Shown: positions 1 to 64,000 of the stretch, piece by piece
Numbering within the stretch: the stretch's first letter is position 1
How the letters are laid out: each line of letters opens with the position of its first letter
Origin: Moheibacter sediminis
Lineage (GTDB): Bacteria; Bacteroidota; Bacteroidia; Flavobacteriales; Weeksellaceae
Assembly (NCBI RefSeq): GCF_900176425.1
Contig: NZ_FWXS01000001.1
Location: forward strand, 124,001 to 188,000
Reading direction: 5' to 3'
Length of the DNA stretch: 64,000 bases
Notes under the pieces: model-generated
The model's database searches: none
What the model saw: only the letters and a program-made list of their open reading frames with translations
What the model was told of the DNA's origin: nothing
Translations under genes and position numbers: made by a program

Positions 1-389
1 ACCGGTTGCAAAAAATTATTTCTGAAACAACGATTCACAACAATGGAAAGAAGGGTCAAACCATTAACTTTGAATACGATGAAAACCAAAATCTGACGCA
101 TAAAACGACCGAAGCAGGCAATGAAAAGACGATTGAAACGTTTAATTATGATAGGCATGTGTTGAAAGAACGTGTGGTTAAAAATAAAAAAGAAGAAATT
201 CAATTGAGAGAAACATTTGATTCGAGCCAACTTCCGGTTTTAATTGAAAAAATGAATTACCGCAAAAATTTGTTATCAAAATATAAATTTGAATATGAAT
301 TTGACGCTCAAAACAATTGGATAAATTGTGTAATTTTAGAGGACGAAATGCCGAAGTTCAAAATCATCAGGACAATTAATTATTATTAA
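1..389 (+). CDS. Hypothetical protein, 5' end outside the window
   Basis: The reading frame is open from the first bases, with codons upstream of the TTG at position 6, so the start lies outside the window. The visible part is about 128 residues. It is charged and rich in Asn, Lys, Glu and Tyr. Short stretches of the type FEYDENQNLTHK and FNYDRHVLKERV resemble YD/MORN-like repeat proteins that are common in Flavobacteriia, often as secreted or toxin-antitoxin-associated proteins. No catalytic motif is visible and the N-terminus, where a signal peptide would lie, is missing. It ends in TAA ten bases before the next start, so the two genes are probably co-transcribed. Function unknown. Confidence 0.6.
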   Translation, partial: RLQKIISETTIHNNGKKGQTINFEYDENQNLTHKTTEAGNEKTIETFNYDRHVLKERVVKNKKEEIQLRETFDSSQLPVLIEKMNYRKNLLSKYKFEYEFDAQNNWINCVILEDEMPKFKIIRTINYY

Positions 390-399
390 ATAAAAATTT

Positions 400-1356
400 A
401 TGGAATTAGAATCATCCAATACAAATCTAACCAACCATACAACCCCACCTAAGAAAACTAAAGAATATGTAATCATCGGTATTTTGAGCGTTTTGCTTTT
501 GGGAAGTGTGGGTTACAATATTTTTCAAAGCCAGAAAACAGAAGAAAATACGCGCTTGTTTGCAATTGATTTGAAAGACGAAGAAAATGCAAAGATTTTG
601 CTTCAGAAAGAATTGGATTCGCTTACCGGTGAATTTGAAAAAACAAAAGAAGGAATTGATGTACGTGATTCGCTTTTGTCTAAAAGAGACGCGGAAATTT
701 TTGACAAACAAAGAGAAATTCAAAACATACTCAACAAAAACGATGTTACCCAATCTGACCTCAAACAAGCGAGACGAATGATTGCGGCTTTAAATGCAGA
801 TATTGGAAGATTTAAACAGGAAATCATTGTGCTTAAACAACAAAATGATTCGCTTACGGTTGCAAATACGACGCTAAACGATGAGAAAAATACGATTTCA
901 GAAGAATTAAATTCCGAAAAAGAAAAAGCACAGGAAACGGAAGCCAATGTTCGTAGCACATTCTCTATTTCTAATTATAAACTAACTGGTTTACAGGTGA
1001 AAAAGAGTGGGAAAGAAGTTGAAACTGATAAAGCAAAACGCATCGATAAGCTTCGTGTAAGTTTTGATTTAGATCCTAATACTTATGCAGAAACGGGTGT
1101 AAAAGAGATTTTCATTGCGATTTATAAACCTGATGGAACTTTAGGTAAATTCTCAGATGCGTCGCCAGGTATTTTAGATACTTGGTCGCTGGGTCAAGTG
1201 TCTTATTCTGACAAAGTTAAATTTAATTATACAAAAGGTTCTAATCAAAATATTTCGTTTGACTGGGAAGATTTTGAATTCCCAAAAGGAACTTACAAAA
1301 TCGATTTGTACCAAAACGGATTTAAAATCGGACAGAAGTCATTGGATTTGAGATAA
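400..1356 (+). CDS. Membrane-anchored coiled-coil protein of unknown function
   Basis: A 318-residue protein. The first 23 residues are polar. One transmembrane helix follows at about 24-42, then a long heptad-rich coiled coil at about 50-185 with many Glu, Lys, Gln and Leu. The C-terminal part (about 190-318) looks like a compact beta domain, with motifs such as FIAIYKPDG and GTYKIDLYQNG. The helix without a cleavage site suggests an inner-membrane protein with its coiled coil and beta domain on the periplasmic side. Such proteins recur in Bacteroidota without assigned function. The ATG at 400 follows the preceding stop by ten bases. A strong hairpin terminator lies 20 bases after the stop, so this gene closes its transcription unit. 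Confidence 0.8.
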   Translation: MELESSNTNLTNHTTPPKKTKEYVIIGILSVLLLGSVGYNIFQSQKTEENTRLFAIDLKDEENAKILLQKELDSLTGEFEKTKEGIDVRDSLLSKRDAEIFDKQREIQNILNKNDVTQSDLKQARRMIAALNADIGRFKQEIIVLKQQNDSLTVANTTLNDEKNTISEELNSEKEKAQETEANVRSTFSISNYKLTGLQVKKSGKEVETDKAKRIDKLRVSFDLDPNTYAETGVKEIFIAIYKPDGTLGKFSDASPGILDTWSLGQVSYSDKVKFNYTKGSNQNISFDWEDFEFPKGTYKIDLYQNGFKIGQKSLDLR

Positions 1357-1375
1357 TTTAGCGTGAGTCAAGAGA

Positions 1376-1426
1376 AATGCCAGTGTTGTTATTTTGTAAA
1401 AATTAACACTCTGGCATTATTTTTTG
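1376..1426 (+). terminator. Rho-independent terminator after the coiled-coil gene
   Basis: Arms AATGCCAG (1376-1383) and CTGGCATT (1411-1418) pair. The stem continues as TGTT (1384-1387) with AACA (1405-1408) after a two-base bulge. The run ATTTTTTG follows, as expected of an intrinsic terminator reading rightward. Confidence 0.75.
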
Positions 1427-1481
1427 TATATAAATTTTAACAAGTATTAAAATTTACAATTGAATCTTAAATTCATGAATT

Positions 1482-2252
1482 ATGAGCACAAATGAAAACA
1501 CTTACAATATCACGACGTCGGTTTACAATCCGCAGTTAAGAACACTTATGTCCATAAAAGATTTTGGTACAGGATTGGAATCTTTCAAAACCAAAGTACA
1601 TGATTCCACTCAAAAGTTGATTAAAACTTACGAAAACGGAATTGTGATTTTAGAAACAGAAGGAAATAAAGATTTTCAGAATGAATGGAATGATTCACTC
1701 AACGAAGTACGGGTTCATTCCAATCATTTGAACCAATATTTGGAGGTTGCCAAGGAAAAGTCAGAACAAAACAGTGATTTTCCCTTTAAAATTCTTTGGC
1801 AAGAATTCGAAGAAAGACTTAAATCATTAAAAGTATCTGCTCAAAAATTTGAAAATACAGGAGCGAAGGCGCTTCCGGCAGATAAAAAAGAGAAATGGGG
1901 AAATGAGTTTGAAATATTTGAATCAGATACAGAACCCGAAATCGAGCGAAATGCGAAAGCGGTTAAGCTAATCCTTCAGTTCATGGTCAGGTATTCGCCA
2001 CAAGAATTGGATAAAATTTCACATATTATATCTGAAACGACACCAGAAGGTTCAAGCTTAAAAGAAGAAAAAGATTATGAAGCTGCATTTTTGAAATATT
2101 TGAAACAATTTCAAAAAGAATTTGAAGCGAAAGATAATCTATTTGACACCATCATGGAAATCCTTGCCGGAGGAGTACATCCATCTCCATCTGAGCGCGT
2201 TATGCTTGATAAATGGATTGAAGGAGAAGAGAAAATCCGTGAGGATATGTAA
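1482..2252 (+). CDS. Hypothetical all-alpha cytoplasmic protein
   Basis: A 256-residue, acidic, predominantly helical protein with no signal peptide or membrane segment. It has helical, charged stretches over most of its length and a short Pro/Gly-containing segment near the C-terminus (AGGVHPSPSERV). No family motif is recognised. It has its own transcription unit: a terminator lies upstream and about 125 bases separate it from the previous gene. The ATG at 1482 follows an AT-rich leader with no Shine-Dalgarno site, which is normal in this phylum. What it does cannot be told from sequence alone; a scaffold or cytoplasmic adaptor role would be pure guesswork. Confidence 0.75.
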   Translation: MSTNENTYNITTSVYNPQLRTLMSIKDFGTGLESFKTKVHDSTQKLIKTYENGIVILETEGNKDFQNEWNDSLNEVRVHSNHLNQYLEVAKEKSEQNSDFPFKILWQEFEERLKSLKVSAQKFENTGAKALPADKKEKWGNEFEIFESDTEPEIERNAKAVKLILQFMVRYSPQELDKISHIISETTPEGSSLKEEKDYEAAFLKYLKQFQKEFEAKDNLFDTIMEILAGGVHPSPSERVMLDKWIEGEEKIREDM

Positions 2253-2327
2253 AATTTTGGCTTTCATTTGTGATGAATGATGGAGTTAAAACATTAATTA
2301 TCAATTACCTTTAGCAAAATCATAAAA

Positions 2328-2447
2328 ATGTCAAGAGAAAAAGAAGGTAAAAAGAAGTCGGACAAAACAGCTCCCGCAAAGTCTCAAAAAGAAAAGAAAG
2401 CTGATAAAGCCGCCAAGAAAAAGGACAAAAATAATCGCAGCGATTAA
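2328..2447 (+). CDS. Small lysine-rich protein, 39 residues
   Basis: The ORF runs ATG 2328 to TAA 2445-2447 and encodes 39 residues. About 40 percent are Lys or Arg, the rest mainly Ala, Ser, Asp and Glu (start MSREKEGKKKSDKTAPAKSQ). It is strongly basic and probably disordered. Short Lys/Ala-rich proteins of this type occur in Bacteroidota and are often unannotated because of their length; that statement is from general knowledge, not a search. The composition would suit nucleic-acid or ribosome association, which is inference. A partial -7-like element TACCTTTA lies at 2306-2313. The stop is three bases from the convergent glutaminyl cyclase stop. Confidence 0.55.
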   Translation: MSREKEGKKKSDKTAPAKSQKEKKADKAAKKKDKNNRSD

Positions 2448-2450
2448 ACT

Positions 2451-3467
2451 CTATTTAACAGACAATTCGTAAATCTTATTCCAATTTTTTCCGGTTACCA
2501 AAATGTTGTTTCCGTAAGCAGCAATCCCGTTAAGTACATCATCTGAGCCTTTGGTTTGTGAAAGTGAAGCAAGATCGTAATATTGCTCAACTGCTCCGGA
2601 TACAGGATTGATTATCAGTACGTAATTTGTCTGCCAAACATTGGCATAAATTTTATTTTGGATGAATTCCATTTCATTCAATTGGTTATAAATTGAAGCA
2701 TAACCTGCAATTTGAATTTTTCTTTGCAGGTTAAATTTTTCATCAAAGAAATAAATATTCTGTGTTCCATCGGCGACAATCAATTCTTTACCGTTGGTTG
2801 TGATTCCCCAGACTTCTTTTAAAATAGAGGGCAATTTCAAAGTTTCAATCAGTTCAAATGTCTTTTCATCGTAAACAAAAATATCACGTTCACGGTAAGT
2901 CAATTGGTAAATTTTGCCATTGAGCAAAGCGGCGCCTTCTGCAAAAGAACGATCATCAAGTTTTTTCTCTTGTAAATAATTCGTTGAACCTAAATTATAT
3001 GTAACCAATTTAGATTTTTTATATTGCCCTGCACTTTCGAAAATCTTGTTGTTATGAAAGAAAAATCCTTGCGTGAAAAGTTCCTGAGGATGCGGATATT
3101 CTTTCACCACTTCAAATTCTACCAATGTTTCTTTGAATGAATTTAAAATCGGAACGTTTGTTTCGCCTGAAATAGAATTATTTTCAAGATTAACTTTAAT
3201 CTTTAAATTATTGATTCCCAAAGAAGTATTCGTAGAATCCATAATTGTATGATTTTTCAAAAGTTTGCCGTTCCAAATAATTTCAACCGATTTTACCAAA
3301 TCTTCATTTTCAAAAAAATAAACATTCAAACTGTCGCCCAAACGAAGTCCGTTGTGTTGGATTTCGTAAAAATTAGATTTAAAATCAGAAAGGCTTTTAG
3401 GTTCATTTTTACACGAAATGATTGTGATTAACCCAATTAAAACAATAATAATTTTAAGTAATTTCAT
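2451..3467 (-). CDS. Glutaminyl-peptide cyclotransferase-like lipoprotein
   Basis: 338 residues when started at the ATG at 3467. The longer upstream extension overlaps hemH and puts residues in front of a good signal. The N-terminus is a lipoprotein signal with lipobox IISC (Cys19). The body matches the glutamine cyclotransferase family (PF05096), a five-bladed beta-propeller: EVVKEYPHPQELFTQGFFF, AEGAALLNGKIYQLTYRER, EVWGITTNGKELIVADGT, ELMEFIQNKIYANVW-like segments and LNGIAAYGNNILVTGKNW are blade signatures. The family converts N-terminal Gln of peptides to pyroglutamate; the lipid anchor places it in the periplasm or at the outer membrane. The start lies two bases after the hemH stop, so the two genes are co-transcribed. 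Confidence 0.85.
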   Translation of the reverse strand: MKLLKIIIVLIGLITIISCKNEPKSLSDFKSNFYEIQHNGLRLGDSLNVYFFENEDLVKSVEIIWNGKLLKNHTIMDSTNTSLGINNLKIKVNLENNSISGETNVPILNSFKETLVEFEVVKEYPHPQELFTQGFFFHNNKIFESAGQYKKSKLVTYNLGSTNYLQEKKLDDRSFAEGAALLNGKIYQLTYRERDIFVYDEKTFELIETLKLPSILKEVWGITTNGKELIVADGTQNIYFFDEKFNLQRKIQIAGYASIYNQLNEMEFIQNKIYANVWQTNYVLIINPVSGAVEQYYDLASLSQTKGSDDVLNGIAAYGNNILVTGKNWNKIYELSVK

Positions 3468-3469
3468 TA

Positions 3470-4462
3470 TTAAGATTTTGAAGATTTCCAACCATTTATC
3501 CATTTCAACAAAACATCAATCCACGGACCGGTATCATTTAAGCATGCTAGATACGTGTAATGTTCACCTCCGTTTTCCTCAAAAATTTCCATACCGCCCA
3601 TTGCGATCTCTTCCAAAGTTTCCAAACAATCCGACACAAATGCAGGCGCTACAATCGCAAGATTTTTCACGCCTTCAGCAGGAAAGTCTCTCAAAATAAA
3701 ATCGGTATAAGGCTTTATCCAAGGATCCTTCCCTAGTCTTGACTGAAAAGAAACAAAGATTTTATCCTCCGGCAATCCCAATTCCTGACGAACCAATTCA
3801 GTGGTTTCATAACATTGGTCACGGTAAGTTTTGATGTTCAAATCAGGATATTTCTTGCCTTTTGCAATGGCTTTGTTGTCATGTCTTTCCGGAATTCCGT
3901 GAAATGAAAACAACAATTTATCATAATGTTCCGGCAGTTGTTCTTTGATTCTGTCCGCCAAAACTTTGATGTAATCGGGACGGTTGTAAAATGAATTCAG
4001 GAAAGTCAAATTCATGTCTTTGAAGAATTTTTTCTGGAGTTCATTCGTTTTCAATACTACTGTTTCCGTAGAACTCATTGTATATTGCGGGTACAATGGA
4101 ATCACCAAAACTTCGCGAACGCCTTTGTCATGCAATTCCTGCATCGCACTTTGGATGGAAGGATTTTGGTAACGCATCCCCAAAGCAATCGGTAATTCTG
4201 ACTTTGCAGCAATTTTTTTCTGAACACGTTTCGACAAAGTGATCAAAGGCGAACCTTCTTCCCACCAGATTTTTTTGTAAGCCTCCGCTGATGCCGCAGG
4301 TCGCGTCGGAAGTATCGCCAGCTCTACCACCAATTTCCGAATGAGATATGGCGAATCAATTACCAGCGGATCCATGAGGAATTCGCGCAGGTATTTTTTT
4401 ACATCTTTGACGTCGGTAGAATCGGGGGAACCCAAATTGATTAACAATACTCCTTTTTTCAT
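3470..4462 (-). CDS. hemH: Ferrochelatase
   Basis: 330 residues, usual for bacterial ferrochelatase. It inserts ferrous iron into protoporphyrin IX (or coproporphyrin) as the last or penultimate haem step. Landmarks are the N-terminal GVLLINLGSPDS, the metal-site His188 in SFHGIPERH and the conserved acidic ETLEEI after DCL (Glu281 region). There is no C-terminal membrane helix, so the enzyme is probably soluble or peripheral. The ATG at 4462 follows a 236-bp divergent region shared with ruvB. The glutaminyl cyclase gene follows two bases after its stop and is probably expressed from the same promoter. Other haem genes are absent from the window. Confidence 0.95.
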   Translation of the reverse strand: MKKGVLLINLGSPDSTDVKDVKKYLREFLMDPLVIDSPYLIRKLVVELAILPTRPAASAEAYKKIWWEEGSPLITLSKRVQKKIAAKSELPIALGMRYQNPSIQSAMQELHDKGVREVLVIPLYPQYTMSSTETVVLKTNELQKKFFKDMNLTFLNSFYNRPDYIKVLADRIKEQLPEHYDKLLFSFHGIPERHDNKAIAKGKKYPDLNIKTYRDQCYETTELVRQELGLPEDKIFVSFQSRLGKDPWIKPYTDFILRDFPAEGVKNLAIVAPAFVSDCLETLEEIAMGGMEIFEENGGEHYTYLACLNDTGPWIDVLLKWINGWKSSKS

Positions 4463-4619
4463 GTGTCTATTTTATTGTTTTTTAATGGTCACATGGAATC
4501 TGCAATGCTTAAAATAATAATTATGTTTTGTCTCTAGGATTATTTTAAACATTTCGATTTCATCTGAGGATTTTATTTTATTAAATCAAAATGAAATCTT
4601 TTAGAATCCATTCAGAAAT

Positions 4620-4633
4620 AAATTACGTAATTT
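4620..4633. promoter_or_regulatory. 14-bp perfect palindrome between hemH and ruvB
   Basis: AAATTACGTAATTT is a perfect 14-bp palindrome in the divergent hemH/ruvB region, 66 bp upstream of the ruvB ATG. Its size and place fit a homodimeric repressor site, but AT-rich palindromes also arise by chance. No regulator can be assigned. Confidence 0.3.
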
Positions 4634-4698
4634 GCTGTAAAAATAAGGGATAAATCTCTAAAAATCGAGATGATTTCTGTTTGGTAATAAATTATGAA

Positions 4699-5724
4699 AT
4701 GTCAGACCTACTCAATCCTGAAAAAGACAATTTTTCGGAAGAAGAATTAAGAATCGAAGAACAATTTCGTCCGCAGAGTTTCAATGACTTTACGGGGCAA
4801 ATGCACATACTCGATAATCTCGAAATTTTTGTCAAAGCAGCCAAATTGCGTGGTGAAGCATTGGATCATGTTCTTTTGCATGGTCCTCCTGGATTGGGAA
4901 AAACGACTTTGGCAAATATCATTGCCAATGAATTAGGCGTAGGAATTAAAATCACTTCAGGACCCGTTTTGGACAAACCCGGAGATTTAGCAGGATTGCT
5001 TACGAATTTGGAAGAAAATGATGTTTTGTTCATCGATGAAATTCACCGAATGTCGCCCGTGATTGAGGAATACTTGTATTCTGCCATGGAAGATTATAAA
5101 ATTGACATCATGATTGAATCCGGACCCAATGCGCGTTCCGTTCAGATTGGTTTGAATCCATTTACGCTGATTGGCGCAACAACTCGTTCCGGTTTATTGA
5201 CGGCTCCGCTTCGTGCGAGATTTGGAATTAATTTCAGATTTGAATATTACCATCAGGAATTGTTAAGTACAATTATCCAGCGAAGCTCACGCATTTTGGG
5301 AACTCAAATTGAGGAAGATGCCGCCATTGAAATCGCAGGAAGAAGCCGTGGAACACCGAGGATAGCGAATGCTTTGCTGCGTCGAACGAGAGATTTTGCA
5401 CAAATCAAGGGTTCTGGGAAAATTGACCATAAAATAGCAGAATTTAGTTTGTCGGCTTTGAAGGTCGATCAAAACGGACTGGATGAAATGGACAATAAAA
5501 TCCTTTCCACCATCATCGATAAATTCAAAGGCGGTCCGGTTGGAATTTCTACAATTGCCACTGCAGTTGCAGAAAACATAGGGACTTTGGAAGAGGTTTA
5601 TGAACCTTATTTGATTCAGGAAGGTTATCTGATGCGTACGCCTAGAGGACGTGAAGCCACTGAAAAAGCGTACAAACATTTAGGGAAAATCAAAGCGAAT
5701 CCGCAAGGAGGATTGTTTGGTTAA
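4699..5724 (+). CDS. ruvB: Holliday junction branch migration helicase RuvB
   Basis: 341 residues from the ATG at 4699. An in-frame TTG 18 bases upstream would add only VINYE-type residues not seen in the family. RuvB is the hexameric AAA+ motor that drives branch migration with RuvA. Seen here: Walker [11 protein letters not shown] (61-70), Walker B LFIDEI (110-115), sensor 1 GATTRSG, the RARFG arginine-finger region after APL, the sensor 2 segment [10 protein letters not shown], and the C-terminal winged helix with the conserved [17 protein letters not shown]. Length is typical. It is monocistronic here, ending at a bidirectional terminator. ruvA and ruvC are not in the window. Confidence 0.97.
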
Positions 5725-5734
5725 TTTAAATGAA

Positions 5735-5759
5735 AAATCCCGCTTATGAAACGGGATTT
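5735..5759. terminator. Bidirectional terminator between ruvB and a T9SS cargo gene
   Basis: Perfect 8-bp stem AAATCCCG (5735-5742) / CGGGATTT (5752-5759) with a 9-base loop, between the convergent stops at 5724 and 5783. A/T-rich flanks on both sides let it serve either strand. Confidence 0.7.
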
Positions 5760-5782
5760 GAGAAATTTATGTAATCAGAAAT

Positions 5783-7954
5783 CTATTTCTTAATTACTTT
5801 TTTGGCCAATGTTTTTCCATTACTTTCAATTGAAAGTACATAGGTTCCTTTTGGTAAAAAAGAATAAAATAAAGATTTAGAATCAGTTGATTTTTTATTT
5901 TGTGCACTTATGATTCTTCCTGTCAGATCGGTTAATTTAACAATATAATCACCCTTTATATTTTTTGGTAATTGAATGTTTAAATTGTCATTAAAAGGAT
6001 TTGGATAAACTATGAAATCATTATTTTCATGAATTTCCTCTGCTTGCAAAGTGCTGTTTAGTTTAAATGCAGGTGAGATTGTTTGTGTTTGTTTATTTCC
6101 TGCGGCATCTGTGCAGATTACTTTTACATCATACCAAACGTCATTTCCTTGCGGTTGAGGGATTTCGGCAAGTGAAGCCTCATAATAATCTCCAAATTTA
6201 GGTACAAAAAAATGTTCAGGGTAATTGGTCAAAGTAAGCTGACTCCATTCCTCTTGGTTGTATAGACTGTAAAATAGTTGAACAGAATTCCCTTCGTTAT
6301 AATTATAAACAAGAAATCCACTGAAATTGAAATCACTTGCAGCAAGCCTGACAAACCCTTCTTGTCCTGACATAAAATTGTGGGTTATCATATTATCCGA
6401 ATTTCGGAATTGCAGCATTTGAAGACTTGGTGGAAAAGAATCTTCATTGTTATTATCAAAAAAAACTTGGGTAATATTTTTTCCTTGAACTCCATCGACC
6501 ATTGTATTGGGATTGATGATTTTAATTTCAAATTGATTTGGAGTATTGAACATCGGATCAAGAGTCAAGGTTATATAATCGCCTGCGAATATTGAAACGT
6601 TGTCACGATAGACTTCAATCTCAGCGGAAATAAAATCACTTTCTCTAAATTCACCATATCTACCTATCGCTCCTGCAATAAAAATATTGGAAAAAAATGC
6701 AGTGTTTATGATTGGTATATTATTACCATATACCATTCCTTGTGACTCGTGTTTGGTAAATGAAAATTTAGGATGAAAAGGTATGTATTTGGTTCCTTCG
6801 TCAGTCCTATTCAAATAATTATTTAGCAAATAATCATTTAAGCCAATTGACTGGTCTCCATAAATGATATTGTTTTGAGAGTCCAGTGTAAATGCAGTTC
6901 CTTTATTGAAGAACTGTATACTACCATAGGATTTTTCAATGATACCAGGAGCAATTAAGGTTTTAGTTATCTCTCCATTTAAATCGGGATTGATCATTGA
7001 CTTAAAACGAGATCCCGGTTCATACTCATTCCCAATTATAGTAAAAGCTATAAAAGTTCCAAAGTTTTGAAAAGTATTTATAACTGTAAAACCTGAAGTA
7101 ATCTCTTCTTGAGATTCTTCGGCAATTATGCTTGATTGAAAGGGTTTTTCTTCATGATAAACCATATTATCAATTTGATTAGGAGTTGTCATGGATTCCG
7201 AAATTCCATTTAGTAATTTATATTTAGGGAAATAATGAATCCCTGTAGACGCCTGTGAAAACAAATTGAAGTTCATGGTATAGCGGTCACTCACATCTGA
7301 TATATAATAAGCCCAAACAGGATCTTCAGATGTTCCCGAAAACCAAAGAGAGCTCTGAGAAATGAGAATGTTTGGGTAGTTGTTAATTAAGATTTCATTA
7401 TTTGCCATTGCATAATCAGCATTTGTTGCAGGAGATAAAACTTCTCCGTATTCATTATAAATTTCATTTACAATCTTATTCGTAGCATCAGCCTTGTTTA
7501 TAGTTATTGAAGAATTTTCGCTAATATTTACTTGTTCTTTTATTACATACCTTCGAGTCGTAGCATAGTAATTAAAAGTTGTAAAAATATCATAAACACC
7601 AGGTTCCAAATTAAAATCTGCTGAATTTTGTCCATTATAGACGTGTCTGGACCACAATCCTGTTTCATTATAAATCAGAACGTTGACACCTGTATGACCT
7701 CCAGATACTAAATTGACTGTAAAATTTACATTTAAATCATTTCTTTGGGTTGATTCATTTGTCTTAGATACATAAATTTTTTCGTCAGGTGAATCAAAAA
7801 AGACATCATAATTTTGTTTGTCAAACTCTAACTTTGCCTGAACATTTTCTGATGAAGTTCCGTAGCGGTTCTCAAAAAAGACATGTTGCGCGTAAACGCT
7901 TGATGTTAAAATTAGAACAATTACCGCAATTAGTTTAGAATAAAAGTTTTTCAT
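5783..7954 (-). CDS. Secreted protein with T9SS type A sorting domain
   Basis: 723 residues. It has an N-terminal Sec signal peptide (hydrophobic core about 7-20, cleavage after VYAQ or nearby) and a C-terminal T9SS sorting domain: IVYPNPFNDNLNIQLPKN, then LTDLTGRI, KGTYVLSIES and the final KTLAKKVIKK. The roughly 620-residue passenger looks beta-rich and includes an early stretch about nebulous binding of a display string (FTTFNYYATTRRY, IFTTFNYY) and a DAAGNKQT segment near the end resembling Ig/cadherin-like modules. No protease triad or glycosidase motif is evident. It would cross the outer membrane and be anchored or released at the cell surface. Function of the passenger unknown. Confidence 0.85.
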   Translation of the reverse strand: MKNFYSKLIAVIVLILTSSVYAQHVFFENRYGTSSENVQAKLEFDKQNYDVFFDSPDEKIYVSKTNESTQRNDLNVNFTVNLVSGGHTGVNVLIYNETGLWSRHVYNGQNSADFNLEPGVYDIFTTFNYYATTRRYVIKEQVNISENSSITINKADATNKIVNEIYNEYGEVLSPATNADYAMANNEILINNYPNILISQSSLWFSGTSEDPVWAYYISDVSDRYTMNFNLFSQASTGIHYFPKYKLLNGISESMTTPNQIDNMVYHEEKPFQSSIIAEESQEEITSGFTVINTFQNFGTFIAFTIIGNEYEPGSRFKSMINPDLNGEITKTLIAPGIIEKSYGSIQFFNKGTAFTLDSQNNIIYGDQSIGLNDYLLNNYLNRTDEGTKYIPFHPKFSFTKHESQGMVYGNNIPIINTAFFSNIFIAGAIGRYGEFRESDFISAEIEVYRDNVSIFAGDYITLTLDPMFNTPNQFEIKIINPNTMVDGVQGKNITQVFFDNNNEDSFPPSLQMLQFRNSDNMITHNFMSGQEGFVRLAASDFNFSGFLVYNYNEGNSVQLFYSLYNQEEWSQLTLTNYPEHFFVPKFGDYYEASLAEIPQPQGNDVWYDVKVICTDAAGNKQTQTISPAFKLNSTLQAEEIHENNDFIVYPNPFNDNLNIQLPKNIKGDYIVKLTDLTGRIISAQNKKSTDSKSLFYSFLPKGTYVLSIESNGKTLAKKVIKK

Positions 7955-8128
7955 AATGAAGAGATTTAGATAAAAGATTAAAATTTAATAAGCATAAAAT
8001 AAACAAGTTAAATTTCCATAAAGAGTTTTATTAATTTGAGTTTAAAATTCCTAATATAATGTAAATAAAGCAAATAGAAAAAAATAGATAATCAAATAAT
8101 CCCAAAATAATTCTATAAAATCAAAAAG

Positions 8129-8327
8129 TTTACTTCGTTTTCTTGAACGAATATTTTTCTGTCACTTTCAATGGAAAGCATAATATGTTTTCATTGGAAC
8201 TGACATTATAATAATTGCCTTTAATTCGAATCCCGACTATCAAATTTAATCTTGTATTGTTTTTCTATAATTAATTGACACTTAAAAAAATAAAAAGTGA
8301 GTAGTTGAACAAAATACAATATTTCAT
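8129..8327 (-). pseudogene. Probable remnant of a T9SS cargo gene
   Basis: On the minus strand a frame reads GIRIKGNYYNVSS. A second frame, shifted relative to it, reads IMLSIESDRKIFVQENEV. Together these resemble the end of a T9SS sorting domain, such as the KGTYVLSIES...KKVIKK tail of the adjacent intact gene. The DNA around 8150-8190 also resembles that gene's 3' end (shared ACTTTCAA-T/G-GAAAG core). Upstream on the same strand, an ATG at 8327-8325 opens 18 hydrophobic residues like a signal peptide, then a stop. The reading is of a heavily deleted, frameshifted cargo gene. It could be coincidence in AT-rich DNA. Confidence 0.4.
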
Positions 8328-8406
8328 AACAAACAGTTTTAGATTAATTATTAGATGAAAAATTGATAAAGGGTTGCGTTAAAAATTTTGATTAAATATA
8401 AATTTC

Positions 8407-8477
8407 TGCCAACTTGTCATTTGTTATAATTTAATAATTCCAAAATGTCATGAATATGGCATTGGCAGGTTTTTTGT
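8407..8477 (+). promoter_or_regulatory. groESL control region: two dyads and a sigma54-like promoter
   Basis: Dyad 1 is TGCCAACTTGTCA (8407-8419), an imperfect 13-bp palindrome. Dyad 2 is ATGTCAT-GAAT-ATGGCAT (8445-8462). Directly after it, TGGCAGGTTTTTTGT (8463-8477) matches the sigma54 -24/-12 layout (TGGCA-N7-TTGC) except that the last base is T. No TAnnTTTG element is properly placed here and no CIRCE element is present. The groES ATG is 54 bp further on. Confidence 0.4.
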
Positions 8478-8530
8478 CAAATATGAGAAGTCGAATTAAA
8501 ATTAATTAGTTAAATATAAAACAAGCGAAT

Positions 8531-8809
8531 ATGTCAGAAATTACAATTAAACCATTGGCAGACAGAGTAGTGGTTGCGCCTTCACCGGCTGAAACACAAA
8601 CTGCATCAGGAATTATCATTCCGGATACTGCAAAAGAAAAACCACAGCAAGGAGTTGTTGTCGCTGCAGGTGCCGGTAAACCGGATGAGCCTATGACTGT
8701 AAAAGTAGGAGATAAAGTTCTTTATGGTAAATACTCAGGAACTGAATTGAAATGGGAAGGAAAAGATTATCTTATCATGAGAGAATCTGACATCCTTGCA
8801 ATAGTTTAA
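8531..8809 (+). CDS. groES: Co-chaperonin GroES
   Basis: 92 residues, typical. It is the heptameric lid of the GroEL folding chamber. Family motifs are [10 protein letters not shown] at the N-terminus, the mobile loop (about 17-33, containing [11 protein letters not shown]), the roof region and the C-terminal [16 protein letters not shown]...[13 protein letters not shown]. The ATG at 8531 lies in an A-rich leader with no Shine-Dalgarno site. groEL follows after 95 bases, so the pair is one operon, driven by the unusual dyad-containing region upstream. Confidence 0.97.
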
Positions 8810-8840
8810 AATATTTCGTTTCAGGTTCCAGGTTTCATGT

Positions 8841-8877
8841 TCAAAGTTTCCTGCCCTGATTTAACGTTAAACTTTGA
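8841..8877. repeat. Hairpin and degenerate short repeats between groES and groEL
   Basis: TCAAAGTTT (8841-8849) and AAACTTTGA (8869-8877) form a 9-bp stem with a 19-base loop that itself holds the palindrome TAACGTTA (8862-8869). Just upstream the sequence repeats CAGGTT/CAGGTTTCA units. Similar GTTTCAGGTTTCA-type runs are found between genes in flavobacterial genomes. The hairpin sits inside the operon, 28 bases before the groEL ATG. Confidence 0.45.
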
Positions 8878-8901
8878 GCTTCAAATAATAAACATTCATA
8901 A

Positions 8902-10533
<1,632 letters not shown>

Positions 10534-10567
10534 TTCTTTAATTAGAATTAGATCTATACAAATTTAG

Positions 10568-10596
10568 AAGCGGGCAGAAATGTCCGCTTTCTTATT
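10568..10596 (+). terminator. Terminator of the groESL operon
   Basis: AAGCGGGC (10568-10575) pairs with GTCCGCTT (10582-10589), one G-U pair, around the loop AGAAAT. TCTTATTT follows on the plus strand. Confidence 0.75.
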
Positions 10597-10630
10597 TCAG
10601 GAAATTGGTTCAGAAGTAGAATGTTAATGC

Positions 10631-12043
10631 TTACTCTAAACCGTCTGGACGAGAATACAAATTGACAAAAACACCTAGTTGTGAAAAAGACTTTTCGAGT
10701 TTCCATGTATTTCTCAAGGTATTGATGTCTTCATCAGACGTTTCATTCTCTATGTTGGAAAGGATCACATATTTATTTTTAGAAAGATCCAATTTAGAAT
10801 ATTTAGTTAAAGGAGCAGTTTTTAAATCGATATATTGAGGCTCGTTAAGATTTAAATTAGTACCCACCTCAGTTTTGTCCAATTCTCTTTCCAAAACATA
10901 GTCCTGCATCTTGTTTTTCAATGGAAAATAATGGAGGTAGGCAAAGGTTGTATCCCAAGCTTGTGAAATTGTCGCAGGCCAGATCCACAAATGACCTGTA
11001 AGAAATCCGATTGCTGCAATGGTCAACAATGCTTTTTTCCATAAATGCTTTTTGACAAAACCAAATACCAAATTCAAAAAAAACAAAGTAGCTATCAAAA
11101 AGCAAATCATATAATAACGAGGTCCCACAGGATTTGTCATAACTATAAACAGTCCGCTGAAAACACAAAAAAATACAGAAAAAGTGATTATTAGTCTTTT
11201 ATTTTCATTTGAAATTCTAACCCATTTTTCGCTTTTGAATAGTTTTAAAATTAAAAACCCCAAGGGTAAAAATAAAAAGATGCGACCCGTTTCCAGAAAT
11301 CCTTTTCCGATTGCAGCAGTATTTTTGACCATTTGAAAAATACCGGATATTTGTCTGTGTTGATGTCCCGGTGCTTTTAAAAACCATCCTAGGACAGATT
11401 GCTGATAGGTGAGGAATAATGTAAATATAATCAAAGGCGGAAGGTAAGAAGTCCATAAAAATTTCTGCCTATCTTCTTTTAATTTAAAGTAATAATACAA
11501 AAAATCGATGAGCAACAATGAAACAAAAATGCTGCTTCCTCTAAGATTGGAAAACAATACTCCTGTTAATGCAATTGTATAAATTATTCTTTGGTTCTTA
11601 TAAATTGAATTCAATCCCAACAATGTAAAAAACAGTAACATAATATCATTGTTTATAATTGTGGTTTGAGTAAGTAAGGCAGGTTCGATCAAAACCAGAA
11701 TTAACGCCCAATAAGGAACGCTTTCATTCTTATTAGATACAATAAAACGAATCAGCTGCCAAAATGCAGCGATATTAAAAACCAATAATAAAAACCGGCT
11801 GATTGCTATGGTTCGTCCCCCTATTTTCCAACTCAACGCAAGAAGAGATTCCCATAAAGGCGGATGTCCGGAATTAAATTCCGTAGGGACTACAAATTGA
11901 GAAAAATTATTATTATACAACCATGTTGCCCTTACAGATTTTGAAACAGCATCCCAAAAAAAAGGAACTTTCATTGTGACAAGATAAAGTACAATTAAAA
12001 AAACGGTAGAACCGATTAAGAGTAACTTATGCTGTCTTTCCAT
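10631..12043 (-). CDS. GT-C family glycosyltransferase (PMT/ArnT-like membrane protein)
   Basis: 470 residues with about ten hydrophobic helices between residues 5 and 350 and a soluble C-terminal part of about 100 residues. The first extramembrane loop contains an acidic residue after aromatic residues (PFFWDAVSK). The next loop contains FNSGHPPLWE, which is the arrangement of GT-C enzymes such as protein O-mannosyltransferases and ArnT (PF13231/PF02366 type). These use a polyprenyl-phosphate sugar donor at the periplasmic face. Acceptor unknown; O-glycosylation of secreted proteins or lipid modification are both possible. The ATG at 12043 is two bases from the ychF stop, so it may be read from the ychF promoter. 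Confidence 0.75.
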   Translation of the reverse strand: MERQHKLLLIGSTVFLIVLYLVTMKVPFFWDAVSKSVRATWLYNNNFSQFVVPTEFNSGHPPLWESLLALSWKIGGRTIAISRFLLLVFNIAAFWQLIRFIVSNKNESVPYWALILVLIEPALLTQTTIINNDIMLLFFTLLGLNSIYKNQRIIYTIALTGVLFSNLRGSSIFVSLLLIDFLYYYFKLKEDRQKFLWTSYLPPLIIFTLFLTYQQSVLGWFLKAPGHQHRQISGIFQMVKNTAAIGKGFLETGRIFLFLPLGFLILKLFKSEKWVRISNENKRLIITFSVFFCVFSGLFIVMTNPVGPRYYMICFLIATLFFLNLVFGFVKKHLWKKALLTIAAIGFLTGHLWIWPATISQAWDTTFAYLHYFPLKNKMQDYVLERELDKTEVGTNLNLNEPQYIDLKTAPLTKYSKLDLSKNKYVILSNIENETSDEDINTLRNTWKLEKSFSQLGVFVNLYSRPDGLE

Positions 12044-12045
12044 AA

Positions 12046-13137
12046 TTAAACGTTAAATAAGAAATGCATCACATCACCATCTTGTACGATGTAGCTTTTT
12101 CCTTCAACGCCCAATTTCCCTGCTTCGCGGCATTTCGATTCCGAACCATAGGTCACGAAATCATCAAATTTAATTACCTCCGCACGGATGAATCCTTTCT
12201 CAAAATCAGTATGAATTACCCCTGCAGCCTGAGGACCTGTAAATCCTTGCTTGATAGTCCACGCACGAACTTCTTTCACACCTGCCGTGAAATAAGTCTG
12301 AAGGTTCAGCAAATTATAAGCAGAGCGGATCAATCGGTTCACGCCCGGTTCATCCAATCCCATTTCTTCCAAAAACAATTGACGCTCTTCGAACGTTTCC
12401 AGTTCCGTGATGTCAGCTTCAATTTGCGCTGCCAAAACCAAAACCTCAGCATCCTCATTTTTTACCGCTTCCTTCACTGCGTCCACATGCGCATTTCCAT
12501 TCTTCACAGAACTTTCATCTACATTACACAAGTATAAAACAGGCTTGAAAGTGATTAATTGTAAATCAGAAACTATCTCTTTTTCATCATCAGAAAAATC
12601 CATTTCACGCACATTTTTTCCTTGCTCCAAATGTTTTTGGATTTGAGTCAAAATATCAAGAATTTCGATTTCTTTTTTATCACCAACTCTCGCTGCTTTC
12701 TTAGATTTTTCCATGCGTTTTTCAACCGTTTCCAAATCTTTCAATTGCAATTCGATATCAATCGTTTCCTTGTCACGGATTGGGTTGATAGAACCATCAA
12801 CGTGTGTGATGTTTTCATTTTCGAAACAACGCAAAACGTGGATGATGGCATTACACTCACGGATGTTCCCAAGAAACTGATTTCCCAGACCTTCACCCTT
12901 GCTTGCACCTTTTACCAGCCCCGCAATGTCCACAATTTCTACAACCGCAGGCACCACACGTTCCGGATTCACCAGTTCCTCCAATTTGTACAAACGAGGA
13001 TCAGGAACAGAAACCGTTCCCACATTTGGTTCGATGGTACAAAACGGATAATTAGCCGATTGAGCCTTAGCATTAGACAAACAGTTAAAAAGCGTTGATT
13101 TCCCAACATTCGGCAACCCGACAATTCCACATTTCAT
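12046..13137 (-). CDS. ychF: Obg-family ATPase YchF (OLA1 homologue)
   Basis: 363 residues, standard. P-loop GLPNVGKST (7-15 region), switch DIAGLVKGASKGEGLGNQFL, and the guanine-specificity motif replaced by NVDE (205-208). The last change is the hallmark by which this P-loop family prefers ATP to GTP. A coiled-coil insert lies at about 130-180 and a TGS domain from about 280 to the end (LQTYFTAGVKEVRAWTI...YIVQDGDVMHFLFNV). YchF binds ribosomes and is linked to oxidative-stress response in other bacteria. A TATCTTTG promoter element lies 28 bases upstream of the ATG. Confidence 0.96.
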   Translation of the reverse strand: MKCGIVGLPNVGKSTLFNCLSNAKAQSANYPFCTIEPNVGTVSVPDPRLYKLEELVNPERVVPAVVEIVDIAGLVKGASKGEGLGNQFLGNIRECNAIIHVLRCFENENITHVDGSINPIRDKETIDIELQLKDLETVEKRMEKSKKAARVGDKKEIEILDILTQIQKHLEQGKNVREMDFSDDEKEIVSDLQLITFKPVLYLCNVDESSVKNGNAHVDAVKEAVKNEDAEVLVLAAQIEADITELETFEERQLFLEEMGLDEPGVNRLIRSAYNLLNLQTYFTAGVKEVRAWTIKQGFTGPQAAGVIHTDFEKGFIRAEVIKFDDFVTYGSESKCREAGKLGVEGKSYIVQDGDVMHFLFNV

Positions 13138-13164
13138 AATTCTGTGATTCTAAAAAATTTCGTG

Positions 13165-13172
13165 CAAAGATA
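13165..13172 (-). promoter_or_regulatory. Promoter -7 element TATCTTTG for ychF
   Basis: On the minus strand TATCTTTG followed by CACG matches the Bacteroidota -7 consensus TAnnTTTG. It lies 28 bases before the ychF ATG. No TTG is found at the usual 19-base distance. Confidence 0.55.
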
Positions 13173-13229
13173 AGGTTTAGTTCGCAAAGTTTTTAAAGTT
13201 AGTCAAAGCGAAAAGATTTGAAAATTAAT

Positions 13230-13410
13230 TTATTGTCAATCTGAATTTGTAGAAGATGGGCGCGTAACGTTGCGACTCCAATTAAATTATAAATTTAGCA
13301 TTCCGTGCAACGGCAACAGGTTATCGGCACTCACATTTCCGTTTTAACGGAAAAAGTTCAAATAAAAGCCTCTATCCTTCACTCGGGATTCGTTTTTTTA
13401 ATTAGGGGTT
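13230..13410 (-). other. Structured intergenic element between radA and ychF, possible ncRNA
   Basis: No ORF of note. The stretch is richer in G+C than other gaps and contains a perfect 18-bp palindrome TTTCCGTTTTAACGGAAA (13336-13353), an imperfect one CGTAACGTTGCG (13263-13274) and, on the minus strand, ATCCCGAGTGAAGGATAG followed by AGGCTTTT. The last segment resembles recurrent flavobacterial intergenic sequences of the form CCCGAG/CGGGATAG...GCGGAAAGCC, which may represent a structured RNA. The family assignment is from memory only. It lies just downstream of the radA stop on that gene's strand, so it could also act in its 3' end. Confidence 0.35.
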
Positions 13411-13431
13411 TAAATTAAACATTACGAAAAA

Positions 13432-14787
13432 TTAAAACAAAATCTTAATCAAATCACCGACTTTCGCGACGGTTTCCACTCGGATTTGATAATCAGAAGT
13501 TTTAATTTTATTGTATTTCGAAACAAAAATCACGTCATATCCCAATTTCTCTGCTTCTAAAATTCTTTGCTCCACACGGTTGACCGCACGGATTTCACCG
13601 CTCAAACCAACTTCACCTGCAAAACAACAATTATCAGGCAATGAAACATCCATATTTGAGGAAAGAATTGCACAAATCACAGCTAAATCAATTGCCGGAT
13701 CATCAACTCGAATTCCGCCAGTTATATTTAAAAAAACATCTTTGGAACCCAATTGAAATCCGGCACGTTTTTCCAAAACCGCCAAAAGCATATTGAGTCT
13801 TTTGGCATCAAAACCCGTCGCAGAGCGTTGAGGTGTCCCATATACTGCCGAACTTACCAAAGCCTGAATTTCAATCAGCATCGGACGAATTCCTTCCAAA
13901 GTCGCAGCAATTGCATTTCCACTAAGCGATTCATCCTTTTTCGAAATCAAAATTTCCGATGGATTTTTCACTTCCCGCAATCCGCTTCCCTGCATTTCAT
14001 AAATTCCGATTTCTGCAGTAGATCCGAATCGGTTTTTATTCGCACGTAAAATTCTGTAAATGTGATTTCTATCGCCTTCAAATTGTAAAACCACATCGAC
14101 CATGTGTTCCAAAATTTTAGGTCCGGCGATGACTCCTTCTTTGGTAATATGTCCGATCAAAACCACAGGAACATTCGTTTCTTTGGCATAACGAATTAGT
14201 TCAGAAGTACATTCGCGAATCTGTGAAATGCTTCCAGGCGAGGCTTCCACATATTTTGTGTGCAAGGTTTGAACAGAATCGACGATAATGAGTTGAGGTT
14301 CGATTTCCTGTGCATGTTTAAATATTTTCTGGGTATTGGTTTCGGTCAAAATGAAACATTGATCGGATTGAATTCCGATTCTCTCAGCACGCAATTTGAT
14401 TTGCGAAGCGCTTTCTTCGCCCGAAACATATAAAACTTTGGTCTGCGTCAAATGCAAAGCCACTTGTAGCATCAAAGTAGATTTTCCAACCCCAGGTTCT
14501 CCACCGACCAAAACGACCGAACCGTTTACAATTCCACCGCCTAAGACGCGGTTGAGTTCATCATTCAAAGCATTAATTCTCGTTTCACCGATTTCCGAAA
14601 CGTCTTTTATGTTTTGAATGGTGATGGTTTTTTCTTTGTCAGTTTTCCACGGTTTTTTTTCTTCTGCTTTGTCGATTACTTCTTCCACAATGGTGTTCCA
14701 TTCGCCACAGGCTTTGCATTGACCCATCCATTGGCTGGTTTGGGTGCCGCAGTTTTGACAGAAAAAAGAGGTTTTTGTTTTGGACAT
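13432..14787 (-). CDS. radA: DNA repair protein RadA
   Basis: 451 residues, typical. RadA is a RecA-like hexameric branch-migration helicase that extends D-loops. It has an N-terminal C4 zinc finger (Cys10, Cys13, Cys24, Cys27), Walker A GGEPGVGKST (95-104), Walker B LIIVDSVQT, and the RadA-specific KNRFG motif (251-255). The C-terminal Lon-protease-like domain (from about 290) includes GGIRVDDPAIDLAVICAILSS without being a protease. It is the last gene of the minus-strand run that begins with panC, starting eight bases after the stop of the DUF gene. Confidence 0.96.
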   Translation of the reverse strand: MSKTKTSFFCQNCGTQTSQWMGQCKACGEWNTIVEEVIDKAEEKKPWKTDKEKTITIQNIKDVSEIGETRINALNDELNRVLGGGIVNGSVVLVGGEPGVGKSTLMLQVALHLTQTKVLYVSGEESASQIKLRAERIGIQSDQCFILTETNTQKIFKHAQEIEPQLIIVDSVQTLHTKYVEASPGSISQIRECTSELIRYAKETNVPVVLIGHITKEGVIAGPKILEHMVDVVLQFEGDRNHIYRILRANKNRFGSTAEIGIYEMQGSGLREVKNPSEILISKKDESLSGNAIAATLEGIRPMLIEIQALVSSAVYGTPQRSATGFDAKRLNMLLAVLEKRAGFQLGSKDVFLNITGGIRVDDPAIDLAVICAILSSNMDVSLPDNCCFAGEVGLSGEIRAVNRVEQRILEAEKLGYDVIFVSKYNKIKTSDYQIRVETVAKVGDLIKILF

Positions 14788-14795
14788 TTTGATTA

Positions 14796-15425
14796 TTATT
14801 TTAGCAAACCGTTGGCTCTAATTTGTTTAACTATTTTTTCGATTTCATCCGGAATGGTTCCGTCAATCAACCAGTGAATATTAAATCCGTTATCGATGGC
14901 TGTTTTTTGAAGGTTTGAATTTTCTAATATTAAATTTCCAATTTCTTCCAGATCATCTTTGAATTCAAGAAAATAATCTTCGTGAAGTTTTTTAATTAAA
15001 ATTAAAATTTTAAACATTCTCGCCATTATTCCTATATAGAATTTTCGGGATTTTTGATAATTGAATGAGCTGAGCTTTTGTTTGTTTCTTTCCAAAATTT
15101 CTTTGATGATATAAAGATTGAGTGAAATTTCGCCTAATTTATCCTTTGTTGTAAAAACATGTTCATTGATTTCACCGCTCATAGAACGGATTTCAACATT
15201 CAAATAATCTGGCGTATAAAAATTTTTGGAAACTCGTTCGATTAATTTACTCAATCTTTCTTTGGTTTTTTCTCTCTCTTCTTCCACAGTAGAATCACTC
15301 ACCAATTCGAATAAGAGACGGTTTGCCAATGGTATGTCTTTTTTGAGTAAGCGTAATATCAACCGGTCTTTTTCTATCGATGGAAGTTCACTGATTGCTT
15401 CCTTGAATTCTTTGGGGAATGTCAT
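14796..15425 (-). CDS. Conserved hypothetical protein in the pan-radA operon
   Basis: 209 residues from the ATG at 15425. A TTG six codons upstream is also open but less likely. The protein is Lys/Glu/Leu-rich and nearly all helical, with no signal peptide and no clear membrane segment. The start MTFPKEFKEAISELPSIEKDRL and the segment RLLKKDIPLANRLLFELV look like a HEAT- or deoxyhypusine-hydroxylase-like helical repeat, but I do not recognise a named family. It sits between the LPG-synthase-like gene (25 bases upstream) and radA (8 bases downstream), clearly in one operon. A cytoplasmic role is likely; nothing more can be said. Confidence 0.75.
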   Translation of the reverse strand: MTFPKEFKEAISELPSIEKDRLILRLLKKDIPLANRLLFELVSDSTVEEEREKTKERLSKLIERVSKNFYTPDYLNVEIRSMSGEINEHVFTTKDKLGEISLNLYIIKEILERNKQKLSSFNYQKSRKFYIGIMARMFKILILIKKLHEDYFLEFKDDLEEIGNLILENSNLQKTAIDNGFNIHWLIDGTIPDEIEKIVKQIRANGLLK

Positions 15426-15450
15426 TTTTTGAATTAAGTTCAATCCAAAA

Positions 15451-16440
15451 TTAAGCCTTTTTTGGGGAAGTTTTAGAGATGTATAAAATTGAAATCAACC
15501 CAAAAATCAAAATTGAAATGATTTGAGCGAAATAAAGAATGAGTCCGAAGTAATTTCCGACCGCTTTTCCTTCTTCTGCGGTTTGTCCGTGCGACAAATA
15601 AATCGCGGCAAAAGCCATACTCATTACGTACGGATAACCCAGCCCGCCGACAGCAGGCAAAATCATGCCCAATGCACCGGAAACGATTAGAAAAAATCCT
15701 TCTCCCAAACCAAAATGTTCGGTCGCCGGAAATGCAAATAAAACCAAATAAGTCATCAGAAAATAACAAATCCAAATTCCAACGGAATAAGCGACAAATA
15801 ATGTTCTTTGCTTTAATTGAAGGATGGATTTGAATCCGATCCAGATTCCTTTTAAAAATTCAATTCCCCTTTGATAAATTTTTAAATTCCTGATTCTGTT
15901 ACGAATGAGAAAAAAAATGAAGCCAGCTAAAACAAAAATTCCAATCAAAATCAAAAGTCTTCCAACAGGAAATTTTTCTCCCATCGAAAAGAAAGAAAAT
16001 AGTGTTTTTGAATTAAAAATGAATGTCAAAAGAGAAAACAATCCTAAAAACAAAAGGTCAATGACTCTTTCCAAAACAATTGTTCCGAGTGATTTATCTG
16101 CAGGAACTTTTTCCATTTTGTAAAGGGAAGTGGCGCGTGCAATTTCTCCGCTTCGCGGAATCGTTAAATTCATAAAATAGGCAAATGAAATTGCCCAAAA
16201 TCCGCTTTGTGTTTTGATGGGATGACCAATGGGTTCCAAAAGCAATTTCCATCTTGCGGCTCTGAGCCAATACGAAACGATACTCAAAATCATAGAAGCA
16301 ATTATCCAAAAATAACTGGCTTCTTTGGCAGCTTCTTTGAGCACGCCAAAATCGGTTGCTTTTATGGTAAGTCCTATGAATAATCCGGCAAGCGCGATGG
16401 CTATAATTGTAAAAATGAGCTGACCGGTTTGAACTTTCAT
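15451..16440 (-). CDS. LPG synthase-like transmembrane protein (YbhN/PF03706)
   Basis: 329 residues with about eight transmembrane helices. The family resembles the flippase half of MprF (lysylphosphatidylglycerol synthase TM region, PF03706). Conserved-looking features are YWLRAARWKLLLEPIG, the NLTIPRSGEIARATSLYKMEKV segment and the GGLGYPYVMSM loop. There is no aminoacyl-transfer domain, so it would act as a membrane lipid translocase or unknown transporter rather than an LPG synthase. Its ATG overlaps the panD stop by one base (TGATG), indicating translational coupling in the panC-panD operon. Confidence 0.85.
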   Translation of the reverse strand: MKVQTGQLIFTIIAIALAGLFIGLTIKATDFGVLKEAAKEASYFWIIASMILSIVSYWLRAARWKLLLEPIGHPIKTQSGFWAISFAYFMNLTIPRSGEIARATSLYKMEKVPADKSLGTIVLERVIDLLFLGLFSLLTFIFNSKTLFSFFSMGEKFPVGRLLILIGIFVLAGFIFFLIRNRIRNLKIYQRGIEFLKGIWIGFKSILQLKQRTLFVAYSVGIWICYFLMTYLVLFAFPATEHFGLGEGFFLIVSGALGMILPAVGGLGYPYVMSMAFAAIYLSHGQTAEEGKAVGNYFGLILYFAQIISILIFGLISILYISKTSPKKA

Positions 16441-16790
16441 CAGTTCAGAAGATTGGTCTCTTCATTTGGAAACACAATCGTCGGCGGGTAATTTTTAGCT
16501 TGTTCTATATTAACCAATCCGTACGCAATGACGATAATTTGGTCTCCGACCTGAACTCTTCTAGCAGCAGGGCCGTTGAGTGTGATTTCGCCTGAACCTC
16601 TTTTCCCTTCTATGATATATGTTTCAAAACGTTCTCCGTTTTGGATATTTACAATCTGTACTTTTTCGCCCACAATCATTTTTGCGGCATCGATCAAATC
16701 TTCATCAATGGTAATGCTCCCGATGTAATTCAGCTCAGCACCTGTAACCTTGATACGGTGCAATTTGGAACGGACAATTTCTATCATCAT
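16440..16790 (-). CDS. panD: Aspartate 1-decarboxylase precursor
   Basis: 116 residues. It makes beta-alanine from L-aspartate for pantothenate. The proenzyme self-cleaves between Gly24 and Ser25 to give the pyruvoyl cofactor, and the YIGSITID motif places exactly Gly24-Ser25 here when the first ATG at 16790 is used. Other family residues are KLHRIKVTGAELNY at the N-terminus, Tyr58-region TYIIEG and the GPAARRVQVGD loop. It lies 37 bases after panC and overlaps the next gene by one base. Both committed beta-alanine and pantothenate steps are thus encoded together. Confidence 0.96.
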   Translation of the reverse strand: MMIEIVRSKLHRIKVTGAELNYIGSITIDEDLIDAAKMIVGEKVQIVNIQNGERFETYIIEGKRGSGEITLNGPAARRVQVGDQIIVIAYGLVNIEQAKNYPPTIVFPNEETNLLN

Positions 16791-16827
16791 AACGGCTGCA
16801 AAGTTAAGCAGATTTAGGGAAATGGAA

Positions 16828-17670
16828 TTAATTTAATGATATATTGTCGATTAAGCGGATTTCTCCGGCAAAAACAGCGATGAAACCACGTAGATTTTTA
16901 TGATTTTCCTTTTCTGAAGCAGGAGCAAGTGTTTTTTCCTCTGCAATTTCGAAATATTCCAATTCCAATTTTGTTTGGTTAAATTTTTCTTGGACGAAAT
17001 TTTTCGTTTCTGCAATCGAATTTAATTTCAGAAATTCTTTAGCCTCGGATAAAATCTGATAAATTTTTGGAGATTCCTTGCGCATTTCCTTTGTAAGACG
17101 CATATTTCGGGAACTCATTGCCAATCCGTCATTTTCTCTCATAATCGAAACAGGAACGATTTGAACGTTTAAATTTAATTTTTTAACCAATTCCTGAATG
17201 ATCCTCAACTGCTGAAAATCCTTTTCTCCAAAATAAGCTTTGTCTGGTTCAATGATTTCAAAAAAACGATTGACAACTGTGGCTACACCGTCAAAATGAC
17301 CCGGACGAAATTTGCCTTCCATTTGGTGTTCAATTCCATCAAAGGAAAAAATTTCAGATTTTTCACCTTCGGGATAAATATCTTCGACTTTCGGAAAAAA
17401 AATTGCATCACAACCTGAATTTTTTAGAATTTCGATGTCGGCTTCTTCAGTTCGCGGATATTTTTTTAAATCTTCTTTATTATTGAATTGAGTTGGATTT
17501 ACAAATATGGATACGATTGTAAAATCATTTTGTTCTACAGAATCTTTAACCAAAGAAATATGACCGTCGTGAAGCGCGCCCATGGTCGGCACAAATCCAA
17601 TTTTGTTGTGCAGATTCTTTTGGTTTTGAATCAAAGATTGAAGTTCGCCAAGGCTTTTTATAAGAATCAT
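16828..17670 (-). CDS. panC: Pantothenate synthetase
   Basis: 280 residues, usual. It condenses pantoate and beta-alanine with ATP. Family motifs: FVPTMGALHDGHISLV (HIGH-like His34-Asp-Gly-His37), SIFVNPTQF, RPGHFDGVATVV, YFGEKDFQQL and the KMSKS-like MSSRNMRLT loop. First gene of the panC-panD-LPG-synthase-like-DUF-radA run. It is divergent from the GT5-like gene, with about 105 bp between starts. Confidence 0.96.
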   Translation of the reverse strand: MILIKSLGELQSLIQNQKNLHNKIGFVPTMGALHDGHISLVKDSVEQNDFTIVSIFVNPTQFNNKEDLKKYPRTEEADIEILKNSGCDAIFFPKVEDIYPEGEKSEIFSFDGIEHQMEGKFRPGHFDGVATVVNRFFEIIEPDKAYFGEKDFQQLRIIQELVKKLNLNVQIVPVSIMRENDGLAMSSRNMRLTKEMRKESPKIYQILSEAKEFLKLNSIAETKNFVQEKFNQTKLELEYFEIAEEKTLAPASEKENHKNLRGFIAVFAGEIRLIDNISLN

Positions 17671-17698
17671 TTATTGTTAATATAAATATAAAAGAAGG

Positions 17699-17706
17699 CA
17701 AAAATA
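17699..17706 (-). promoter_or_regulatory. Candidate panC promoter element TATTTTTG
   Basis: The minus strand reads TATTTTTG, matching TAnnTTTG, 29 bases upstream of the panC ATG. The upstream TTTG at 17722-17719 is closer (12 bases) than usual, so the assignment is tentative. Between it and the divergent element lies TCCG-N8-CGGA (17714-17729). Confidence 0.35.
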
Positions 17707-17738
17707 ACACACCTCCGACAAATTACGGAGAAATTTTG

Positions 17739-17746
17739 TATCTTTG
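17739..17746 (+). promoter_or_regulatory. Promoter -7 element TATCTTTG of the GT5-like gene
   Basis: TATCTTTG followed by TGCAC is an exact match to the Bacteroidota -7 consensus. It overlaps the in-frame GTG at 17746, so that codon would lie at or upstream of the transcript start, which fixes the ATG at 17776 as the real start. Confidence 0.6.
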
Positions 17747-17775
17747 TGCACTATTTCAAGCAATTAATTATATCT

Positions 17776-18591
17776 ATGGATGGAAAGCGAATACTGTATG
17801 TAACTACTGAAATGATTCCATACTTTTCCGAAAATCCGATGTCGATTCAATCATTAAAAATCCCTAAAGCTATGAGTGATAGGGGAGCAGATGTAAGAAT
17901 TTTTATGCCGAGATTTGGGATAATTAACGAAAGAAGACACCAACTACATGAAGTTATAAGACTGTCTGGGATGAACCTAATCATCAACGATATGGATCAG
18001 CCTTTGATTATAAAAGTAGCTTCTGTTCCTGGCGAAAAACTTCAAGTTTATTTTATAGACAACGAAGAATATTTCAAAAGTAAAAACGTTTACTTTGACA
18101 AGGAAGGTGCGCTTCTGGAGGATAATGATGAGCGAGCAATTTTCTTTGCAAAAGGTGTTTTGGAAACAGTTAAAAAACTGAACTGGAAGCCGGATGTGGT
18201 GCATGTGATGGGTTGGATGACCAGCATGGTGCCTGCTTACATAAAGGAATATTATGCAGATGATTCATTCTTTAATGAAGCAAAAGTTGTGGTTTCTTTG
18301 TTTGATAATTCTTTCGAAGGAGAACTAAATTCTAAAATCGCGGAAAAGTTGGCTTTTGATGGAATCAATGGAGAAGTTTCTGAATTGCTCTCCAAGCCGG
18401 ATTTCGAAGCGGTTACCAAATCTGCCTTGAAATATGCTGATGCCGCTGTGAAAGGAGAAGAAATCATTCCGGAAGCGATTACCAGCTATATCCAAACTGA
18501 AAATATTCCTTTAATGGAATACTGTCCGGCAGAAGGTATGAGCGAAGCATACGAGCTTTTCTATGCGGAGGAATTAATGAATCAAAATTAA
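17776..18591 (+). CDS. Glycogen/starch synthase-like protein, N-terminal domain only
   Basis: 271 residues from the ATG at 17776. It resembles the N-terminal Rossmann domain of GT5 glycogen synthases (PF08323): RILYVTTEMIPYF, SDRGADVRIFMPRFG and VVHVMGWMTSMVPAY correspond to the start, the second strand and the HDWHTA motif. The KxGGLGD motif that binds ADP-glucose is absent (the position reads FSENPMSIQSLK), and the whole C-terminal GT-B domain is missing (a full enzyme has about 470 residues). It is therefore probably not a working glycogen synthase. It is followed 11 bases later by the DUF4270 gene, an arrangement I recall as common in Bacteroidota. Confidence 0.8.
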   Translation: MDGKRILYVTTEMIPYFSENPMSIQSLKIPKAMSDRGADVRIFMPRFGIINERRHQLHEVIRLSGMNLIINDMDQPLIIKVASVPGEKLQVYFIDNEEYFKSKNVYFDKEGALLEDNDERAIFFAKGVLETVKKLNWKPDVVHVMGWMTSMVPAYIKEYYADDSFFNEAKVVVSLFDNSFEGELNSKIAEKLAFDGINGEVSELLSKPDFEAVTKSALKYADAAVKGEEIIPEAITSYIQTENIPLMEYCPAEGMSEAYELFYAEELMNQN

Positions 18592-18602
18592 TAATACAAT
18601 CA

Positions 18603-20246
18603 ATGAAGAGATTTTTTAACGTAGTTGCAGGAGCGATTGTAGTTTTATTTACACTTTCGATAGTTTCCTGTGAAGATGATATTTCCAATGTAGGAAGCGG
18701 ATTGCTTGACAGTGGTTCTACTGCCAATGTGATGTATGTAGATTTAGTTGCGTATAATACAAATTCAGATTCCATCAGATCTGATGAAAAGGTTTTGCAA
18801 AATGCCATCTTAGGTGTTTATGAAGAACCAGTTTTTGGAAGAACAAAAGCCAGATTTATTTCTCAAGCACGTTTAGGGACTGTTAATCCTGATTTTGGGG
18901 GAAATCCTGAAATGGATTCTGTTATATTGAGCATTCCCGTTTATTACAAAACTGCTGAAGCTGATATTTCGATAGATACTACATATTTATATTTGGCAGA
19001 AGGTGAGGTCCCTACTGATACAGCAACTATGCGAGTAAAAAGAACGTATAAATTAGATTCTATTTACGGTCGCACAGATTTGCCAATGACTTTACAAGTA
19101 AGAGAAGTGGGGGAATATTTGTATTCTCAAGATTCAGTTTATTATTCCAATAAAACAAAACCCGGTTGTAATAACTGCTGGGGAAACATTAATGACATAG
19201 AAGTAATTCCCTATGTAATTAATCCTGAGCCTGCAATTGTTACCAATCAGGTTAGAACTTATCAGGTCAAAAAGAAAAATGAAACAACTATACAGGCGCC
19301 TACAGTTGCTATATCAGTTAAATTAGATAAAAATTATTTCAAACAAAAATTCATCGATAATGGAGGTTCCAATCTAAATGATCAGGCATCATTCATCAGA
19401 AATCTTTTCAGAGGGATTGAATTAAGTGTTGCAGAAGAACAAGGTTTTTTATTTAATTTTAATCCTAACGCAATGTCTTTGACAATGTATTATACATATG
19501 ACAATCCGACTGATGATACAGGCAATGAAAACTATGAGGCAAGACTGCAGAAAACTTTAGGACTCTCATTCACAAGCTTATGGGCATCGACACCTGGATT
19601 TAATGTACAACTCAGCCAATTTGAACATACCAATAGAAGCAACCAGTTTGTAAATTCTTATACAAACCCCAATACAGTTTCAGGCGATAGCCGATTGTAT
19701 CTGAATGGTTTAGACGGAACGAAATCAGTTATCAAATTTAATCAAGATCAATTAAATCAGATTCGTCAAAATGTACTTGAAAACGATTGGGCAGTAGTAG
19801 GAGCAGAACTGATTCTGCATGTAGATGATAGCTATAACCTTAAAAAACCGCCTTATCTATTCTCATGGAATCAATATAAGGAAGAAGATAAAGTGAAAAA
19901 TCTAAATTTCACAGACCTTACGGAATTCTATAACAGCTATCCGCTTTCAGTACAATTTAATCCGATGTACAATTACAAGGACAATCCTAAAACTTACATC
20001 ATTAGGATTACAGATTACATAAAAAGCATTGTAGAAAAAGATACAATATACGAAGAAGGAAGTATGATTCTAAGCATGGGTAACTTTTTGTTAAATCCAA
20101 CAAACAGCTATACGTCTATTATAAGTGGAAGTGATCCTTTTGCCAATAACAGAGCATTTAATCCACATAGAATTGTATTGCATGGAAATGCAACCGAACA
20201 ACAAGATAAAAAATTACAACTTAAAATTTACTATACTAAAAAATAA
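18603..20246 (+). CDS. DUF4270 family lipoprotein
   Basis: 547 residues. Lipoprotein signal with lipobox SIVSC (Cys23) followed by EDD, the acidic signature that sends lipoproteins to the cell surface in this phylum. The body fits DUF4270: an N-terminal GSGLLDSGS region, repeated beta-rich segments (DSVILSIPVYYKT, LYLAEGEVPTDT) and a C-terminal RIVLHGNATEQQDKKLQLKIYYTKK. The function of the family is not established. It lies between the GT5-like gene (11 bases) and glmS (6 bases), so the three are one operon. That links it by context to hexosamine supply for envelope building. Confidence 0.85.
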   Translation: MKRFFNVVAGAIVVLFTLSIVSCEDDISNVGSGLLDSGSTANVMYVDLVAYNTNSDSIRSDEKVLQNAILGVYEEPVFGRTKARFISQARLGTVNPDFGGNPEMDSVILSIPVYYKTAEADISIDTTYLYLAEGEVPTDTATMRVKRTYKLDSIYGRTDLPMTLQVREVGEYLYSQDSVYYSNKTKPGCNNCWGNINDIEVIPYVINPEPAIVTNQVRTYQVKKKNETTIQAPTVAISVKLDKNYFKQKFIDNGGSNLNDQASFIRNLFRGIELSVAEEQGFLFNFNPNAMSLTMYYTYDNPTDDTGNENYEARLQKTLGLSFTSLWASTPGFNVQLSQFEHTNRSNQFVNSYTNPNTVSGDSRLYLNGLDGTKSVIKFNQDQLNQIRQNVLENDWAVVGAELILHVDDSYNLKKPPYLFSWNQYKEEDKVKNLNFTDLTEFYNSYPLSVQFNPMYNYKDNPKTYIIRITDYIKSIVEKDTIYEEGSMILSMGNFLLNPTNSYTSIISGSDPFANNRAFNPHRIVLHGNATEQQDKKLQLKIYYTKK

Positions 20247-20252
20247 AATACC

Positions 20253-22100
20253 ATGTGTGGAATTGTAGGATACCTTGGGCATAGAGCCGCTTATCCCATC
20301 ATTATCAATGGGTTGAGAAGATTAGAATACCGTGGCTATGACAGTGCGGGAGTAGTAATCATCGAAAACAACGAATTTGGCTTGGTAAAAACCAAAGGAA
20401 AAGTTTCTGATTTGGAAGAAAAATCTGAGTCAATCAATAACGCAGCCAGTATAGGTGTTGGTCACACACGTTGGGCAACACATGGCGTGCCGAATGATGT
20501 AAATTCACATCCACATTTATCCAACAACGAACAGCTGGTAATTGTGCACAACGGAATTATCGAAAACTACGAAGCCATCAAAACCGAATTGGGTCAGAAA
20601 GGATTTGTTTTCCATAGTGATACAGATACCGAAGTTTTGATCAATTTAATTCAATACTTCAAAGACAAAGATGCTTTGTCATTGACAGATGCAGTTCGTT
20701 ATGCTTTGAATGAAGTTCACGGTGCGTATGCAATTGCCGTTTTGGACAAATCAAATGCAAATGAAATCGTTGTAGGAAGATTGGGAAGCCCTCTTGCAAT
20801 CGGAATTGGCGAAAATGAATTCTTTATCGCATCTGACGCTTCTCCATTTTTACAGTTTACAAAAGACGCAGTTTATTTGGATGATGGTGAAATGGCAACG
20901 ATTACATTAGGAAAAGACGTTGACATCAGAAAGATTCAAGATAATTTACAGGTAATACCTGCTATTCAGGAACTTCAATTCAATTTAGAAGAAATTGAAA
21001 AAGGAGGATTCGAACATTTCATGTTAAAAGAAATTTACGAACAGCCCAAATCAATTCGTGACACGATGAGAGGAAGATTGTTGGTAGATGAAGGTGTCAT
21101 CCGCATGGCGGGTGTATGGGATCATCAGGAAAAATTCCTGAAAGCAAAACGAATCATCATTGTTGCCTGTGGAACTTCTTACCATGCAGGATTGGTTGCT
21201 GAATATTTAATTGAAGATTTGGCAAGAATTCCGGTAGAAGTAGAATATGCTTCTGAATTCCGTTACAGAAACCCAATCATTGGAAAAAGAGATATCGTAA
21301 TTGCAATTTCGCAATCAGGTGAAACTGCCGATACTTTGGCTGCATTGAAATTGGCAAAAGAAAAAGGAGCTTTTATTTTTGGAGTAAATAATGTAGTGGG
21401 TTCTTCCATCGCTCGTATTACCGATGCAGGTGCTTATACACACGCCGGTCCTGAAATTGGAGTTGCTTCGACGAAAGCTTTTACAGCTCAGTTGACGATT
21501 CTATCTTTGATGGCTATCAAATTAGGAAAACACAACGGAAACCTGAGTGCAGAAAAATTCAATGCTTTGACCAGAGAATTAGATGCAATTCCTGAATTGG
21601 TACAGCATACGTTGGAAACAACTGCAGAAAAAGTAATTGAAATTGCAGAAAGATATAAGGATTCTCCAAACGCTTTGTATTTGGGTAGAGGTTACAACTA
21701 TCCATCGGCTTTGGAAGGTGCTTTGAAACTGAAAGAAATTTCTTATATCCACGCAGAAGGCTATCCTGCAGCAGAAATGAAACACGGACCGATTGCATTG
21801 ATTGACGAAAACATGCCGGTTGTAATCATCGCTACGAAAACTGGACATTACGAAAAAGTTGTAAGCAATGCACAGGAAATCAAAGCTAGAAGCGGGCAGA
21901 TCATTGCAATTGTAAATCAAGGTGATCAGGAAGTTCGTAAAATTGCAGATTATGTAATTGAAATTCCAAACAGTTCAGAGGAATTCTCTCCAATTTTGGC
22001 AGCGATTCCATTGCAGTTATTGTCTTATTACATCGCGGTTAAATTAGGTAAAAATGTTGACCAGCCACGTAACTTAGCAAAATCTGTAACAGTAGAATAA
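20253..22100 (+). CDS. glmS: Glutamine-fructose-6-phosphate aminotransferase (isomerizing)
   Basis: 615 residues. It makes glucosamine-6-phosphate, the entry to UDP-GlcNAc for peptidoglycan and lipid A. It has an N-terminal Ntn glutaminase with nucleophile Cys2 (MCGIVGYLG), RYRGYDSAG-type and HTRWATHG motifs, and two SIS domains (about 290-420 and 460-600) with ACGTSYHAG, SQSGETADT, STKAFTAQL and the C-terminal NLAKSVTVE. Length is exactly typical. No glmS ribozyme is apparent, since only six bases separate it from the preceding gene. Confidence 0.98.
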   Translation: MCGIVGYLGHRAAYPIIINGLRRLEYRGYDSAGVVIIENNEFGLVKTKGKVSDLEEKSESINNAASIGVGHTRWATHGVPNDVNSHPHLSNNEQLVIVHNGIIENYEAIKTELGQKGFVFHSDTDTEVLINLIQYFKDKDALSLTDAVRYALNEVHGAYAIAVLDKSNANEIVVGRLGSPLAIGIGENEFFIASDASPFLQFTKDAVYLDDGEMATITLGKDVDIRKIQDNLQVIPAIQELQFNLEEIEKGGFEHFMLKEIYEQPKSIRDTMRGRLLVDEGVIRMAGVWDHQEKFLKAKRIIIVACGTSYHAGLVAEYLIEDLARIPVEVEYASEFRYRNPIIGKRDIVIAISQSGETADTLAALKLAKEKGAFIFGVNNVVGSSIARITDAGAYTHAGPEIGVASTKAFTAQLTILSLMAIKLGKHNGNLSAEKFNALTRELDAIPELVQHTLETTAEKVIEIAERYKDSPNALYLGRGYNYPSALEGALKLKEISYIHAEGYPAAEMKHGPIALIDENMPVVIIATKTGHYEKVVSNAQEIKARSGQIIAIVNQGDQEVRKIADYVIEIPNSSEEFSPILAAIPLQLLSYYIAVKLGKNVDQPRNLAKSVTVE

Positions 22101-22119
22101 AATATTTTCAGATAAATAA

Positions 22120-23778
22120 TTATTTAGAATCCTCGCTGACTTCAGTTGAGGATTCTTCTTTTATAAGAGAATTCGGTTCCGGTAAAACCCAGACTTCATC
22201 CAGATCCCACATTGCTCTTACATTTAAAACGGCTGGATAAATCATTGCTTTTTCAGGTTGTTTTTTTGCGAAAAAATCACCTGTATCCCAATGTTCATTT
22301 TCATTTTCATCAATCAGGATTTTGAAATAATATTCGCCCGGATTCAAATGATTAAAATCAAATACATCTTTGGTGGTATAAATCTCTTCCAAAACCTCAT
22401 CCTTATTGTTCAAAAGCTGAATCCAAAAAGGTTTGTCAGGTTTGTTCTGAAGACTCAATCTCAAATTTCCAAAATCATTCCTTGTTTTAGTTTTGAATGA
22501 AATTTTGATAGAATCATTCGTCTCCTCAAAGAAATCCGTAATCGCATTGGGCAAAAGATTCACTTCATAAGCCGATGCTAACTCTATCTTGAAATCAAGC
22601 ATAAAAGCATTTTCATTTTTCGTATCAGGAATGATTTTAAACGGCAAATCAACTGTGTCTTTCCTTACCGAAATGTAACTTGAATCCAATTTTGTAATTG
22701 GGTAATTTACTGTAATTTTTACCTTTTTTGAAGGAGTATAATTCCCTTTATTTAATTCTTTTATGGATAAAGAATGCTTTTGTGAATTACTGTAAACTGC
22801 AGAAATTGTATCCGATTTATCTTTATGTTTTACAAGAAATTTCAATCTTTTTGATTTTTCATAAATAGAATCAACCGAAGGTTTAAACCAGAAATTCAAA
22901 GAATCACTTTTGGGTTTGTAAGAAATTTTTGAAGTGGTGAAATCAAAATCAACAGGAGTAATTTCTATATTTTCAGGCTGTCCGGCAAATTTGAAAACCA
23001 TGTGCCCATAACCTCTTTGTTCAGCTTTGCCGGCTTTGTACGGTGGAATTTGATCAAACAATTGAATTTCAGCAGTCTGGTTTTCATTTAAATCAATTAA
23101 TTCATCCATGAACCCAAATTTTTCCTCTCCGATGTCAAATTGCATATTCTGGACAACATCATCAAAAGCAACCATTTGGTATTTTCCCGGACGTAAGTAA
23201 TTCAATTTGAAATTTCCTTCTGCATCCAATCTTGATACATAAAACGGTTTTTGTTTCAGAATGGCGCTGTCATTGTAAGTCGAATCGACTTTGAACAAAG
23301 CTACAAGCAATTTGTCAGATAATTTTTTCTCAGAAAGCACACTTGCTTTTCCGGTTAATTCCAGCGAATCCACATAATCTCCGGTTGAAAAAACATACTG
23401 AAAATAAGGAAGTTTATTGCCTTCATTATTGTCCTGAATGGAAGTTCCGAAGTTGATATTATATGTAGTGTTTTCCTCTAAAGGTTTTTCTAATTTGATG
23501 CTTACGTATTTTCTGGCGGTACCGACCGGCATGTAAACCGCTCCGCTTTCCAATGGTGGTGAAACAACGATTTGCTGTGTATGGTCTTTCAGCACAATGT
23601 ATTCATCAAAATTAATTCGAATTTCTTTCAGATTTGTAGGAACATTCAACGACAGAGTATCGGGCGAACTTCCTATAAATTTTGGAGGCGTTTCATCTTT
23701 TGGGCCGCCTGTGGGGCTACCCTGACGTGCACATGATAAAACCAGAATTGAAATAAAAATGAATACTAAAAACCGCAT
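22120..23778 (-). CDS. Ig-like domain (Big_5) envelope lipoprotein
   Basis: 552 residues from the ATG at 23778. Nine further codons upstream start with a different Met but lack signal character. Lipobox LVLSC (Cys16), then ARQGSPTGGPKDETPP, the usual opening of a widespread Bacteroidota family with an N-terminal Ig-like domain (PF13205). The domain continues PKFIGSSPDTLSLNVPTNLKEIRINFDEYI. The rest is beta-rich, with a DENENHWDTGDF segment near the C-terminus seen in carboxypeptidase-regulatory-like folds. It is an outer-membrane or periplasmic lipoprotein of unknown role. It is divergent from nothing and convergent with glmS. The gene lies 96 bp downstream of the DUF5686 gene on the same strand. 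Confidence 0.8.
   Translation of the reverse strand: MRFLVFIFISILVLSCARQGSPTGGPKDETPPKFIGSSPDTLSLNVPTNLKEIRINFDEYIVLKDHTQQIVVSPPLESGAVYMPVGTARKYVSIKLEKPLEENTTYNINFGTSIQDNNEGNKLPYFQYVFSTGDYVDSLELTGKASVLSEKKLSDKLLVALFKVDSTYNDSAILKQKPFYVSRLDAEGNFKLNYLRPGKYQMVAFDDVVQNMQFDIGEEKFGFMDELIDLNENQTAEIQLFDQIPPYKAGKAEQRGYGHMVFKFAGQPENIEITPVDFDFTTSKISYKPKSDSLNFWFKPSVDSIYEKSKRLKFLVKHKDKSDTISAVYSNSQKHSLSIKELNKGNYTPSKKVKITVNYPITKLDSSYISVRKDTVDLPFKIIPDTKNENAFMLDFKIELASAYEVNLLPNAITDFFEETNDSIKISFKTKTRNDFGNLRLSLQNKPDKPFWIQLLNNKDEVLEEIYTTKDVFDFNHLNPGEYYFKILIDENENEHWDTGDFFAKKQPEKAMIYPAVLNVRAMWDLDEVWVLPEPNSLIKEESSTEVSEDSK
22126..22156. terminator. Possible terminator stem at the glmS/Ig-like gene junction
   Basis: Perfect 9-bp stem AGAATCCTC (22126-22134) / GAGGATTCT (22148-22156), 13-base loop, just after glmS and inside the last codons of the convergent minus-strand gene. 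Only weak T-runs flank it, so its use as terminator is uncertain. Confidence 0.4.
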
Positions 23779-23874
23779 AACTAAAAACTGCTGCAAGTTA
23801 ATCAAAAATCAAACCGCAAACGCCATTGTAATTAGGCTGATTTTAAAGGATTTTAGAATTGAATTAATTATCAT

Positions 23875-26418
23875 TTAAAACGACATATCCATACCGACAG
23901 TTACTCCAAATTTGCGCGCATCGGGAATTTCGAGGTAATTTCCGCGCCAGTTAAAATCGACTCTCAATGGTCGGAAATTCCCCCAACCGATGTTTTCGAT
24001 TCCAAATCCATATTCGAAATAAATTTTATCATGCGGAGCGAGATAAGGAATGTCAGAACGGTTCATATTTAAACTTTCAGCAGAAATATCGCCCCAAGCG
24101 GCACGTATAAATCCTACTTCTCTTACTTTCAGTTTTTTTATGAGTGGAATTTTATTGAGAATCCAACCATTAAAATGGTGGTCTAATGTAAATGTAGTGT
24201 AAGTATCAGTCACAAATTCATAATAATCTAACTGCGTAAAAGTTCCCGGAACCTGACCGTAGCTTTCATTTCCCGGAATTACGCTTAACAAAGAAAGTGG
24301 CAATCCCTGAAAAGTTTTTCCAGCTTCAAAAACGACATTGCTTCTGCCAAATGAACCCACAAGAAACGGTTTTGTAAAGAGGAATTGAATTTTATCATAA
24401 TTGAATTCACTGTTGAACAATCCGCTGAATCCTTTGGTGTAGCGCAACATGATTGTCGGCGCAAGTGTTGTATGTTCATAACGGTCGATGCCGTATCTTG
24501 AGAATTTAGCTCCGGGACGTGCAATCAAAGACAAACTCACATTGGTGTCAATCAAATGATTTTCATCCCATCCATGCTGATTGTACCCAATGTTGAACAA
24601 ATTTGGATCTGCTGCGCGGGTGGTTTGGTAATTCCCATCGAAACGAATGGTAAAATTCTTCAAAGGATCGATGGAAGTGTAAATATTAGTCTTGTTAATG
24701 TGGCTCAATTTGTCATTTGCTCCTTGGTTGAAAATAGAAGAAGAAGCAAAACTTCGCGTCATAATTCCATCGGAAGTTGTAAGCTGAACGCCCAATTGTT
24801 CGATGTCGCGTTTCGTTCCACCACCGATTTGGAAACGGTTGAATTTGTTGAACATGAAACGCGCTTCTGCGCCGTATTTGAATTGTTTGTCGCCAAATCC
24901 ATACGCCAGATAGCCTGCGATGCGCCACATATCATTTTGTGTGAAATAGGTTCTCGCTCCCGCTCGAAGTCTGAATCCTTCAATTTCGTTATATCCGACT
25001 GATGAATACAAATTCCCAATATCAATCGCTTTCCAAACGTTCCAATAACCGGAACCCAGAATTTCAACCGATTTTACGATGCGTTTAAATCTTGGAACTT
25101 GCTGTAAACTATCGAGCGTTTCATAAATTCCATCTTCATTTTTAGACAATTTTTCATGGCGCGCCCCTGCCCAATACAAATCATCTTTTTCAAATGCGCC
25201 GGATGTATATGGATCATAATTTCTTTCATTGTAAAAATCATCAGGATGCGGGGTTTCAAAATCAAAATTTTTGTAAGAAACGGTTCTGTGTGCGAAAAGA
25301 CCTTTGGCTTTTGCTTTTTTATTCATCAAAGCCATGTCGAGTAAAATGTAATCACGTTTCGGATAAAAAATGGAATCGTTTTTTACTTCATATTGTAAAT
25401 TCACAAAAATATCTCTGACGAAATTTACATCAATGTTCCGTGTACTTTGCATCGAAACTTCTTTCACGGCATAAGTATTCATGCTGATGTAAACGTCACC
25501 GACGAAAGTGAGTTCACCGTCGCGTTTAGGGTAATATTTAATTCGGTAACAATCAATCCCATCAAGATTAATAGTGTCAGTCAATTCATATTCATATACT
25601 GAAAATCCATCTCTGGCAACGGGACTGACGAAATTTTTATTGAAGAAATTTAATCTGTTTTCGTAGATGTCAAATTCTTTGTATAAATTTTTTAACGTCT
25701 GGGTAACGATTTCGTTGTCGTCAAATCCGGAACTTTTGTTGGCCAATAAATCTTTTCTTTCTCTTCTGGAAGGTTCATTTTTTCCGTAGACTTTGTAAAC
25801 GGATTCGTTTAAGAAAGCAGGTAAATAAGCCTTTCCGGTGATTTCGGAAGTGTCAATTCTTTCAAAAATGAATTCCATGTCTTTGAATAATTTGCTTTTG
25901 GTCAGTGCACTATCAACATTATTTAAATCGAATTGAAGTTTTTCATATTCTTCATATTCATATTGCGGAACGATGCGCAGACCATTCCTGCGTTTGCGTT
26001 TCCACAATTCATTCAAAATGGCATAAGCAGGATTTTCCTTTTTGTTTTTGTATTTTTTCTTACGGTTTGTAACCGTTGCTTCATCTAATTCAACGGTAGA
26101 GTTTTCCCGAACGGATCCGTCAGGTATCAAAGTTATCGTAAAATTATAGTTGACTTTGGAAGTTAATTCTTGTTCAAAAAATTCATATCCATCCAAAGAA
26201 ACTTCAATGATGGAATCATTTTCTACGGATTCGAGGTAAAAACTTCCGTCTGTATTGGTTGTAGTAAATGTGCCGGCATTGGGCAAAGTAACGTCTGCAT
26301 AAGCAACGGGACGTTTGGTTTTACCATCGATGACTTTACCGGAAACTTTGATTTGAGCTGATGCTGATGACAGTATCAACAATGAAATCAGTGTGATTAG
26401 GAAGTTAAATTTCAACAT
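23875..26418 (-). CDS. DUF5686 outer-membrane protein with carboxypeptidase-like N-domain
   Basis: 847 residues from the ATG at 26418; a TTG four codons upstream is not needed. Signal peptide (about 1-22, ending SASAQ), then a carboxypeptidase-D regulatory-like domain (KVSGKVIDGKTKRPVAYADVTLP, about 24-110). The rest is a DUF5686 body whose second half alternates polar and apolar residues as an outer-membrane barrel does, ending in Phe (GVTVGMDMSF). Such proteins are outer-membrane components of Bacteroidota without proven substrate; the barrel plus N-domain recalls TonB-dependent receptors, but no plug motif is seen. It is in line with the Ig-like lipoprotein gene, suggesting a shared envelope task. 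Confidence 0.8.
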   Translation of the reverse strand: MLKFNFLITLISLLILSSASAQIKVSGKVIDGKTKRPVAYADVTLPNAGTFTTTNTDGSFYLESVENDSIIEVSLDGYEFFEQELTSKVNYNFTITLIPDGSVRENSTVELDEATVTNRKKKYKNKKENPAYAILNELWKRKRRNGLRIVPQYEYEEYEKLQFDLNNVDSALTKSKLFKDMEFIFERIDTSEITGKAYLPAFLNESVYKVYGKNEPSRRERKDLLANKSSGFDDNEIVTQTLKNLYKEFDIYENRLNFFNKNFVSPVARDGFSVYEYELTDTINLDGIDCYRIKYYPKRDGELTFVGDVYISMNTYAVKEVSMQSTRNIDVNFVRDIFVNLQYEVKNDSIFYPKRDYILLDMALMNKKAKAKGLFAHRTVSYKNFDFETPHPDDFYNERNYDPYTSGAFEKDDLYWAGARHEKLSKNEDGIYETLDSLQQVPRFKRIVKSVEILGSGYWNVWKAIDIGNLYSSVGYNEIEGFRLRAGARTYFTQNDMWRIAGYLAYGFGDKQFKYGAEARFMFNKFNRFQIGGGTKRDIEQLGVQLTTSDGIMTRSFASSSIFNQGANDKLSHINKTNIYTSIDPLKNFTIRFDGNYQTTRAADPNLFNIGYNQHGWDENHLIDTNVSLSLIARPGAKFSRYGIDRYEHTTLAPTIMLRYTKGFSGLFNSEFNYDKIQFLFTKPFLVGSFGRSNVVFEAGKTFQGLPLSLLSVIPGNESYGQVPGTFTQLDYYEFVTDTYTTFTLDHHFNGWILNKIPLIKKLKVREVGFIRAAWGDISAESLNMNRSDIPYLAPHDKIYFEYGFGIENIGWGNFRPLRVDFNWRGNYLEIPDARKFGVTVGMDMSF

Positions 26419-26437
26419 ATATTGATGCAAATATCCA

Positions 26438-26463
26438 CAAAAAAACCTTCCAAAGACGGAAGG
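26438..26463 (-). terminator. Terminator after pdhB
   Basis: On the minus strand CCTTCC (26463-26458) pairs with GGAAGG (26451-26446) around a six-base loop. A run of seven T follows (26445-26439), 31 bases after the pdhB stop. Confidence 0.75.
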
Positions 26464-26493
26464 CTCATATTGTTTAACGTATTTTTTATCAAT

Positions 26494-27474
26494 TTATTTT
26501 TTGTAGGCAACAGATTTTCCTGCTTCTACTACGTCTTCTATGCTTGGGAACCATTCTTTGAACAAATCCGGCGAATAAGGAGCGGAAATATCCGGAGCCG
26601 TTACTCTTTTTACCGGCGCATCCAAATAGTCAAATGCTTTTTGCTGAACCATGTAAGCGATTTCAGTTCCGATAGAACCGTAAGGCCAAGATTCTTCCAA
26701 AACAACCAAACGGTTTGTTTTCTTTACAGAATTCAAAATCGTATCGTAGTCCAATGGACGGATTGTTCTCAAGTCAATCACTTCTGCGCTGATTCCTTCT
26801 TTTTCTAATTGTTCTGCAGCCGCCAAAGCATTTTTCATCAATTTACCATAAGAAACGATTGTCAAATCCGTTCCGTCTTTTTTGATGTCTGCAACACCGA
26901 TTGGGATTAAATATTCATCATCCGGCATTTCCATTTTGTCACCGTACATCTGCTCAGATTCCATGAAAATCACAGGATCGTTGTCACGAATCGCTGATTT
27001 CAAAAGACCTTTTGCATCATAAGGATTTGAAGGAACAATCACTTTCAATCCCGGACAGTTTGCATACCAGTTGTCAAATGACTGCGAGTGAGTTGCTCCC
27101 AATTGCCCTGCAGAACCAGTTGGTCCACGGAAAACAATCGGAACATTCCACTGTCCGCCTGACATTTGGTACATTTTTGCTGCGTTATTGATGATTTGGT
27201 CGATGGCAACCAAAGAGAAATTGAAGGTCATATACTCTACAATCGGACGACATCCCGTCATCGCTGAACCTACTGCAATCCCTGAAAAACCGCCTTCTGC
27301 GATGGGTGTATCGATTACACGCTCAGGACCAAATTCGTCCAACATACCTTTCGATGCTTTGTACGCACCATTGTATTCAGCTACTTCTTCACCCATTAAA
27401 TAAACGGATGAATCTCTTCTCATTTCTTCGCTCATTGCTTCTGCAATGACTTCTCTAAAAGTTTTTATTGCCAT
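26494..27474 (-). CDS. pdhB: Pyruvate dehydrogenase E1 component, beta subunit
   Basis: 326 residues from the ATG at 27474. The frame is open 23 codons further but that part overlaps the upstream gene and the promoter. It is the E1-beta subunit that, with E1-alpha, uses thiamine diphosphate to decarboxylate pyruvate and acylate lipoyl-E2. Motifs: TFREVIAEAMSEEM, YLMGEEVAEYNGAYKASKGM, DTPIAEGGFSGIAVGSAM, RGPTGSAGQLGATHSQ and EESWPYGSIGTEIA near the C-terminus. Glu in DTPIAE is the expected ThDP-activating residue. No E1-alpha or E2 gene is nearby, so the complex is encoded in several places. It ends at an intrinsic terminator. Confidence 0.93.
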   Translation of the reverse strand: MAIKTFREVIAEAMSEEMRRDSSVYLMGEEVAEYNGAYKASKGMLDEFGPERVIDTPIAEGGFSGIAVGSAMTGCRPIVEYMTFNFSLVAIDQIINNAAKMYQMSGGQWNVPIVFRGPTGSAGQLGATHSQSFDNWYANCPGLKVIVPSNPYDAKGLLKSAIRDNDPVIFMESEQMYGDKMEMPDDEYLIPIGVADIKKDGTDLTIVSYGKLMKNALAAAEQLEKEGISAEVIDLRTIRPLDYDTILNSVKKTNRLVVLEESWPYGSIGTEIAYMVQQKAFDYLDAPVKRVTAPDISAPYSPDLFKEWFPSIEDVVEAGKSVAYKK

Positions 27475-27497
27475 TTTTGATGAATCTGTAAGGATAG

Positions 27498-27505
27498 CAA
27501 AAGTA
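27498..27505 (-). promoter_or_regulatory. Promoter -7 element TACTTTTG for pdhB
   Basis: Minus-strand TACTTTTG matches TAnnTTTG, 24 bases before the chosen pdhB ATG. It lies downstream of the previous gene's stop region, supporting an independent transcript and the start at 27474. Confidence 0.5.
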
Positions 27506-27517
27506 AGGAGTTTTGAT

Positions 27518-28873
27518 TTAATAATATTCATAAAAATACTCAAAAATCAAATCCATTGGCTTAGATTCTCTGTCCATTTCTAGGTTTTCCATGATGACTT
27601 TGGAAATCAGTCCTTTTTCGTTTAATAAAACTTTTGTGGTCGATTCGTCACTGTTAATTAAGAATTCGTTTGCTGATTTTTTTTGAATTTCATAAAAATG
27701 TTCATTTCTAACAGCAATTTTCACCGGAAAGAAATTTTGTAAACTATTGATTGTGTAATCTCTATTGTTCAAATTCCCATAATCTCTATACGAAAGGATT
27801 TTTCCTTTGAAAGTCAAATGGTCTTCCAGAATAAAATATCGAGATTCATCAAAGTAATAACCATGATTGAGCAGAAATCCGTTTTCGTTTAAATGATATT
27901 TTGTTAACGATTCTTCACTGTGCACATCATACATATTTCCATCCTGATAATAAAATTCTCCTTGATTTCGGCTCTTTCCGTCTTCGCCTGCATAAGTAGA
28001 AACTAACTTTTTCAAAGCACCGCTGAGGTAAGAAAATTCCAGATGAATCTTTTTCCCATCTATATCGTCGGATTGTAAAATTAATTTTGTAGGATTTCCA
28101 TTTAGGTCAAATTCTGCTTCGTTGACTGGATTTTTAAATTTTTTATAATTGGATTTGACAGTTAATTTTTTCACACCTTTGAAATCTGCCGTAAAGAAAT
28201 GTTCTTCATTTTTTAAATAGTAAACCTCAGCCAAAAACAGATTGGAAATATACTTCTTGGAAGTTGCTGCAGAATTTTGGTTGACGGTTTCGTTTTTATA
28301 TTTGGATAACTCTTTCTTTTTTTGATTAAATTCAGCAACATAAGAAGACGTTTTGTCGATGCCTAATTGCGGCGAATAGGCTTCAGAAGATTGGATGATT
28401 GACTCAAACTGATAAACATCTGAATTTGCTTTTCCATCCCAGAAAATGACTGATTGGTATTGTGTATTGTAGTCATCCAGTCTGTATTCTTGCTGCGAAT
28501 CATTTTGAAAATCAAGAACGGCGTTTTTATGAACAATGAAAAAATTGGCTTTCAGATGCGCAAAATTTTTCTTCAATTCATGGAGCTCTCTTACTGCTAG
28601 CAAGCTGTCGTTGGGTATGCTGTGTTGCACATTTACAATTACAAAAACGGGCTCTCCTTTTTTGAAATTAAATTTTTCAAGTTCATCCTGGGGCATTCCA
28701 TATGAACCGTCGATTGTATAATCGGCAGCATCAACTGCCACCGCTTCGGCTGCTTCGATTAGATCATTCGCATCAACATAAGCGGAATCAACAACAGGAT
28801 CGGCTATCTGTGCATTGAGATGAAAAAATGATGCGACAGAAAATAGTATAATGGAAAGTGAATAAATTTTCAT
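27518..28873 (-). CDS. Secreted protein of unknown function
   Basis: 451 residues from the ATG at 28873; a TTG five codons upstream is also open. Cleavable signal peptide (hydrophobic core about 5-20, HLNAQ). Residues about 50-170 (GEPVFVIVNVQHS, NFFIVHKNAVLDFQ, YQSVIFWDGK) could be a thioredoxin-like or carrier-type alpha/beta domain, but no CxxC is present. The C-terminal half has repeated tyrosine- and asparagine-rich strands (GEFYYQDGNMYDVHSEE, ENGFLLNHGYYFDESRYF) that resemble MORN/YwqK-type repeats. No catalytic motif. It is probably periplasmic or exported. Its stop is 43 bases upstream of the pdhB ATG. Confidence 0.7.
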   Translation of the reverse strand: MKIYSLSIILFSVASFFHLNAQIADPVVDSAYVDANDLIEAAEAVAVDAADYTIDGSYGMPQDELEKFNFKKGEPVFVIVNVQHSIPNDSLLAVRELHELKKNFAHLKANFFIVHKNAVLDFQNDSQQEYRLDDYNTQYQSVIFWDGKANSDVYQFESIIQSSEAYSPQLGIDKTSSYVAEFNQKKKELSKYKNETVNQNSAATSKKYISNLFLAEVYYLKNEEHFFTADFKGVKKLTVKSNYKKFKNPVNEAEFDLNGNPTKLILQSDDIDGKKIHLEFSYLSGALKKLVSTYAGEDGKSRNQGEFYYQDGNMYDVHSEESLTKYHLNENGFLLNHGYYFDESRYFILEDHLTFKGKILSYRDYGNLNNRDYTINSLQNFFPVKIAVRNEHFYEIQKKSANEFLINSDESTTKVLLNEKGLISKVIMENLEMDRESKPMDLIFEYFYEYY

Positions 28874-28926
28874 TAGAAAAGGGTTCAATTATTTTAGCTA
28901 AAATAAATTGAATTTTGCCAGGGAAC

Positions 28927-28959
28927 AAAAAAGACTCTCAGTTTCCTGAAAGTCTTTTT
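28927..28959. terminator. Terminator after tRNA-Val
   Basis: AAAAAGACT (28928-28936) pairs with AGTCTTTTT (28951-28959), extended by TCAG/CTGA after one mismatch. On the minus strand, reading out of the tRNA, the stem ends in T6. It lies between the tRNA and the minus-strand secreted-protein gene. Confidence 0.7.
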
Positions 28960-28967
28960 AAATGATG

Positions 28968-29042
28968 TGGGCCCTACTGGGTTCGAACCAGTGACCCCCT
29001 GCTTGTAAGGCAGGTGCTCTGAACCAGCTGAGCTAAGAGCCC
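28968..29042 (-). tRNA. tRNA-Val (anticodon UAC)
   Basis: The minus strand folds as a complete tRNA: acceptor GGGCTCT/AGGGCCC with one G-U pair, TA at positions 8-9, D stem GCTC/GAGC with loop AGCTGGTTCA, anticodon arm CCTGC-CTTACAA-GCAGG (anticodon TAC, reading GUA valine codons), five-base variable loop and T arm ACTGG-TTCGAAC-CCAGT. The discriminator is A. The 3' CCA is not encoded. A terminator follows. Confidence 0.95.
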
Positions 29043-29100
29043 CAAATCGGATTGCAAAGATAAGAGCATTTTTTATTTCACCAAATAATTTTTTATCTAT

Positions 29101-29131
29101 TTTGAGGAAATTTTTTAATCCCGTACTTTCG
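29101..29131 (+). promoter_or_regulatory. Promoter of trmB: TTTG-N19-TACTTTCG
   Basis: TTTG (29101-29104), 19 bases, then TACTTTCG (29124-29131), one base off the -7 consensus TAnnTTTG, at the normal spacing. The trmB ATG is 21 bases further. Confidence 0.55.
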
Positions 29132-29152
29132 CGTCCTGATTCAAAATAAGTT

Positions 29153-29830
29153 ATGGCAAAAAATAAATTAAAAAGATTTTCTGAAAATAAGACGTTTGAA
29201 AATGTAGTGCAGCCGACCCGTGAGGAAATGATCAATAATTTCCCGCTAAAAGGCAAATGGAACAAGGAATTTTTTAAAAATGACAATCCCATTGTTTTGG
29301 AATTAGGATGTGGAAAAGGTGAATATACAATTGCTTTGGCTGAAAAATTCCCTGAGAAAAATTTTATCGGAATCGATATAAAAGGTGCGCGTTTCTGGCG
29401 TGGTGCAAAAACTGCTTTGGAAAATGAAAAAACCAATGCCGGATTTTTACGTACTCAAATTGAACTGGTTGACCATGCATTTGCAGAAAATGAAGTAAGC
29501 GAAATCTGGATTACTTTTCCCGATCCGCAAATTAAATTAAAGAGAACTAAACACCGTTTGACACATCCTGATTTCCTAAGGAGATACCATAAAATTCTGA
29601 ATGAAAATGGAATAGTACATCTCAAAACAGACAGTGAATTTTTGCATGGATATACGCATGGAATCATTCAGTCAGAAGGACACAAAGTATTGTTTTCCAA
29701 TCACAACATCTACCATCCGGATAATCATGAAATTCCTACGGAAGTTGTTTCTACACAAACTTATTACGAACAAAAATTCTTAGATGAGCGTAAAAATATT
29801 ACGTACATTCGCTTTACTTTAAAGTATTAA
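29153..29830 (+). CDS. trmB: tRNA (guanine46-N7)-methyltransferase
   Basis: 225 residues. It methylates G46 in the tRNA variable loop with S-adenosylmethionine. Class I methyltransferase fold: SAM-binding ELGCGKGEYTIALAEKFP (about 57-74), NFIGIDIKGARFWRGAK, and the TrmB-type ITFPDPQIKLKRTKHRL motif with LKTDSEFLHGY following. Length is typical. The start at 29153 is supported by a promoter 21 bases upstream. It lies next to tRNA-Val on the other strand and seven bases before the M28 peptidase gene, with which it may be co-transcribed. Confidence 0.93.
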   Translation: MAKNKLKRFSENKTFENVVQPTREEMINNFPLKGKWNKEFFKNDNPIVLELGCGKGEYTIALAEKFPEKNFIGIDIKGARFWRGAKTALENEKTNAGFLRTQIELVDHAFAENEVSEIWITFPDPQIKLKRTKHRLTHPDFLRRYHKILNENGIVHLKTDSEFLHGYTHGIIQSEGHKVLFSNHNIYHPDNHEIPTEVVSTQTYYEQKFLDERKNITYIRFTLKY

Positions 29831-29837
29831 CTAGCAC

Positions 29838-31295
29838 ATGAAAAAATTAAAACATTTATTATTATTCCTTTTATTGTCAGGTGTAGTCTTCGCACAGGAC
29901 AATGATTGGTTTTATGCTACGATGGAAGCGCATATTGCGCAGAACTTAAAATCGGAACATCCGGAAATGATCGAAGTGATTTCTGAATCCAGAGATCTGG
30001 CAGCTGTTTATGTAAATAAAGAAGTTGCAAGTCATCTGCATAACTGTGGAAATCGTCACGGTTCCGGCTATATATTTAAAAAAGATAGAGCGTCTGCTAT
30101 ATCTTCGATAAACAGTTTACCAAAGATCAATCTTAATGTCCTTGATTTCACAATTACCGAGGATGAATTTGTGACCCAATGCATTGGTGAAGTAAACGAG
30201 CAAAATATTGCTAATACAATTATGCAGTTAGAAGAATATGGCACCCGCTTTCACACTACCTCCACAGGTGTTCAAGCCTCAATTGACATCAAGGAAATGT
30301 GGCAAAATCTCGTAACGCAAGCTGAAAGAAGTGACATCACCGTAGAATTGTTCAACCATGATTTCACAAACCAAAAATCTGTAATTCTGACCATACCCGG
30401 CACAGAAAACCCTGAAGATATCGTAATTATTGGAGGTCATTTAGACAGCGGAGATCAATCATTGATTATTGTTGCTCCAGGAGCAGACGACAACGCATCA
30501 GGAATTGCAGTTTTAACGGAAACTCTTCGTATTCTGTTAGCTAATAATTTCCGCCCTTCAAAAACAGTACAAATTATGGGATATGCAGCAGAAGAAATCG
30601 GCTTGTATGGATCTGCCGATATTGCTGATACATATAAAACAGCTAATAAAAATGTCTTGGCGGTCGCCCAATTCGACATGACCAATTACAACGGGTCAAG
30701 CTTTGACATAGCTCTAATTGATGATAGTAATTTAGGTTACACTTCTGACGATTTGAATTTATATTTAATTGAATTGATGGAACACTATAATGCAACTGGA
30801 AATCATGTTATCACATATGGTAGTTCTGAGTGTGGTTATGGTTGTTCGGATCATGCAAGCTGGTCTGAGCAAGGTTACCTCGCTTCATTTCCTTTTGAAG
30901 CAGATTTTGATGATATAAATCCATTTATTCATACTACTCAAGATACTTTTGCTAATATGGGCAGCAATGCTACGCACTCTGTAAAATTTGTAAAGCTTGC
31001 ATTAGAATTCGTGATTGAGATAGCAAAATCCGGAACGATGGCTACTCAGGAATTTTCAAATGCTAATTTGAGCATTGTGGTAAAAGACAAAAATTTAATT
31101 TATAACATCAAAAACTTGAATTCTAAAATTCAATCCTTAAATATTTTAGATGTGGGTGCAAGAAAAGTGGTTAGCAAAACCAATCTTGACGCTTCCGGTA
31201 CAGTTTCACTTCAGCAATTACCAAAAGGATTTTACATCGCGGTTTTCAAAGATATAAACGGAAAGACTTTTACAAAGAAGTTTTTGGTTAAATAA
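29838..31295 (+). CDS. Secreted M28 family zinc aminopeptidase with T9SS sorting domain
   Basis: 485 residues. Signal peptide 1-20 (ending VFAQ), then an N-terminal extension to about 185. The M28 catalytic domain resembles Vibrio leucine aminopeptidase. The two zincs would be bound by His201 (GGHLDSG), Asp217 (APGADDNASG), Glu252/253 (YAAEEIGLYGS), Asp280 (QFDMTNY) and His366 (NPFIHTTQDT), and all are present. About 395-485 is a sorting domain ending in KGFYIAVFKDINGKTFTKKFLVK-type strands. It is an extracellular or surface peptidase that would supply amino acids. It is downstream of trmB and ends at a strong bidirectional terminator. Confidence 0.92.
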   Translation: MKKLKHLLLFLLLSGVVFAQDNDWFYATMEAHIAQNLKSEHPEMIEVISESRDLAAVYVNKEVASHLHNCGNRHGSGYIFKKDRASAISSINSLPKINLNVLDFTITEDEFVTQCIGEVNEQNIANTIMQLEEYGTRFHTTSTGVQASIDIKEMWQNLVTQAERSDITVELFNHDFTNQKSVILTIPGTENPEDIVIIGGHLDSGDQSLIIVAPGADDNASGIAVLTETLRILLANNFRPSKTVQIMGYAAEEIGLYGSADIADTYKTANKNVLAVAQFDMTNYNGSSFDIALIDDSNLGYTSDDLNLYLIELMEHYNATGNHVITYGSSECGYGCSDHASWSEQGYLASFPFEADFDDINPFIHTTQDTFANMGSNATHSVKFVKLALEFVIEIAKSGTMATQEFSNANLSIVVKDKNLIYNIKNLNSKIQSLNILDVGARKVVSKTNLDASGTVSLQQLPKGFYIAVFKDINGKTFTKKFLVK

Positions 31296-31315
31296 TCTAA
31301 ATCAAGTCCTATAAA

Positions 31316-31341
31316 AAATCCCGCTAAAAGGCGGGATTTTA
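31316..31341. terminator. Bidirectional terminator after the M28 peptidase gene
   Basis: AAAATCCCGC (31316-31325) / GCGGGATTTT (31332-31341), perfect 10-bp stem, loop TAAAAG, between convergent stops. Confidence 0.85.
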
Positions 31342-31362
31342 CTTTTCAATCAAAATCTCAGA

Positions 31363-31614
31363 TTAAAACCATTCTTTCTGGTTGTGTACATAGGTTTGAT
31401 CGAATTCCTCATCTGTTTTTGTTAAATAGATAATCCCTTCTATTAATCCTAAAATTGAACCTACACCACAAGTAACCAACGTTACGATGATTTGTATGAT
31501 TCCGGCTTTTGTGTATCCTAAATAAAATTTATGAATACCAAAACCTCCCAACAAGATACCTAAAATACCTGCAACTAGTTTTTTTTCTGATTTGTAAGGT
31601 GAGTTTGTTTCCAT
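31363..31614 (-). CDS. TM2 domain membrane protein
   Basis: 83 residues with a TM2 domain: KKLVAGILGILLGGFGIHKFYLG gives the first helix, the turn carries the conserved GFGIHKFYLG, and a second helix with GIIQIIVTLVTCGVGSILGLIEGIIYL follows. Small inner-membrane protein, role unknown. It starts 16 bases after the DUF4870-like gene and both may be one unit. It ends at the terminator shared with the M28 gene. Confidence 0.88.
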   Translation of the reverse strand: METNSPYKSEKKLVAGILGILLGGFGIHKFYLGYTKAGIIQIIVTLVTCGVGSILGLIEGIIYLTKTDEEFDQTYVHNQKEWF

Positions 31615-31630
31615 ATATAATTTGATATTT

Positions 31631-31939
31631 TTAAATTGATTTGAACCACTCTTGGAACTTTTCTCCCAAAACAGGTATTATTTTTCTTTCATGGTTCAAC
31701 GCCCCCATCAATGCTATTATCCAAAATACAAATAGAACTAAGTACAATAAACCCACAATAAATTTTCCAATTCCTGGAAGGTAATAAAAAATACCTCCAA
31801 ATGACCATAACAACATAAGACCAAGAGACTGTCGAATGTGGAAACTAACATACTCCGAACGCGGTTTATCAGTTAAAATCACAATTATGAGCCCTATCCA
31901 TGTAAGGTAACTCACGATTCCTTTAGTTTTTTCATCCAT
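31631..31939 (-). CDS. DUF4870-type small membrane protein
   Basis: 102 residues. Three hydrophobic helices with the pattern KGIVSYLTWIGLIIVIL, YVSFHIRQSLGLMLLW and FIVGLLYLVLFVFWIIALMGA, which fit the DUF4870/Tic20-like family (PF09685). The EYVSFHIRQSLGL turn is characteristic. Inner-membrane protein of unknown function, paired with the TM2 gene. The pair is divergent from the cobalamin-riboswitch operon, whose promoter lies in the 108 bases to the right. Confidence 0.85.
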   Translation of the reverse strand: MDEKTKGIVSYLTWIGLIIVILTDKPRSEYVSFHIRQSLGLMLLWSFGGIFYYLPGIGKFIVGLLYLVLFVFWIIALMGALNHERKIIPVLGEKFQEWFKSI

Positions 31940-32013
31940 TGTTTAAATACTTTTGGTTTATAACAAATTTAGATTTTTTTAATTTATATACAACTTTTAG
32001 AAAAGTTAAGTTA

Positions 32014-32042
32014 TTGACAACGATTTTTATTCCTTACATTTG
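32014..32042 (+). promoter_or_regulatory. Promoter of the cobalamin operon: TTG-N18-TACATTTG
   Basis: TTG (32014-32016) and TACATTTG (32035-32042) at 18-base spacing fit the Bacteroidota housekeeping promoter. Transcription should start about 32049, just before the riboswitch aptamer. Confidence 0.7.
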
Positions 32043-32046
32043 CCCC

Positions 32047-32208
32047 GAATTGGTGTCCCGATTAAAATCGGGGTTAAAAGGGAATCCGGTCAAAATCCGG
32101 AGCTGTCCCCGCAACTGTAAGTTCATTTAGTTGCTTTCTACAATCCACTGTGCGTTGCGGCGTATGGGAAGGAAAAAAGCAGAACAAGCCAGGAGACCTG
32201 CCAGTTCC
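32047..32208 (+). promoter_or_regulatory. Cobalamin riboswitch
   Basis: The RNA contains the conserved blocks of the B12 aptamer in order: GGTGTCCC near the 5' end, AAAAGGGAATCCGGT (about 32077), the GCTGTCCCCGCAACTGTAA core (32102-32120), a variable peripheral arm, GGGAAGG (about 32166) and the B12 box AGCCAGGAGACCTGCC (32187-32202). It lies between the promoter and the TonB receptor gene, 58 bases before its ATG. The last B12-box bases and TTCC can pair with GGAAAGGCAG (32242-32251) beside the start codon, a plausible off-state. It should repress the operon when cobalamin is plentiful. Confidence 0.96.
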
Positions 32209-32259
32209 ATAATTAAATAAAAAACAATTTTTGCTTTCGGTGGAAAGGCAGATTATGTT

Positions 32260-34113
32260 ATGAAAAACATTTTTGTTTCACTGTGTTTCCTGTTGGGATT
32301 TCAACTGGTTTCTGCACAAAATGATACCATTCAGCTGGAAGAATCAAATCTTTCGGAAAGAAAACTCATTCGCAATTCTCAAACCCAAAATGTCATCGCA
32401 CTTTCTGATTCCGTTTTGAAAAGAAGTCAGCCTTCTTTGACCAATTTGCTCAATTTCAACACCCCAATTTATTTCAAAGAAAATGGCGCCGGAATGGTTG
32501 CTTCGCCTTCATTCAGAGGAACAACGGCTTCACAAACTGTCGTTTTATGGAACGGAATCAATATCAATTCTCAAACCACCGGGCAAACGGATTTCAACAC
32601 AGTAAACATCCGTGGATTTGACAAAATCAATGTAAAAGGCGGCGGCGGAAATGTCGCGGACTTAAATAATTCTGTGGGCGGAAGTATTGAATTGGTCAAT
32701 GAAATTAATTTTAAAAATAATTTCACCAATGAATTATTTGCCAAATACGGAAGTTTCAACACTTTTGGAGCCAATTTCGACAGTAAATTTTCCACAGATG
32801 ATTTCAGTTTCAATGTAGGATTGGCGAGGTATTCGTCCGACAATGATTTTGATTTTCCTGATCAAAAATATGGAATAGATAAAAACGTCAACGGACAATT
32901 TTACAACAACAATGCAAGTTTGGCTTTGGGTTATAAAATCAATCCCAAAAATACATTGAAATTTTTCGGAAACATTTTCCAGGCAAAACGAAATCTTGCT
33001 GTTGTAACACCTTACGCTACCAAAACACGTTACGAAGATTACAACACAAGAAGTTTGGTTAATTGGGAAAGCCATTTTGGTAAATTTGATTCTGATTTGA
33101 AATTGGCTTATCTCACAGAGAGATATCGGTTTTTTGAAGATATAGCAAACGAAAATTTTGATTTGGGAGAAGTAAATACCATCAATGCGAAATATAACCT
33201 CAATTATAACGTATCCAACAAAATTCAATTCAATGCAATTCTCGATTACATCAGAAATGAAGGTTTCAGTGGCGAAGAAATGGGTATGCAGCAAAGGTAT
33301 TTGGGTTCTTTGAGTTTGTCGGCGAAGCATAAAATTCATCCTAAATTTTATTATGAATTGAGCATTCGTCAGGAATTGACAGAAGCTTACGGAAATCCGT
33401 TTTTGTATTCATTGGGCGGAAAATTTGATGCGGCAGATTTTTACAGAATTAAATTTAATGCGTCCAAAAACTTCAGAATTCCGACTTATAACGATTTGTA
33501 CACGCCTGTCGTTGGAAACCCGGATTTATTACCGGAATCTTCTTATCAGGCAGAAATCACAAATGAATTTCACAATAAAAATTTTACATTTTCAGTCACG
33601 GCTTATTACAACTGGATTGAAAATCTTATTCGCTGGGTTCCTAATTCAAACGGTTTAACCGGTCTTTTCTGGAAACCTGAAAATGTGGAGGATGTGAATA
33701 TGTACGGAATCGAAAGCGTGCTTTCGGCTCGGAAATCATTTGGAAAACACCATTTTACCTTAAACGGGACTTATGGTTACACGATTTCAAATGACCAAAA
33801 CCTCGACAAACAATTGATTTATGTTCCATTCCACAAAGCCACTGCTTCTTTGGGTTATGGCTGGAATGGATTTTCGCTTTATTACCAGTTTCTTTTCAAC
33901 GGAAAAATTTACCATACAACCCGAAATGAGGCTGAACATCAGCTAGACCATTATTTTGTATGCAATTTAGGTTTGGACTACGATTTCGGAAAATCAAAAA
34001 CATATAAAGTAGGATTTGAAATCCTGAACCTGATGGATTATGAATTTGAAGCCGTGAAATCGCGCCCGATGCCGGGAAGGAATTTCCATTTTTTCATCAA
34101 CATTAAAATTTAA
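32260..34113 (+). CDS. TonB-dependent receptor, BtuB-like (cobalamin/corrinoid)
   Basis: 617 residues, in the size range of BtuB. Signal peptide 1-20 (LVSAQ), a plug domain at about 40-150 (SPSFRGTTASQTVVLWNGININS, FDKINVKGGGGNVADLNNSVGGSIEL), then a 22-strand barrel ending in an aromatic-rich terminal strand (FHFFINIKI). It lacks the N-terminal carboxypeptidase-like domain of SusC-type receptors. Substrate assignment rests on the cobalamin riboswitch immediately upstream. Corrinoid would be passed to an inner-membrane BtuFCD transporter, which is not in this window. It is followed five bases later by a propeller lipoprotein gene. Confidence 0.9.
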   Translation: MKNIFVSLCFLLGFQLVSAQNDTIQLEESNLSERKLIRNSQTQNVIALSDSVLKRSQPSLTNLLNFNTPIYFKENGAGMVASPSFRGTTASQTVVLWNGININSQTTGQTDFNTVNIRGFDKINVKGGGGNVADLNNSVGGSIELVNEINFKNNFTNELFAKYGSFNTFGANFDSKFSTDDFSFNVGLARYSSDNDFDFPDQKYGIDKNVNGQFYNNNASLALGYKINPKNTLKFFGNIFQAKRNLAVVTPYATKTRYEDYNTRSLVNWESHFGKFDSDLKLAYLTERYRFFEDIANENFDLGEVNTINAKYNLNYNVSNKIQFNAILDYIRNEGFSGEEMGMQQRYLGSLSLSAKHKIHPKFYYELSIRQELTEAYGNPFLYSLGGKFDAADFYRIKFNASKNFRIPTYNDLYTPVVGNPDLLPESSYQAEITNEFHNKNFTFSVTAYYNWIENLIRWVPNSNGLTGLFWKPENVEDVNMYGIESVLSARKSFGKHHFTLNGTYGYTISNDQNLDKQLIYVPFHKATASLGYGWNGFSLYYQFLFNGKIYHTTRNEAEHQLDHYFVCNLGLDYDFGKSKTYKVGFEILNLMDYEFEAVKSRPMPGRNFHFFINIKI

Positions 34114-34118
34114 ACAAA

Positions 34119-35186
34119 ATGAACAAATTTAATCTGTATTTAATTTTTGCCATTTCAATTTTTATTTTCTCCTGTAACAGTGACGACAATGGTACTCAGA
34201 CGATAGAAGGGGATTTTGCAAATGGTGTTTTTGTCCTGAACGAAGGCGGATTTACGTATGCAAATGCTTCGATAACTTTCATTTCAAGCACAGGACAAAT
34301 TCAAAATAATATTTTCGAAGCGGTCAACAGCAGAAAGCTGGGGGATGTTGCGCAAAGTATCAGTTTCCATGAAGATTTGGCTTACATCGTGGTAAATAAT
34401 TCCAATACGGTGGAAGTTGTCAATCGGTACACTTTTAAAAGTGTAGGAACCATCGCAGGCGAATTACAAAATCCGCGCTATATCGAATTTCACAACGGAA
34501 AAGGATACATTTCCAATTGGGGAAATGGCAGCAGCACGACGGATGATTTCATTTCAGTGGTGGATTTGAATTCCAATTCGATCACAGCTAAAATCCCTGT
34601 AATCGAAGGTCCTGAAAGACTTGTAGAAGAAAACGGAAAATTATTTATCGAACACAAAGGCGGACATGGTTATGGAAATTCCATCAGTATTTTGGATTTG
34701 AATTCAGGAAGCATTACCGGAAGCATTACTCTTTCCGACGTGCCGAATGGAATGGTTGCTGACAACGGATTTTTATTTGTTTTATGTTCAGGAAAAGCAG
34801 CATGGACAGGAAGCGAAACCACGGCAGCAATGTACAAAATCAATTTGCAAAACAACGAGATAGTTGACCAGTTTACTTTTGAAAACGGTATTCATCCGAA
34901 TTTCCTTCAGATTGAAGCCGGAAAAGTTTATTACACCATCGGAAAAGACATTTTCAGAACAGAAACTTCCAACATTGAACCTTCGGCTTCGCCGTTCATT
35001 TCTACTTCCGGAAACGGTATGGAAATTTTGTATGGATTTAATGTGGACAATGGATGGATTTATGCCTGCGATGCAAAAGATTACCAAAGTAACGGCGAGC
35101 TTTTCGTGTATGCTTTAAACGGAAATTTAGAAAGCAAATATCCCATCAGCGGTATCATTCCGAACGGTGTTTATTTCAATGATTAA
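34119..35186 (+). CDS. DUF5074-type beta-propeller lipoprotein, BtuG-like
   Basis: 355 residues. Lipobox FIFSC (Cys19) then NSDDNG, a surface-export signature. The body is a seven-bladed propeller of the DUF5074/YncE type, with repeated blade segments such as GVFVLNEGGFTYANAS, AYIVVNNSNTVEVVNR, GKGYISNWGNG, EGPERLVEENGKLFI and GFLFVLCSGKAAWTG. In Bacteroides, BtuG proteins of similar fold bind cobalamin very tightly and sit on BtuB; the position directly after the B12 receptor gene suggests the same task here. The next gene is a clear paralogue. Confidence 0.85.
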   Translation: MNKFNLYLIFAISIFIFSCNSDDNGTQTIEGDFANGVFVLNEGGFTYANASITFISSTGQIQNNIFEAVNSRKLGDVAQSISFHEDLAYIVVNNSNTVEVVNRYTFKSVGTIAGELQNPRYIEFHNGKGYISNWGNGSSTTDDFISVVDLNSNSITAKIPVIEGPERLVEENGKLFIEHKGGHGYGNSISILDLNSGSITGSITLSDVPNGMVADNGFLFVLCSGKAAWTGSETTAAMYKINLQNNEIVDQFTFENGIHPNFLQIEAGKVYYTIGKDIFRTETSNIEPSASPFISTSGNGMEILYGFNVDNGWIYACDAKDYQSNGELFVYALNGNLESKYPISGIIPNGVYFND

Positions 35187-35212
35187 TTAGTAAAACAAAT
35201 AAAATTTATATA

Positions 35213-36496
35213 ATGAAAAACCTTTACAAAAAATTCAATTTTCTGATTCTTGGCGTTTTATTCTCAGCTATTACATTTGCTCAGGATTATTCTTCAGGAA
35301 TTATCATTGCCAACGAAGGACTGTTTGGAACCAACACAGCTTCACTTTCATTCCTGTCGGATGAAGGAGCTCTGACCAATGATATTTTTGGCGCAGCAAA
35401 TGAGGGTACAGAATTAGGAAATACCGCTCAGGGAATGGGTTTCAATGGTGAAAATGCTTACATCGTTTTAAATGGTTCACAAACAATAAGAGTGGTTAAC
35501 CGACATTCTTTTGAATTAATTACAACAATTGATGAAGGATTGGAAAATCCGCGCCATATTGCATTCAGCAACGGAAAAGGATATGTGACGAACTGGGGAG
35601 ATGCGGGAGATGCCGAAGATGATTACGTTGCGGTAATTAATTTGGAAACCAATTCAGTAGAAAATACAATTCCCGTTTCGGAAGGACCTGAAAGAATCAT
35701 CGAAGTTGAAGGAAAATTGTATGTGACACAGCAGGGTGGTTATGGATACGGAAATACAGTTTCTGTAATTGACGTCGCTACGAATGTTGTTACCGAAATT
35801 ACGGTTGCTGACGTTCCTTTGGCTATGTTGGAAAAAGACGGATTTCTTTATGTAATCTGCGGTGGAAAACAAGCTTGGACACAAGATGAAACCGATGGTG
35901 GTTTATTTCAGATTGATTTAAATACAAATACAGTTACCAAACAATATGACTTTGAATCAGGTGATCATCCAAATTATTTAGGATCATTTGAAGATCAATT
36001 GTATTTCGTTTTGGATGGAGGAATTTATACAATCAATTTGACAGAAGAAACTCCTGAACACGATTTATTAGTTCAAACGGATGTTGCTGTAACTTATGGT
36101 TTTAATATCATTGATGATAAAATTTATATCGCTGATGCAATTGATTATGTAAGTCCGGGCGAAGTCATAATTTATTCGTTAGATGGTTTAGCATTAGCTT
36201 CATATACAGTGGGATTGCTTCCAAACGGATTCTACAAAAATGAAGAAGGAGGAATGAATGTCATCGACCAAACTTTGGCTGAAGTGAAAATTTATCCAAA
36301 TCCGGCTTCTGGCGTTTTCTTTGTAGATGGAAAAAATATTTCTAAAGTTGAAATTTATGATTTGGCCGGAAGAATTGTAAAATCAACTTCAAACATTTCA
36401 AATGGAGTTTCTGTAAATGAATTGAACAAAGGTGTTTACATCGTGAAAATTCAATCTGGAAAAAAATCAACTTCCAAAAAATTAATCATCAAATAA
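35213..36496 (+). CDS. DUF5074-type beta-propeller with T9SS sorting domain
   Basis: 427 residues. Signal peptide 1-24 (ITFAQ), then a propeller aligning with the previous protein along its length: IIIANEGLFGTNTASL, NPRHIAFSNGKGYVTNWGDAG, EGPERIIEVEGKLYVTQQGG and DGFLYVICGGKQAWTQDETDG match its blades. It has no lipobox. Instead residues about 352-427 form a T9SS sorting domain (KIYPNPASGVFF ... GKKSTSKKLIIK). The pair looks like a tandem duplication whose copies reach the surface by different routes. It overlaps the next start by one base. Confidence 0.87.
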   Translation: MKNLYKKFNFLILGVLFSAITFAQDYSSGIIIANEGLFGTNTASLSFLSDEGALTNDIFGAANEGTELGNTAQGMGFNGENAYIVLNGSQTIRVVNRHSFELITTIDEGLENPRHIAFSNGKGYVTNWGDAGDAEDDYVAVINLETNSVENTIPVSEGPERIIEVEGKLYVTQQGGYGYGNTVSVIDVATNVVTEITVADVPLAMLEKDGFLYVICGGKQAWTQDETDGGLFQIDLNTNTVTKQYDFESGDHPNYLGSFEDQLYFVLDGGIYTINLTEETPEHDLLVQTDVAVTYGFNIIDDKIYIADAIDYVSPGEVIIYSLDGLALASYTVGLLPNGFYKNEEGGMNVIDQTLAEVKIYPNPASGVFFVDGKNISKVEIYDLAGRIVKSTSNISNGVSVNELNKGVYIVKIQSGKKSTSKKLIIK

Positions 36497-37473
36497 TGAA
36501 ACCATTTCAATTCATATTAATTGGATTAATTTCTGCAAGCACGCTGGCGCAGTCTTATCCGCCGGCTGCCGGACAGGAAGGTTCCACAGCGATTTCCCAG
36601 GACAGCGAACTTTTCGTTGCCTGGGCAGCGGGTGTTGCCATCAGCCGAGGTTACATCAACATTTCTGATCCGGAAGCGCAAGACCAGGGAAGTAATTATG
36701 CCTCATTTGGAACGGAAAATGATGCTTTAGGAATTGCAGATGGAACTGTTGTAAGTTTAGGAGACCGCGGTACAGCCATCCTCAATTTTACCAAACCAAT
36801 TACTAACGGTCCCGGATTTGACTTTGCAGTTTTTGAAAATAGTTTCAGCGATACTTTTTTGGAATTGGCTTTTGTAGAAGTAAGTTCAGATGGTATTAAT
36901 TTTTTCCGATTTCCTGCACACAGCGAAACCCAAACAGAAACTCAAGTGGGTGGATTTGGTTCTGTTGACCCGACGTATATCAATAATTTAGCCGGGAAAT
37001 ACCGTGCATCTTTCGGAACGCCTTTCGATTTGCAAGAAGTAGAGGATAATCCTTTGCTCGATAAAAACAGCATCACACATGTGAAACTAATTGACGTTGT
37101 GGGAAGCATAGACCCTGAATTCGCAAGTTATGATTCATTTGGAAATGCAATCAATGATCCTTTTCCAACGCCGTTTTGGTCAAGTGGATTTGATTTGGAT
37201 GCGGTAGGTGTTATCAATGAGGCATCCATGAATACGGAAGATTTATTTGTGCAGAATTTGAAAATATATCCAAATCCGGCAGATAATTTCTTTTATATTA
37301 GCACAAATGAAAAAGTTCAGATAGAAATTTTCAATGCAGCCGGACAAATCGTTTTGCAAACCCAATCCCAGAACAATGATAAAATCAATGTTTCAGGATT
37401 ACAAAAAGGAATTTATTTCATAAAAATAAACTGTAAAGGGAAATCAACCCTGCACAGGTTACTCAAGCAATAA
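36496..37473 (+). CDS. T9SS-secreted protein of the B12 operon, little-known family
   Basis: 325 residues. Short signal peptide (STLAQ at about 19), then about 225 residues with PPAAGQEGSTAISQDSELFVAWA, DALGIADGTVVSLGDRGTAILNF, GPGFDFAVFENSF and FLELAFVEVSSDGINFFRFPA. This recalls a family of secreted cell-surface proteins in several phyla (GPGxDFAVFENxF motif). Residues about 250-325 are a T9SS sorting domain (KIYPNPADNFFYI ... GKSTLHRLLKQ). The start ATG overlaps the previous stop. Placed last in the riboswitch operon it is a candidate accessory corrinoid-binding protein, comparable in role to Bacteroides BtuH; that is inference. A strong terminator follows. Confidence 0.8.
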   Translation: MKPFQFILIGLISASTLAQSYPPAAGQEGSTAISQDSELFVAWAAGVAISRGYINISDPEAQDQGSNYASFGTENDALGIADGTVVSLGDRGTAILNFTKPITNGPGFDFAVFENSFSDTFLELAFVEVSSDGINFFRFPAHSETQTETQVGGFGSVDPTYINNLAGKYRASFGTPFDLQEVEDNPLLDKNSITHVKLIDVVGSIDPEFASYDSFGNAINDPFPTPFWSSGFDLDAVGVINEASMNTEDLFVQNLKIYPNPADNFFYISTNEKVQIEIFNAAGQIVLQTQSQNNDKINVSGLQKGIYFIKINCKGKSTLHRLLKQ

Positions 37474-37491
37474 TTCATGCACAACAACAGG

Positions 37492-37520
37492 AAGTCCCGA
37501 AGTTAATTCGGGACTTTTTT
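37492..37520 (+). terminator. Terminator of the cobalamin operon
   Basis: Perfect 10-bp stem AAGTCCCGAA (37492-37501) / TTCGGGACTT (37507-37516), loop GTTAA, then T-rich sequence. It ends the four-gene operon without any BtuFCD genes. Confidence 0.9.
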
Positions 37521-37600
37521 ATTGTTAATTGTTTGAGCCTGCTTACCTGATTCATTTTAAATCAGTTATCTTTATGATAATTAATTTAAAAATAAAGGTT

Positions 37601-39178
37601 ATGAAAAAAGAATTACTTCTTTTGACTGCACTTATTTCTGGCAGTCTAAGTTTCTCCCAAACCACCGGAACCTACGAAACTGACACTAACGGTAAACTTT
37701 TCTTTCAAAGCTTTAATGAAGCTCCGCCTCATCAATCTGGTAATCCTTTAGGACCCATGGATTTATCGCTCGATTGGAGCAATCCTGATTTTAACATTTC
37801 TAATAACCCAACAGAAGATTCCTGGGATGTGCGCTTGGCTGTTGGCAATACAGGAAATGCTTATGTAGTGTACAATGACAACCATTCCAATGGTCTTCAG
37901 AAAATTATGTTCCGTAAAAAAGTGGTTGGGCAAGAATGGACTGATGCGATTTTCGTCGATAAAGGAGGCGAAATTGGAGGAAGAAATAATCATTTCCCTG
38001 CGATTGCTGCTTCTCCTAATGGTGACCTTCATGTTATTTATAATGTATGGGCGATGGAAAATGTTCGCAATTATATTGGATATTCTCATTACGATGCAGC
38101 AAATGATATATGGAGTGATGGACTCAAAATTTCTGATTTAGGTGGAACCGTAAACCATTTCAACAGCCGTCATGATATTTACAGCACTGCAGATAATCTT
38201 CCCGTCGTGATTTGGGGGTTTGATTTCAGAGAAAATCAAGTCAATGAAGAAATATATATGAAATATTTTGATGGAAATGATTGGTCAGCCGACATTGCGG
38301 TTTCTGATGTCACAGACGGATTCGATGCAGGTTTTCCGAATATTAAAAGTATTGGCAGCAATAAGGCTCTGATTTTATATTCTGAAAATACCGGAAGCGG
38401 TGCAATGGAACTCAGATACAAAATTTATGATGAGGTAACGCACCAACTCAGCCCATCCAAAACCATAACCACAGAAAATATATTTTACAATAACTATGTA
38501 CTGGCAACTACAGGAACCGGTGAAGTCATGATTTTGACGATTAATAAAAAAACCGGACCGGATCGTGATGTTTTGAACATTTACGATTATGACATTGCCG
38601 GTGATGCATTTACGCTTTCCGATAATACTTTCGAAGTGGTGGCAAATGCTGGAGGATTGCTGAAACGAATCGATATGGATTGTAATTCTGGAAGTGATTG
38701 CGCTGTTATTTTTAATGATTTCCTAGCACAAACCAATTCATTTCTGGAATATTCAACTGCTGGCGGATTTGGAACGCCTTTCGTTATCAATGAGGAAAAT
38801 CCGGGATTTGATGCGCCTTCTGCAAGATTTGACCCTAATGGAAACCTGCATGTTGTCTGGACAGATTACCGTTTTGACGACGGGCAAGGATTTGACGAAA
38901 GAGAAGTTTTTTACGAAATGGGCGAAAACGTAAATATGGGCACAAATGAATTTTTCTCTTCAGCCATTGCCGTTTTTCCAAATCCCTCTAAAGGAAATTT
39001 TACCATCGAAACCTCTGGTAGTCATAAACTTCAGATTTATGATGCTTCAGGAAGGTTAATCGATTCAAAAATGATTTCAGGAACTACACATATCAACAAA
39101 ACACTTTCTCCCGGAACATATTTCCTTCATTTTAAAAATGAAAAAGAAACACAAGTAAAAAAAATTATTGTAAAATAA
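37601..39178 (+). CDS. T9SS-secreted protein with beta-propeller-like repeats
   Basis: 525 residues from the ATG at 37601. The frame is open 24 codons further, but only this start gives a signal peptide (LLLLTALISGSLSFSQ). The body has repeated strands with VRLAVGNTGNAYVVYND, HFPAIAASPNGDLHVIYNVW, FDAPSARFDPNGNLHVVWTDYR, a sialidase/BNR-like propeller pattern that lacks a complete Asp-box series. About 450-525 is a sorting domain (IAVFPNPSKGNFTIE ... KETQVKKIIVK). A partial promoter element TATCTTTA lies at 37567-37574. It is probably a surface glycan- or protein-binding protein; no active site is visible. Confidence 0.82.
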   Translation: MKKELLLLTALISGSLSFSQTTGTYETDTNGKLFFQSFNEAPPHQSGNPLGPMDLSLDWSNPDFNISNNPTEDSWDVRLAVGNTGNAYVVYNDNHSNGLQKIMFRKKVVGQEWTDAIFVDKGGEIGGRNNHFPAIAASPNGDLHVIYNVWAMENVRNYIGYSHYDAANDIWSDGLKISDLGGTVNHFNSRHDIYSTADNLPVVIWGFDFRENQVNEEIYMKYFDGNDWSADIAVSDVTDGFDAGFPNIKSIGSNKALILYSENTGSGAMELRYKIYDEVTHQLSPSKTITTENIFYNNYVLATTGTGEVMILTINKKTGPDRDVLNIYDYDIAGDAFTLSDNTFEVVANAGGLLKRIDMDCNSGSDCAVIFNDFLAQTNSFLEYSTAGGFGTPFVINEENPGFDAPSARFDPNGNLHVVWTDYRFDDGQGFDEREVFYEMGENVNMGTNEFFSSAIAVFPNPSKGNFTIETSGSHKLQIYDASGRLIDSKMISGTTHINKTLSPGTYFLHFKNEKETQVKKIIVK

Positions 39179-39206
39179 ACTTTAAACCATATCAGTTATA
39201 TAAGTG

Positions 39207-39233
39207 CAAAGACCATCTTCCCGATGGTCTTTG
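39207..39233 (+). terminator. Terminator after the propeller-like T9SS gene
   Basis: Perfect 11-bp stem CAAAGACCATC (39207-39217) / GATGGTCTTTG (39223-39233), five-base loop, then a T/A-rich tail. Confidence 0.75.
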
Positions 39234-39304
39234 TCAATTAATTTATTGTATCTTGGCTTTAATTAAATCAAAATAATTATCACAATAATTTAAACTTGAA
39301 AAAA

Positions 39305-40096
39305 ATGAAAAAATCTCTTTTAATCTTCTCTGCTTGTGCGCTTATTTTTGCCAGCTGTAGTAAAACTCCTGAAGGCTCCGTTGGCGAGCAATCAATAGAA
39401 AGTGCCGAAGGTGACAAAGTCCTCATCAGACTAAAACCCAAAGTAGGTGATACGCAAAAAACCTTGATGACAATGGATATGTCTGCTGACGGTGAGCAAA
39501 AAATTTCTATGAACATGAGCATGGCAATGGATTTGAAAGTAACAGATCTTACCGCAGCCGTTTATACTTATGAAGTTAAGTATGACAAAATAAAAATGGA
39601 TATGGATGCTGGTGGGATGCAGATGAATTATGATTCGAGTGCAAAAGAACAAACCGGAATGGGGCAAATGATGCACGAACAAATGAAGGTTTTGCTCGAC
39701 AAAACTTTGAGTATGAAAATGAACGAGCGCGGAAAAATTACAGAATTTAATATGCCTGGAATGGGCAACAATCAACAGATGGATATGGGCTCTATATCTC
39801 TTCCAATGCCTGAAGAACCAGTTGGAGTGGGAGATTCCTGGTCAGACGAACGTTCCATTCAAGGTTCCGGTAACATGAAAATGACTATGACTGTTGAAAA
39901 GATAACTGTTGATGATATCATTATTGGTGTCAAAGGTACCATTGAAGGAAATGTTGGTGAAGCTGCAGGAGATTTTACAGGAAACTACAAACTTGCTCGC
40001 AGCAATGGTTTTACTAAAGACGGAACCATTAATATGAATATCACTGCTGAAGGAATGCCTATGAAAATTAAAATAAATGTGAAACCATTGAGTTAA
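39305..40096 (+). CDS. Met-rich DUF6263 lipoprotein
   Basis: 263 residues from the ATG at 39305; a TTG three codons upstream is open but gives no benefit. Lipobox IFASC (Cys18). The body fits DUF6263: beta-rich with GDTQKTLMTMDM at its start and PEEPVGVGDSWSDER in the middle. About 29 of 263 residues are Met, many as MxM or MxxM (MNMSMAMD, KMDMDAGGMQM, MGQMMHEQM, MPGMGNNQQMDMG). Such patterns occur in periplasmic copper proteins, but in a beta-rich lipid-binding fold they could simply face a hydrophobic interior. It lies alone between two terminators. Confidence 0.8.
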   Translation: MKKSLLIFSACALIFASCSKTPEGSVGEQSIESAEGDKVLIRLKPKVGDTQKTLMTMDMSADGEQKISMNMSMAMDLKVTDLTAAVYTYEVKYDKIKMDMDAGGMQMNYDSSAKEQTGMGQMMHEQMKVLLDKTLSMKMNERGKITEFNMPGMGNNQQMDMGSISLPMPEEPVGVGDSWSDERSIQGSGNMKMTMTVEKITVDDIIIGVKGTIEGNVGEAAGDFTGNYKLARSNGFTKDGTINMNITAEGMPMKIKINVKPLS

Positions 40097-40126
40097 ATAT
40101 ATAAATTCAGAAGGATATTGAATTTT

Positions 40127-40164
40127 AAAAAAAGTCGGAAAAAATAATTCTTCCGACTTTTTTT
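40127..40164. terminator. Bidirectional terminator, DUF6263 gene and blaR1-like gene
   Basis: Perfect 14-bp stem AAAAAAAGTCGGAA (40127-40140) / TTCCGACTTTTTTT (40151-40164), 10-base loop, between convergent stops at 40096 and 40262; T-runs on either strand. Confidence 0.9.
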
Positions 40165-40261
40165 AAAAGATATAAAATAGATTTAATTCAATTAATTATA
40201 TCAAATTTTATGAGGATAATGTTACTTAAATTGAAAAAATAAATTAACGGAAACTGATTAA

Positions 40262-42097
40262 TCAATTGATTTTAGTAGCCAATGCGACTCCATCTTTAGA
40301 AATTCCTTTTCCGTACTTTTTTATCATTTTAGGATCGTCAGAGATTATGTGTGAAATTCTATAATTTTTGTTCTTAGTGGTTTTCTCAAATTGCTTTTTT
40401 GATACTTTTTTACCATCAATATAATATCCTGAAGGAGCATTTCCAATATAATTTGCCACAAGTTTAGATCCTTTTGTATTGAAATTAATAATCTTAATTC
40501 CATCTGAAGAAAAAGTATTGTCCCCTGTCTTTGTGACTTTTCTATTCTTGAAAAACATTTTTTGTTCAGGACCTAAAAGTGAATCTATTTCAAAAGTCAT
40601 TCCTTCCGGTATTTTTTGTAAATCTTCTGTTTTGAAAATTTTGTAATTGATCGGATTGTTTTTCTTAAAAATTATATTCTCAGGAGTCTTGTAATAGTGG
40701 GAATACTCAATCGGCTCGTTAAAACCTTTTTCTTTCCAAACTTTCAGCCATTCATTCTTCGGGTTATCCAAATCGATTTCTCCTTTTTGGATTTTTAATT
40801 TTAATTCCTTCGGGGAAAGAATCTTATCAGAATCTTTAAACGAATACGCATAACCCTGAACGCCAACTGAAGGACGGACAATAGTATCTGATTTTCTAAC
40901 ATCTTTGTAGGTGATGATTATTTTGTCAACTTTACCATCTTTCATGATATCAACAGTAGAAATTTCACTTGGAGTGATTTCTTTCAGGTCTTCCCAAGTT
41001 GCTGCTCTCCCAAACGCGATATCTTGATTTTCAAACTCGGAAATAGTTCCGTCAAAATTCATTACAACCGCCGAACCATCCGGAAATTTTGTTGTTTCAA
41101 TCAGTTTTAAATTAACCGAATCCAAATCCTGAAATTCACCGTTTTCATTCTTGATTTGAACTCTTACATTTTCAGGTTCGATTTTTTCGTCCGATAAAAC
41201 GATGACCTGTTTTACTTTCTCATTTTGAGATTGCGCCTGAACTGAAATCCCGATGGAAACCAGCACCAATGCCGGAATCAACACGGCATAAAACGATAAT
41301 ATTTGTTTTTTTGTTTTCATTTTGTTCAACATTTTAATTCTGTGTTTGATAAGTTTTTTGCTGAAATTATTGACCAAAACAGAACCGGAAGGTTGTTGAC
41401 TGATAGAAACCAAATTGAGCTGGTAAGCTTTTTTGTCTAATCCGTTTTCGAGTGAATTTGTGTCTGCAATAAATTCTAAATTTGTACGGATCGACTTCCC
41501 GTACCACCAGCTGACCGGGAAAAACCAAAGCACGATTTTCAGCATTTCAGCCATCACAACATCGAACTGATGCCATTGGCTGATGTGGATATTTTCGTGC
41601 GTAAGGATATGACCTAATTGTTCTTCCGAAAGCATTTTCGGGTTCATTACAATTGTATTGAAAAAACTGAAAGGCGAAGTTGTTTTCTCTGTCAGAACGA
41701 GTTTCATGCCATCTTTTCGGATTAAATTTCCTTTATTGATGAGCAATGAAACCTGAAAAATTTGCAAAAGCATTATAAAAGTAAATAAAACAACTCCGAA
41801 TAAATAAACTGAAAGCATCCATTCGCTAAATGTCCATTCCTTCCAGAAAAATGCGGAATTTGTTTCAATTGAAACTTCTGCCGGCATGTTTTCAAAATAA
41901 CTTTTGGGCAGATAGATATATTCCATTCTTTCCTTGGAAAAATTCAAAGGCAGAAATGGCAAAGCCAACGATAATCCCAAACCGCTCAAAAGAAAAATAC
42001 GGTTGTGCTGAAAAAACGTAAACCTTTCGAAAATAATTCTATACGCTGCATAAAACAACGTCAGAATCAAAGTAGATTGAATCAAATGTGTCATCAT
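40262..42097 (-). CDS. BlaR1/MecR1-type M56 membrane metallopeptidase
   Basis: 611 residues. N-terminal M56 unit with helices at about 3-22, 34-52, 95-118 and 183-199. The zinc site is THENIH (His167, Glu168, His171) with the third ligand Glu208 in LEFIADTNSL. A fifth helix at about 268-287 leads to a 325-residue periplasmic part of Bacteroidota type (repeated short beta segments; no beta-lactamase SxxK motif). In the classical model the peptidase senses a signal and inactivates the BlaI repressor. The ATG overlaps the blaI stop by four bases, so the two are co-translated. The inducer is unknown; in Bacteroidota these pairs often do not relate to beta-lactams. Confidence 0.9.
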   Translation of the reverse strand: MMTHLIQSTLILTLFYAAYRIIFERFTFFQHNRIFLLSGLGLSLALPFLPLNFSKERMEYIYLPKSYFENMPAEVSIETNSAFFWKEWTFSEWMLSVYLFGVVLFTFIMLLQIFQVSLLINKGNLIRKDGMKLVLTEKTTSPFSFFNTIVMNPKMLSEEQLGHILTHENIHISQWHQFDVVMAEMLKIVLWFFPVSWWYGKSIRTNLEFIADTNSLENGLDKKAYQLNLVSISQQPSGSVLVNNFSKKLIKHRIKMLNKMKTKKQILSFYAVLIPALVLVSIGISVQAQSQNEKVKQVIVLSDEKIEPENVRVQIKNENGEFQDLDSVNLKLIETTKFPDGSAVVMNFDGTISEFENQDIAFGRAATWEDLKEITPSEISTVDIMKDGKVDKIIITYKDVRKSDTIVRPSVGVQGYAYSFKDSDKILSPKELKLKIQKGEIDLDNPKNEWLKVWKEKGFNEPIEYSHYYKTPENIIFKKNNPINYKIFKTEDLQKIPEGMTFEIDSLLGPEQKMFFKNRKVTKTGDNTFSSDGIKIINFNTKGSKLVANYIGNAPSGYYIDGKKVSKKQFEKTTKNKNYRISHIISDDPKMIKKYGKGISKDGVALATKIN

Positions 42098-42462
42098 TTT
42101 TTTTCTCCTTTTTCGATCATTTCCAAAATTTCACGTAAATCATCTGCAGAAAGATTGTCCTGCTTCGCAAAAAATGAAACCATGTTTTTGTAGGAGTTAT
42201 CGAAATAATCCTGAATCACTTTTGGAACCATGGTTTTACGATATTCCTCTTTCTGTAAAATCGGAAAATACTTGTGCGAACCGCCATAGGCTTTGTGTCC
42301 TATCCAGCCTTTTTCAGCCATCAAACGAACCATCGTAGAAATGGTGTTGTAATGCGGTTTCGGGTCGTCAGGCAAATGCTCGATGATGTCTTTCACAAAT
42401 GCTTCGTTCAAATCCCAAAGTATTTGTAAAATTTCTTCTTCTCTGTTCGTCAATTTGGTCAT
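42094..42462 (-). CDS. BlaI/MecI/CopY family repressor
   Basis: 122 residues, typical. Winged-helix DNA-binding N-terminus (LTNREEEILQILWDLNEAFVKDIIEHLP, HYNTISTMVRLMAEKGWIGHKAYG) and a short C-terminal dimerisation part (NLSADDLREILEMIEKGE). As a dimer it would block its own promoter until the M56 partner triggers its loss. The upstream region has exactly such a site: a nested TTTAGTT/AACTAAA dyad covering the -33 element (42497-42523). It overlaps the peptidase gene by four bases. Confidence 0.95.
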   Translation of the reverse strand: MTKLTNREEEILQILWDLNEAFVKDIIEHLPDDPKPHYNTISTMVRLMAEKGWIGHKAYGGSHKYFPILQKEEYRKTMVPKVIQDYFDNSYKNMVSFFAKQDNLSADDLREILEMIEKGEKK

Positions 42463-42479
42463 TTCTTTCAGCTTTAAAA

Positions 42480-42509
42480 CAAAGATAAACTATTTTTTTA
42501 GTTTTACAA
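42480..42509 (-). promoter_or_regulatory. Promoter of the blaI-blaR1-like operon
   Basis: Minus strand: TTG at 42509-42507, 19 bases, TATCTTTG at 42487-42480, an exact Bacteroidota-type promoter. It lies 18 bases upstream of the blaI ATG. Confidence 0.8.
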
Positions 42510-42523
42510 CTAAATGTTTAGTT
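42497..42523. promoter_or_regulatory. Nested dyad, candidate BlaI operator
   Basis: TTTAGTT (42497-42503), AACTAAA (42508-42514), TTTAGTT (42517-42523). The middle arm pairs with either neighbour, giving two overlapping palindromes (4- and 2-base spacers). They overlap the -33 region of the blaI promoter, where a bound repressor would block polymerase. Confidence 0.75.
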
Positions 42524-42552
42524 ATATTGAGTAAAGTGCTGAAAAATAATAT

Positions 42553-43668
42553 CTATGATTCTTGTAAATCCTCCACAATCAACTCCGCAGTCCTTTCGGA
42601 CGCGCCTTGTCCGCCCAGTTTTTGGCGCAATTCTTTGTAGTCATTTATAACCTGAGAACGTTTGGGTTCGGTCAGGATTTTGGTTAGTTCGGATTTTAAA
42701 TTTTTGGTGTTTAATTCTTGTTGTATCAATTCTTTGACAACTTCTTTGTCCATAATTAAATTTACCAAAGAAATGAATTTGATATATTTCACGACGCGTT
42801 TTCCGATTTCGTAGGAGATTCGGCTTCCTTTATAGCAAACCACTTCAGGAATGTTGAGCAAGGCCGTTTCCAAAGTCGCCGTTCCGGAAGTAACTAAAGC
42901 CGCTTCTGAAATTCGGAGTAAATCATAAGTTTTGTTAGAAACGATTCTGATTTGGCTGCCGCCGATTTCTTTGTAAAATTCCAAATCCAGTGAAGGTGCA
43001 CCCGCAACTACAAATTGATATTCGGGAAAATCTTTTTCAACCGAAAGCATTATTGGCAATTTCTTTTTGATTTCCTGTTTGCGGCTGCCGGGCAAAAGTG
43101 CGATTACTTTTCGTTCGTCTAATCCATGTTCAGACTTGAATTTCTGTAGATTAATTTCAGGTAAATCTTTCATCGCATCCAAAAGCGGATGACCGACAAA
43201 ATCTACTTCATAATCATATTTCGCATAAAATTCTTTTTCAAAAGGAAGAATCACAAACATCCTGTCCACGAACTTTTTGATTTTGTGAACGCGACCGGTT
43301 TTCCAAGCCCAGATTTGCGGAGAAATGTAATAATAAACTTTGATTCCCAAATTCTTTACAAATTCCGCAATGCGCAAATTAAATCCCGGATAATCAACTA
43401 AAATTACGGCATCGGGTTTGTATTCCTGAATGTCTTTTTTGCAAATTTTAATGTTGTTGAGAATAGTACGCAGGTTCATAATCACTTCCGAAAAGCCCAT
43501 GAAAGCCAAGTCTTTATAGTGTTTTACAAGCGTTCCGCCTTGTTGCTGCATAAGATCTCCGCCCCAGAGACGGAATTCTGCATTCGGGTCTTTGATTTTT
43601 AATTCTTTCATTAAATTGGAACCGTGCAAATCTCCCGACGCCTCGCCTGCTATGATATAGTACTTCAT
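42553..43668 (-). CDS. lpxB: Lipid-A-disaccharide synthase
   Basis: 371 residues, typical of GT19. It joins UDP-2,3-diacylglucosamine with 2,3-diacylglucosamine-1-phosphate to make the lipid A disaccharide on the cytoplasmic face of the inner membrane. Motifs: [18 protein letters not shown] at the start, [50 protein letters not shown] and the C-terminal [17 protein letters not shown] and [12 protein letters not shown]. It is monocistronic, with a TACCTTTG element 22 bases upstream. Other lpx genes are not in the window. Confidence 0.96.
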
Positions 43669-43689
43669 TCGTTCTCAAAAAGATTGAAA

Positions 43690-43697
43690 CAAAGGTA
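43690..43697 (-). promoter_or_regulatory. Promoter -7 element TACCTTTG for lpxB
   Basis: Minus-strand TACCTTTG matches TAnnTTTG 22 bases before the lpxB ATG. No TTG at the expected -33 position is evident. Confidence 0.5.
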
Positions 43698-43716
43698 ATG
43701 AGATTTGTATAAAAAT

Positions 43717-43750
43717 AAAATCAGGCAGCCTTTTCAAGCCACCTGATTTT
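43717..43750. terminator. Terminator of the Asp-box T9SS gene
   Basis: AAAATCAGG (43717-43725) / CCTGATTTT (43742-43750), 9-bp stem with a 16-base loop, 27 bases after the stop of the minus-strand gene and followed on that strand by ATTTTTAT. Confidence 0.65.
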
Positions 43751-43776
43751 CACATTAAACAAATTAACACTTTATG

Positions 43777-46089
43777 TTACTTTTTAACCACTTTTTTCGT
43801 TGTTGTTTTCCCATCTTTGGTTGAAATTTTTACAAGATAAATTCCTTTTGGCAAAGATGAAATGTTGATTTGATTGGAATTAAATTCAGAAATTTTTCTT
43901 CCTGACAAATCAAATAAATTTACATTTTGGACTTCAGATTTGGATTGGAAATTTAATATTCCCGTTGTAGGGTTTGGATAAATGGTCACGTCAGAAATAT
44001 TAGAATTGATTTCTTCATTTCCCAGCGTTGTTAAATCCAAAGTATATTTCACCAATCCCAAATCCTGAACCAAGAAATATACATCTGCAGAATTTTCTCC
44101 CGTAAACATAATATCCGTTGAAGTTGCACGCATGAAACCTAATTCGTCTGTTCCGATTTCCTCCCAAGTTTCGCCATTATTTTTGGTATAAATCGTTTTT
44201 GCATCAGAAGCAGGGTAGCCAAAAAGACCGCCATCTTCGAAATGAGAAGAAGCAACGATCTTTCCTTCGGTGAAAGAAGAAAATTCAACTTTGTTCATCG
44301 GCGATTCATCGTAAACCTGTGTCCAGGTTTGTCCTGAATCATTTGAAATGAAAATACCAACTGAAGTTGCAGCAGCTAATTCCTGCGAGTTTAACGGATT
44401 TTTTTTCAAATCATACACAAGATGACCTTCTTCAACTGCATAAAGTTCTGTCCAGGTTTGACCATTATCTTGTGTTTTGTAAATTTTATTTCCTTGAGCC
44501 ACATAAAAAATATTGTCATCTGCAGCATCAAACATTACACTTGTGACCGTCCCAAAAGATGGCGGCATGATTTCCTGTGTAATTATATTTTCTAAATCTG
44601 TGATATCTGATTTATAAATGATTTCTCCCATTGAAACCACAATTTTATTTGGGTTTGGTTCAAAGCTGTCAACTGCAATCAACATGATGTAGCTTCCGCC
44701 TAAAATTATGGAAGATGTTTCGCCGTGGTCGCTGCTCATAGAAAGGGCAGCATTTCCCATCATTCCACTCATCACAGAAAAATAAACTCTTCCAGCCACA
44801 TTTCTGTCTGCATGAGTACCGCTGTTTGATACATTTGGAGTAAAATCAATTGGCAATAAATTAAATCCTTCCTCAGTTCCCTCCTGTAAATTCTGGTGCA
44901 TCAAACCATTTCTCAAACCATAATAAACGTGTTGTTCCTCTTTTCCAAAAACCGCCAATCGTCCAGTTGGATTTACAAAAGGGGAATTTAATCTGGATAA
45001 ATTTTCTCCGCCATCTTGTGAAATGAACGGATAATAATTCGCACAGATAATCACTTCATTATTTACAAATGGATTAAAGGAAGCCGTCAAACCATAATAA
45101 TAATCTTCAGGATTAAGCGGATAAACATAATTCGTCCAGGTATTTCCTCTGTCATAAGAAATCACGATTTCATTTTCTTCCAAAATCAAGATTTGATTTA
45201 AATCCAAAGGATTGTAAGTTATGGAATGAATGCTGTTGGTTGACATAGAAGACCAGTCGATATCAACTACATTCCAGGTTTCACCACCATCTTGAGAACG
45301 ATAAAGATTTTGCTCCTGACCTTCTCCCAAATAAAAGGTTCCTAAAAATATATCGTCCACATTTGCCGGATTAAATGTAATCGCTGAATAAACCGTTCCG
45401 GCAATTTTTTCTGTCCAGGTCTGTCCCGCATCGTTCGAAATTAATAAACCTCCTTCCATAACATCCGGTGAACCTCCACGCATGATGAATAATTTATCAG
45501 CGTCAGAAGGAGAAATTGCAACATTATTTACATGGATATTTCCATTGTCCAAGCTTTTATATACCAAATCCCAATTATTACCTCCATCAGTTGTATAATA
45601 AACTTCTGTTTGCAACCCAAAATCAAATATCTTGGTTGTATGCATCAAAACCGTATCATCATTGTTTTTGAAAATACTGTATGACTGAATCAGGTTATCT
45701 GGTTGATTTCCTATTGGTGAAGAAAATTCTTTACTTACCGATTCCGTTTCTATATCCAAAATAACAATCTTGTTCAATTCTGTTCCTTGAGCCGTACAGA
45801 TAAATGACAAAGCTGTGCCGTCGTTGAGAAGGCGCATATCTTTGATGGTGACATACATATTGTCCTGAGGATGCGAATAAATCACTTCCCAGTCTGCGCC
45901 TTTGTTTGTTGATTTTACAATATGATTCGTAACCGTTCTTGCATAAATAACATTCTGGTGGTTCGGGTCAAAGGTCACGTCAAAGACCTGACCGTATTCT
46001 TCCGATGCTTCAAACTGCATCTGTGCATTTGAAAGTGTGGCAGAAAACATTGCCAAAACAATCGTCCAAATAATAAAACTATTTCTCAT
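43777..46089 (-). CDS. T9SS-secreted Asp-box (sortilin/BNR-like) beta-propeller protein
   Basis: 770 residues. Signal peptide 1-22 (LSNAQ). About 23-690 is a propeller with repeated Asp-box motifs of the form S-x-D-x-G-x-T-W: STNKGADWE, TTDGGNNWD, SNDAGQTWT, SQDGGETWN, SYDRGNTWT, TQDNGQTWT, SNDSGQTWT and TKNNGETWE. Such folds occur in sialidases, VPS10/sortilin-type proteins and photosystem assembly factors; the Arg triad of sialidases is not recognisable. The last 75 residues are a sorting domain (TIYPNPTTGILNFQ ... DGKTTTKKVVKK). It is probably a surface adhesin or binding protein. Direct repeats lie upstream and a TPR-HTH regulator gene comes next. Confidence 0.87.
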   Translation of the reverse strand: MRNSFIIWTIVLAMFSATLSNAQMQFEASEEYGQVFDVTFDPNHQNVIYARTVTNHIVKSTNKGADWEVIYSHPQDNMYVTIKDMRLLNDGTALSFICTAQGTELNKIVILDIETESVSKEFSSPIGNQPDNLIQSYSIFKNNDDTVLMHTTKIFDFGLQTEVYYTTDGGNNWDLVYKSLDNGNIHVNNVAISPSDADKLFIMRGGSPDVMEGGLLISNDAGQTWTEKIAGTVYSAITFNPANVDDIFLGTFYLGEGQEQNLYRSQDGGETWNVVDIDWSSMSTNSIHSITYNPLDLNQILILEENEIVISYDRGNTWTNYVYPLNPEDYYYGLTASFNPFVNNEVIICANYYPFISQDGGENLSRLNSPFVNPTGRLAVFGKEEQHVYYGLRNGLMHQNLQEGTEEGFNLLPIDFTPNVSNSGTHADRNVAGRVYFSVMSGMMGNAALSMSSDHGETSSIILGGSYIMLIAVDSFEPNPNKIVVSMGEIIYKSDITDLENIITQEIMPPSFGTVTSVMFDAADDNIFYVAQGNKIYKTQDNGQTWTELYAVEEGHLVYDLKKNPLNSQELAAATSVGIFISNDSGQTWTQVYDESPMNKVEFSSFTEGKIVASSHFEDGGLFGYPASDAKTIYTKNNGETWEEIGTDELGFMRATSTDIMFTGENSADVYFLVQDLGLVKYTLDLTTLGNEEINSNISDVTIYPNPTTGILNFQSKSEVQNVNLFDLSGRKISEFNSNQINISSLPKGIYLVKISTKDGKTTTKKVVKK

Positions 46090-46152
46090 GTGTGAAAATT
46101 TAAATGTGAAGTAAAATTGGTGATTCTATCTGTTTCAACCTTTAAAATACAT

Positions 46153-46192
46153 GCGACATTTTGTGACATACACAAAAGACAAGAAGTGACGA
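46153..46192. repeat. Direct repeats GYGACRW upstream of the Asp-box gene
   Basis: GCGACAT (46153-46159), GTGACAT (46163-46169, ten bases on) and GTGACGA (46186-46192) lie between the TPR-HTH gene stop and the start of the Asp-box gene. The ten-base period of the first two puts them on one helix face, as for tandem activator sites. Confidence 0.35.
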
Positions 46193-46198
46193 ATTAAC

Positions 46199-47851
46199 TT
46201 AAATTGTTGACAGATAAGAATATAAAGTCATTCCTTCCTGAATCTGTAGTTTTTTGGAGATGCGTTCTTTTCTTTTGCGGCAAGATTGCGGTGTGATATT
46301 GAGCAATGAAGAAATTTCCTTGTTACTCAAATTCATGTAAACATAAATAATGAATCGAACTTCCGATGCAATCAAATCCGGATGTTTGGTTTTCAATCGG
46401 TCGATGTAACCTTGGTTACTTTCCTCAAAATGTTTGAAAAAACTTTCCCATTGTGTATCTTGTTTCAAATGATTTTTGAGTTCACGGGTGTATTTGGATA
46501 AATTTTCGTTGCGTGAAACTTCCGGTTGCTGCGAAAGTAATTTGATTACGTCTTCAATCAATTCATTTCTGCTTGATTGATGCACTTCTTTGGCTGTTAG
46601 TTTCCGGTTTTTTAATTCCAGTTCATTTCTCAATCTTTCCTGTTCCAACAATGCCAAAGCTTCTTTTTCACGCAATTGTTTTTCCCGGATTAAATTGTCA
46701 GTTCTTTCTTTATTTAATTCAAGTTCAGCAATTTTTTCCTGTTGTTTATGTTTAACAGCATTGTTTCTAAAAATCCAAATTACCAAAATCATAACCAGCA
46801 AACCTGCAGCGATAATCGTGTAGAAGAATTTCCGCTCGTATTCCAGTCTGCGTTGTGTTTGTTCTAATTCATATTGGTAATTCTGAATTTCGAATTTAAT
46901 TTTACCATTTTCAAAAAGTTTTGTGTTTTTTGCTGAATTCAAAGAATCTTTCATCATGATGACTGAATCTTTGTACAAAAGGGAAGGTTCATACTTCTGC
47001 GATTTTGCCAAAATTTGTGACAAATATTCATACGTATCTACCTTATCCTGAAAAGTATGCGCCAGATTTCTTGCCTGAAATGCATAATTTTCTGCTTTGG
47101 GATAATCATTTTTCTTTTCATGAATTTGTGCCAAGACCAAAAGCGTGAAAATTTTATTTTCAATTTGTTCTTCTCCTTTTAATTCAGGTAAGATGGAAAG
47201 TGCAGTTTTCTCTGCTTCATCATTGAAACCTTTGAGCATACGGTTTTCTGCCAATGCCATTTTAACCATTAATGAATTATTGGAATCATTTTTCACCAAA
47301 GAAATTGCTTCATTTATATAAACCGAAGCTTCATCCGTTTTCTTCAATTTATTCAATACCAAACCTAAATTAGTAGCATACAAACCTTTCTTTTCCTCCA
47401 ATTTATTTTCTTTGGCGATGTTGTAGGCTTTGAGGAAATAATCATATGCTTTTTGGTTATTTCCTTCTTGAAAATAGAGAATCGCGATGTTGTTTAAAAC
47501 CGTCATTACCTGACTGTTATCGGACATTTCGGTTGCGATTTCGTAAGCTTCGAGGTAGTATTTCAGTGCTTCACCGTAATCGAGCATGAGGTAATAATTG
47601 GCGCCGATATTGTTAGTTGCACGGAAAGATTCTTTGTTCCAGCCATTGGCTTCAGCCATTGTTTTGGCTTTAACCAAAAGTTCCAAAGATTGTGCATGTT
47701 CTTTGTTGAACATTTTTTCAATTCCATTTTGAATAATTTTTTCACATTCCTGTTGTGTTTGTGTTAATCCGAAAAATGGAATTAACAATAAGATAATAAG
47801 GAAGCAAATCTTTTTAGTGAATTTGAAATGATATGTAGGGTTTTGGTTCAT
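46199..47851 (-). CDS. TPR-transmembrane-HTH regulator
   Basis: 550 residues. Signal or first helix at about 14-30, then six or more tetratricopeptide repeats (about 35-310, e.g. ATNNIGANYYLMLDYGEALKYY-type and VLNNIAILYFQEGNNQKAYDYF). One transmembrane helix lies at about 343-361, a coiled coil at about 365-430, and a LuxR/sigma4-like helix-turn-helix at the C-terminus (SEVRFIIYVYMNLSNKEISSLLNITPQSCRKRKERI, about 495-535). TPRs lie in the periplasm and the HTH in the cytoplasm, so it may convert an envelope signal to transcription directly. Such proteins are a Bacteroidota speciality. It is divergent from the DUF2480 gene; targets unknown. Confidence 0.88.
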   Translation of the reverse strand: MNQNPTYHFKFTKKICFLIILLLIPFFGLTQTQQECEKIIQNGIEKMFNKEHAQSLELLVKAKTMAEANGWNKESFRATNNIGANYYLMLDYGEALKYYLEAYEIATEMSDNSQVMTVLNNIAILYFQEGNNQKAYDYFLKAYNIAKENKLEEKKGLYATNLGLVLNKLKKTDEASVYINEAISLVKNDSNNSLMVKMALAENRMLKGFNDEAEKTALSILPELKGEEQIENKIFTLLVLAQIHEKKNDYPKAENYAFQARNLAHTFQDKVDTYEYLSQILAKSQKYEPSLLYKDSVIMMKDSLNSAKNTKLFENGKIKFEIQNYQYELEQTQRRLEYERKFFYTIIAAGLLVMILVIWIFRNNAVKHKQQEKIAELELNKERTDNLIREKQLREKEALALLEQERLRNELELKNRKLTAKEVHQSSRNELIEDVIKLLSQQPEVSRNENLSKYTRELKNHLKQDTQWESFFKHFEESNQGYIDRLKTKHPDLIASEVRFIIYVYMNLSNKEISSLLNITPQSCRKRKERISKKLQIQEGMTLYSYLSTI

Positions 47852-47899
47852 TAAATTTAAAACGGTCTTGAATTTTGAGTGAAATTTATTCAGGTTTAA

Positions 47900-47917
47900 T
47901 TTTGTAATTTTACAAAA
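47900..47917. promoter_or_regulatory. 18-bp dyad between the TPR-HTH and DUF2480 genes
   Basis: TTTTGTAA (47900-47907), TT, TTACAAAA (47910-47917): an 8-bp perfect inverted repeat in the 89-bp divergent region. It could be an autoregulatory operator of the TPR-HTH protein; that is inference. Confidence 0.35.
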
Positions 47918-47940
47918 GAAAACAAAGATAGAGATTTGTG

Positions 47941-48444
47941 ATGGAAGAAATTATAAATAAGGTTGCCAAGAGTCCTTTGGTAACGATTGATCTAGAAGAT
48001 TTTTATCCGGAAGGGAAACGAATGGTGTTTGACCTGAAGGATTTTTTATATGAAGAATTAATTTTGCGAGAAAAAGATTTCCGTGAACAATTAAAACACC
48101 ACGATTGGGAACAATATAAAGATGCTTATGTGGCGATGGATTGCTCGACGGATGCGATAATTCCTTCCTGGGCATTTTTGCTGGTGGCGACATATTTACA
48201 GCCGGTTGCGAAGAAAATTGTAAAAGGAAATCTGGTCGATTTGGAAACTTCGCTTTATCAGGATATCATTTCCAATCTGGATTTAACCCCTTACGAAAAC
48301 AAAAAAATAATCGTAAAAGGTTGTAGCAAAAAACCCGTTCCAGATGCGGCTTACATTCAGTTAATAGAAAAAATCCAACCACACATTCAGACTTTGATGT
48401 TTGGGGAAGCTTGCAGCACAGTTCCGCTTTTGAAGAAGAAATAA
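47941..48444 (+). CDS. DUF2480 family protein
   Basis: 167 residues from the ATG at 47941; the GTG one codon upstream is also open. It fits DUF2480, a small cytoplasmic family of Bacteroidota: KSPLVTIDLEDFYPEG, REQLKHHDWEQYKDAYVAMDCSTDAIIPSWAFL and a Cys-containing C-terminal GEACSTVPL. It has conserved Cys residues (MDCSTDA, KGCSKKP, EACSTVP) that could bind iron-sulfur or zinc, but no function is known to me. In some genomes it lies near SUF iron-sulfur genes, from memory, though not here. It ends at a strong bidirectional terminator. Confidence 0.85.
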   Translation: MEEIINKVAKSPLVTIDLEDFYPEGKRMVFDLKDFLYEELILREKDFREQLKHHDWEQYKDAYVAMDCSTDAIIPSWAFLLVATYLQPVAKKIVKGNLVDLETSLYQDIISNLDLTPYENKKIIVKGCSKKPVPDAAYIQLIEKIQPHIQTLMFGEACSTVPLLKKK

Positions 48445-48461
48445 TTGAAATTAAATACAAT

Positions 48462-48500
48462 AAAAAAACGCCCAGATATTATAATCTGAGCGTTTTTTTG
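48462..48500. terminator. Bidirectional terminator between DUF2480 and EEP genes
   Basis: AAAAAAACGC (48462-48471) / GCGTTTTTTT (48490-48499), extended inside by CAGAT/ATCTG after one mismatch (six-base loop). T-runs on either strand serve both convergent genes. Confidence 0.9.
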
Positions 48501-48517
48501 TTTCATTATCTAAATTA

Positions 48518-49726
48518 TTATTTAGCCTCTCTTAGCAAAACAGTGTAAACTGCAAAGTGGTCACTGTAACCGTTTGCGTAGTAGGTATCTCCACCGTACA
48601 TTCTGAAAGGGTATCCTTTGTACTGACCTTCCGGAGTTACCGTATAAGCGGGAGAGAATATATCGGATTTATAAATTTTGTAGGATTTATATTCTTTTTT
48701 GGTTTCAACCATGTTTCCGGTTGTAAGGATTTGGTCAAATAAATTCCAAGAATCTCTGTACGCCAAAGTTCCCATTCCTTTTTTATACATCGGTTCCATA
48801 ATGTTATAAATGTCGCTGTCTTTGACTTTGTCTTTGTCACCTTTTGCGCCCATAATTTTTTTGATGCTTGGACTTACCGGATCGTCATTGAAATCTCCCA
48901 TTGCCATGATTTTCGCATTGGGATTTTTTGCTCTGATGTCATCAAAGATTCCTTTCATTACTTCAGCAGCTTTTGCACGTTTAGGCATACTTGCCTTTTC
49001 TCCACCGCTTCTTGAAGGCCAGTGGTTCACTAAAAACGTAATTTCTTCTCCGTCCAATAATCCAGTTACTTGTAAAATGTCACGTGTATAAGTACGATTG
49101 CCATCATCATTGAAGATTTCAATTACATGAGGTTTTGTCTCTGTAACTCTAAATCTGTCTTTTTGGTAAATCAATGCAACATCAACACCTCTCGCATCGA
49201 AAGAATTGAAATGCGCTATACCATAATTATATGGTTTTAACGTTGGTTGATTTATTAAATCTTCAACAACTTTTCTGTTTTCTATCTCGCACAGACCTAC
49301 AATCACTGGAGCAGACTGTGTTTGATCTTTTCCTAATTGAGAAATTACATGAGCCAAATTCTTAAGTTTTTGATTATAACGAGCCTCTGTCCAAACCTTT
49401 TTTCCGGTAGCAGAATATTCGTCCTGTAAAATCAAAGGGCGGATGATTTTTTTCCCCTGAATATTTTCATAAGTGTATCTCTCTTTGAACGAAACCGTAT
49501 CATATTTTGATACTTGATCGGCCGCAATGGAAACATGGTAATTTGGGTTTGTATATTCTAATGTACCATCAATATATCCTACCGAAGCTTCCGTATCAAA
49601 CAGATTTTCAAGATTATAAAAACCAATAGTAGCTGATTGGTATTTTTGCTGAGCTGTCAGCGGCGTTGAAAACAATGTTACCAAAACTGTTAACTTTGTT
49701 AAAGATTTAATAATTTTATACATCAT
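48518..49726 (-). CDS. Secreted endonuclease/exonuclease/phosphatase (EEP) family protein
   Basis: 402 residues. Signal peptide (residues about 1-25, TPLTAQ). EEP fold (PF03372/PF19580 type) with the metal and catalytic residues: Asn in GFYNLENLFD (about 37), Glu in VGLCEIENR (about 145), VALIY strand, VNHWPSRSGG (His), AMGDFNDDP (Asp-Asn-Asp) and the C-terminal SDHFAVYTVL (Asp-His). The exact substrate (DNA, RNA, phosphodiester or phosphomonoester) cannot be told. Exported from the cytoplasm, it would work in the periplasm or outside. It is divergent from a TonB receptor-DUF5689 pair, with which it probably forms a nutrient system. Confidence 0.9.
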   Translation of the reverse strand: MMYKIIKSLTKLTVLVTLFSTPLTAQQKYQSATIGFYNLENLFDTEASVGYIDGTLEYTNPNYHVSIAADQVSKYDTVSFKERYTYENIQGKKIIRPLILQDEYSATGKKVWTEARYNQKLKNLAHVISQLGKDQTQSAPVIVGLCEIENRKVVEDLINQPTLKPYNYGIAHFNSFDARGVDVALIYQKDRFRVTETKPHVIEIFNDDGNRTYTRDILQVTGLLDGEEITFLVNHWPSRSGGEKASMPKRAKAAEVMKGIFDDIRAKNPNAKIMAMGDFNDDPVSPSIKKIMGAKGDKDKVKDSDIYNIMEPMYKKGMGTLAYRDSWNLFDQILTTGNMVETKKEYKSYKIYKSDIFSPAYTVTPEGQYKGYPFRMYGGDTYYANGYSDHFAVYTVLLREAK

Positions 49727-49735
49727 ATATTTTGT

Positions 49736-49743
49736 TACATTTG
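49736..49743 (+). promoter_or_regulatory. Promoter -7 element TACATTTG of the TonB-DUF5689 operon
   Basis: Exact TAnnTTTG match in the 85-bp gap between the EEP and receptor genes, 69 bases before the receptor ATG. Immediately downstream the sequence CCTCA-N7-TGAGG (49747-49763) is an inverted repeat near the expected transcript start, a possible operator. Confidence 0.5.
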
Positions 49744-49811
49744 TGCCCTCATAAATTTTGAGGACTTATCTGTTTTTGAGTTCGCAAAATTAAAGATAAA
49801 AATACTTTTTA

Positions 49812-52577
49812 ATGAATAAATTATTGTTAAGTATGGCCTTTCTCATTTTGATGGGAATTACACTTATGGGCCAAACGCGAATTTCGGGGATTGTCAAAGA
49901 TGCTACAACCGAAAAAGAGATTTATGACCTGAAGGTCTTACTAGTTGAAACCGGCGAGGAAGTCAAAACTGACAGAATCGGTTATTTTCAATTTGTGGAC
50001 GTTGCTGAAGGAGCCTACACTATCCGTATTTCCGGAGTAGGGTACGAAACTTTGGAAAAAAACCTAACCGTAAGCGATCAGAAAAACGTTGATTTAGGAA
50101 ATGTTGCTGTCAAATTTAACCCAACCAGTGTAAATGTAGGTTTGGTTACTTTGACCGTGGATGATTTGGACGGAGACGAATCTTCTTCCCAATCTGCAGT
50201 AGGTCTGCTCCAATCTTCTCAAGACGTTTTTGCAAGTACAGCGGCGTTTGAATTGGGTGCTTATTGGTTCAAAGTAAGAGGATACGATAACAAATACAAC
50301 GAAGTATTTTTCAATGGTGTCCGAATGAACAAAACAACCAATGACCGTGTAAACTTCGGAAACTGGGGTGGGTTGAATGATGTGACACGCCGTCCGGCTG
50401 AGCAGACTTTAGGTATCGAACCTTCTGATTATGCTTTTGGAGACATCGGAGGTGTAACTTATTTCGACACAAGACCATCTCAAATGAGAAAAGGAACCAG
50501 CTTGGCTTATTCATTTACCAACAGATCTTACAACCAAAGAGTTTTGGCAACCTACAATACAGGTTTGATGGAAAACGGATGGGGATTCATGGGGTCTTTC
50601 TCCCGCCGCTGGGCTGAAGAAGGTCGTGTGGAGGGAACTTTCTATGATTCTTGGGGTTATTTCTTGGGAGTTGAAAAGAAAATTAACGACAAACATACCA
50701 TCAACTTTACTGGTTTCGGAGCGCCGACAAGACGCTCTACCAACAGCCCAAATACACAAGAAGCCTATGATTTAAGAGGAAATGATTATAACTCTTACTG
50801 GGGATGGCAAGATGGTGAAAAAAGAAGTGAAAGAATCCGTGAGTTCCACGAGCCGGTTCTTATGATGACACATCACTGGAACATCAACAAAAACACCAAA
50901 TTGACTACAACCGCTTCTTATATGTTTGGTAAAGATAGCAGAAGTCGTTTGGATTGGTATGATGCGAAAAACCCAACGCCAACTTATTATAAAAATATGC
51001 CAAGTTATTGGGAAACTGAAGAGACTTTGAATCCTGAAGAAATTCAAAATACATATAACGCTTGGGCGAATGATCCAAAAAGATATCAGATTGACTGGGA
51101 TAATATTTATTTACAAAACTATACTCGTAATGAAGTTGGAGAAGGCGCCGCTTACGTTTTGGCAGCTGATGTGATTGAAGATAAAACAATGAGTTTTTAT
51201 ACAAACCTCAAAGGGAAAATAGCAAGCAACATAGATTTTATTGCCGTTGCAAGCTATCAAAACACGCAGTCTGAGTATTACAAAGAAGTTTTAGACCTAT
51301 TGGGTGCAAACCATTATGTTAACCACAATGCTTTTCAGGGAAATTATTATAATGTTGACGAAAGCAGAGATAGAAAAGTCGGGGAAGGTGATAAATACCA
51401 ATACAATTACGAATTAAACCACCAAATTGCTGACATATTCTTTCAAAGTGTAGTTAAATTAGATAAACTAGACATTACATTTGGAGCAAGGGCATCTTAT
51501 ACAAGTATGTATCGTGATGGTAAATACAGAAATGAATTGTATTTGAATAATTCAAAAGGAAAGAGTGAGACGTACGATTTTTACAATTTCGGTGCAAAAA
51601 CACAATTCTTATATAAATTAGACGGAAGAAATTTCATTCAATTAAACGGAGAATATGCAACATTTGCACCAACAGCTGACGAAGTTTTTCCAAATGCGAG
51701 AACCAACGACTTCACAGTTGATAAATTAGAAAACACGAAAGTACTTTCCGGAGACTTAAGCTATATCTTACGTGCGCCAAGAATCAAAGGTAGAGCTACC
51801 GCTTTCTACACCAAATTCATGGACGAGTACGAAAGAAGCTTTGGGTATATTGACGTAACAAGTGGTACGGCAGGAGATGCAAATGTATTTACTTCAGAAG
51901 TATTAGCTGGTGTTGATAAACTTCATATTGGTGCAGAAGTTGCTTTAGAGGCTCAGTTAACAACGACTTTAACTTTATCAGCAGTGGCTTCTATCGGACA
52001 ATTTACTTACGAAAACAGCCCAGACTATTACCAATTTTCTGACAGTGATGCATTATTGGATTTCGGAGGACGTAAAAATTATGGAAAAGCTTACCTGGAA
52101 GACTATAAAATAGCAGTTGGTCCACAGCAAGGATATTCATTAGGATTAGAATACCGTGCTCCACAATATTGGTGGTTAGGTGTTACAGGAAACTATTTGG
52201 CTCAAAACTACATGGATATTGCTATGTACAAAAGAACCCAAGGTTTTATTTCTGACCCTACAAATCCAGGATTTCTATTTCCAAACGTAAATGAAGAAAC
52301 TTTGAGAACGTTGTTGAAACAAAATAAATTTACAGACGAGTTCATGCTAAACGTAAACGCAGGTAAATCTTTCCGTTTCGGACAATACAATATGGGAATC
52401 AGTTTAACTGTAAACAATGTATTGAACAACAAAAATTACGTAACCTCTGGTTTTGAACAAATGAGAGTGGGTAATTATGTAGAAGCTCAGCAGGAACAAT
52501 CGCAAAGACGATTTGCTCCAAGAATGTGGTACGATCAGGGAATCTCTTACTTCTTAAACGTTTATTTCCGCTTTTAA
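49812..52577 (+). CDS. TonB-dependent receptor with carboxypeptidase-regulatory-like domain
   Basis: 921 residues. Signal peptide (about 1-20), then a carboxypeptidase-D regulatory-like domain at about 22-105 (RISGIVKDATTEKEIYDLKVLLVETGEEV). A plug domain follows (AAFELGAYWFKVRGYDNKYNEVFFNGVRMNKTTNDRVNFGNW), then a large barrel ending YFLNVYFRF, with Phe last as in outer-membrane barrels. The structure fits a receptor of the SusC-like size class that imports large ligands, not a siderophore receptor. It is transcribed with the DUF5689 lipoprotein gene 34 bases downstream, as SusC/SusD-like pairs are, and lies opposite a secreted EEP enzyme. Substrate unknown; nucleic-acid-derived compounds are an inference from that neighbour. 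Confidence 0.88.
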   Translation: MNKLLLSMAFLILMGITLMGQTRISGIVKDATTEKEIYDLKVLLVETGEEVKTDRIGYFQFVDVAEGAYTIRISGVGYETLEKNLTVSDQKNVDLGNVAVKFNPTSVNVGLVTLTVDDLDGDESSSQSAVGLLQSSQDVFASTAAFELGAYWFKVRGYDNKYNEVFFNGVRMNKTTNDRVNFGNWGGLNDVTRRPAEQTLGIEPSDYAFGDIGGVTYFDTRPSQMRKGTSLAYSFTNRSYNQRVLATYNTGLMENGWGFMGSFSRRWAEEGRVEGTFYDSWGYFLGVEKKINDKHTINFTGFGAPTRRSTNSPNTQEAYDLRGNDYNSYWGWQDGEKRSERIREFHEPVLMMTHHWNINKNTKLTTTASYMFGKDSRSRLDWYDAKNPTPTYYKNMPSYWETEETLNPEEIQNTYNAWANDPKRYQIDWDNIYLQNYTRNEVGEGAAYVLAADVIEDKTMSFYTNLKGKIASNIDFIAVASYQNTQSEYYKEVLDLLGANHYVNHNAFQGNYYNVDESRDRKVGEGDKYQYNYELNHQIADIFFQSVVKLDKLDITFGARASYTSMYRDGKYRNELYLNNSKGKSETYDFYNFGAKTQFLYKLDGRNFIQLNGEYATFAPTADEVFPNARTNDFTVDKLENTKVLSGDLSYILRAPRIKGRATAFYTKFMDEYERSFGYIDVTSGTAGDANVFTSEVLAGVDKLHIGAEVALEAQLTTTLTLSAVASIGQFTYENSPDYYQFSDSDALLDFGGRKNYGKAYLEDYKIAVGPQQGYSLGLEYRAPQYWWLGVTGNYLAQNYMDIAMYKRTQGFISDPTNPGFLFPNVNEETLRTLLKQNKFTDEFMLNVNAGKSFRFGQYNMGISLTVNNVLNNKNYVTSGFEQMRVGNYVEAQQEQSQRRFAPRMWYDQGISYFLNVYFRF

Positions 52578-52610
52578 ACCTTAATTTTAATTTTATAACA
52601 CGACAATAAA

Positions 52611-53996
52611 ATGAATACAATCAAAAAATTTAGAAATCTTTTCTTTATCCTTTTAGGATTAGGATTGGTACAATCTTGTGTACAAGATGACGAATACGCG
52701 ATACCACCTACTGATATTGCTTGTAGTGATATTTGGGAAACCAGCTTGACACTTCATGAATTGGTAGCTATGGTAGATGCAGACAGTGATGGAATTGTAA
52801 GTTTTTCGGAAGAAACAATCATCGAAGGCTATGTTATTTCCGATGACAATCCTGGAAACTTCTTCAAAACGATTTCAATTCAAGACAGTCCAACCAATCC
52901 AACTATTGGTGTTCAAGTAGAAATTGACGAATACAACTTGGCAAATTACTTCCCTATTGGTTCGAAAATTAAAATCAACCTTAAAAACATTTATGCAGGA
53001 TTCGACAGAGGTGTTTACAAAGTAGGTGAAACTTATGTTCAGGGAGACCAAACCAGAGTAGGTCGTATGAGATCTAGCATCTTTAAAAATCATGTAAAAA
53101 GATCTTGTGGCGATTTAGTTACAATAGAACCAGTTGTTTTTGAAACAATAACTGAGGCAAAAACTTCAGGTAAATTGAATACTTTAATTAAAATAAATAA
53201 TGTTCAGTTTACAGATGAAATGTTAAATTTACCATTTGCAGCTCCAAATGTAACTGAAGATAAATTACTTGAAGATGAAAGTGGTTCTACAGTTATTTTA
53301 AGAAACAGCGGTTACTCTGATTTTGCCGACCAAATCGTACCTGAAGGAAGTGGAAGTATTACTGTTGTTATGAGCAAATACAATAGTACAGTTCAACTAT
53401 ACATCCGTGATGAAAACGATGTTCAATTTAACAATCCTCGTTTCGGTGATGGAAACGGTGGCGGTGGAGAAGGTAACGACCAAGAGGCTGCAAATTTCTT
53501 ATTCAATGGAGCAGATTTTGAAAACTGGACTAACTTCTTAGGATCACTTAATTCTTTTGGATTAACCACAGGTTTAGCTGTTCAAAGTCCTGGAACCGGT
53601 CGCGATGGGTCAAACTCATTCTATTTGAATGGTACTACCGGATCAACAAATCCATATGTATTCACAGTTCGAGCTGATGCATCTACTATTCCAGCCAATG
53701 CTACAAAAATTACAATGTGGATAAAAGGTTCTTCTGCTAAATCATTGTCATTTAATTTAGATACAACTAGCGGACGTGTTTTCTATAACATAGGCGATCT
53801 TGGCGCTGAAAACTTGACCCTATCACCTCAAGAAAATAACCAATACATAGGCACCGTTAATACAAATGACCAATGGAGATTAGTTACACTAAACATCACT
53901 GGTTTAACTTTAAATACTACCGGAGATTTACTTGCTTTAAAAGCAGGATCTGGTACGGCTTATAACCTACACATCGATAATATCAAGATTGATTAA
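52611..53996 (+). CDS. DUF5689 domain surface lipoprotein
   Basis: 461 residues. Lipobox VQSC (Cys23) then VQDDE, the acidic surface-export signature. N-terminal DUF5689 (TIIEGYVISDDNPGNFFKTISIQDSP, PIGSKIKINLKNIYAGFDRGVYKVGE, about 40-260), an OB-fold-like nucleotide-type domain. A Gly-rich linker (FGDGNGGGGEGND, about 280) leads to a C-terminal beta-sandwich (ENWTNFLGSLNSFG ... NLHIDNIKID), resembling a carbohydrate-binding or choice-of-anchor domain. It follows the TonB receptor gene and would act as its surface capture partner. A strong terminator follows. Confidence 0.87.
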   Translation: MNTIKKFRNLFFILLGLGLVQSCVQDDEYAIPPTDIACSDIWETSLTLHELVAMVDADSDGIVSFSEETIIEGYVISDDNPGNFFKTISIQDSPTNPTIGVQVEIDEYNLANYFPIGSKIKINLKNIYAGFDRGVYKVGETYVQGDQTRVGRMRSSIFKNHVKRSCGDLVTIEPVVFETITEAKTSGKLNTLIKINNVQFTDEMLNLPFAAPNVTEDKLLEDESGSTVILRNSGYSDFADQIVPEGSGSITVVMSKYNSTVQLYIRDENDVQFNNPRFGDGNGGGGEGNDQEAANFLFNGADFENWTNFLGSLNSFGLTTGLAVQSPGTGRDGSNSFYLNGTTGSTNPYVFTVRADASTIPANATKITMWIKGSSAKSLSFNLDTTSGRVFYNIGDLGAENLTLSPQENNQYIGTVNTNDQWRLVTLNITGLTLNTTGDLLALKAGSGTAYNLHIDNIKID

Positions 53997-54016
53997 TTAT
54001 AAATCAAATAACATCA

Positions 54017-54050
54017 AAAACCGCCGGCTGTACAAGTCGGCGGTTTTTTT
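54017..54050 (+). terminator. Terminator of the TonB-DUF5689 operon
   Basis: AAAACCGCCG (54017-54026) / CGGCGGTTTT (54038-54047), 10-bp GC-rich stem, then further T to 54050. The rest of the gap to 54258 is AT-rich with no other feature seen. Confidence 0.9.
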
Positions 54051-54257
54051 ATGGATGAGAGTTTCGTTCGGAACTAATAATGCAATAAAATTTCCTGTTA
54101 TAAGTTTTGTTATTTACTGCATAAAATAAATTAGAAAGAAATAGATATAAATCCAGAAACAATATCAAAAACATTTTTGATGCTGTTTTATTACTCTATT
54201 TTTGTATAAATTATTTACGGGAAGACAGATTATTAAATTGCAATACAAACTTGAAAC

Positions 54258-57056
54258 ATGAAAATAATTACCAGATTCAATTTATTCTTCATTTTATTTT
54301 TAATTTTATTATTCAAAGCTCAGGCACAAAACACAGTAACCATTTCCGGTACAGCACTCGACGAACTGAAATTTCCAGTAGAAGCAGCCACAGTTTATCT
54401 TTCTCAGAAAAAAGATTCTACCGTAATTGATTACACGATTACAGACAAAGAAGGAAAATTTAAACTGGAAATAAAGAAAATCAACGAACCGGTTTTTTTT
54501 CGTATTTCAGATGATTTGAACGGAGATTATTTTACAGAATTTTCATCGCTTACAGAAAATAAAGAATTAGGAGAAGTCAGTTTGTCCACTGCAATCAATT
54601 TAAACGAGGCAATTATAACCGGTGCGCCCCCGATTCGAATCAAAACCGATACTTTGGAATTTAATGCTTCTTCTTTCAAAGTTCGTCCGGATGCCAATGT
54701 GGAAACACTTTTGAAACAATTACCCGGTGTTGATATTGATGAAGACGGAAAAATTACCGTCAACGGAAAAGAAGTAAACCAAATTTTAGTAAACGGAAAA
54801 CCGTTTTTTGACAAAGATGGGAAAATCGCTTTACAAAACCTTCCTGCCAATATCATCAACAAAGTGCAGGTAACCGATACCAAAACCAAAAAAGAAGAAC
54901 TTGCAGGTGACAAAGCCAGCGGAAATAATTCGAGTATTAATCTCACGATAGACGAAGACAAAAACAAAGGCTTCATGCTCAAAGCACTTGCCGGATACGG
55001 GACAGATGAGCGTTACGAATCGAGCTTGATGATGAATTATTTCAAAGGAAATACAAAGCTGAGCGTTTTGGGCTCTTCGAACAATATCAATTCGGTGGGA
55101 TTTTCGATGAATGATATTTTCGACAATATGTCGGGTGGAAGAAACCGAAGCATTATGATGAGTGACAATGGTTCTTTTGGGATTAATGGAATTAATTTTG
55201 GTGGAAGCGGAAACGGAATCACACAGTCCAACATTGGCGGAATTAATTATTCAGATACCTGGGCTAAAGATATTGATGTCAACGGAAGTTATTTCTATAC
55301 CGATTCTGATACCAAAAATAACAACAGAACAATTCAACAGAATTTATTGCCGAACAATACCTATACCACGGAATCCGTTTCTACGAGCAGAGATCAATCT
55401 TCCAATCACAATTTCACTACGAATTTTGAAGTGAAAATTGACTCTACAAGCAGCATTTGGTTTGAGCCGGGTTATGCGTACAACAAAACAAAATCTTTCA
55501 ATGATTTCAGAAATTTTTCTGTCAATGAATTGGGCGAATTATTGAACGAATCCACTGGGACATCCAACAATGAACAAACGAAACAAACTTTTTCAAACAA
55601 TATCAATTTCTTCAAATCCTTTAAAAACAAAACTCAGATAAGCCTCGGATTTTCAAATAACAACAGCCGCGACAAAGGAGATGGGATTAACGTTTCAAAC
55701 ACTTATTTTTATCAGTCTGGAGACGCAGACGACATACGAAATCAATATACGCAAGACCGCAACCGACAAGATGAATTTGAGTTTAATTTCGAATATGAGT
55801 TGCCAATTCTGGATTCAGCAAATTTGGCGATAGGTGTGGATTATACCATAAGAAATCTGAGAGACAACACCTACACTTTTGATTATGACGAAGTTTTTGG
55901 AGATTATGTAAACGAAAATGAACTTTTAAGTTTTGAATTGTCCTCGGATTTCAACAGTGTAAATCCATTTGCGACCTATAAAATTAGAAAGAAAAAATTC
56001 AATGCGTCCTTCAGTGGAGGAGTGGAATTTTTGACGCAGAAAAATAGCGGAAATTATATGTCTGAGAATTATTACCTCAAACAAAATTATGCTTTGCCTA
56101 CGTTCTCTGTCAACGGGAATTATAGAATGGGAAAAGGATCGTCCATTTATGCGAATTATAATTATGAAGTAAATCTCCCATCGGCGCAGCAGCTTTTACC
56201 AATAGAAAATTTAGCAAATCCACTCAATACTTACATCGGGAATCCTGATTTGGAGCCAACCAAAACGCACTCTATTTATGCAGGTTGGAACAATTTCAAC
56301 TTTCAGTCTAAAACGGGTTACAACATTCATTTTGGAGGAAATTTCCAGGAAGTCGGCATTACGAACTACCGTATCATTGATGAGAATTTTGCCACCACTT
56401 CCACTTATAGAAACGTGAAAGGAAATTACAATCTCTGGGGTGGAATTAATTTCAATAAATCATTTACAAAAGACCAAAATAAATTCAGAGTCGGAGGTGG
56501 AATTAATATTAATCATTCCAATAACAAAGGTTTTGTGGATGGAGAAGAATTCATTTCAAAAAATTACAGCATCACGCCTCGTATTAATTTCAATTGGGAT
56601 TTAGGTAATATTCTGACCATCAATCCGAGTTATAATTTGCGTTATCAGTTCAATCAATATGAAAATTACCGCATCGAAGAATCGACTAATATCGTGCACA
56701 ATATCAAACTGACAACTACGAATTATTGGCCCAAAAATTTTGTTTTCGGAAACGATTTCGGATACACTTACAATTCCAACATTGCAGACGGATTCAAAAA
56801 AGATTTCTTTTTGTGGAATACGAGTTTGGCGTACAATTTCTGGAAAGATCAATTGACTTTCAAAGTAAAAGTTTATGATGTTTTAAATCAAAATACTGGT
56901 GACAGAAGAACCGTTTCAGATACTTATATTTCCGATGTTCAGAACGATGTTTTGCAGCGTTATGTAATGTTTTCGCTTGGATTCAAACTGGATAAATTTG
57001 GAGGAAAATCTGACAAACGTCCGGGAAGAGGCGGTAGAATTATGATTTTTGATTAA
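54258..57056 (+). CDS. Outer-membrane beta-barrel protein (OMP_b-brl_3 type)
   Basis: 932 residues. Signal peptide (FKAQAQ, about 24), carboxypeptidase-regulatory-like domain (about 26-115), then a plug-like segment NVETLLKQLPGVDIDEDGKITVNGKEVNQILVNGKPFF (about 155-195), typical of this TonB-receptor-related family (PF14905). A long barrel follows, with Asn/Ser-rich loops (GGSGNGITQSNIGGINYSDTW). The C-terminus is an unusual basic tail (GGKSDKRPGRGGRIMIFD) after the last barrel strand. Family members are outer-membrane proteins of unknown transport role. Single gene, with a free-standing 200-bp leader region upstream. Confidence 0.85.
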   Translation: MKIITRFNLFFILFLILLFKAQAQNTVTISGTALDELKFPVEAATVYLSQKKDSTVIDYTITDKEGKFKLEIKKINEPVFFRISDDLNGDYFTEFSSLTENKELGEVSLSTAINLNEAIITGAPPIRIKTDTLEFNASSFKVRPDANVETLLKQLPGVDIDEDGKITVNGKEVNQILVNGKPFFDKDGKIALQNLPANIINKVQVTDTKTKKEELAGDKASGNNSSINLTIDEDKNKGFMLKALAGYGTDERYESSLMMNYFKGNTKLSVLGSSNNINSVGFSMNDIFDNMSGGRNRSIMMSDNGSFGINGINFGGSGNGITQSNIGGINYSDTWAKDIDVNGSYFYTDSDTKNNNRTIQQNLLPNNTYTTESVSTSRDQSSNHNFTTNFEVKIDSTSSIWFEPGYAYNKTKSFNDFRNFSVNELGELLNESTGTSNNEQTKQTFSNNINFFKSFKNKTQISLGFSNNNSRDKGDGINVSNTYFYQSGDADDIRNQYTQDRNRQDEFEFNFEYELPILDSANLAIGVDYTIRNLRDNTYTFDYDEVFGDYVNENELLSFELSSDFNSVNPFATYKIRKKKFNASFSGGVEFLTQKNSGNYMSENYYLKQNYALPTFSVNGNYRMGKGSSIYANYNYEVNLPSAQQLLPIENLANPLNTYIGNPDLEPTKTHSIYAGWNNFNFQSKTGYNIHFGGNFQEVGITNYRIIDENFATTSTYRNVKGNYNLWGGINFNKSFTKDQNKFRVGGGININHSNNKGFVDGEEFISKNYSITPRINFNWDLGNILTINPSYNLRYQFNQYENYRIEESTNIVHNIKLTTTNYWPKNFVFGNDFGYTYNSNIADGFKKDFFLWNTSLAYNFWKDQLTFKVKVYDVLNQNTGDRRTVSDTYISDVQNDVLQRYVMFSLGFKLDKFGGKSDKRPGRGGRIMIFD

Positions 57057-57057
57057 A

Positions 57058-57354
57058 TTAATCCATCGCTTTAAAATCAAAATTTACAAACACAAAATCA
57101 TGTTTGTAGGGATTTCTGGAAACATTCATAGTTGATTTGCTCTGGACAATTTCAGATTCGGAAGTAATCCAGTTTTTCAATTCATCATCGGTTTGATTTC
57201 CTATGTCTTTTGCATGAAAAATCAACGAATTTCCTTGTATAGAATCCCAAACCCAAGCTTGGAAAAGGCAGTCAATTTCCCCAAATTTCATTTTAGAAGA
57301 TAATAAAATCTGGGTGTCAGGGTCTGCGGGAATTTGTTCAAATTTACTAGTCAT
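57058..57354 (-). CDS. Small conserved hypothetical protein
   Basis: 98 residues. No signal peptide or membrane segment. It is acidic with a beta-strand-rich pattern (EIDCLFQAWVWDSIQGNSLIFHAKDIG, KHDFVFVNFDFKAMD). It looks like a small soluble domain that I do not recognise. The stop is one base from the outer-membrane barrel gene stop on the other strand, so the two genes converge. The ATG at 57354 lies in an AT-rich leader. Confidence 0.6.
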   Translation of the reverse strand: MTSKFEQIPADPDTQILLSSKMKFGEIDCLFQAWVWDSIQGNSLIFHAKDIGNQTDDELKNWITSESEIVQSKSTMNVSRNPYKHDFVFVNFDFKAMD

Positions 57355-57427
57355 TGTTTTTATTTTTAAAAATTATATTCAAAAATAAATCTCAATAACG
57401 ACAAACCGAGACGTTCTACAATAAGGC

Positions 57428-58690
57428 CTAATAATTATCTCTCACGTGCTCCAACAACTTCTGGGTTTCCTGTCTTACCTGCCAGTTTTCTTTTTGGAAA
57501 TGGTTGTTCATGACGCTGAAAATCAAAGTTTTTCCGGATTTTGTGATGAGGTAACCGCTCAAGCAGTAATTATTGGAAAGCGTACCCGATTTTGCATAAA
57601 TGTAAGGAGTGCTTCCACCATAATTTCCTTTTAAAGTTCCGGTTCTGCCGCCGATTGCAAATATGTTGTAAAGTCTTTGCGTTGGAAATTCTTTGTACAA
57701 TTTATCCAAAACAAAAACCATATCCTTTGGCGAAAATAAATTGTATCTGGAAAGTCCTGAACCATCGACCCAAACAGCTTCTTGCGGCATTCCCTTCAAG
57801 TATTTGGAGGTGATGTGCTGAATTGCTTTTTCTGAACTTAGTGAACTCGTGACTTGCGCCGAAACCATCAGTAAAATCTGTTCAGCCAAGAAATTATCGC
57901 TCACTTCCATCATGCGTTTATAAACCAAGTCTGATGGCAAGCTGAATAAAGTCTTGGCGTTTTTAGACAAATCTTTGTCTGTCAATTCCACCTCTTTTCC
58001 AACTGCATCTGCCAACATTTGACGGATCAATTCGTCTTTTACAACAAAAGGAACTTTGGTCGATGCACCATTTCGGGAACCGACTTTGAATTTATTGTCA
58101 TAAAAATCTCGGCTGAAAAGGCTCTCTTCGTATTCCACCGAATCTGCTAAAGTTGCCGGAAAAGCGGATGGTTTTCCTTTGCCCTTTTTGATAGTCGCCA
58201 TGTTTCCGTACAGCGGAAGTTCGCTGCGCTCGGCAGAATAATATTTTTCGTAATCTTCCCAAGACCAACCCAATCCCATACGCGTGCCTTCATATTTTCC
58301 CCATCTCAGGAAAATTTTTCCAGGTTCTTTTTTGAGAAAATCCATCACTCTTGTTACTGATTTAAATTCTGGATGTAAGAAGGTTGGATCGCCCAATCCT
58401 TGGATGAATAAATTTCCATCTTTCCGTTCGTATCGCAATGCAGGAATAGAATCTTTCAAAGTTTTCATCGCGCTGTAAAGAGAAAGAATTTTGATATTGG
58501 ATGCGGGCGTAAATAATTTTTCACCATTGTAATTTTCCAATTCTTTTCCAGTTTCGGCGTCTTGAAGGTAAAATCCTACAAATTGAGTTTTGTAAAAATT
58601 GGATTCCAAATGGTTTCTGACCCAATCAGATTGCGCATTTAAAATTCCGGAGAAAATAAAACAAATAATAACCAAACTGCGCATCATCAT
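57428..58690 (-). CDS. D-alanyl-D-alanine carboxypeptidase/endopeptidase (PBP4, S13 family)
   Basis: 420 residues, with a signal peptide (about 5-20, LNAQ). Penicillin-binding motifs of the S13 family are complete: SNIK (Ser64, Lys67), SDN (264-266) and KSGT (Lys367-Thr370). It trims and cleaves peptidoglycan peptides in the periplasm. The length is shorter than the E. coli enzyme (477), indicating a reduced insert domain. Start: three Met codons in succession at 58690; the first overlaps the mscS stop by four bases (ATGA), so translation is coupled to it. Confidence 0.92.
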   Translation of the reverse strand: MMMRSLVIICFIFSGILNAQSDWVRNHLESNFYKTQFVGFYLQDAETGKELENYNGEKLFTPASNIKILSLYSAMKTLKDSIPALRYERKDGNLFIQGLGDPTFLHPEFKSVTRVMDFLKKEPGKIFLRWGKYEGTRMGLGWSWEDYEKYYSAERSELPLYGNMATIKKGKGKPSAFPATLADSVEYEESLFSRDFYDNKFKVGSRNGASTKVPFVVKDELIRQMLADAVGKEVELTDKDLSKNAKTLFSLPSDLVYKRMMEVSDNFLAEQILLMVSAQVTSSLSSEKAIQHITSKYLKGMPQEAVWVDGSGLSRYNLFSPKDMVFVLDKLYKEFPTQRLYNIFAIGGRTGTLKGNYGGSTPYIYAKSGTLSNNYCLSGYLITKSGKTLIFSVMNNHFQKENWQVRQETQKLLEHVRDNY

Positions 58691-59508
58691 TTTTCCTTAT
58701 TTTCATTAATAATTCTTATATCGGCGTGTGACGGCGCGATGGCAATTTCATTTGTGTCCAAAATTTGTTTGGTTTCTTTATTTAATTTAAACAAAGCAGT
58801 ACCATAGTCTTGGCGTTTCACAAATGCGCGCGCAGCGAGGTTTACACGGTCATTGGTAAAATCAGTAATTTCAACAGAAATAGGATTTGATTTCAGAACC
58901 AAAGGTTCATTTTCTAATAATTGCTTTAAAACAGATTGTGCTTTTTCTATGTCTTCACTGTGGGAAAAAGCAAGATTGATGTCAATTCGTCTTGTATCTT
59001 TTATGGAATAATTAATCACCGGATTGTTAAGTGCGCTGGAATTTGGGAGTGTAACGACTTGTTGTTTGTCGGTAACGATGGTTGTATAAAGAATGCTGAT
59101 GGATTCTACCGTTCCGGCATTACCCAAAACTTCAATTACATCACCGACTTTGAAAGGTTTAAAAATAATTATTAAAAGCCCTCCTGCAAAATTTGACAAA
59201 CTTCCCTGAAGCGACAAACCTATACCTGCAGCCAAACCTGCAAGGATTGCCGCAAAAGATGTAATTTGAATCCCTACCGCATTGATGGCAGAAAGAACAA
59301 CCATCAATTTCAGCAAAATGCTAATGATTGGAAGTATGAATTCTCGAATAGATGCATCGAGGTTTCTTTTAATCATCCTGTTTCGGATGATGTTTTTGAT
59401 TTTGGAAGAAAGCCAGAAGCCGACTGCCAAAATAAGCAACGCGACGCCTATACTGATGGTGAATTTTACAGCTTCATCGATGAGCCATTCAAACCTTTTT
59501 AGATCCAT
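58687..59508 (-). CDS. Small-conductance mechanosensitive channel (MscS family)
   Basis: 273 residues. Three transmembrane helices in the first 110 residues, then the pore-lining TM3 with Gly/Ala pattern (AILAGLAAGIGLSLQGSLSNFAGGLLIIIFKPFKVGD), a beta domain (VEVLGNAGTVESISILYTTIVTDKQQVVTLPNSSALNNPVINYS) and the C-terminal alpha/beta part. Length matches E. coli MscS (286). It protects the cell against osmotic downshock. It overlaps the PBP4 gene by four bases, linking osmotic release with wall trimming. Confidence 0.93.
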   Translation of the reverse strand: MDLKRFEWLIDEAVKFTISIGVALLILAVGFWLSSKIKNIIRNRMIKRNLDASIREFILPIISILLKLMVVLSAINAVGIQITSFAAILAGLAAGIGLSLQGSLSNFAGGLLIIIFKPFKVGDVIEVLGNAGTVESISILYTTIVTDKQQVVTLPNSSALNNPVINYSIKDTRRIDINLAFSHSEDIEKAQSVLKQLLENEPLVLKSNPISVEITDFTNDRVNLAARAFVKRQDYGTALFKLNKETKQILDTNEIAIAPSHADIRIINENKEK

Positions 59509-59590
59509 TTTTGAGTGAATTTCAACAAAAATAATTTTAACTACGATTAATTCGGAGTTTCTGTGAATATTTTAACCTTATTTTAGGATA

Positions 59591-59619
59591 TTGAGATTTA
59601 CAGAAGTAAGTTATCTTTG
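59591..59619 (+). promoter_or_regulatory. Promoter of tgt: TTG-N18-TATCTTTG
   Basis: TTG (59591-59593), 18 bases, TATCTTTG (59612-59619), five bases before the tgt ATG. The short leader means an almost leaderless mRNA. Confidence 0.7.
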
Positions 59620-59624
59620 CGCCG

Positions 59625-60755
59625 ATGAATTTTCAGATAGAACAATCGGATACCCATTCGAAAGCAAGGGCAGGAGAAATCACAACTGCGCATGGCAAGA
59701 TACAAACGCCTATTTTTATGCCTGTTGGGACAGTAGCAAGTGTGAAATCAGTACACCAGCGAGAATTGAGAGATGATATAAAAGCGCAAATCATTCTTGG
59801 AAATACTTATCATTTGTATCTCCGTCCCGGAATTGAAATTTTGAATAAGGCAGGTGGATTGCACAAATTTATGAATTGGGATTTGCCGATTTTGACAGAT
59901 AGTGGAGGATTTCAGGTGTATTCGCTTTCTGACCGAAGAAAAGTTTCGGAAGAAGGTGTCAGATTTAAATCTCACATCGATGGTTCCTACCACATGTTTT
60001 CTCCTGAATACTCGATGGAAATTCAAAGAAATATAGGTGCTGACATCATCATGGCATTTGACGAATTGACTGGAATTCCTGCCCAATACAAAGATGCGAA
60101 ACGAGCCATGAATGTAACACACCGCTGGTTAGAGCGTTGTAAAACCTGGCTCAATGAAAATCCGTCTTTGTACGGATATGAACAAACCCTTTATCCGATT
60201 GTGCAGGGAAATTCATTTCATGATTTAAGAAAAGAATCGGCAGAATATATCGCCAATTTTGGTGCAGAAGGAAATGCCATCGGCGGGCTCAGCGTGGGTG
60301 AACCGGAAGATGTGATGTATGAAATCACCGATTTAGTCACAGAAATTTTACCCAAAGAAAAACCAAGATATTTGATGGGTGTGGGTACACCGTGGAACAT
60401 TTTGGAATGTATCGCACTGGGCATCGATCAGTTTGATTGTGTGATGCCAACCAGAAATGCAAGAAACGGAATGTTGTTTACTTGGAATGGTGTGATGAAC
60501 ATGAAAAATGCCAAATGGAAAGATGATTTCACACCTTTGGATGAATTGGGGACAAGCTATGTGGACAGCGAATATTCCAAAGCTTATGTGCGCCATTTGT
60601 TTATTTCTGATGAATATTTAGGAAAACAAATCGCTTCAGTTCATAACTTAGCATTTTATTTGGATTTGGTACGAACTGCCAGAAAGCATATCTTAGACGG
60701 TGATTTTACACAATGGAAAAACCAAGTTGTTCCAAAACTTAGACAGAGATTATAA
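59625..60755 (+). CDS. tgt: tRNA-guanine transglycosylase (queuine/preQ1)
   Basis: 376 residues. It exchanges G34 in tRNAs with GUN anticodons for a queuosine precursor. Active-site residues are present: Asp92 (TDSGGFQ) and the nucleophile Asp271 (QFDCVMPTRNARNG), plus the base-recognition GGLSVGE loop. The zinc site is altered: the three Cys of the usual CxCxxC are replaced by Gly309, Ser311 and Asp314, with only His340 (SVHNL) retained. I recall this as typical of Bacteroidota Tgt. ATG at 59625 is supported by the promoter five bases upstream. The LptF/G permease gene begins immediately after its stop. Confidence 0.95.
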   Translation: MNFQIEQSDTHSKARAGEITTAHGKIQTPIFMPVGTVASVKSVHQRELRDDIKAQIILGNTYHLYLRPGIEILNKAGGLHKFMNWDLPILTDSGGFQVYSLSDRRKVSEEGVRFKSHIDGSYHMFSPEYSMEIQRNIGADIIMAFDELTGIPAQYKDAKRAMNVTHRWLERCKTWLNENPSLYGYEQTLYPIVQGNSFHDLRKESAEYIANFGAEGNAIGGLSVGEPEDVMYEITDLVTEILPKEKPRYLMGVGTPWNILECIALGIDQFDCVMPTRNARNGMLFTWNGVMNMKNAKWKDDFTPLDELGTSYVDSEYSKAYVRHLFISDEYLGKQIASVHNLAFYLDLVRTARKHILDGDFTQWKNQVVPKLRQRL

Positions 60756-61850
60756 TTGAAAATATTCGATAAATATATCGTCAAAAACTTCGTAAGCACC
60801 TTCTTTTTCATGGTGATTATATTATCGGCAATCGCTGTGGTAATTGATTTGAGTCAGAAATTGGGAAGGATAGAAGACAACGGTTCAACACCGATGGAAG
60901 CACTGACCATGTTCTATCCGTTTTGGGCAGTTTGGCTGGTGAATACATTTTTGCCGGTTGCGGTATTTATTTCAGTGATTTATTTCACATCGCGATTGAC
61001 GATGCAAACGGAAATTGTCGCTGCACAAGCGGGCGGAATCAGTTTCCACAGAATCACAAAACCTTATCTCATCGTTGCCGGAGGAATTGCTTTGGTGGCT
61101 TTGTTTGTCAATAATTTTGCTTTGCCTTGGGCAAATATCAAAAAGAATAAATACCAGTACGAATACCTTTTGAGCAATACAAAAAAAGGTGAATATTATG
61201 AGCGGCAATCCATTTCCTCACAGATTTCTTCGGACGAATATATTTTTGCTCAAAATTATGACAGGGTAGAAAAAAGAGGTGCAAGTTTTATCTTTCAACA
61301 GTTTGAAAAAGAACAGTTAAAAGAACAAATCATGGCTTCCTCTTTCAACTGGGATGAAAAAGATTCGGTTTATGTTTTGCGAAATGTTTACACACGAAAA
61401 GTACTTTCAAATTTCAAAGACAGCCTCTCATATGAAACCACTCTCAAACGGAAGTTCAAAGCAACACCTGATGAAATTTTACCCGAAGGTTACGTCGCCG
61501 AGACCATGAATTCTATTGAATTGAACCAATTCATCCAAAGACAAAAATTTAAAGGTTCTGCAAGTGTAAATGCATACATGAATGAATTACAACAGCGAAA
61601 CAGCTTGCCATTTTCCACTTTCATTTTGACGGTTTTGGCACTTTCTCTTTCCTCCAAAAAACGGAGAGGGGGAATCGGAGTCAACCTCGCAGTCGGAATT
61701 TTTCTGGCATTTGTTTATATTTTCTTCAACCAGATTTCATTGACTTATTCCACGCAAGGATATGTTTCTCCGTTCATTGCGGCTTGGATGCCCAACATTA
61801 CTTTTGGGATTTTGACTGCTTATCTTTACATCAGAAGAGCAAATACTTAA
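60756..61850 (+). CDS. LptF/LptG family LPS export permease
   Basis: 364 residues starting with TTG immediately after the tgt TAA. The next Met codons lie inside the first membrane helix, so TTG is the likely start (KIFDKYIVKNFVSTFFFM follows). Membrane helices lie at about 13-33, 50-78 and 97-117, a periplasmic beta-jellyroll spans about 125-265, and three more helices lie at about 285-360. This is the YjgP/YjgQ architecture of the permease half of the LptB2FG exporter. It extracts lipopolysaccharide from the inner membrane. The other permease is not in the window. Confidence 0.9.
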   Translation: MKIFDKYIVKNFVSTFFFMVIILSAIAVVIDLSQKLGRIEDNGSTPMEALTMFYPFWAVWLVNTFLPVAVFISVIYFTSRLTMQTEIVAAQAGGISFHRITKPYLIVAGGIALVALFVNNFALPWANIKKNKYQYEYLLSNTKKGEYYERQSISSQISSDEYIFAQNYDRVEKRGASFIFQQFEKEQLKEQIMASSFNWDEKDSVYVLRNVYTRKVLSNFKDSLSYETTLKRKFKATPDEILPEGYVAETMNSIELNQFIQRQKFKGSASVNAYMNELQQRNSLPFSTFILTVLALSLSSKKRRGGIGVNLAVGIFLAFVYIFFNQISLTYSTQGYVSPFIAAWMPNITFGILTAYLYIRRANT

Positions 61851-61917
61851 AAATTTATTCAAATAAAATTTAACATTTAAATGATTTAATTTGTTAAATT
61901 TAGCTCAGGCATCTTTA

Positions 61918-61929
61918 CCACAAATGTGG
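61918..61929. promoter_or_regulatory. CCACA-AA-TGTGG dyad upstream of the response regulator
   Basis: CCACA (61918-61922), AA, TGTGG (61925-61929), 38 bases before the response-regulator ATG. This is a small palindrome near the presumed transcript start, a candidate binding site for that regulator. Confidence 0.3.
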
Positions 61930-61966
61930 AATGGATTTCTACATAAACTCTACTGAAATTTGAAAA

Positions 61967-62599
61967 ATGTTTACTACTATATCCATCGCTATTGTAGAAG
62001 ATGACAGGCATTATAATAATGCACTGAAAAAAATCATCGATTATGACTCTGCACTGTCTTGTGTGGGACAGTTTTATAATGGGTATGAAACATTGCGCAA
62101 TCTGGTCGGAATTTCTCCCGATATCGTTTTGATAGACATTAAACTTCCGGATAAAACGGGAATCGAGCTCGTTTCGGAACTAAAACCGATAATGGAAAAA
62201 ACACAATTCATCATGTGTACCAGTTTTGAAGATGACAAGCACATTTTTGATGCTCTCAAAGCAGGCGCTTCTGGTTATCTGGCTAAGGGAGAAAGTTTGC
62301 AAAAAATCATCGCATCAATCAAAGAATGCCATTCAGGCGGAGCACCGATGAGTTTTGGGATTGCTAACCGTGTTTTGCAGTTTTTCAGGCAGGAAGATAG
62401 AAAAAAACCTTATCTGGAAGAACTGACCAAAACCGAAAATGAAGTACTCGAAATGCTTTCCCGCGGAATGCTCTACAAAGAAATCGCAGATCAGAAAAAT
62501 GTAAGCATCGACACCATCAAAAAACAGGCTGGAAGCATTTACCGAAAACTTCATGTATGCAACAAAACGGAAGCTATTAATAAATTAAATAACAATTAA
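61967..62599 (+). CDS. NarL/FixJ family response regulator
   Basis: 210 residues. Receiver domain 1-125 with acidic residues Asp12/Asp13, phospho-acceptor Asp57 (DIVLIDIKLP), Thr85 and Lys107 (GYLAKGE). A LuxR-type helix-turn-helix lies at about 146-205 (LTKTENEVLEMLSRGMLYKEIADQKNVSIDTIKKQAGSIYRKLH). It binds DNA when phosphorylated by a histidine kinase. It is first in a cluster of four genes that reaches the window edge. The next gene starts 12 bases after its stop, suggesting an operon. Targets unknown. Confidence 0.95.
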   Translation: MFTTISIAIVEDDRHYNNALKKIIDYDSALSCVGQFYNGYETLRNLVGISPDIVLIDIKLPDKTGIELVSELKPIMEKTQFIMCTSFEDDKHIFDALKAGASGYLAKGESLQKIIASIKECHSGGAPMSFGIANRVLQFFRQEDRKKPYLEELTKTENEVLEMLSRGMLYKEIADQKNVSIDTIKKQAGSIYRKLHVCNKTEAINKLNNN

Positions 62600-62611
62600 A
62601 ATTTTGAATTT

Positions 62612-63310
62612 ATGGAAAATCAAGAATTAAACGATCTGCATTGTGAGCAAGTTAAAATTTACATAAAGAAACTGATAGATGAAATTCCTTGTGAGAAAAT
62701 CAAATCCTCAGATTCTTTCTCAAAAAAAATCCTGGTAAAACCAATCACATTTCAGCAAGCTTTAAATAATAAAATTGCTCTTCAACAATATTTTGGCAAT
62801 GATTTTTCATATAATTTCTATGTGAAAAAAGCTCAGATGAATAAGATGATAAGTGATAATGATACACTTTACATGCATATCTTTTTTATAAATGAAGTAA
62901 GCATAGGGGCTAATAAATTAGGTGTCGTATTTAGGTTTTCCAACCTACCTGAATTCAATACTTCAATAAATTTAGGTTCAAATGAAAATGCATATTTTCT
63001 CCAAAACGGAAATGTCAATCAATTTGATAATACTTCACCTCAGTTTACCACCTTGCGATCTCAATTTCTCTCAGGCATTGGTTTACAGGCATCTAAGCCC
63101 AATACTTCTCTTACAGAATACATCACTTATGAGGTGGAAGATTTGAAAAAATTTGCAGGATTTGAACATGATTTAATTTTTGAATTAATGTGCACGATAC
63201 AGAATGGACAAAATAGATTAGGTTTACAAGTATTAATAAATGATACCGATAGAGTTCATCCTACTTTATCGAATATTGGCTATTATGATTTAGGACATAT
63301 TCGACCATAA
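62612..63310 (+). CDS. Hypothetical soluble protein in a signalling cluster
   Basis: 232 residues. No signal peptide or membrane segment. The first 60 residues are helical with many Lys/Gln, the rest beta-rich (LYMHIFFINEVSIGANKLGVVFRFS, AYFLQNGNVNQFDNTSPQF). No domain family recognised. It is more AT-rich than its neighbours. Its place between the response regulator and a 7TM protein (two bases from its stop to the next start) suggests a role in the same signalling pathway, such as an effector or a ligand-binding partner. That is inference. Confidence 0.7.
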   Translation: MENQELNDLHCEQVKIYIKKLIDEIPCEKIKSSDSFSKKILVKPITFQQALNNKIALQQYFGNDFSYNFYVKKAQMNKMISDNDTLYMHIFFINEVSIGANKLGVVFRFSNLPEFNTSINLGSNENAYFLQNGNVNQFDNTSPQFTTLRSQFLSGIGLQASKPNTSLTEYITYEVEDLKKFAGFEHDLIFELMCTIQNGQNRLGLQVLINDTDRVHPTLSNIGYYDLGHIRP

Positions 63311-63311
63311 C

Positions 63312-63959
63312 ATGATTCTGAGCGTACTCTACAGTTTAGTATTGCTATTGGTATTTTTAAAATCATGGATTTTAAACCATAAATATCCTGTTAAGAAACA
63401 GAATTATCTTTTTTTCTATTTATTAATTTCTGCAGTTGTAGAGTTTACTTCTCTTATAATTTATTACATAAATCCTGATATAAATGTAGGAATGTTATAT
63501 AACATTTATGTGTGTACATGTATTTTATTCTTTTTTATCTTTTATCAAAGGATATTGACAAAAATATTGAAAATAATATCAACATACACATTCGTTTTCA
63601 CGGTTTCATATTTAGTGATTTTCACAAAAGTATCAGGATTTATATTTGATTATAGAATTGTTATTGCAGCAACTCTTTTCTCTATATTAAATACATTATT
63701 ATGGTTTTATCAAAAAATTAATTCTAATGATACGCAAAAGATAACCGAAGATCCATCATTTTGGATTTCAACTGGATTATTATTGTGGAGTGTTTTTTCT
63801 ATTTTTAGGATAGTTCCAATGTTTTTGTTAAGCAATATTGATGAAGAGTTTCACGAATTTTTGAGAATGGTTATGTATATTGTAAACATTATTATGTATG
63901 GTATGTTTTACATCGCTTTGCTGAAATATGAAAAAATAATACTCACTCCAACAACATGA
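63312..63959 (+). CDS. Seven-helix integral membrane protein
   Basis: 215 residues with seven predicted hydrophobic helices (about 1-17, 32-51, 60-77, 84-107, 112-131, 149-170, 184-204) and short loops. No catalytic motif. Such 7TM modules often serve as membrane sensor inputs next to kinases. It overlaps the following gene by four bases (ATGA at 63956-63959), so translation is coupled to the next gene. AT-rich. Family not recognised. Confidence 0.8.
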   Translation: MILSVLYSLVLLLVFLKSWILNHKYPVKKQNYLFFYLLISAVVEFTSLIIYYINPDINVGMLYNIYVCTCILFFFIFYQRILTKILKIISTYTFVFTVSYLVIFTKVSGFIFDYRIVIAATLFSILNTLLWFYQKINSNDTQKITEDPSFWISTGLLLWSVFSIFRIVPMFLLSNIDEEFHEFLRMVMYIVNIIMYGMFYIALLKYEKIILTPTT

Positions 63960-64000
63960 ATGAGTTGCCCTACGAAATAAAACTTACATATATCATTGTC
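63956..64000 (+). CDS. Start of a gene cut by the window edge
   Basis: ATG at 63956 overlaps the stop of the 7TM gene (ATGA) and runs open to the window end, 15 codons reading MNELPYEIKLTYIIV. The short polar start followed by hydrophobic residues is typical of a membrane-anchored kinase. Given the response regulator three genes upstream, a sensor histidine kinase would fit. Only the coupling and frame are seen; the identity is inference. Confidence 0.5.
   Translation, partial: MNELPYEIKLTYIIV

Follow-up and report, generated by a model that had tools for sequence, protein, structure and literature searches.

In Vibrio and Neisseria, DNA is taken up across the outer membrane by a type IV pilus and its secretin. 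Few type IV pilus homologues have been reported in Flavobacterium johnsoniae, and the way in which the Bacteroidota transfer DNA over the outer membrane without the usual uptake pilus is the question addressed by the locus described here. The closest described genes are those of Riemerella anatipestifer, a bacterium of ducks. A transposon screen for natural transformation of this organism, published in 2021 (PMC8459023), covers RA0C_RS04915, described as an outer-membrane, carboxypeptidase-regulatory-like protein, and RA0C_RS04920, a DUF5689 protein. Markerless deletion of either gene reduced transformation from the wild-type value of 5.4e-5 to below detection (about 4e-10), a loss comparable to that seen in comEC, dprA and recA mutants. 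In the model put forward there, RS04920 binds dsDNA and RS04915 carries the DNA inward, and the nuclease making the single strands is left unnamed. The paper refers to RS04910 a single time, as an upstream gene whose transcription stayed the same, and contains no discussion of an EEP neighbour. Loss of tonBA or tonBB also lowers transformation of R. anatipestifer, with an iron defect in the tonBB mutant only (PMC8383284). In the literature searched (without bioRxiv and most subscription journals), DUF5689 or the tags RS04910, RS04915 and RS04920 were found in PMC8459023 alone and no published test of the EEP gene was found.

A locus of similar composition was examined in a stretch of 64,000 nucleotides from Moheibacter sediminis (contig NZ_FWXS01000001.1, positions 124,001 to 188,000), referred to as the window. 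Its three open reading frames and the divergent gap between two of them, as given in an earlier note made from the letters alone, were confirmed on the sequence and are collected in Table 1. The gene for the DUF5689 lipoprotein follows the receptor gene on the same strand after 33 bp. The gap between the EEP and receptor genes contains a TAnnTTTG-type box on either strand, which we take to be the Bacteroidota -7 box. The gap in a relative of the same genus (G605) is likewise 85 bp long and has TAnnTTTG-type boxes.

Table 1. The three genes and the divergent gap, numbered from the first letter of the window.
Feature	Positions	Strand	Size and basis
Secreted EEP-fold enzyme (PF19580 Exo_endo_phos_3)	48518-49726	-	402 aa ORF, Pfam
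Divergent intergenic gap	49727-49811	.	85 bp, sequence
Outer-membrane receptor with CarboxypepD_reg	49812-52577	+	921 aa ORF, Pfam
DUF5689 (PF18942) surface lipoprotein	52611-53996	+	461 aa ORF, Pfam

The R. anatipestifer comEC primer site taken from PMC8459023 was present as an exact match in two of 320 genomes of the family, G620 and G622. Both show the order comEC, a 145-aa gene, a 542-aa gene and the EEP gene, with the receptor and DUF5689 genes running in the opposite direction. The tags RS04895 (comEC), RS04915 and RS04920 fit this order if they are counted in steps of five, thus the Riemerella EEP gene would be RA0C_RS04910. The window EEP is 47% identical to the Riemerella EEP and the window receptor 40% identical to the Riemerella receptor. 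A receptor profile gave a single hit above 1000 bits per genome in all 16 genomes, the next best being at most 237 bits. Judged by sequence and gene order, the window receptor and lipoprotein are orthologues of RA0C_RS04915 and RA0C_RS04920; the two genes are in the same order and the EEP gene is in the same divergent position. A requirement in transformation has been shown for the R. anatipestifer pair, and the role that we assign to the receptor and lipoprotein in M. sediminis rests on this orthology. The earlier note had stated that no system of this make-up was characterised. This was partly wrong, given that the receptor/DUF5689 pair is already known as a pair of transformation genes (PMC8459023); neither the conserved EEP partner, as a candidate nuclease, nor a tandem OB fold in DUF5689 was found in print.

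The genome of M. sediminis also encodes ComEC and a DUF1343 protein, and contains HHH_3 matches, made at the level of the domain, which are candidates for the counterpart of RS02645. ComEC was found in 59 of 60 receptor-positive genomes and in 59 of 136 receptor-negative genomes, a comparison confounded by relatedness and completeness and therefore of little weight. M. sediminis, which is not known to be naturally competent, may be so.

The receptor has clear CarboxypepD_reg domains in Pfam, and its Plug match, at 18 bits, lies under the cut-off of 23.9; four of 16 receptor orthologues match Plug at E<=0.01. No SusC/RagA model among the Pfam and NCBIfam models matched the receptor. When the PDB was searched with its sequence, CarboxypepD-type domains were returned together with one marginal match judged to be due to chance. 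The description of the protein as a SusC-size TonB receptor is thus correct as to size, and the implied kinship with SusC is not upheld. The locus shares with the SusC/SusD glycan importers a large CarboxypepD_reg receptor with a surface lipoprotein encoded downstream, and a lid arrangement is possible, but the absence of a SusC/RagA match in the receptor and of a SusD domain in the lipoprotein, which has an OB fold instead, led us to reject a SusCD assignment. One genome has a disrupted receptor gene (L107, G302:C19:401297-404102), split into two ORFs with in-frame stops.

The lipoprotein scored 208 bits against PF18942 in Pfam and is the product of the only DUF5689 gene in the genome. The lipobox cysteine, C23, is invariant in 15 of 15 aligned sequences and the acidic stretch CVQDDE running from the lipobox resembles what we take to be the surface-export signal of the Bacteroidota. 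The AlphaFold model is confident from about residue 40 to residue 277, while the C-terminus (about 280-461) has a pLDDT below 50 and is uninformative. The part at about residues 31-277 aligns as tandem OB folds, which VIA places at about 31-175 for the first and about 173-285 for the other, so the 'OB-like' domain mentioned in the earlier note is borne out as two such folds. MCM10 (Z 9.2, rmsd 3.0, 107 aligned) and Teb1 (Z 9.2, rmsd 3.0, 96 aligned) shared the top of the VIA ranking, with lysyl-tRNA synthetases just behind them. The best Foldseek matches, at E-values from 1.6e-4 to 7e-4, were the p204 HIN domain, a chain of an NER complex, RPA70 with ssDNA and a telomere end-binding protein. 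The modelled tandem folds resemble the DNA-binding domains of RPA and HIN-200 proteins and support a predicted binding of nucleic acid by DUF5689, although the ligands of OB folds are many. A PDB sequence search with the DUF5689 domain gave no match, the sole hit being to profile positions 322-445, downstream of the domain.

The OB region is acidic, with a pI of 4.4 in the window protein and 5.2 in the Riemerella protein. This is unusual for a DNA binder and divalent cations might act as a bridge. Divalent cations restore transformation of EDTA-treated R. columbina, an unspecific effect that is compatible with cation-bridged DNA binding or with a metal-dependent EEP.

Among distant relatives, DUF5689 was found fused to an EEP domain in one secreted chain (L218) and to PLD-like domains in other secreted proteins (L215 and L219). 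These fusions tie the two halves of the locus to one another independently of gene order. Lipoproteins of about 690-725 aa containing two DUF5689 domains were observed at five loci (L063, L064, L072, L082 and L083), and several Flavobacterium loci have a short additional gene between the receptor and DUF5689 genes.

These observations on the lipoprotein bear on whether the pair handles DNA at all. The pair could instead handle a different substrate or have a part in forming the cell surface, such as its LPS, in which case the loss of transformation in the R. anatipestifer mutants would be indirect. The Riemerella DUF5689 orthologues pass the model of the NF052645 M949_1556 family with 564-599 bits against a cut-off of 475, the R. 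anatipestifer protein scoring 599, and M949_1556 is cited in PMC4976936 and PMC12566107 as being associated with LPS and also with antigenicity and virulence. M949_1556 may be the same gene as RS04920, a putative identity; the window protein, at 245 bits, is not a member of this family. On the other side, the tandem OB folds, the DUF5689-EEP and DUF5689-PLD fusions and the conserved linkage to the EEP gene (below) all favour nucleic acid as the substrate, and an indirect effect through the surface appears quite improbable.

The EEP protein scored 360 bits against PF19580, for which the cut-off is 27. Residues N38, E147/E149, H235, D278, N280, D331, D389 and H390 are invariant in all 16 aligned linked orthologues, in agreement with the complete catalytic residues claimed in the earlier note; the active-site roles of these residues are those expected from DNase I and TDP2. 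The structure model (mean pLDDT 79.6) has the four-layer EEP fold and was aligned by VIA with TDP2 (Z 23.2, rmsd 3.1, 232 aligned) and DNase I (Z 21.2, rmsd 3.1, 230 aligned). The nearest folds were TDP2, a Bacteroides EEP protein, Nocturnin and CNOT6L. Nucleases and phosphatases are found alike among the fold neighbours, and the presence there of Nocturnin and the mannose-6-phosphatase Bt3783 means that the EEP fold is one that phosphatases have too. Sugar phosphates, lipids and NADP(H) are further substrates of enzymes with an EEP fold. No match was obtained in a PDB sequence search with the EEP protein. A secreted EEP enzyme, here a putative nuclease, is the feature common to this locus and the ExeM/NucH extracellular endonucleases (NF033681), but here the OB-fold lipoprotein and the EEP enzyme are the products of separate genes. 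Membership of the window EEP in NF033681 was rejected as it gave no match to the model, which has a cut-off of 300 bits; the Riemerella and Chryseobacterium EEPs gave weak matches of 22-24 bits, far under this cut-off. The EEP protein may be a DNA-cutting enzyme and, if so, is a candidate for the missing part of the uptake machine.

The earlier note had proposed a survey of gene neighbourhoods, and the linkage of the DUF5689, EEP and receptor genes proved to be strongly conserved. BLAST searches with the window proteins were used to look for the partner genes in sixty regions, each of at most 20 kb, that surround DUF5689 matches; most of the regions come from the same taxonomic order and two from other parts of the class. 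Receptor and DUF5689 genes occur together in 58 of the 60 regions, and in 40 of them a divergent EEP gene abuts the receptor gene. The divergent EEP gene was found in 26 of 27 regions from the family of M. sediminis, the sole miss being at a contig end, in 14 of 28 Flavobacteriaceae-type (f2) regions and in none of the remaining five. Counted by genome, the receptor was present at E<=1e-80 in 60 of 196 genomes of the order; on combined coordinates, 44 of the 60 have the EEP gene directly next to it. In a set of 80 loci from named genomes, picked by receptor similarity, DUF5689 follows the receptor on the same strand in every case (80/80), and in 74 the EEP gene directly adjoins the receptor gene and diverges from it. 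Of the six loci in which it does not, two have less than 200 bp of upstream DNA, leaving 78 informative loci with the EEP gene upstream in 74 and unlinked in four. The third set comprised 32 receptor-bearing loci, one for each genus-like group, with two each from Flavobacterium and Riemerella. Within 8 kb of the receptor, DUF5689 was found in 32/32 and EEP in 27/32, on the opposite strand every time, and no other neighbouring family reached more than 8/32. The three genes thus form a conserved unit and their surroundings do not.

The exceptions in these counts raise the question of whether the EEP enzyme belongs to the import apparatus. The receptor and lipoprotein might import DNA while the EEP acts outside the import, as a competing extracellular DNase, as a remodeller of biofilm DNA or as a phosphatase that happens to share the promoter. 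The EEP gene is unlinked in 14 of the 28 f2 loci, all of which retain the pair, and in the four named loci above, and so it is not an always-adjacent part. The match of its fold to Nocturnin and Bt3783 would also suit an enzyme with another task, and the EEP gene is not among the hits of the 3000-mutant screen (PMC8459023). Nevertheless the divergent linkage has been kept over many genera (27/32, against at most 8/32 for other neighbours) and the fusion in L218 joins DUF5689 and EEP in one chain. An EEP outside the import is somewhat unlikely on this evidence, although it is the most probable of the alternatives.

The locus probably encodes an outer-membrane module that imports DNA for natural transformation independently of a pilus, with the EEP enzyme as its third part. 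The DUF5689 surface lipoprotein with its two OB folds would hold extracellular DNA above a dedicated TonB-dependent receptor which, energised by TonB, would draw the DNA into the periplasm. ComEC would then take in one strand from the periplasm. The EEP enzyme would most likely nick or trim the DNA, or free an end, for threading through the receptor or for handing on. Of these steps, we infer direct DNA binding by DUF5689, passage of DNA through the receptor and the nuclease activity and role of the EEP. Both this module and the pilus and secretin of Vibrio and Neisseria would deliver DNA over the outer membrane to ComEC, the receptor and lipoprotein standing in for the pilus and secretin. The reported presence of homologues of the pair in F. 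johnsoniae (PMC8459023), which was not transformable in the conditions tried, counts against a DNA-import function.

The earlier note had read the locus as a system that captures, degrades and imports nucleic acid or organic phosphate. Capture and import of nucleic acid are supported by the orthology, the OB folds and the EEP linkage. A degradation step is possible, although full degradation would misfit transformation, and the nutritional or phosphate purpose is not supported. If nutrients were being scavenged, the EEP would degrade extracellular nucleic acid or phosphoesters, and what the pair then brings in would be a source of phosphate, carbon or nucleosides. The locus would be suitable for this, as its secreted EEP has kept the active-site residues and is accompanied by a lipoprotein for capture and by a receptor with an energy supply, and some bacteria are known to eat DNA by way of their transformation machinery. 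However, phosphatase, nucleosidase, phosphate-uptake or phosphate-metabolism genes do not recur near the 32 genus-like loci and there is no SusD partner. When phosphate is removed, transformation of R. anatipestifer falls and that of R. columbina about doubles, and such opposite effects in two Riemerella species do not fit scavenging. The total loss of transformation in the R. anatipestifer mutants, at the level of comEC and dprA mutants (PMC8459023), is also hard to square with nutrition. Scavenging is thus unlikely as the purpose of the locus; compared with transformation, nutrition is the weaker explanation for its handling of DNA, though still one to be considered.

Should DNA import be correct, the three genes would constitute a widely conserved module with a division of labour between capture by OB folds, import powered by TonB and processing by the EEP. 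Many flavobacteria without known competence would then be equipped to acquire genes, and TonB-dependent receptors would be able to transport a polymer of the size of DNA. It is possible, though less likely than not, that a large part of the Bacteroidota takes up transforming DNA with no pilus by such a TonB-driven channel, a tandem-OB surface lipoprotein resembling RPA and HIN proteins being its lid and DNA-binding subunit, and the EEP being the dedicated nuclease that makes the DNA transportable and that is missing from the published model.

Several further genes were observed around the loci. In the window, a T9SS-sorted sortilin/BNR-repeat protein and a TPR protein are encoded at 43777-46089 and 46199-47851 on the minus strand, the TPR protein having a weak sigma-70 region 4/LuxR-type match at its C-terminus; both genes also adjoin the three-gene locus in G605 (L229), the relative from the same genus. 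The locus is followed at 54258-57056 on the plus strand by the gene for another large outer-membrane protein, a member of the OMP_b-brl_3 family, and BLAST of the sixty DUF5689 regions gave no gene like it. In G622 (L202:9991-15432) and G620 (L204:10011-14213) the gene for a large protein is found just downstream of the uptake pair. The start of this protein reads like Cas9, and two smaller genes beside it in G622 read like Cas1 and Cas2, which makes this a putative CRISPR locus adjoining DNA-uptake genes. In one further genus (g192), another gene of the competence type, a ComF-like one (L234:16360-17022; TIGR00201, 82 bits, under the cut-off), is located on the far side of the EEP gene at a distance of about 5 kb.
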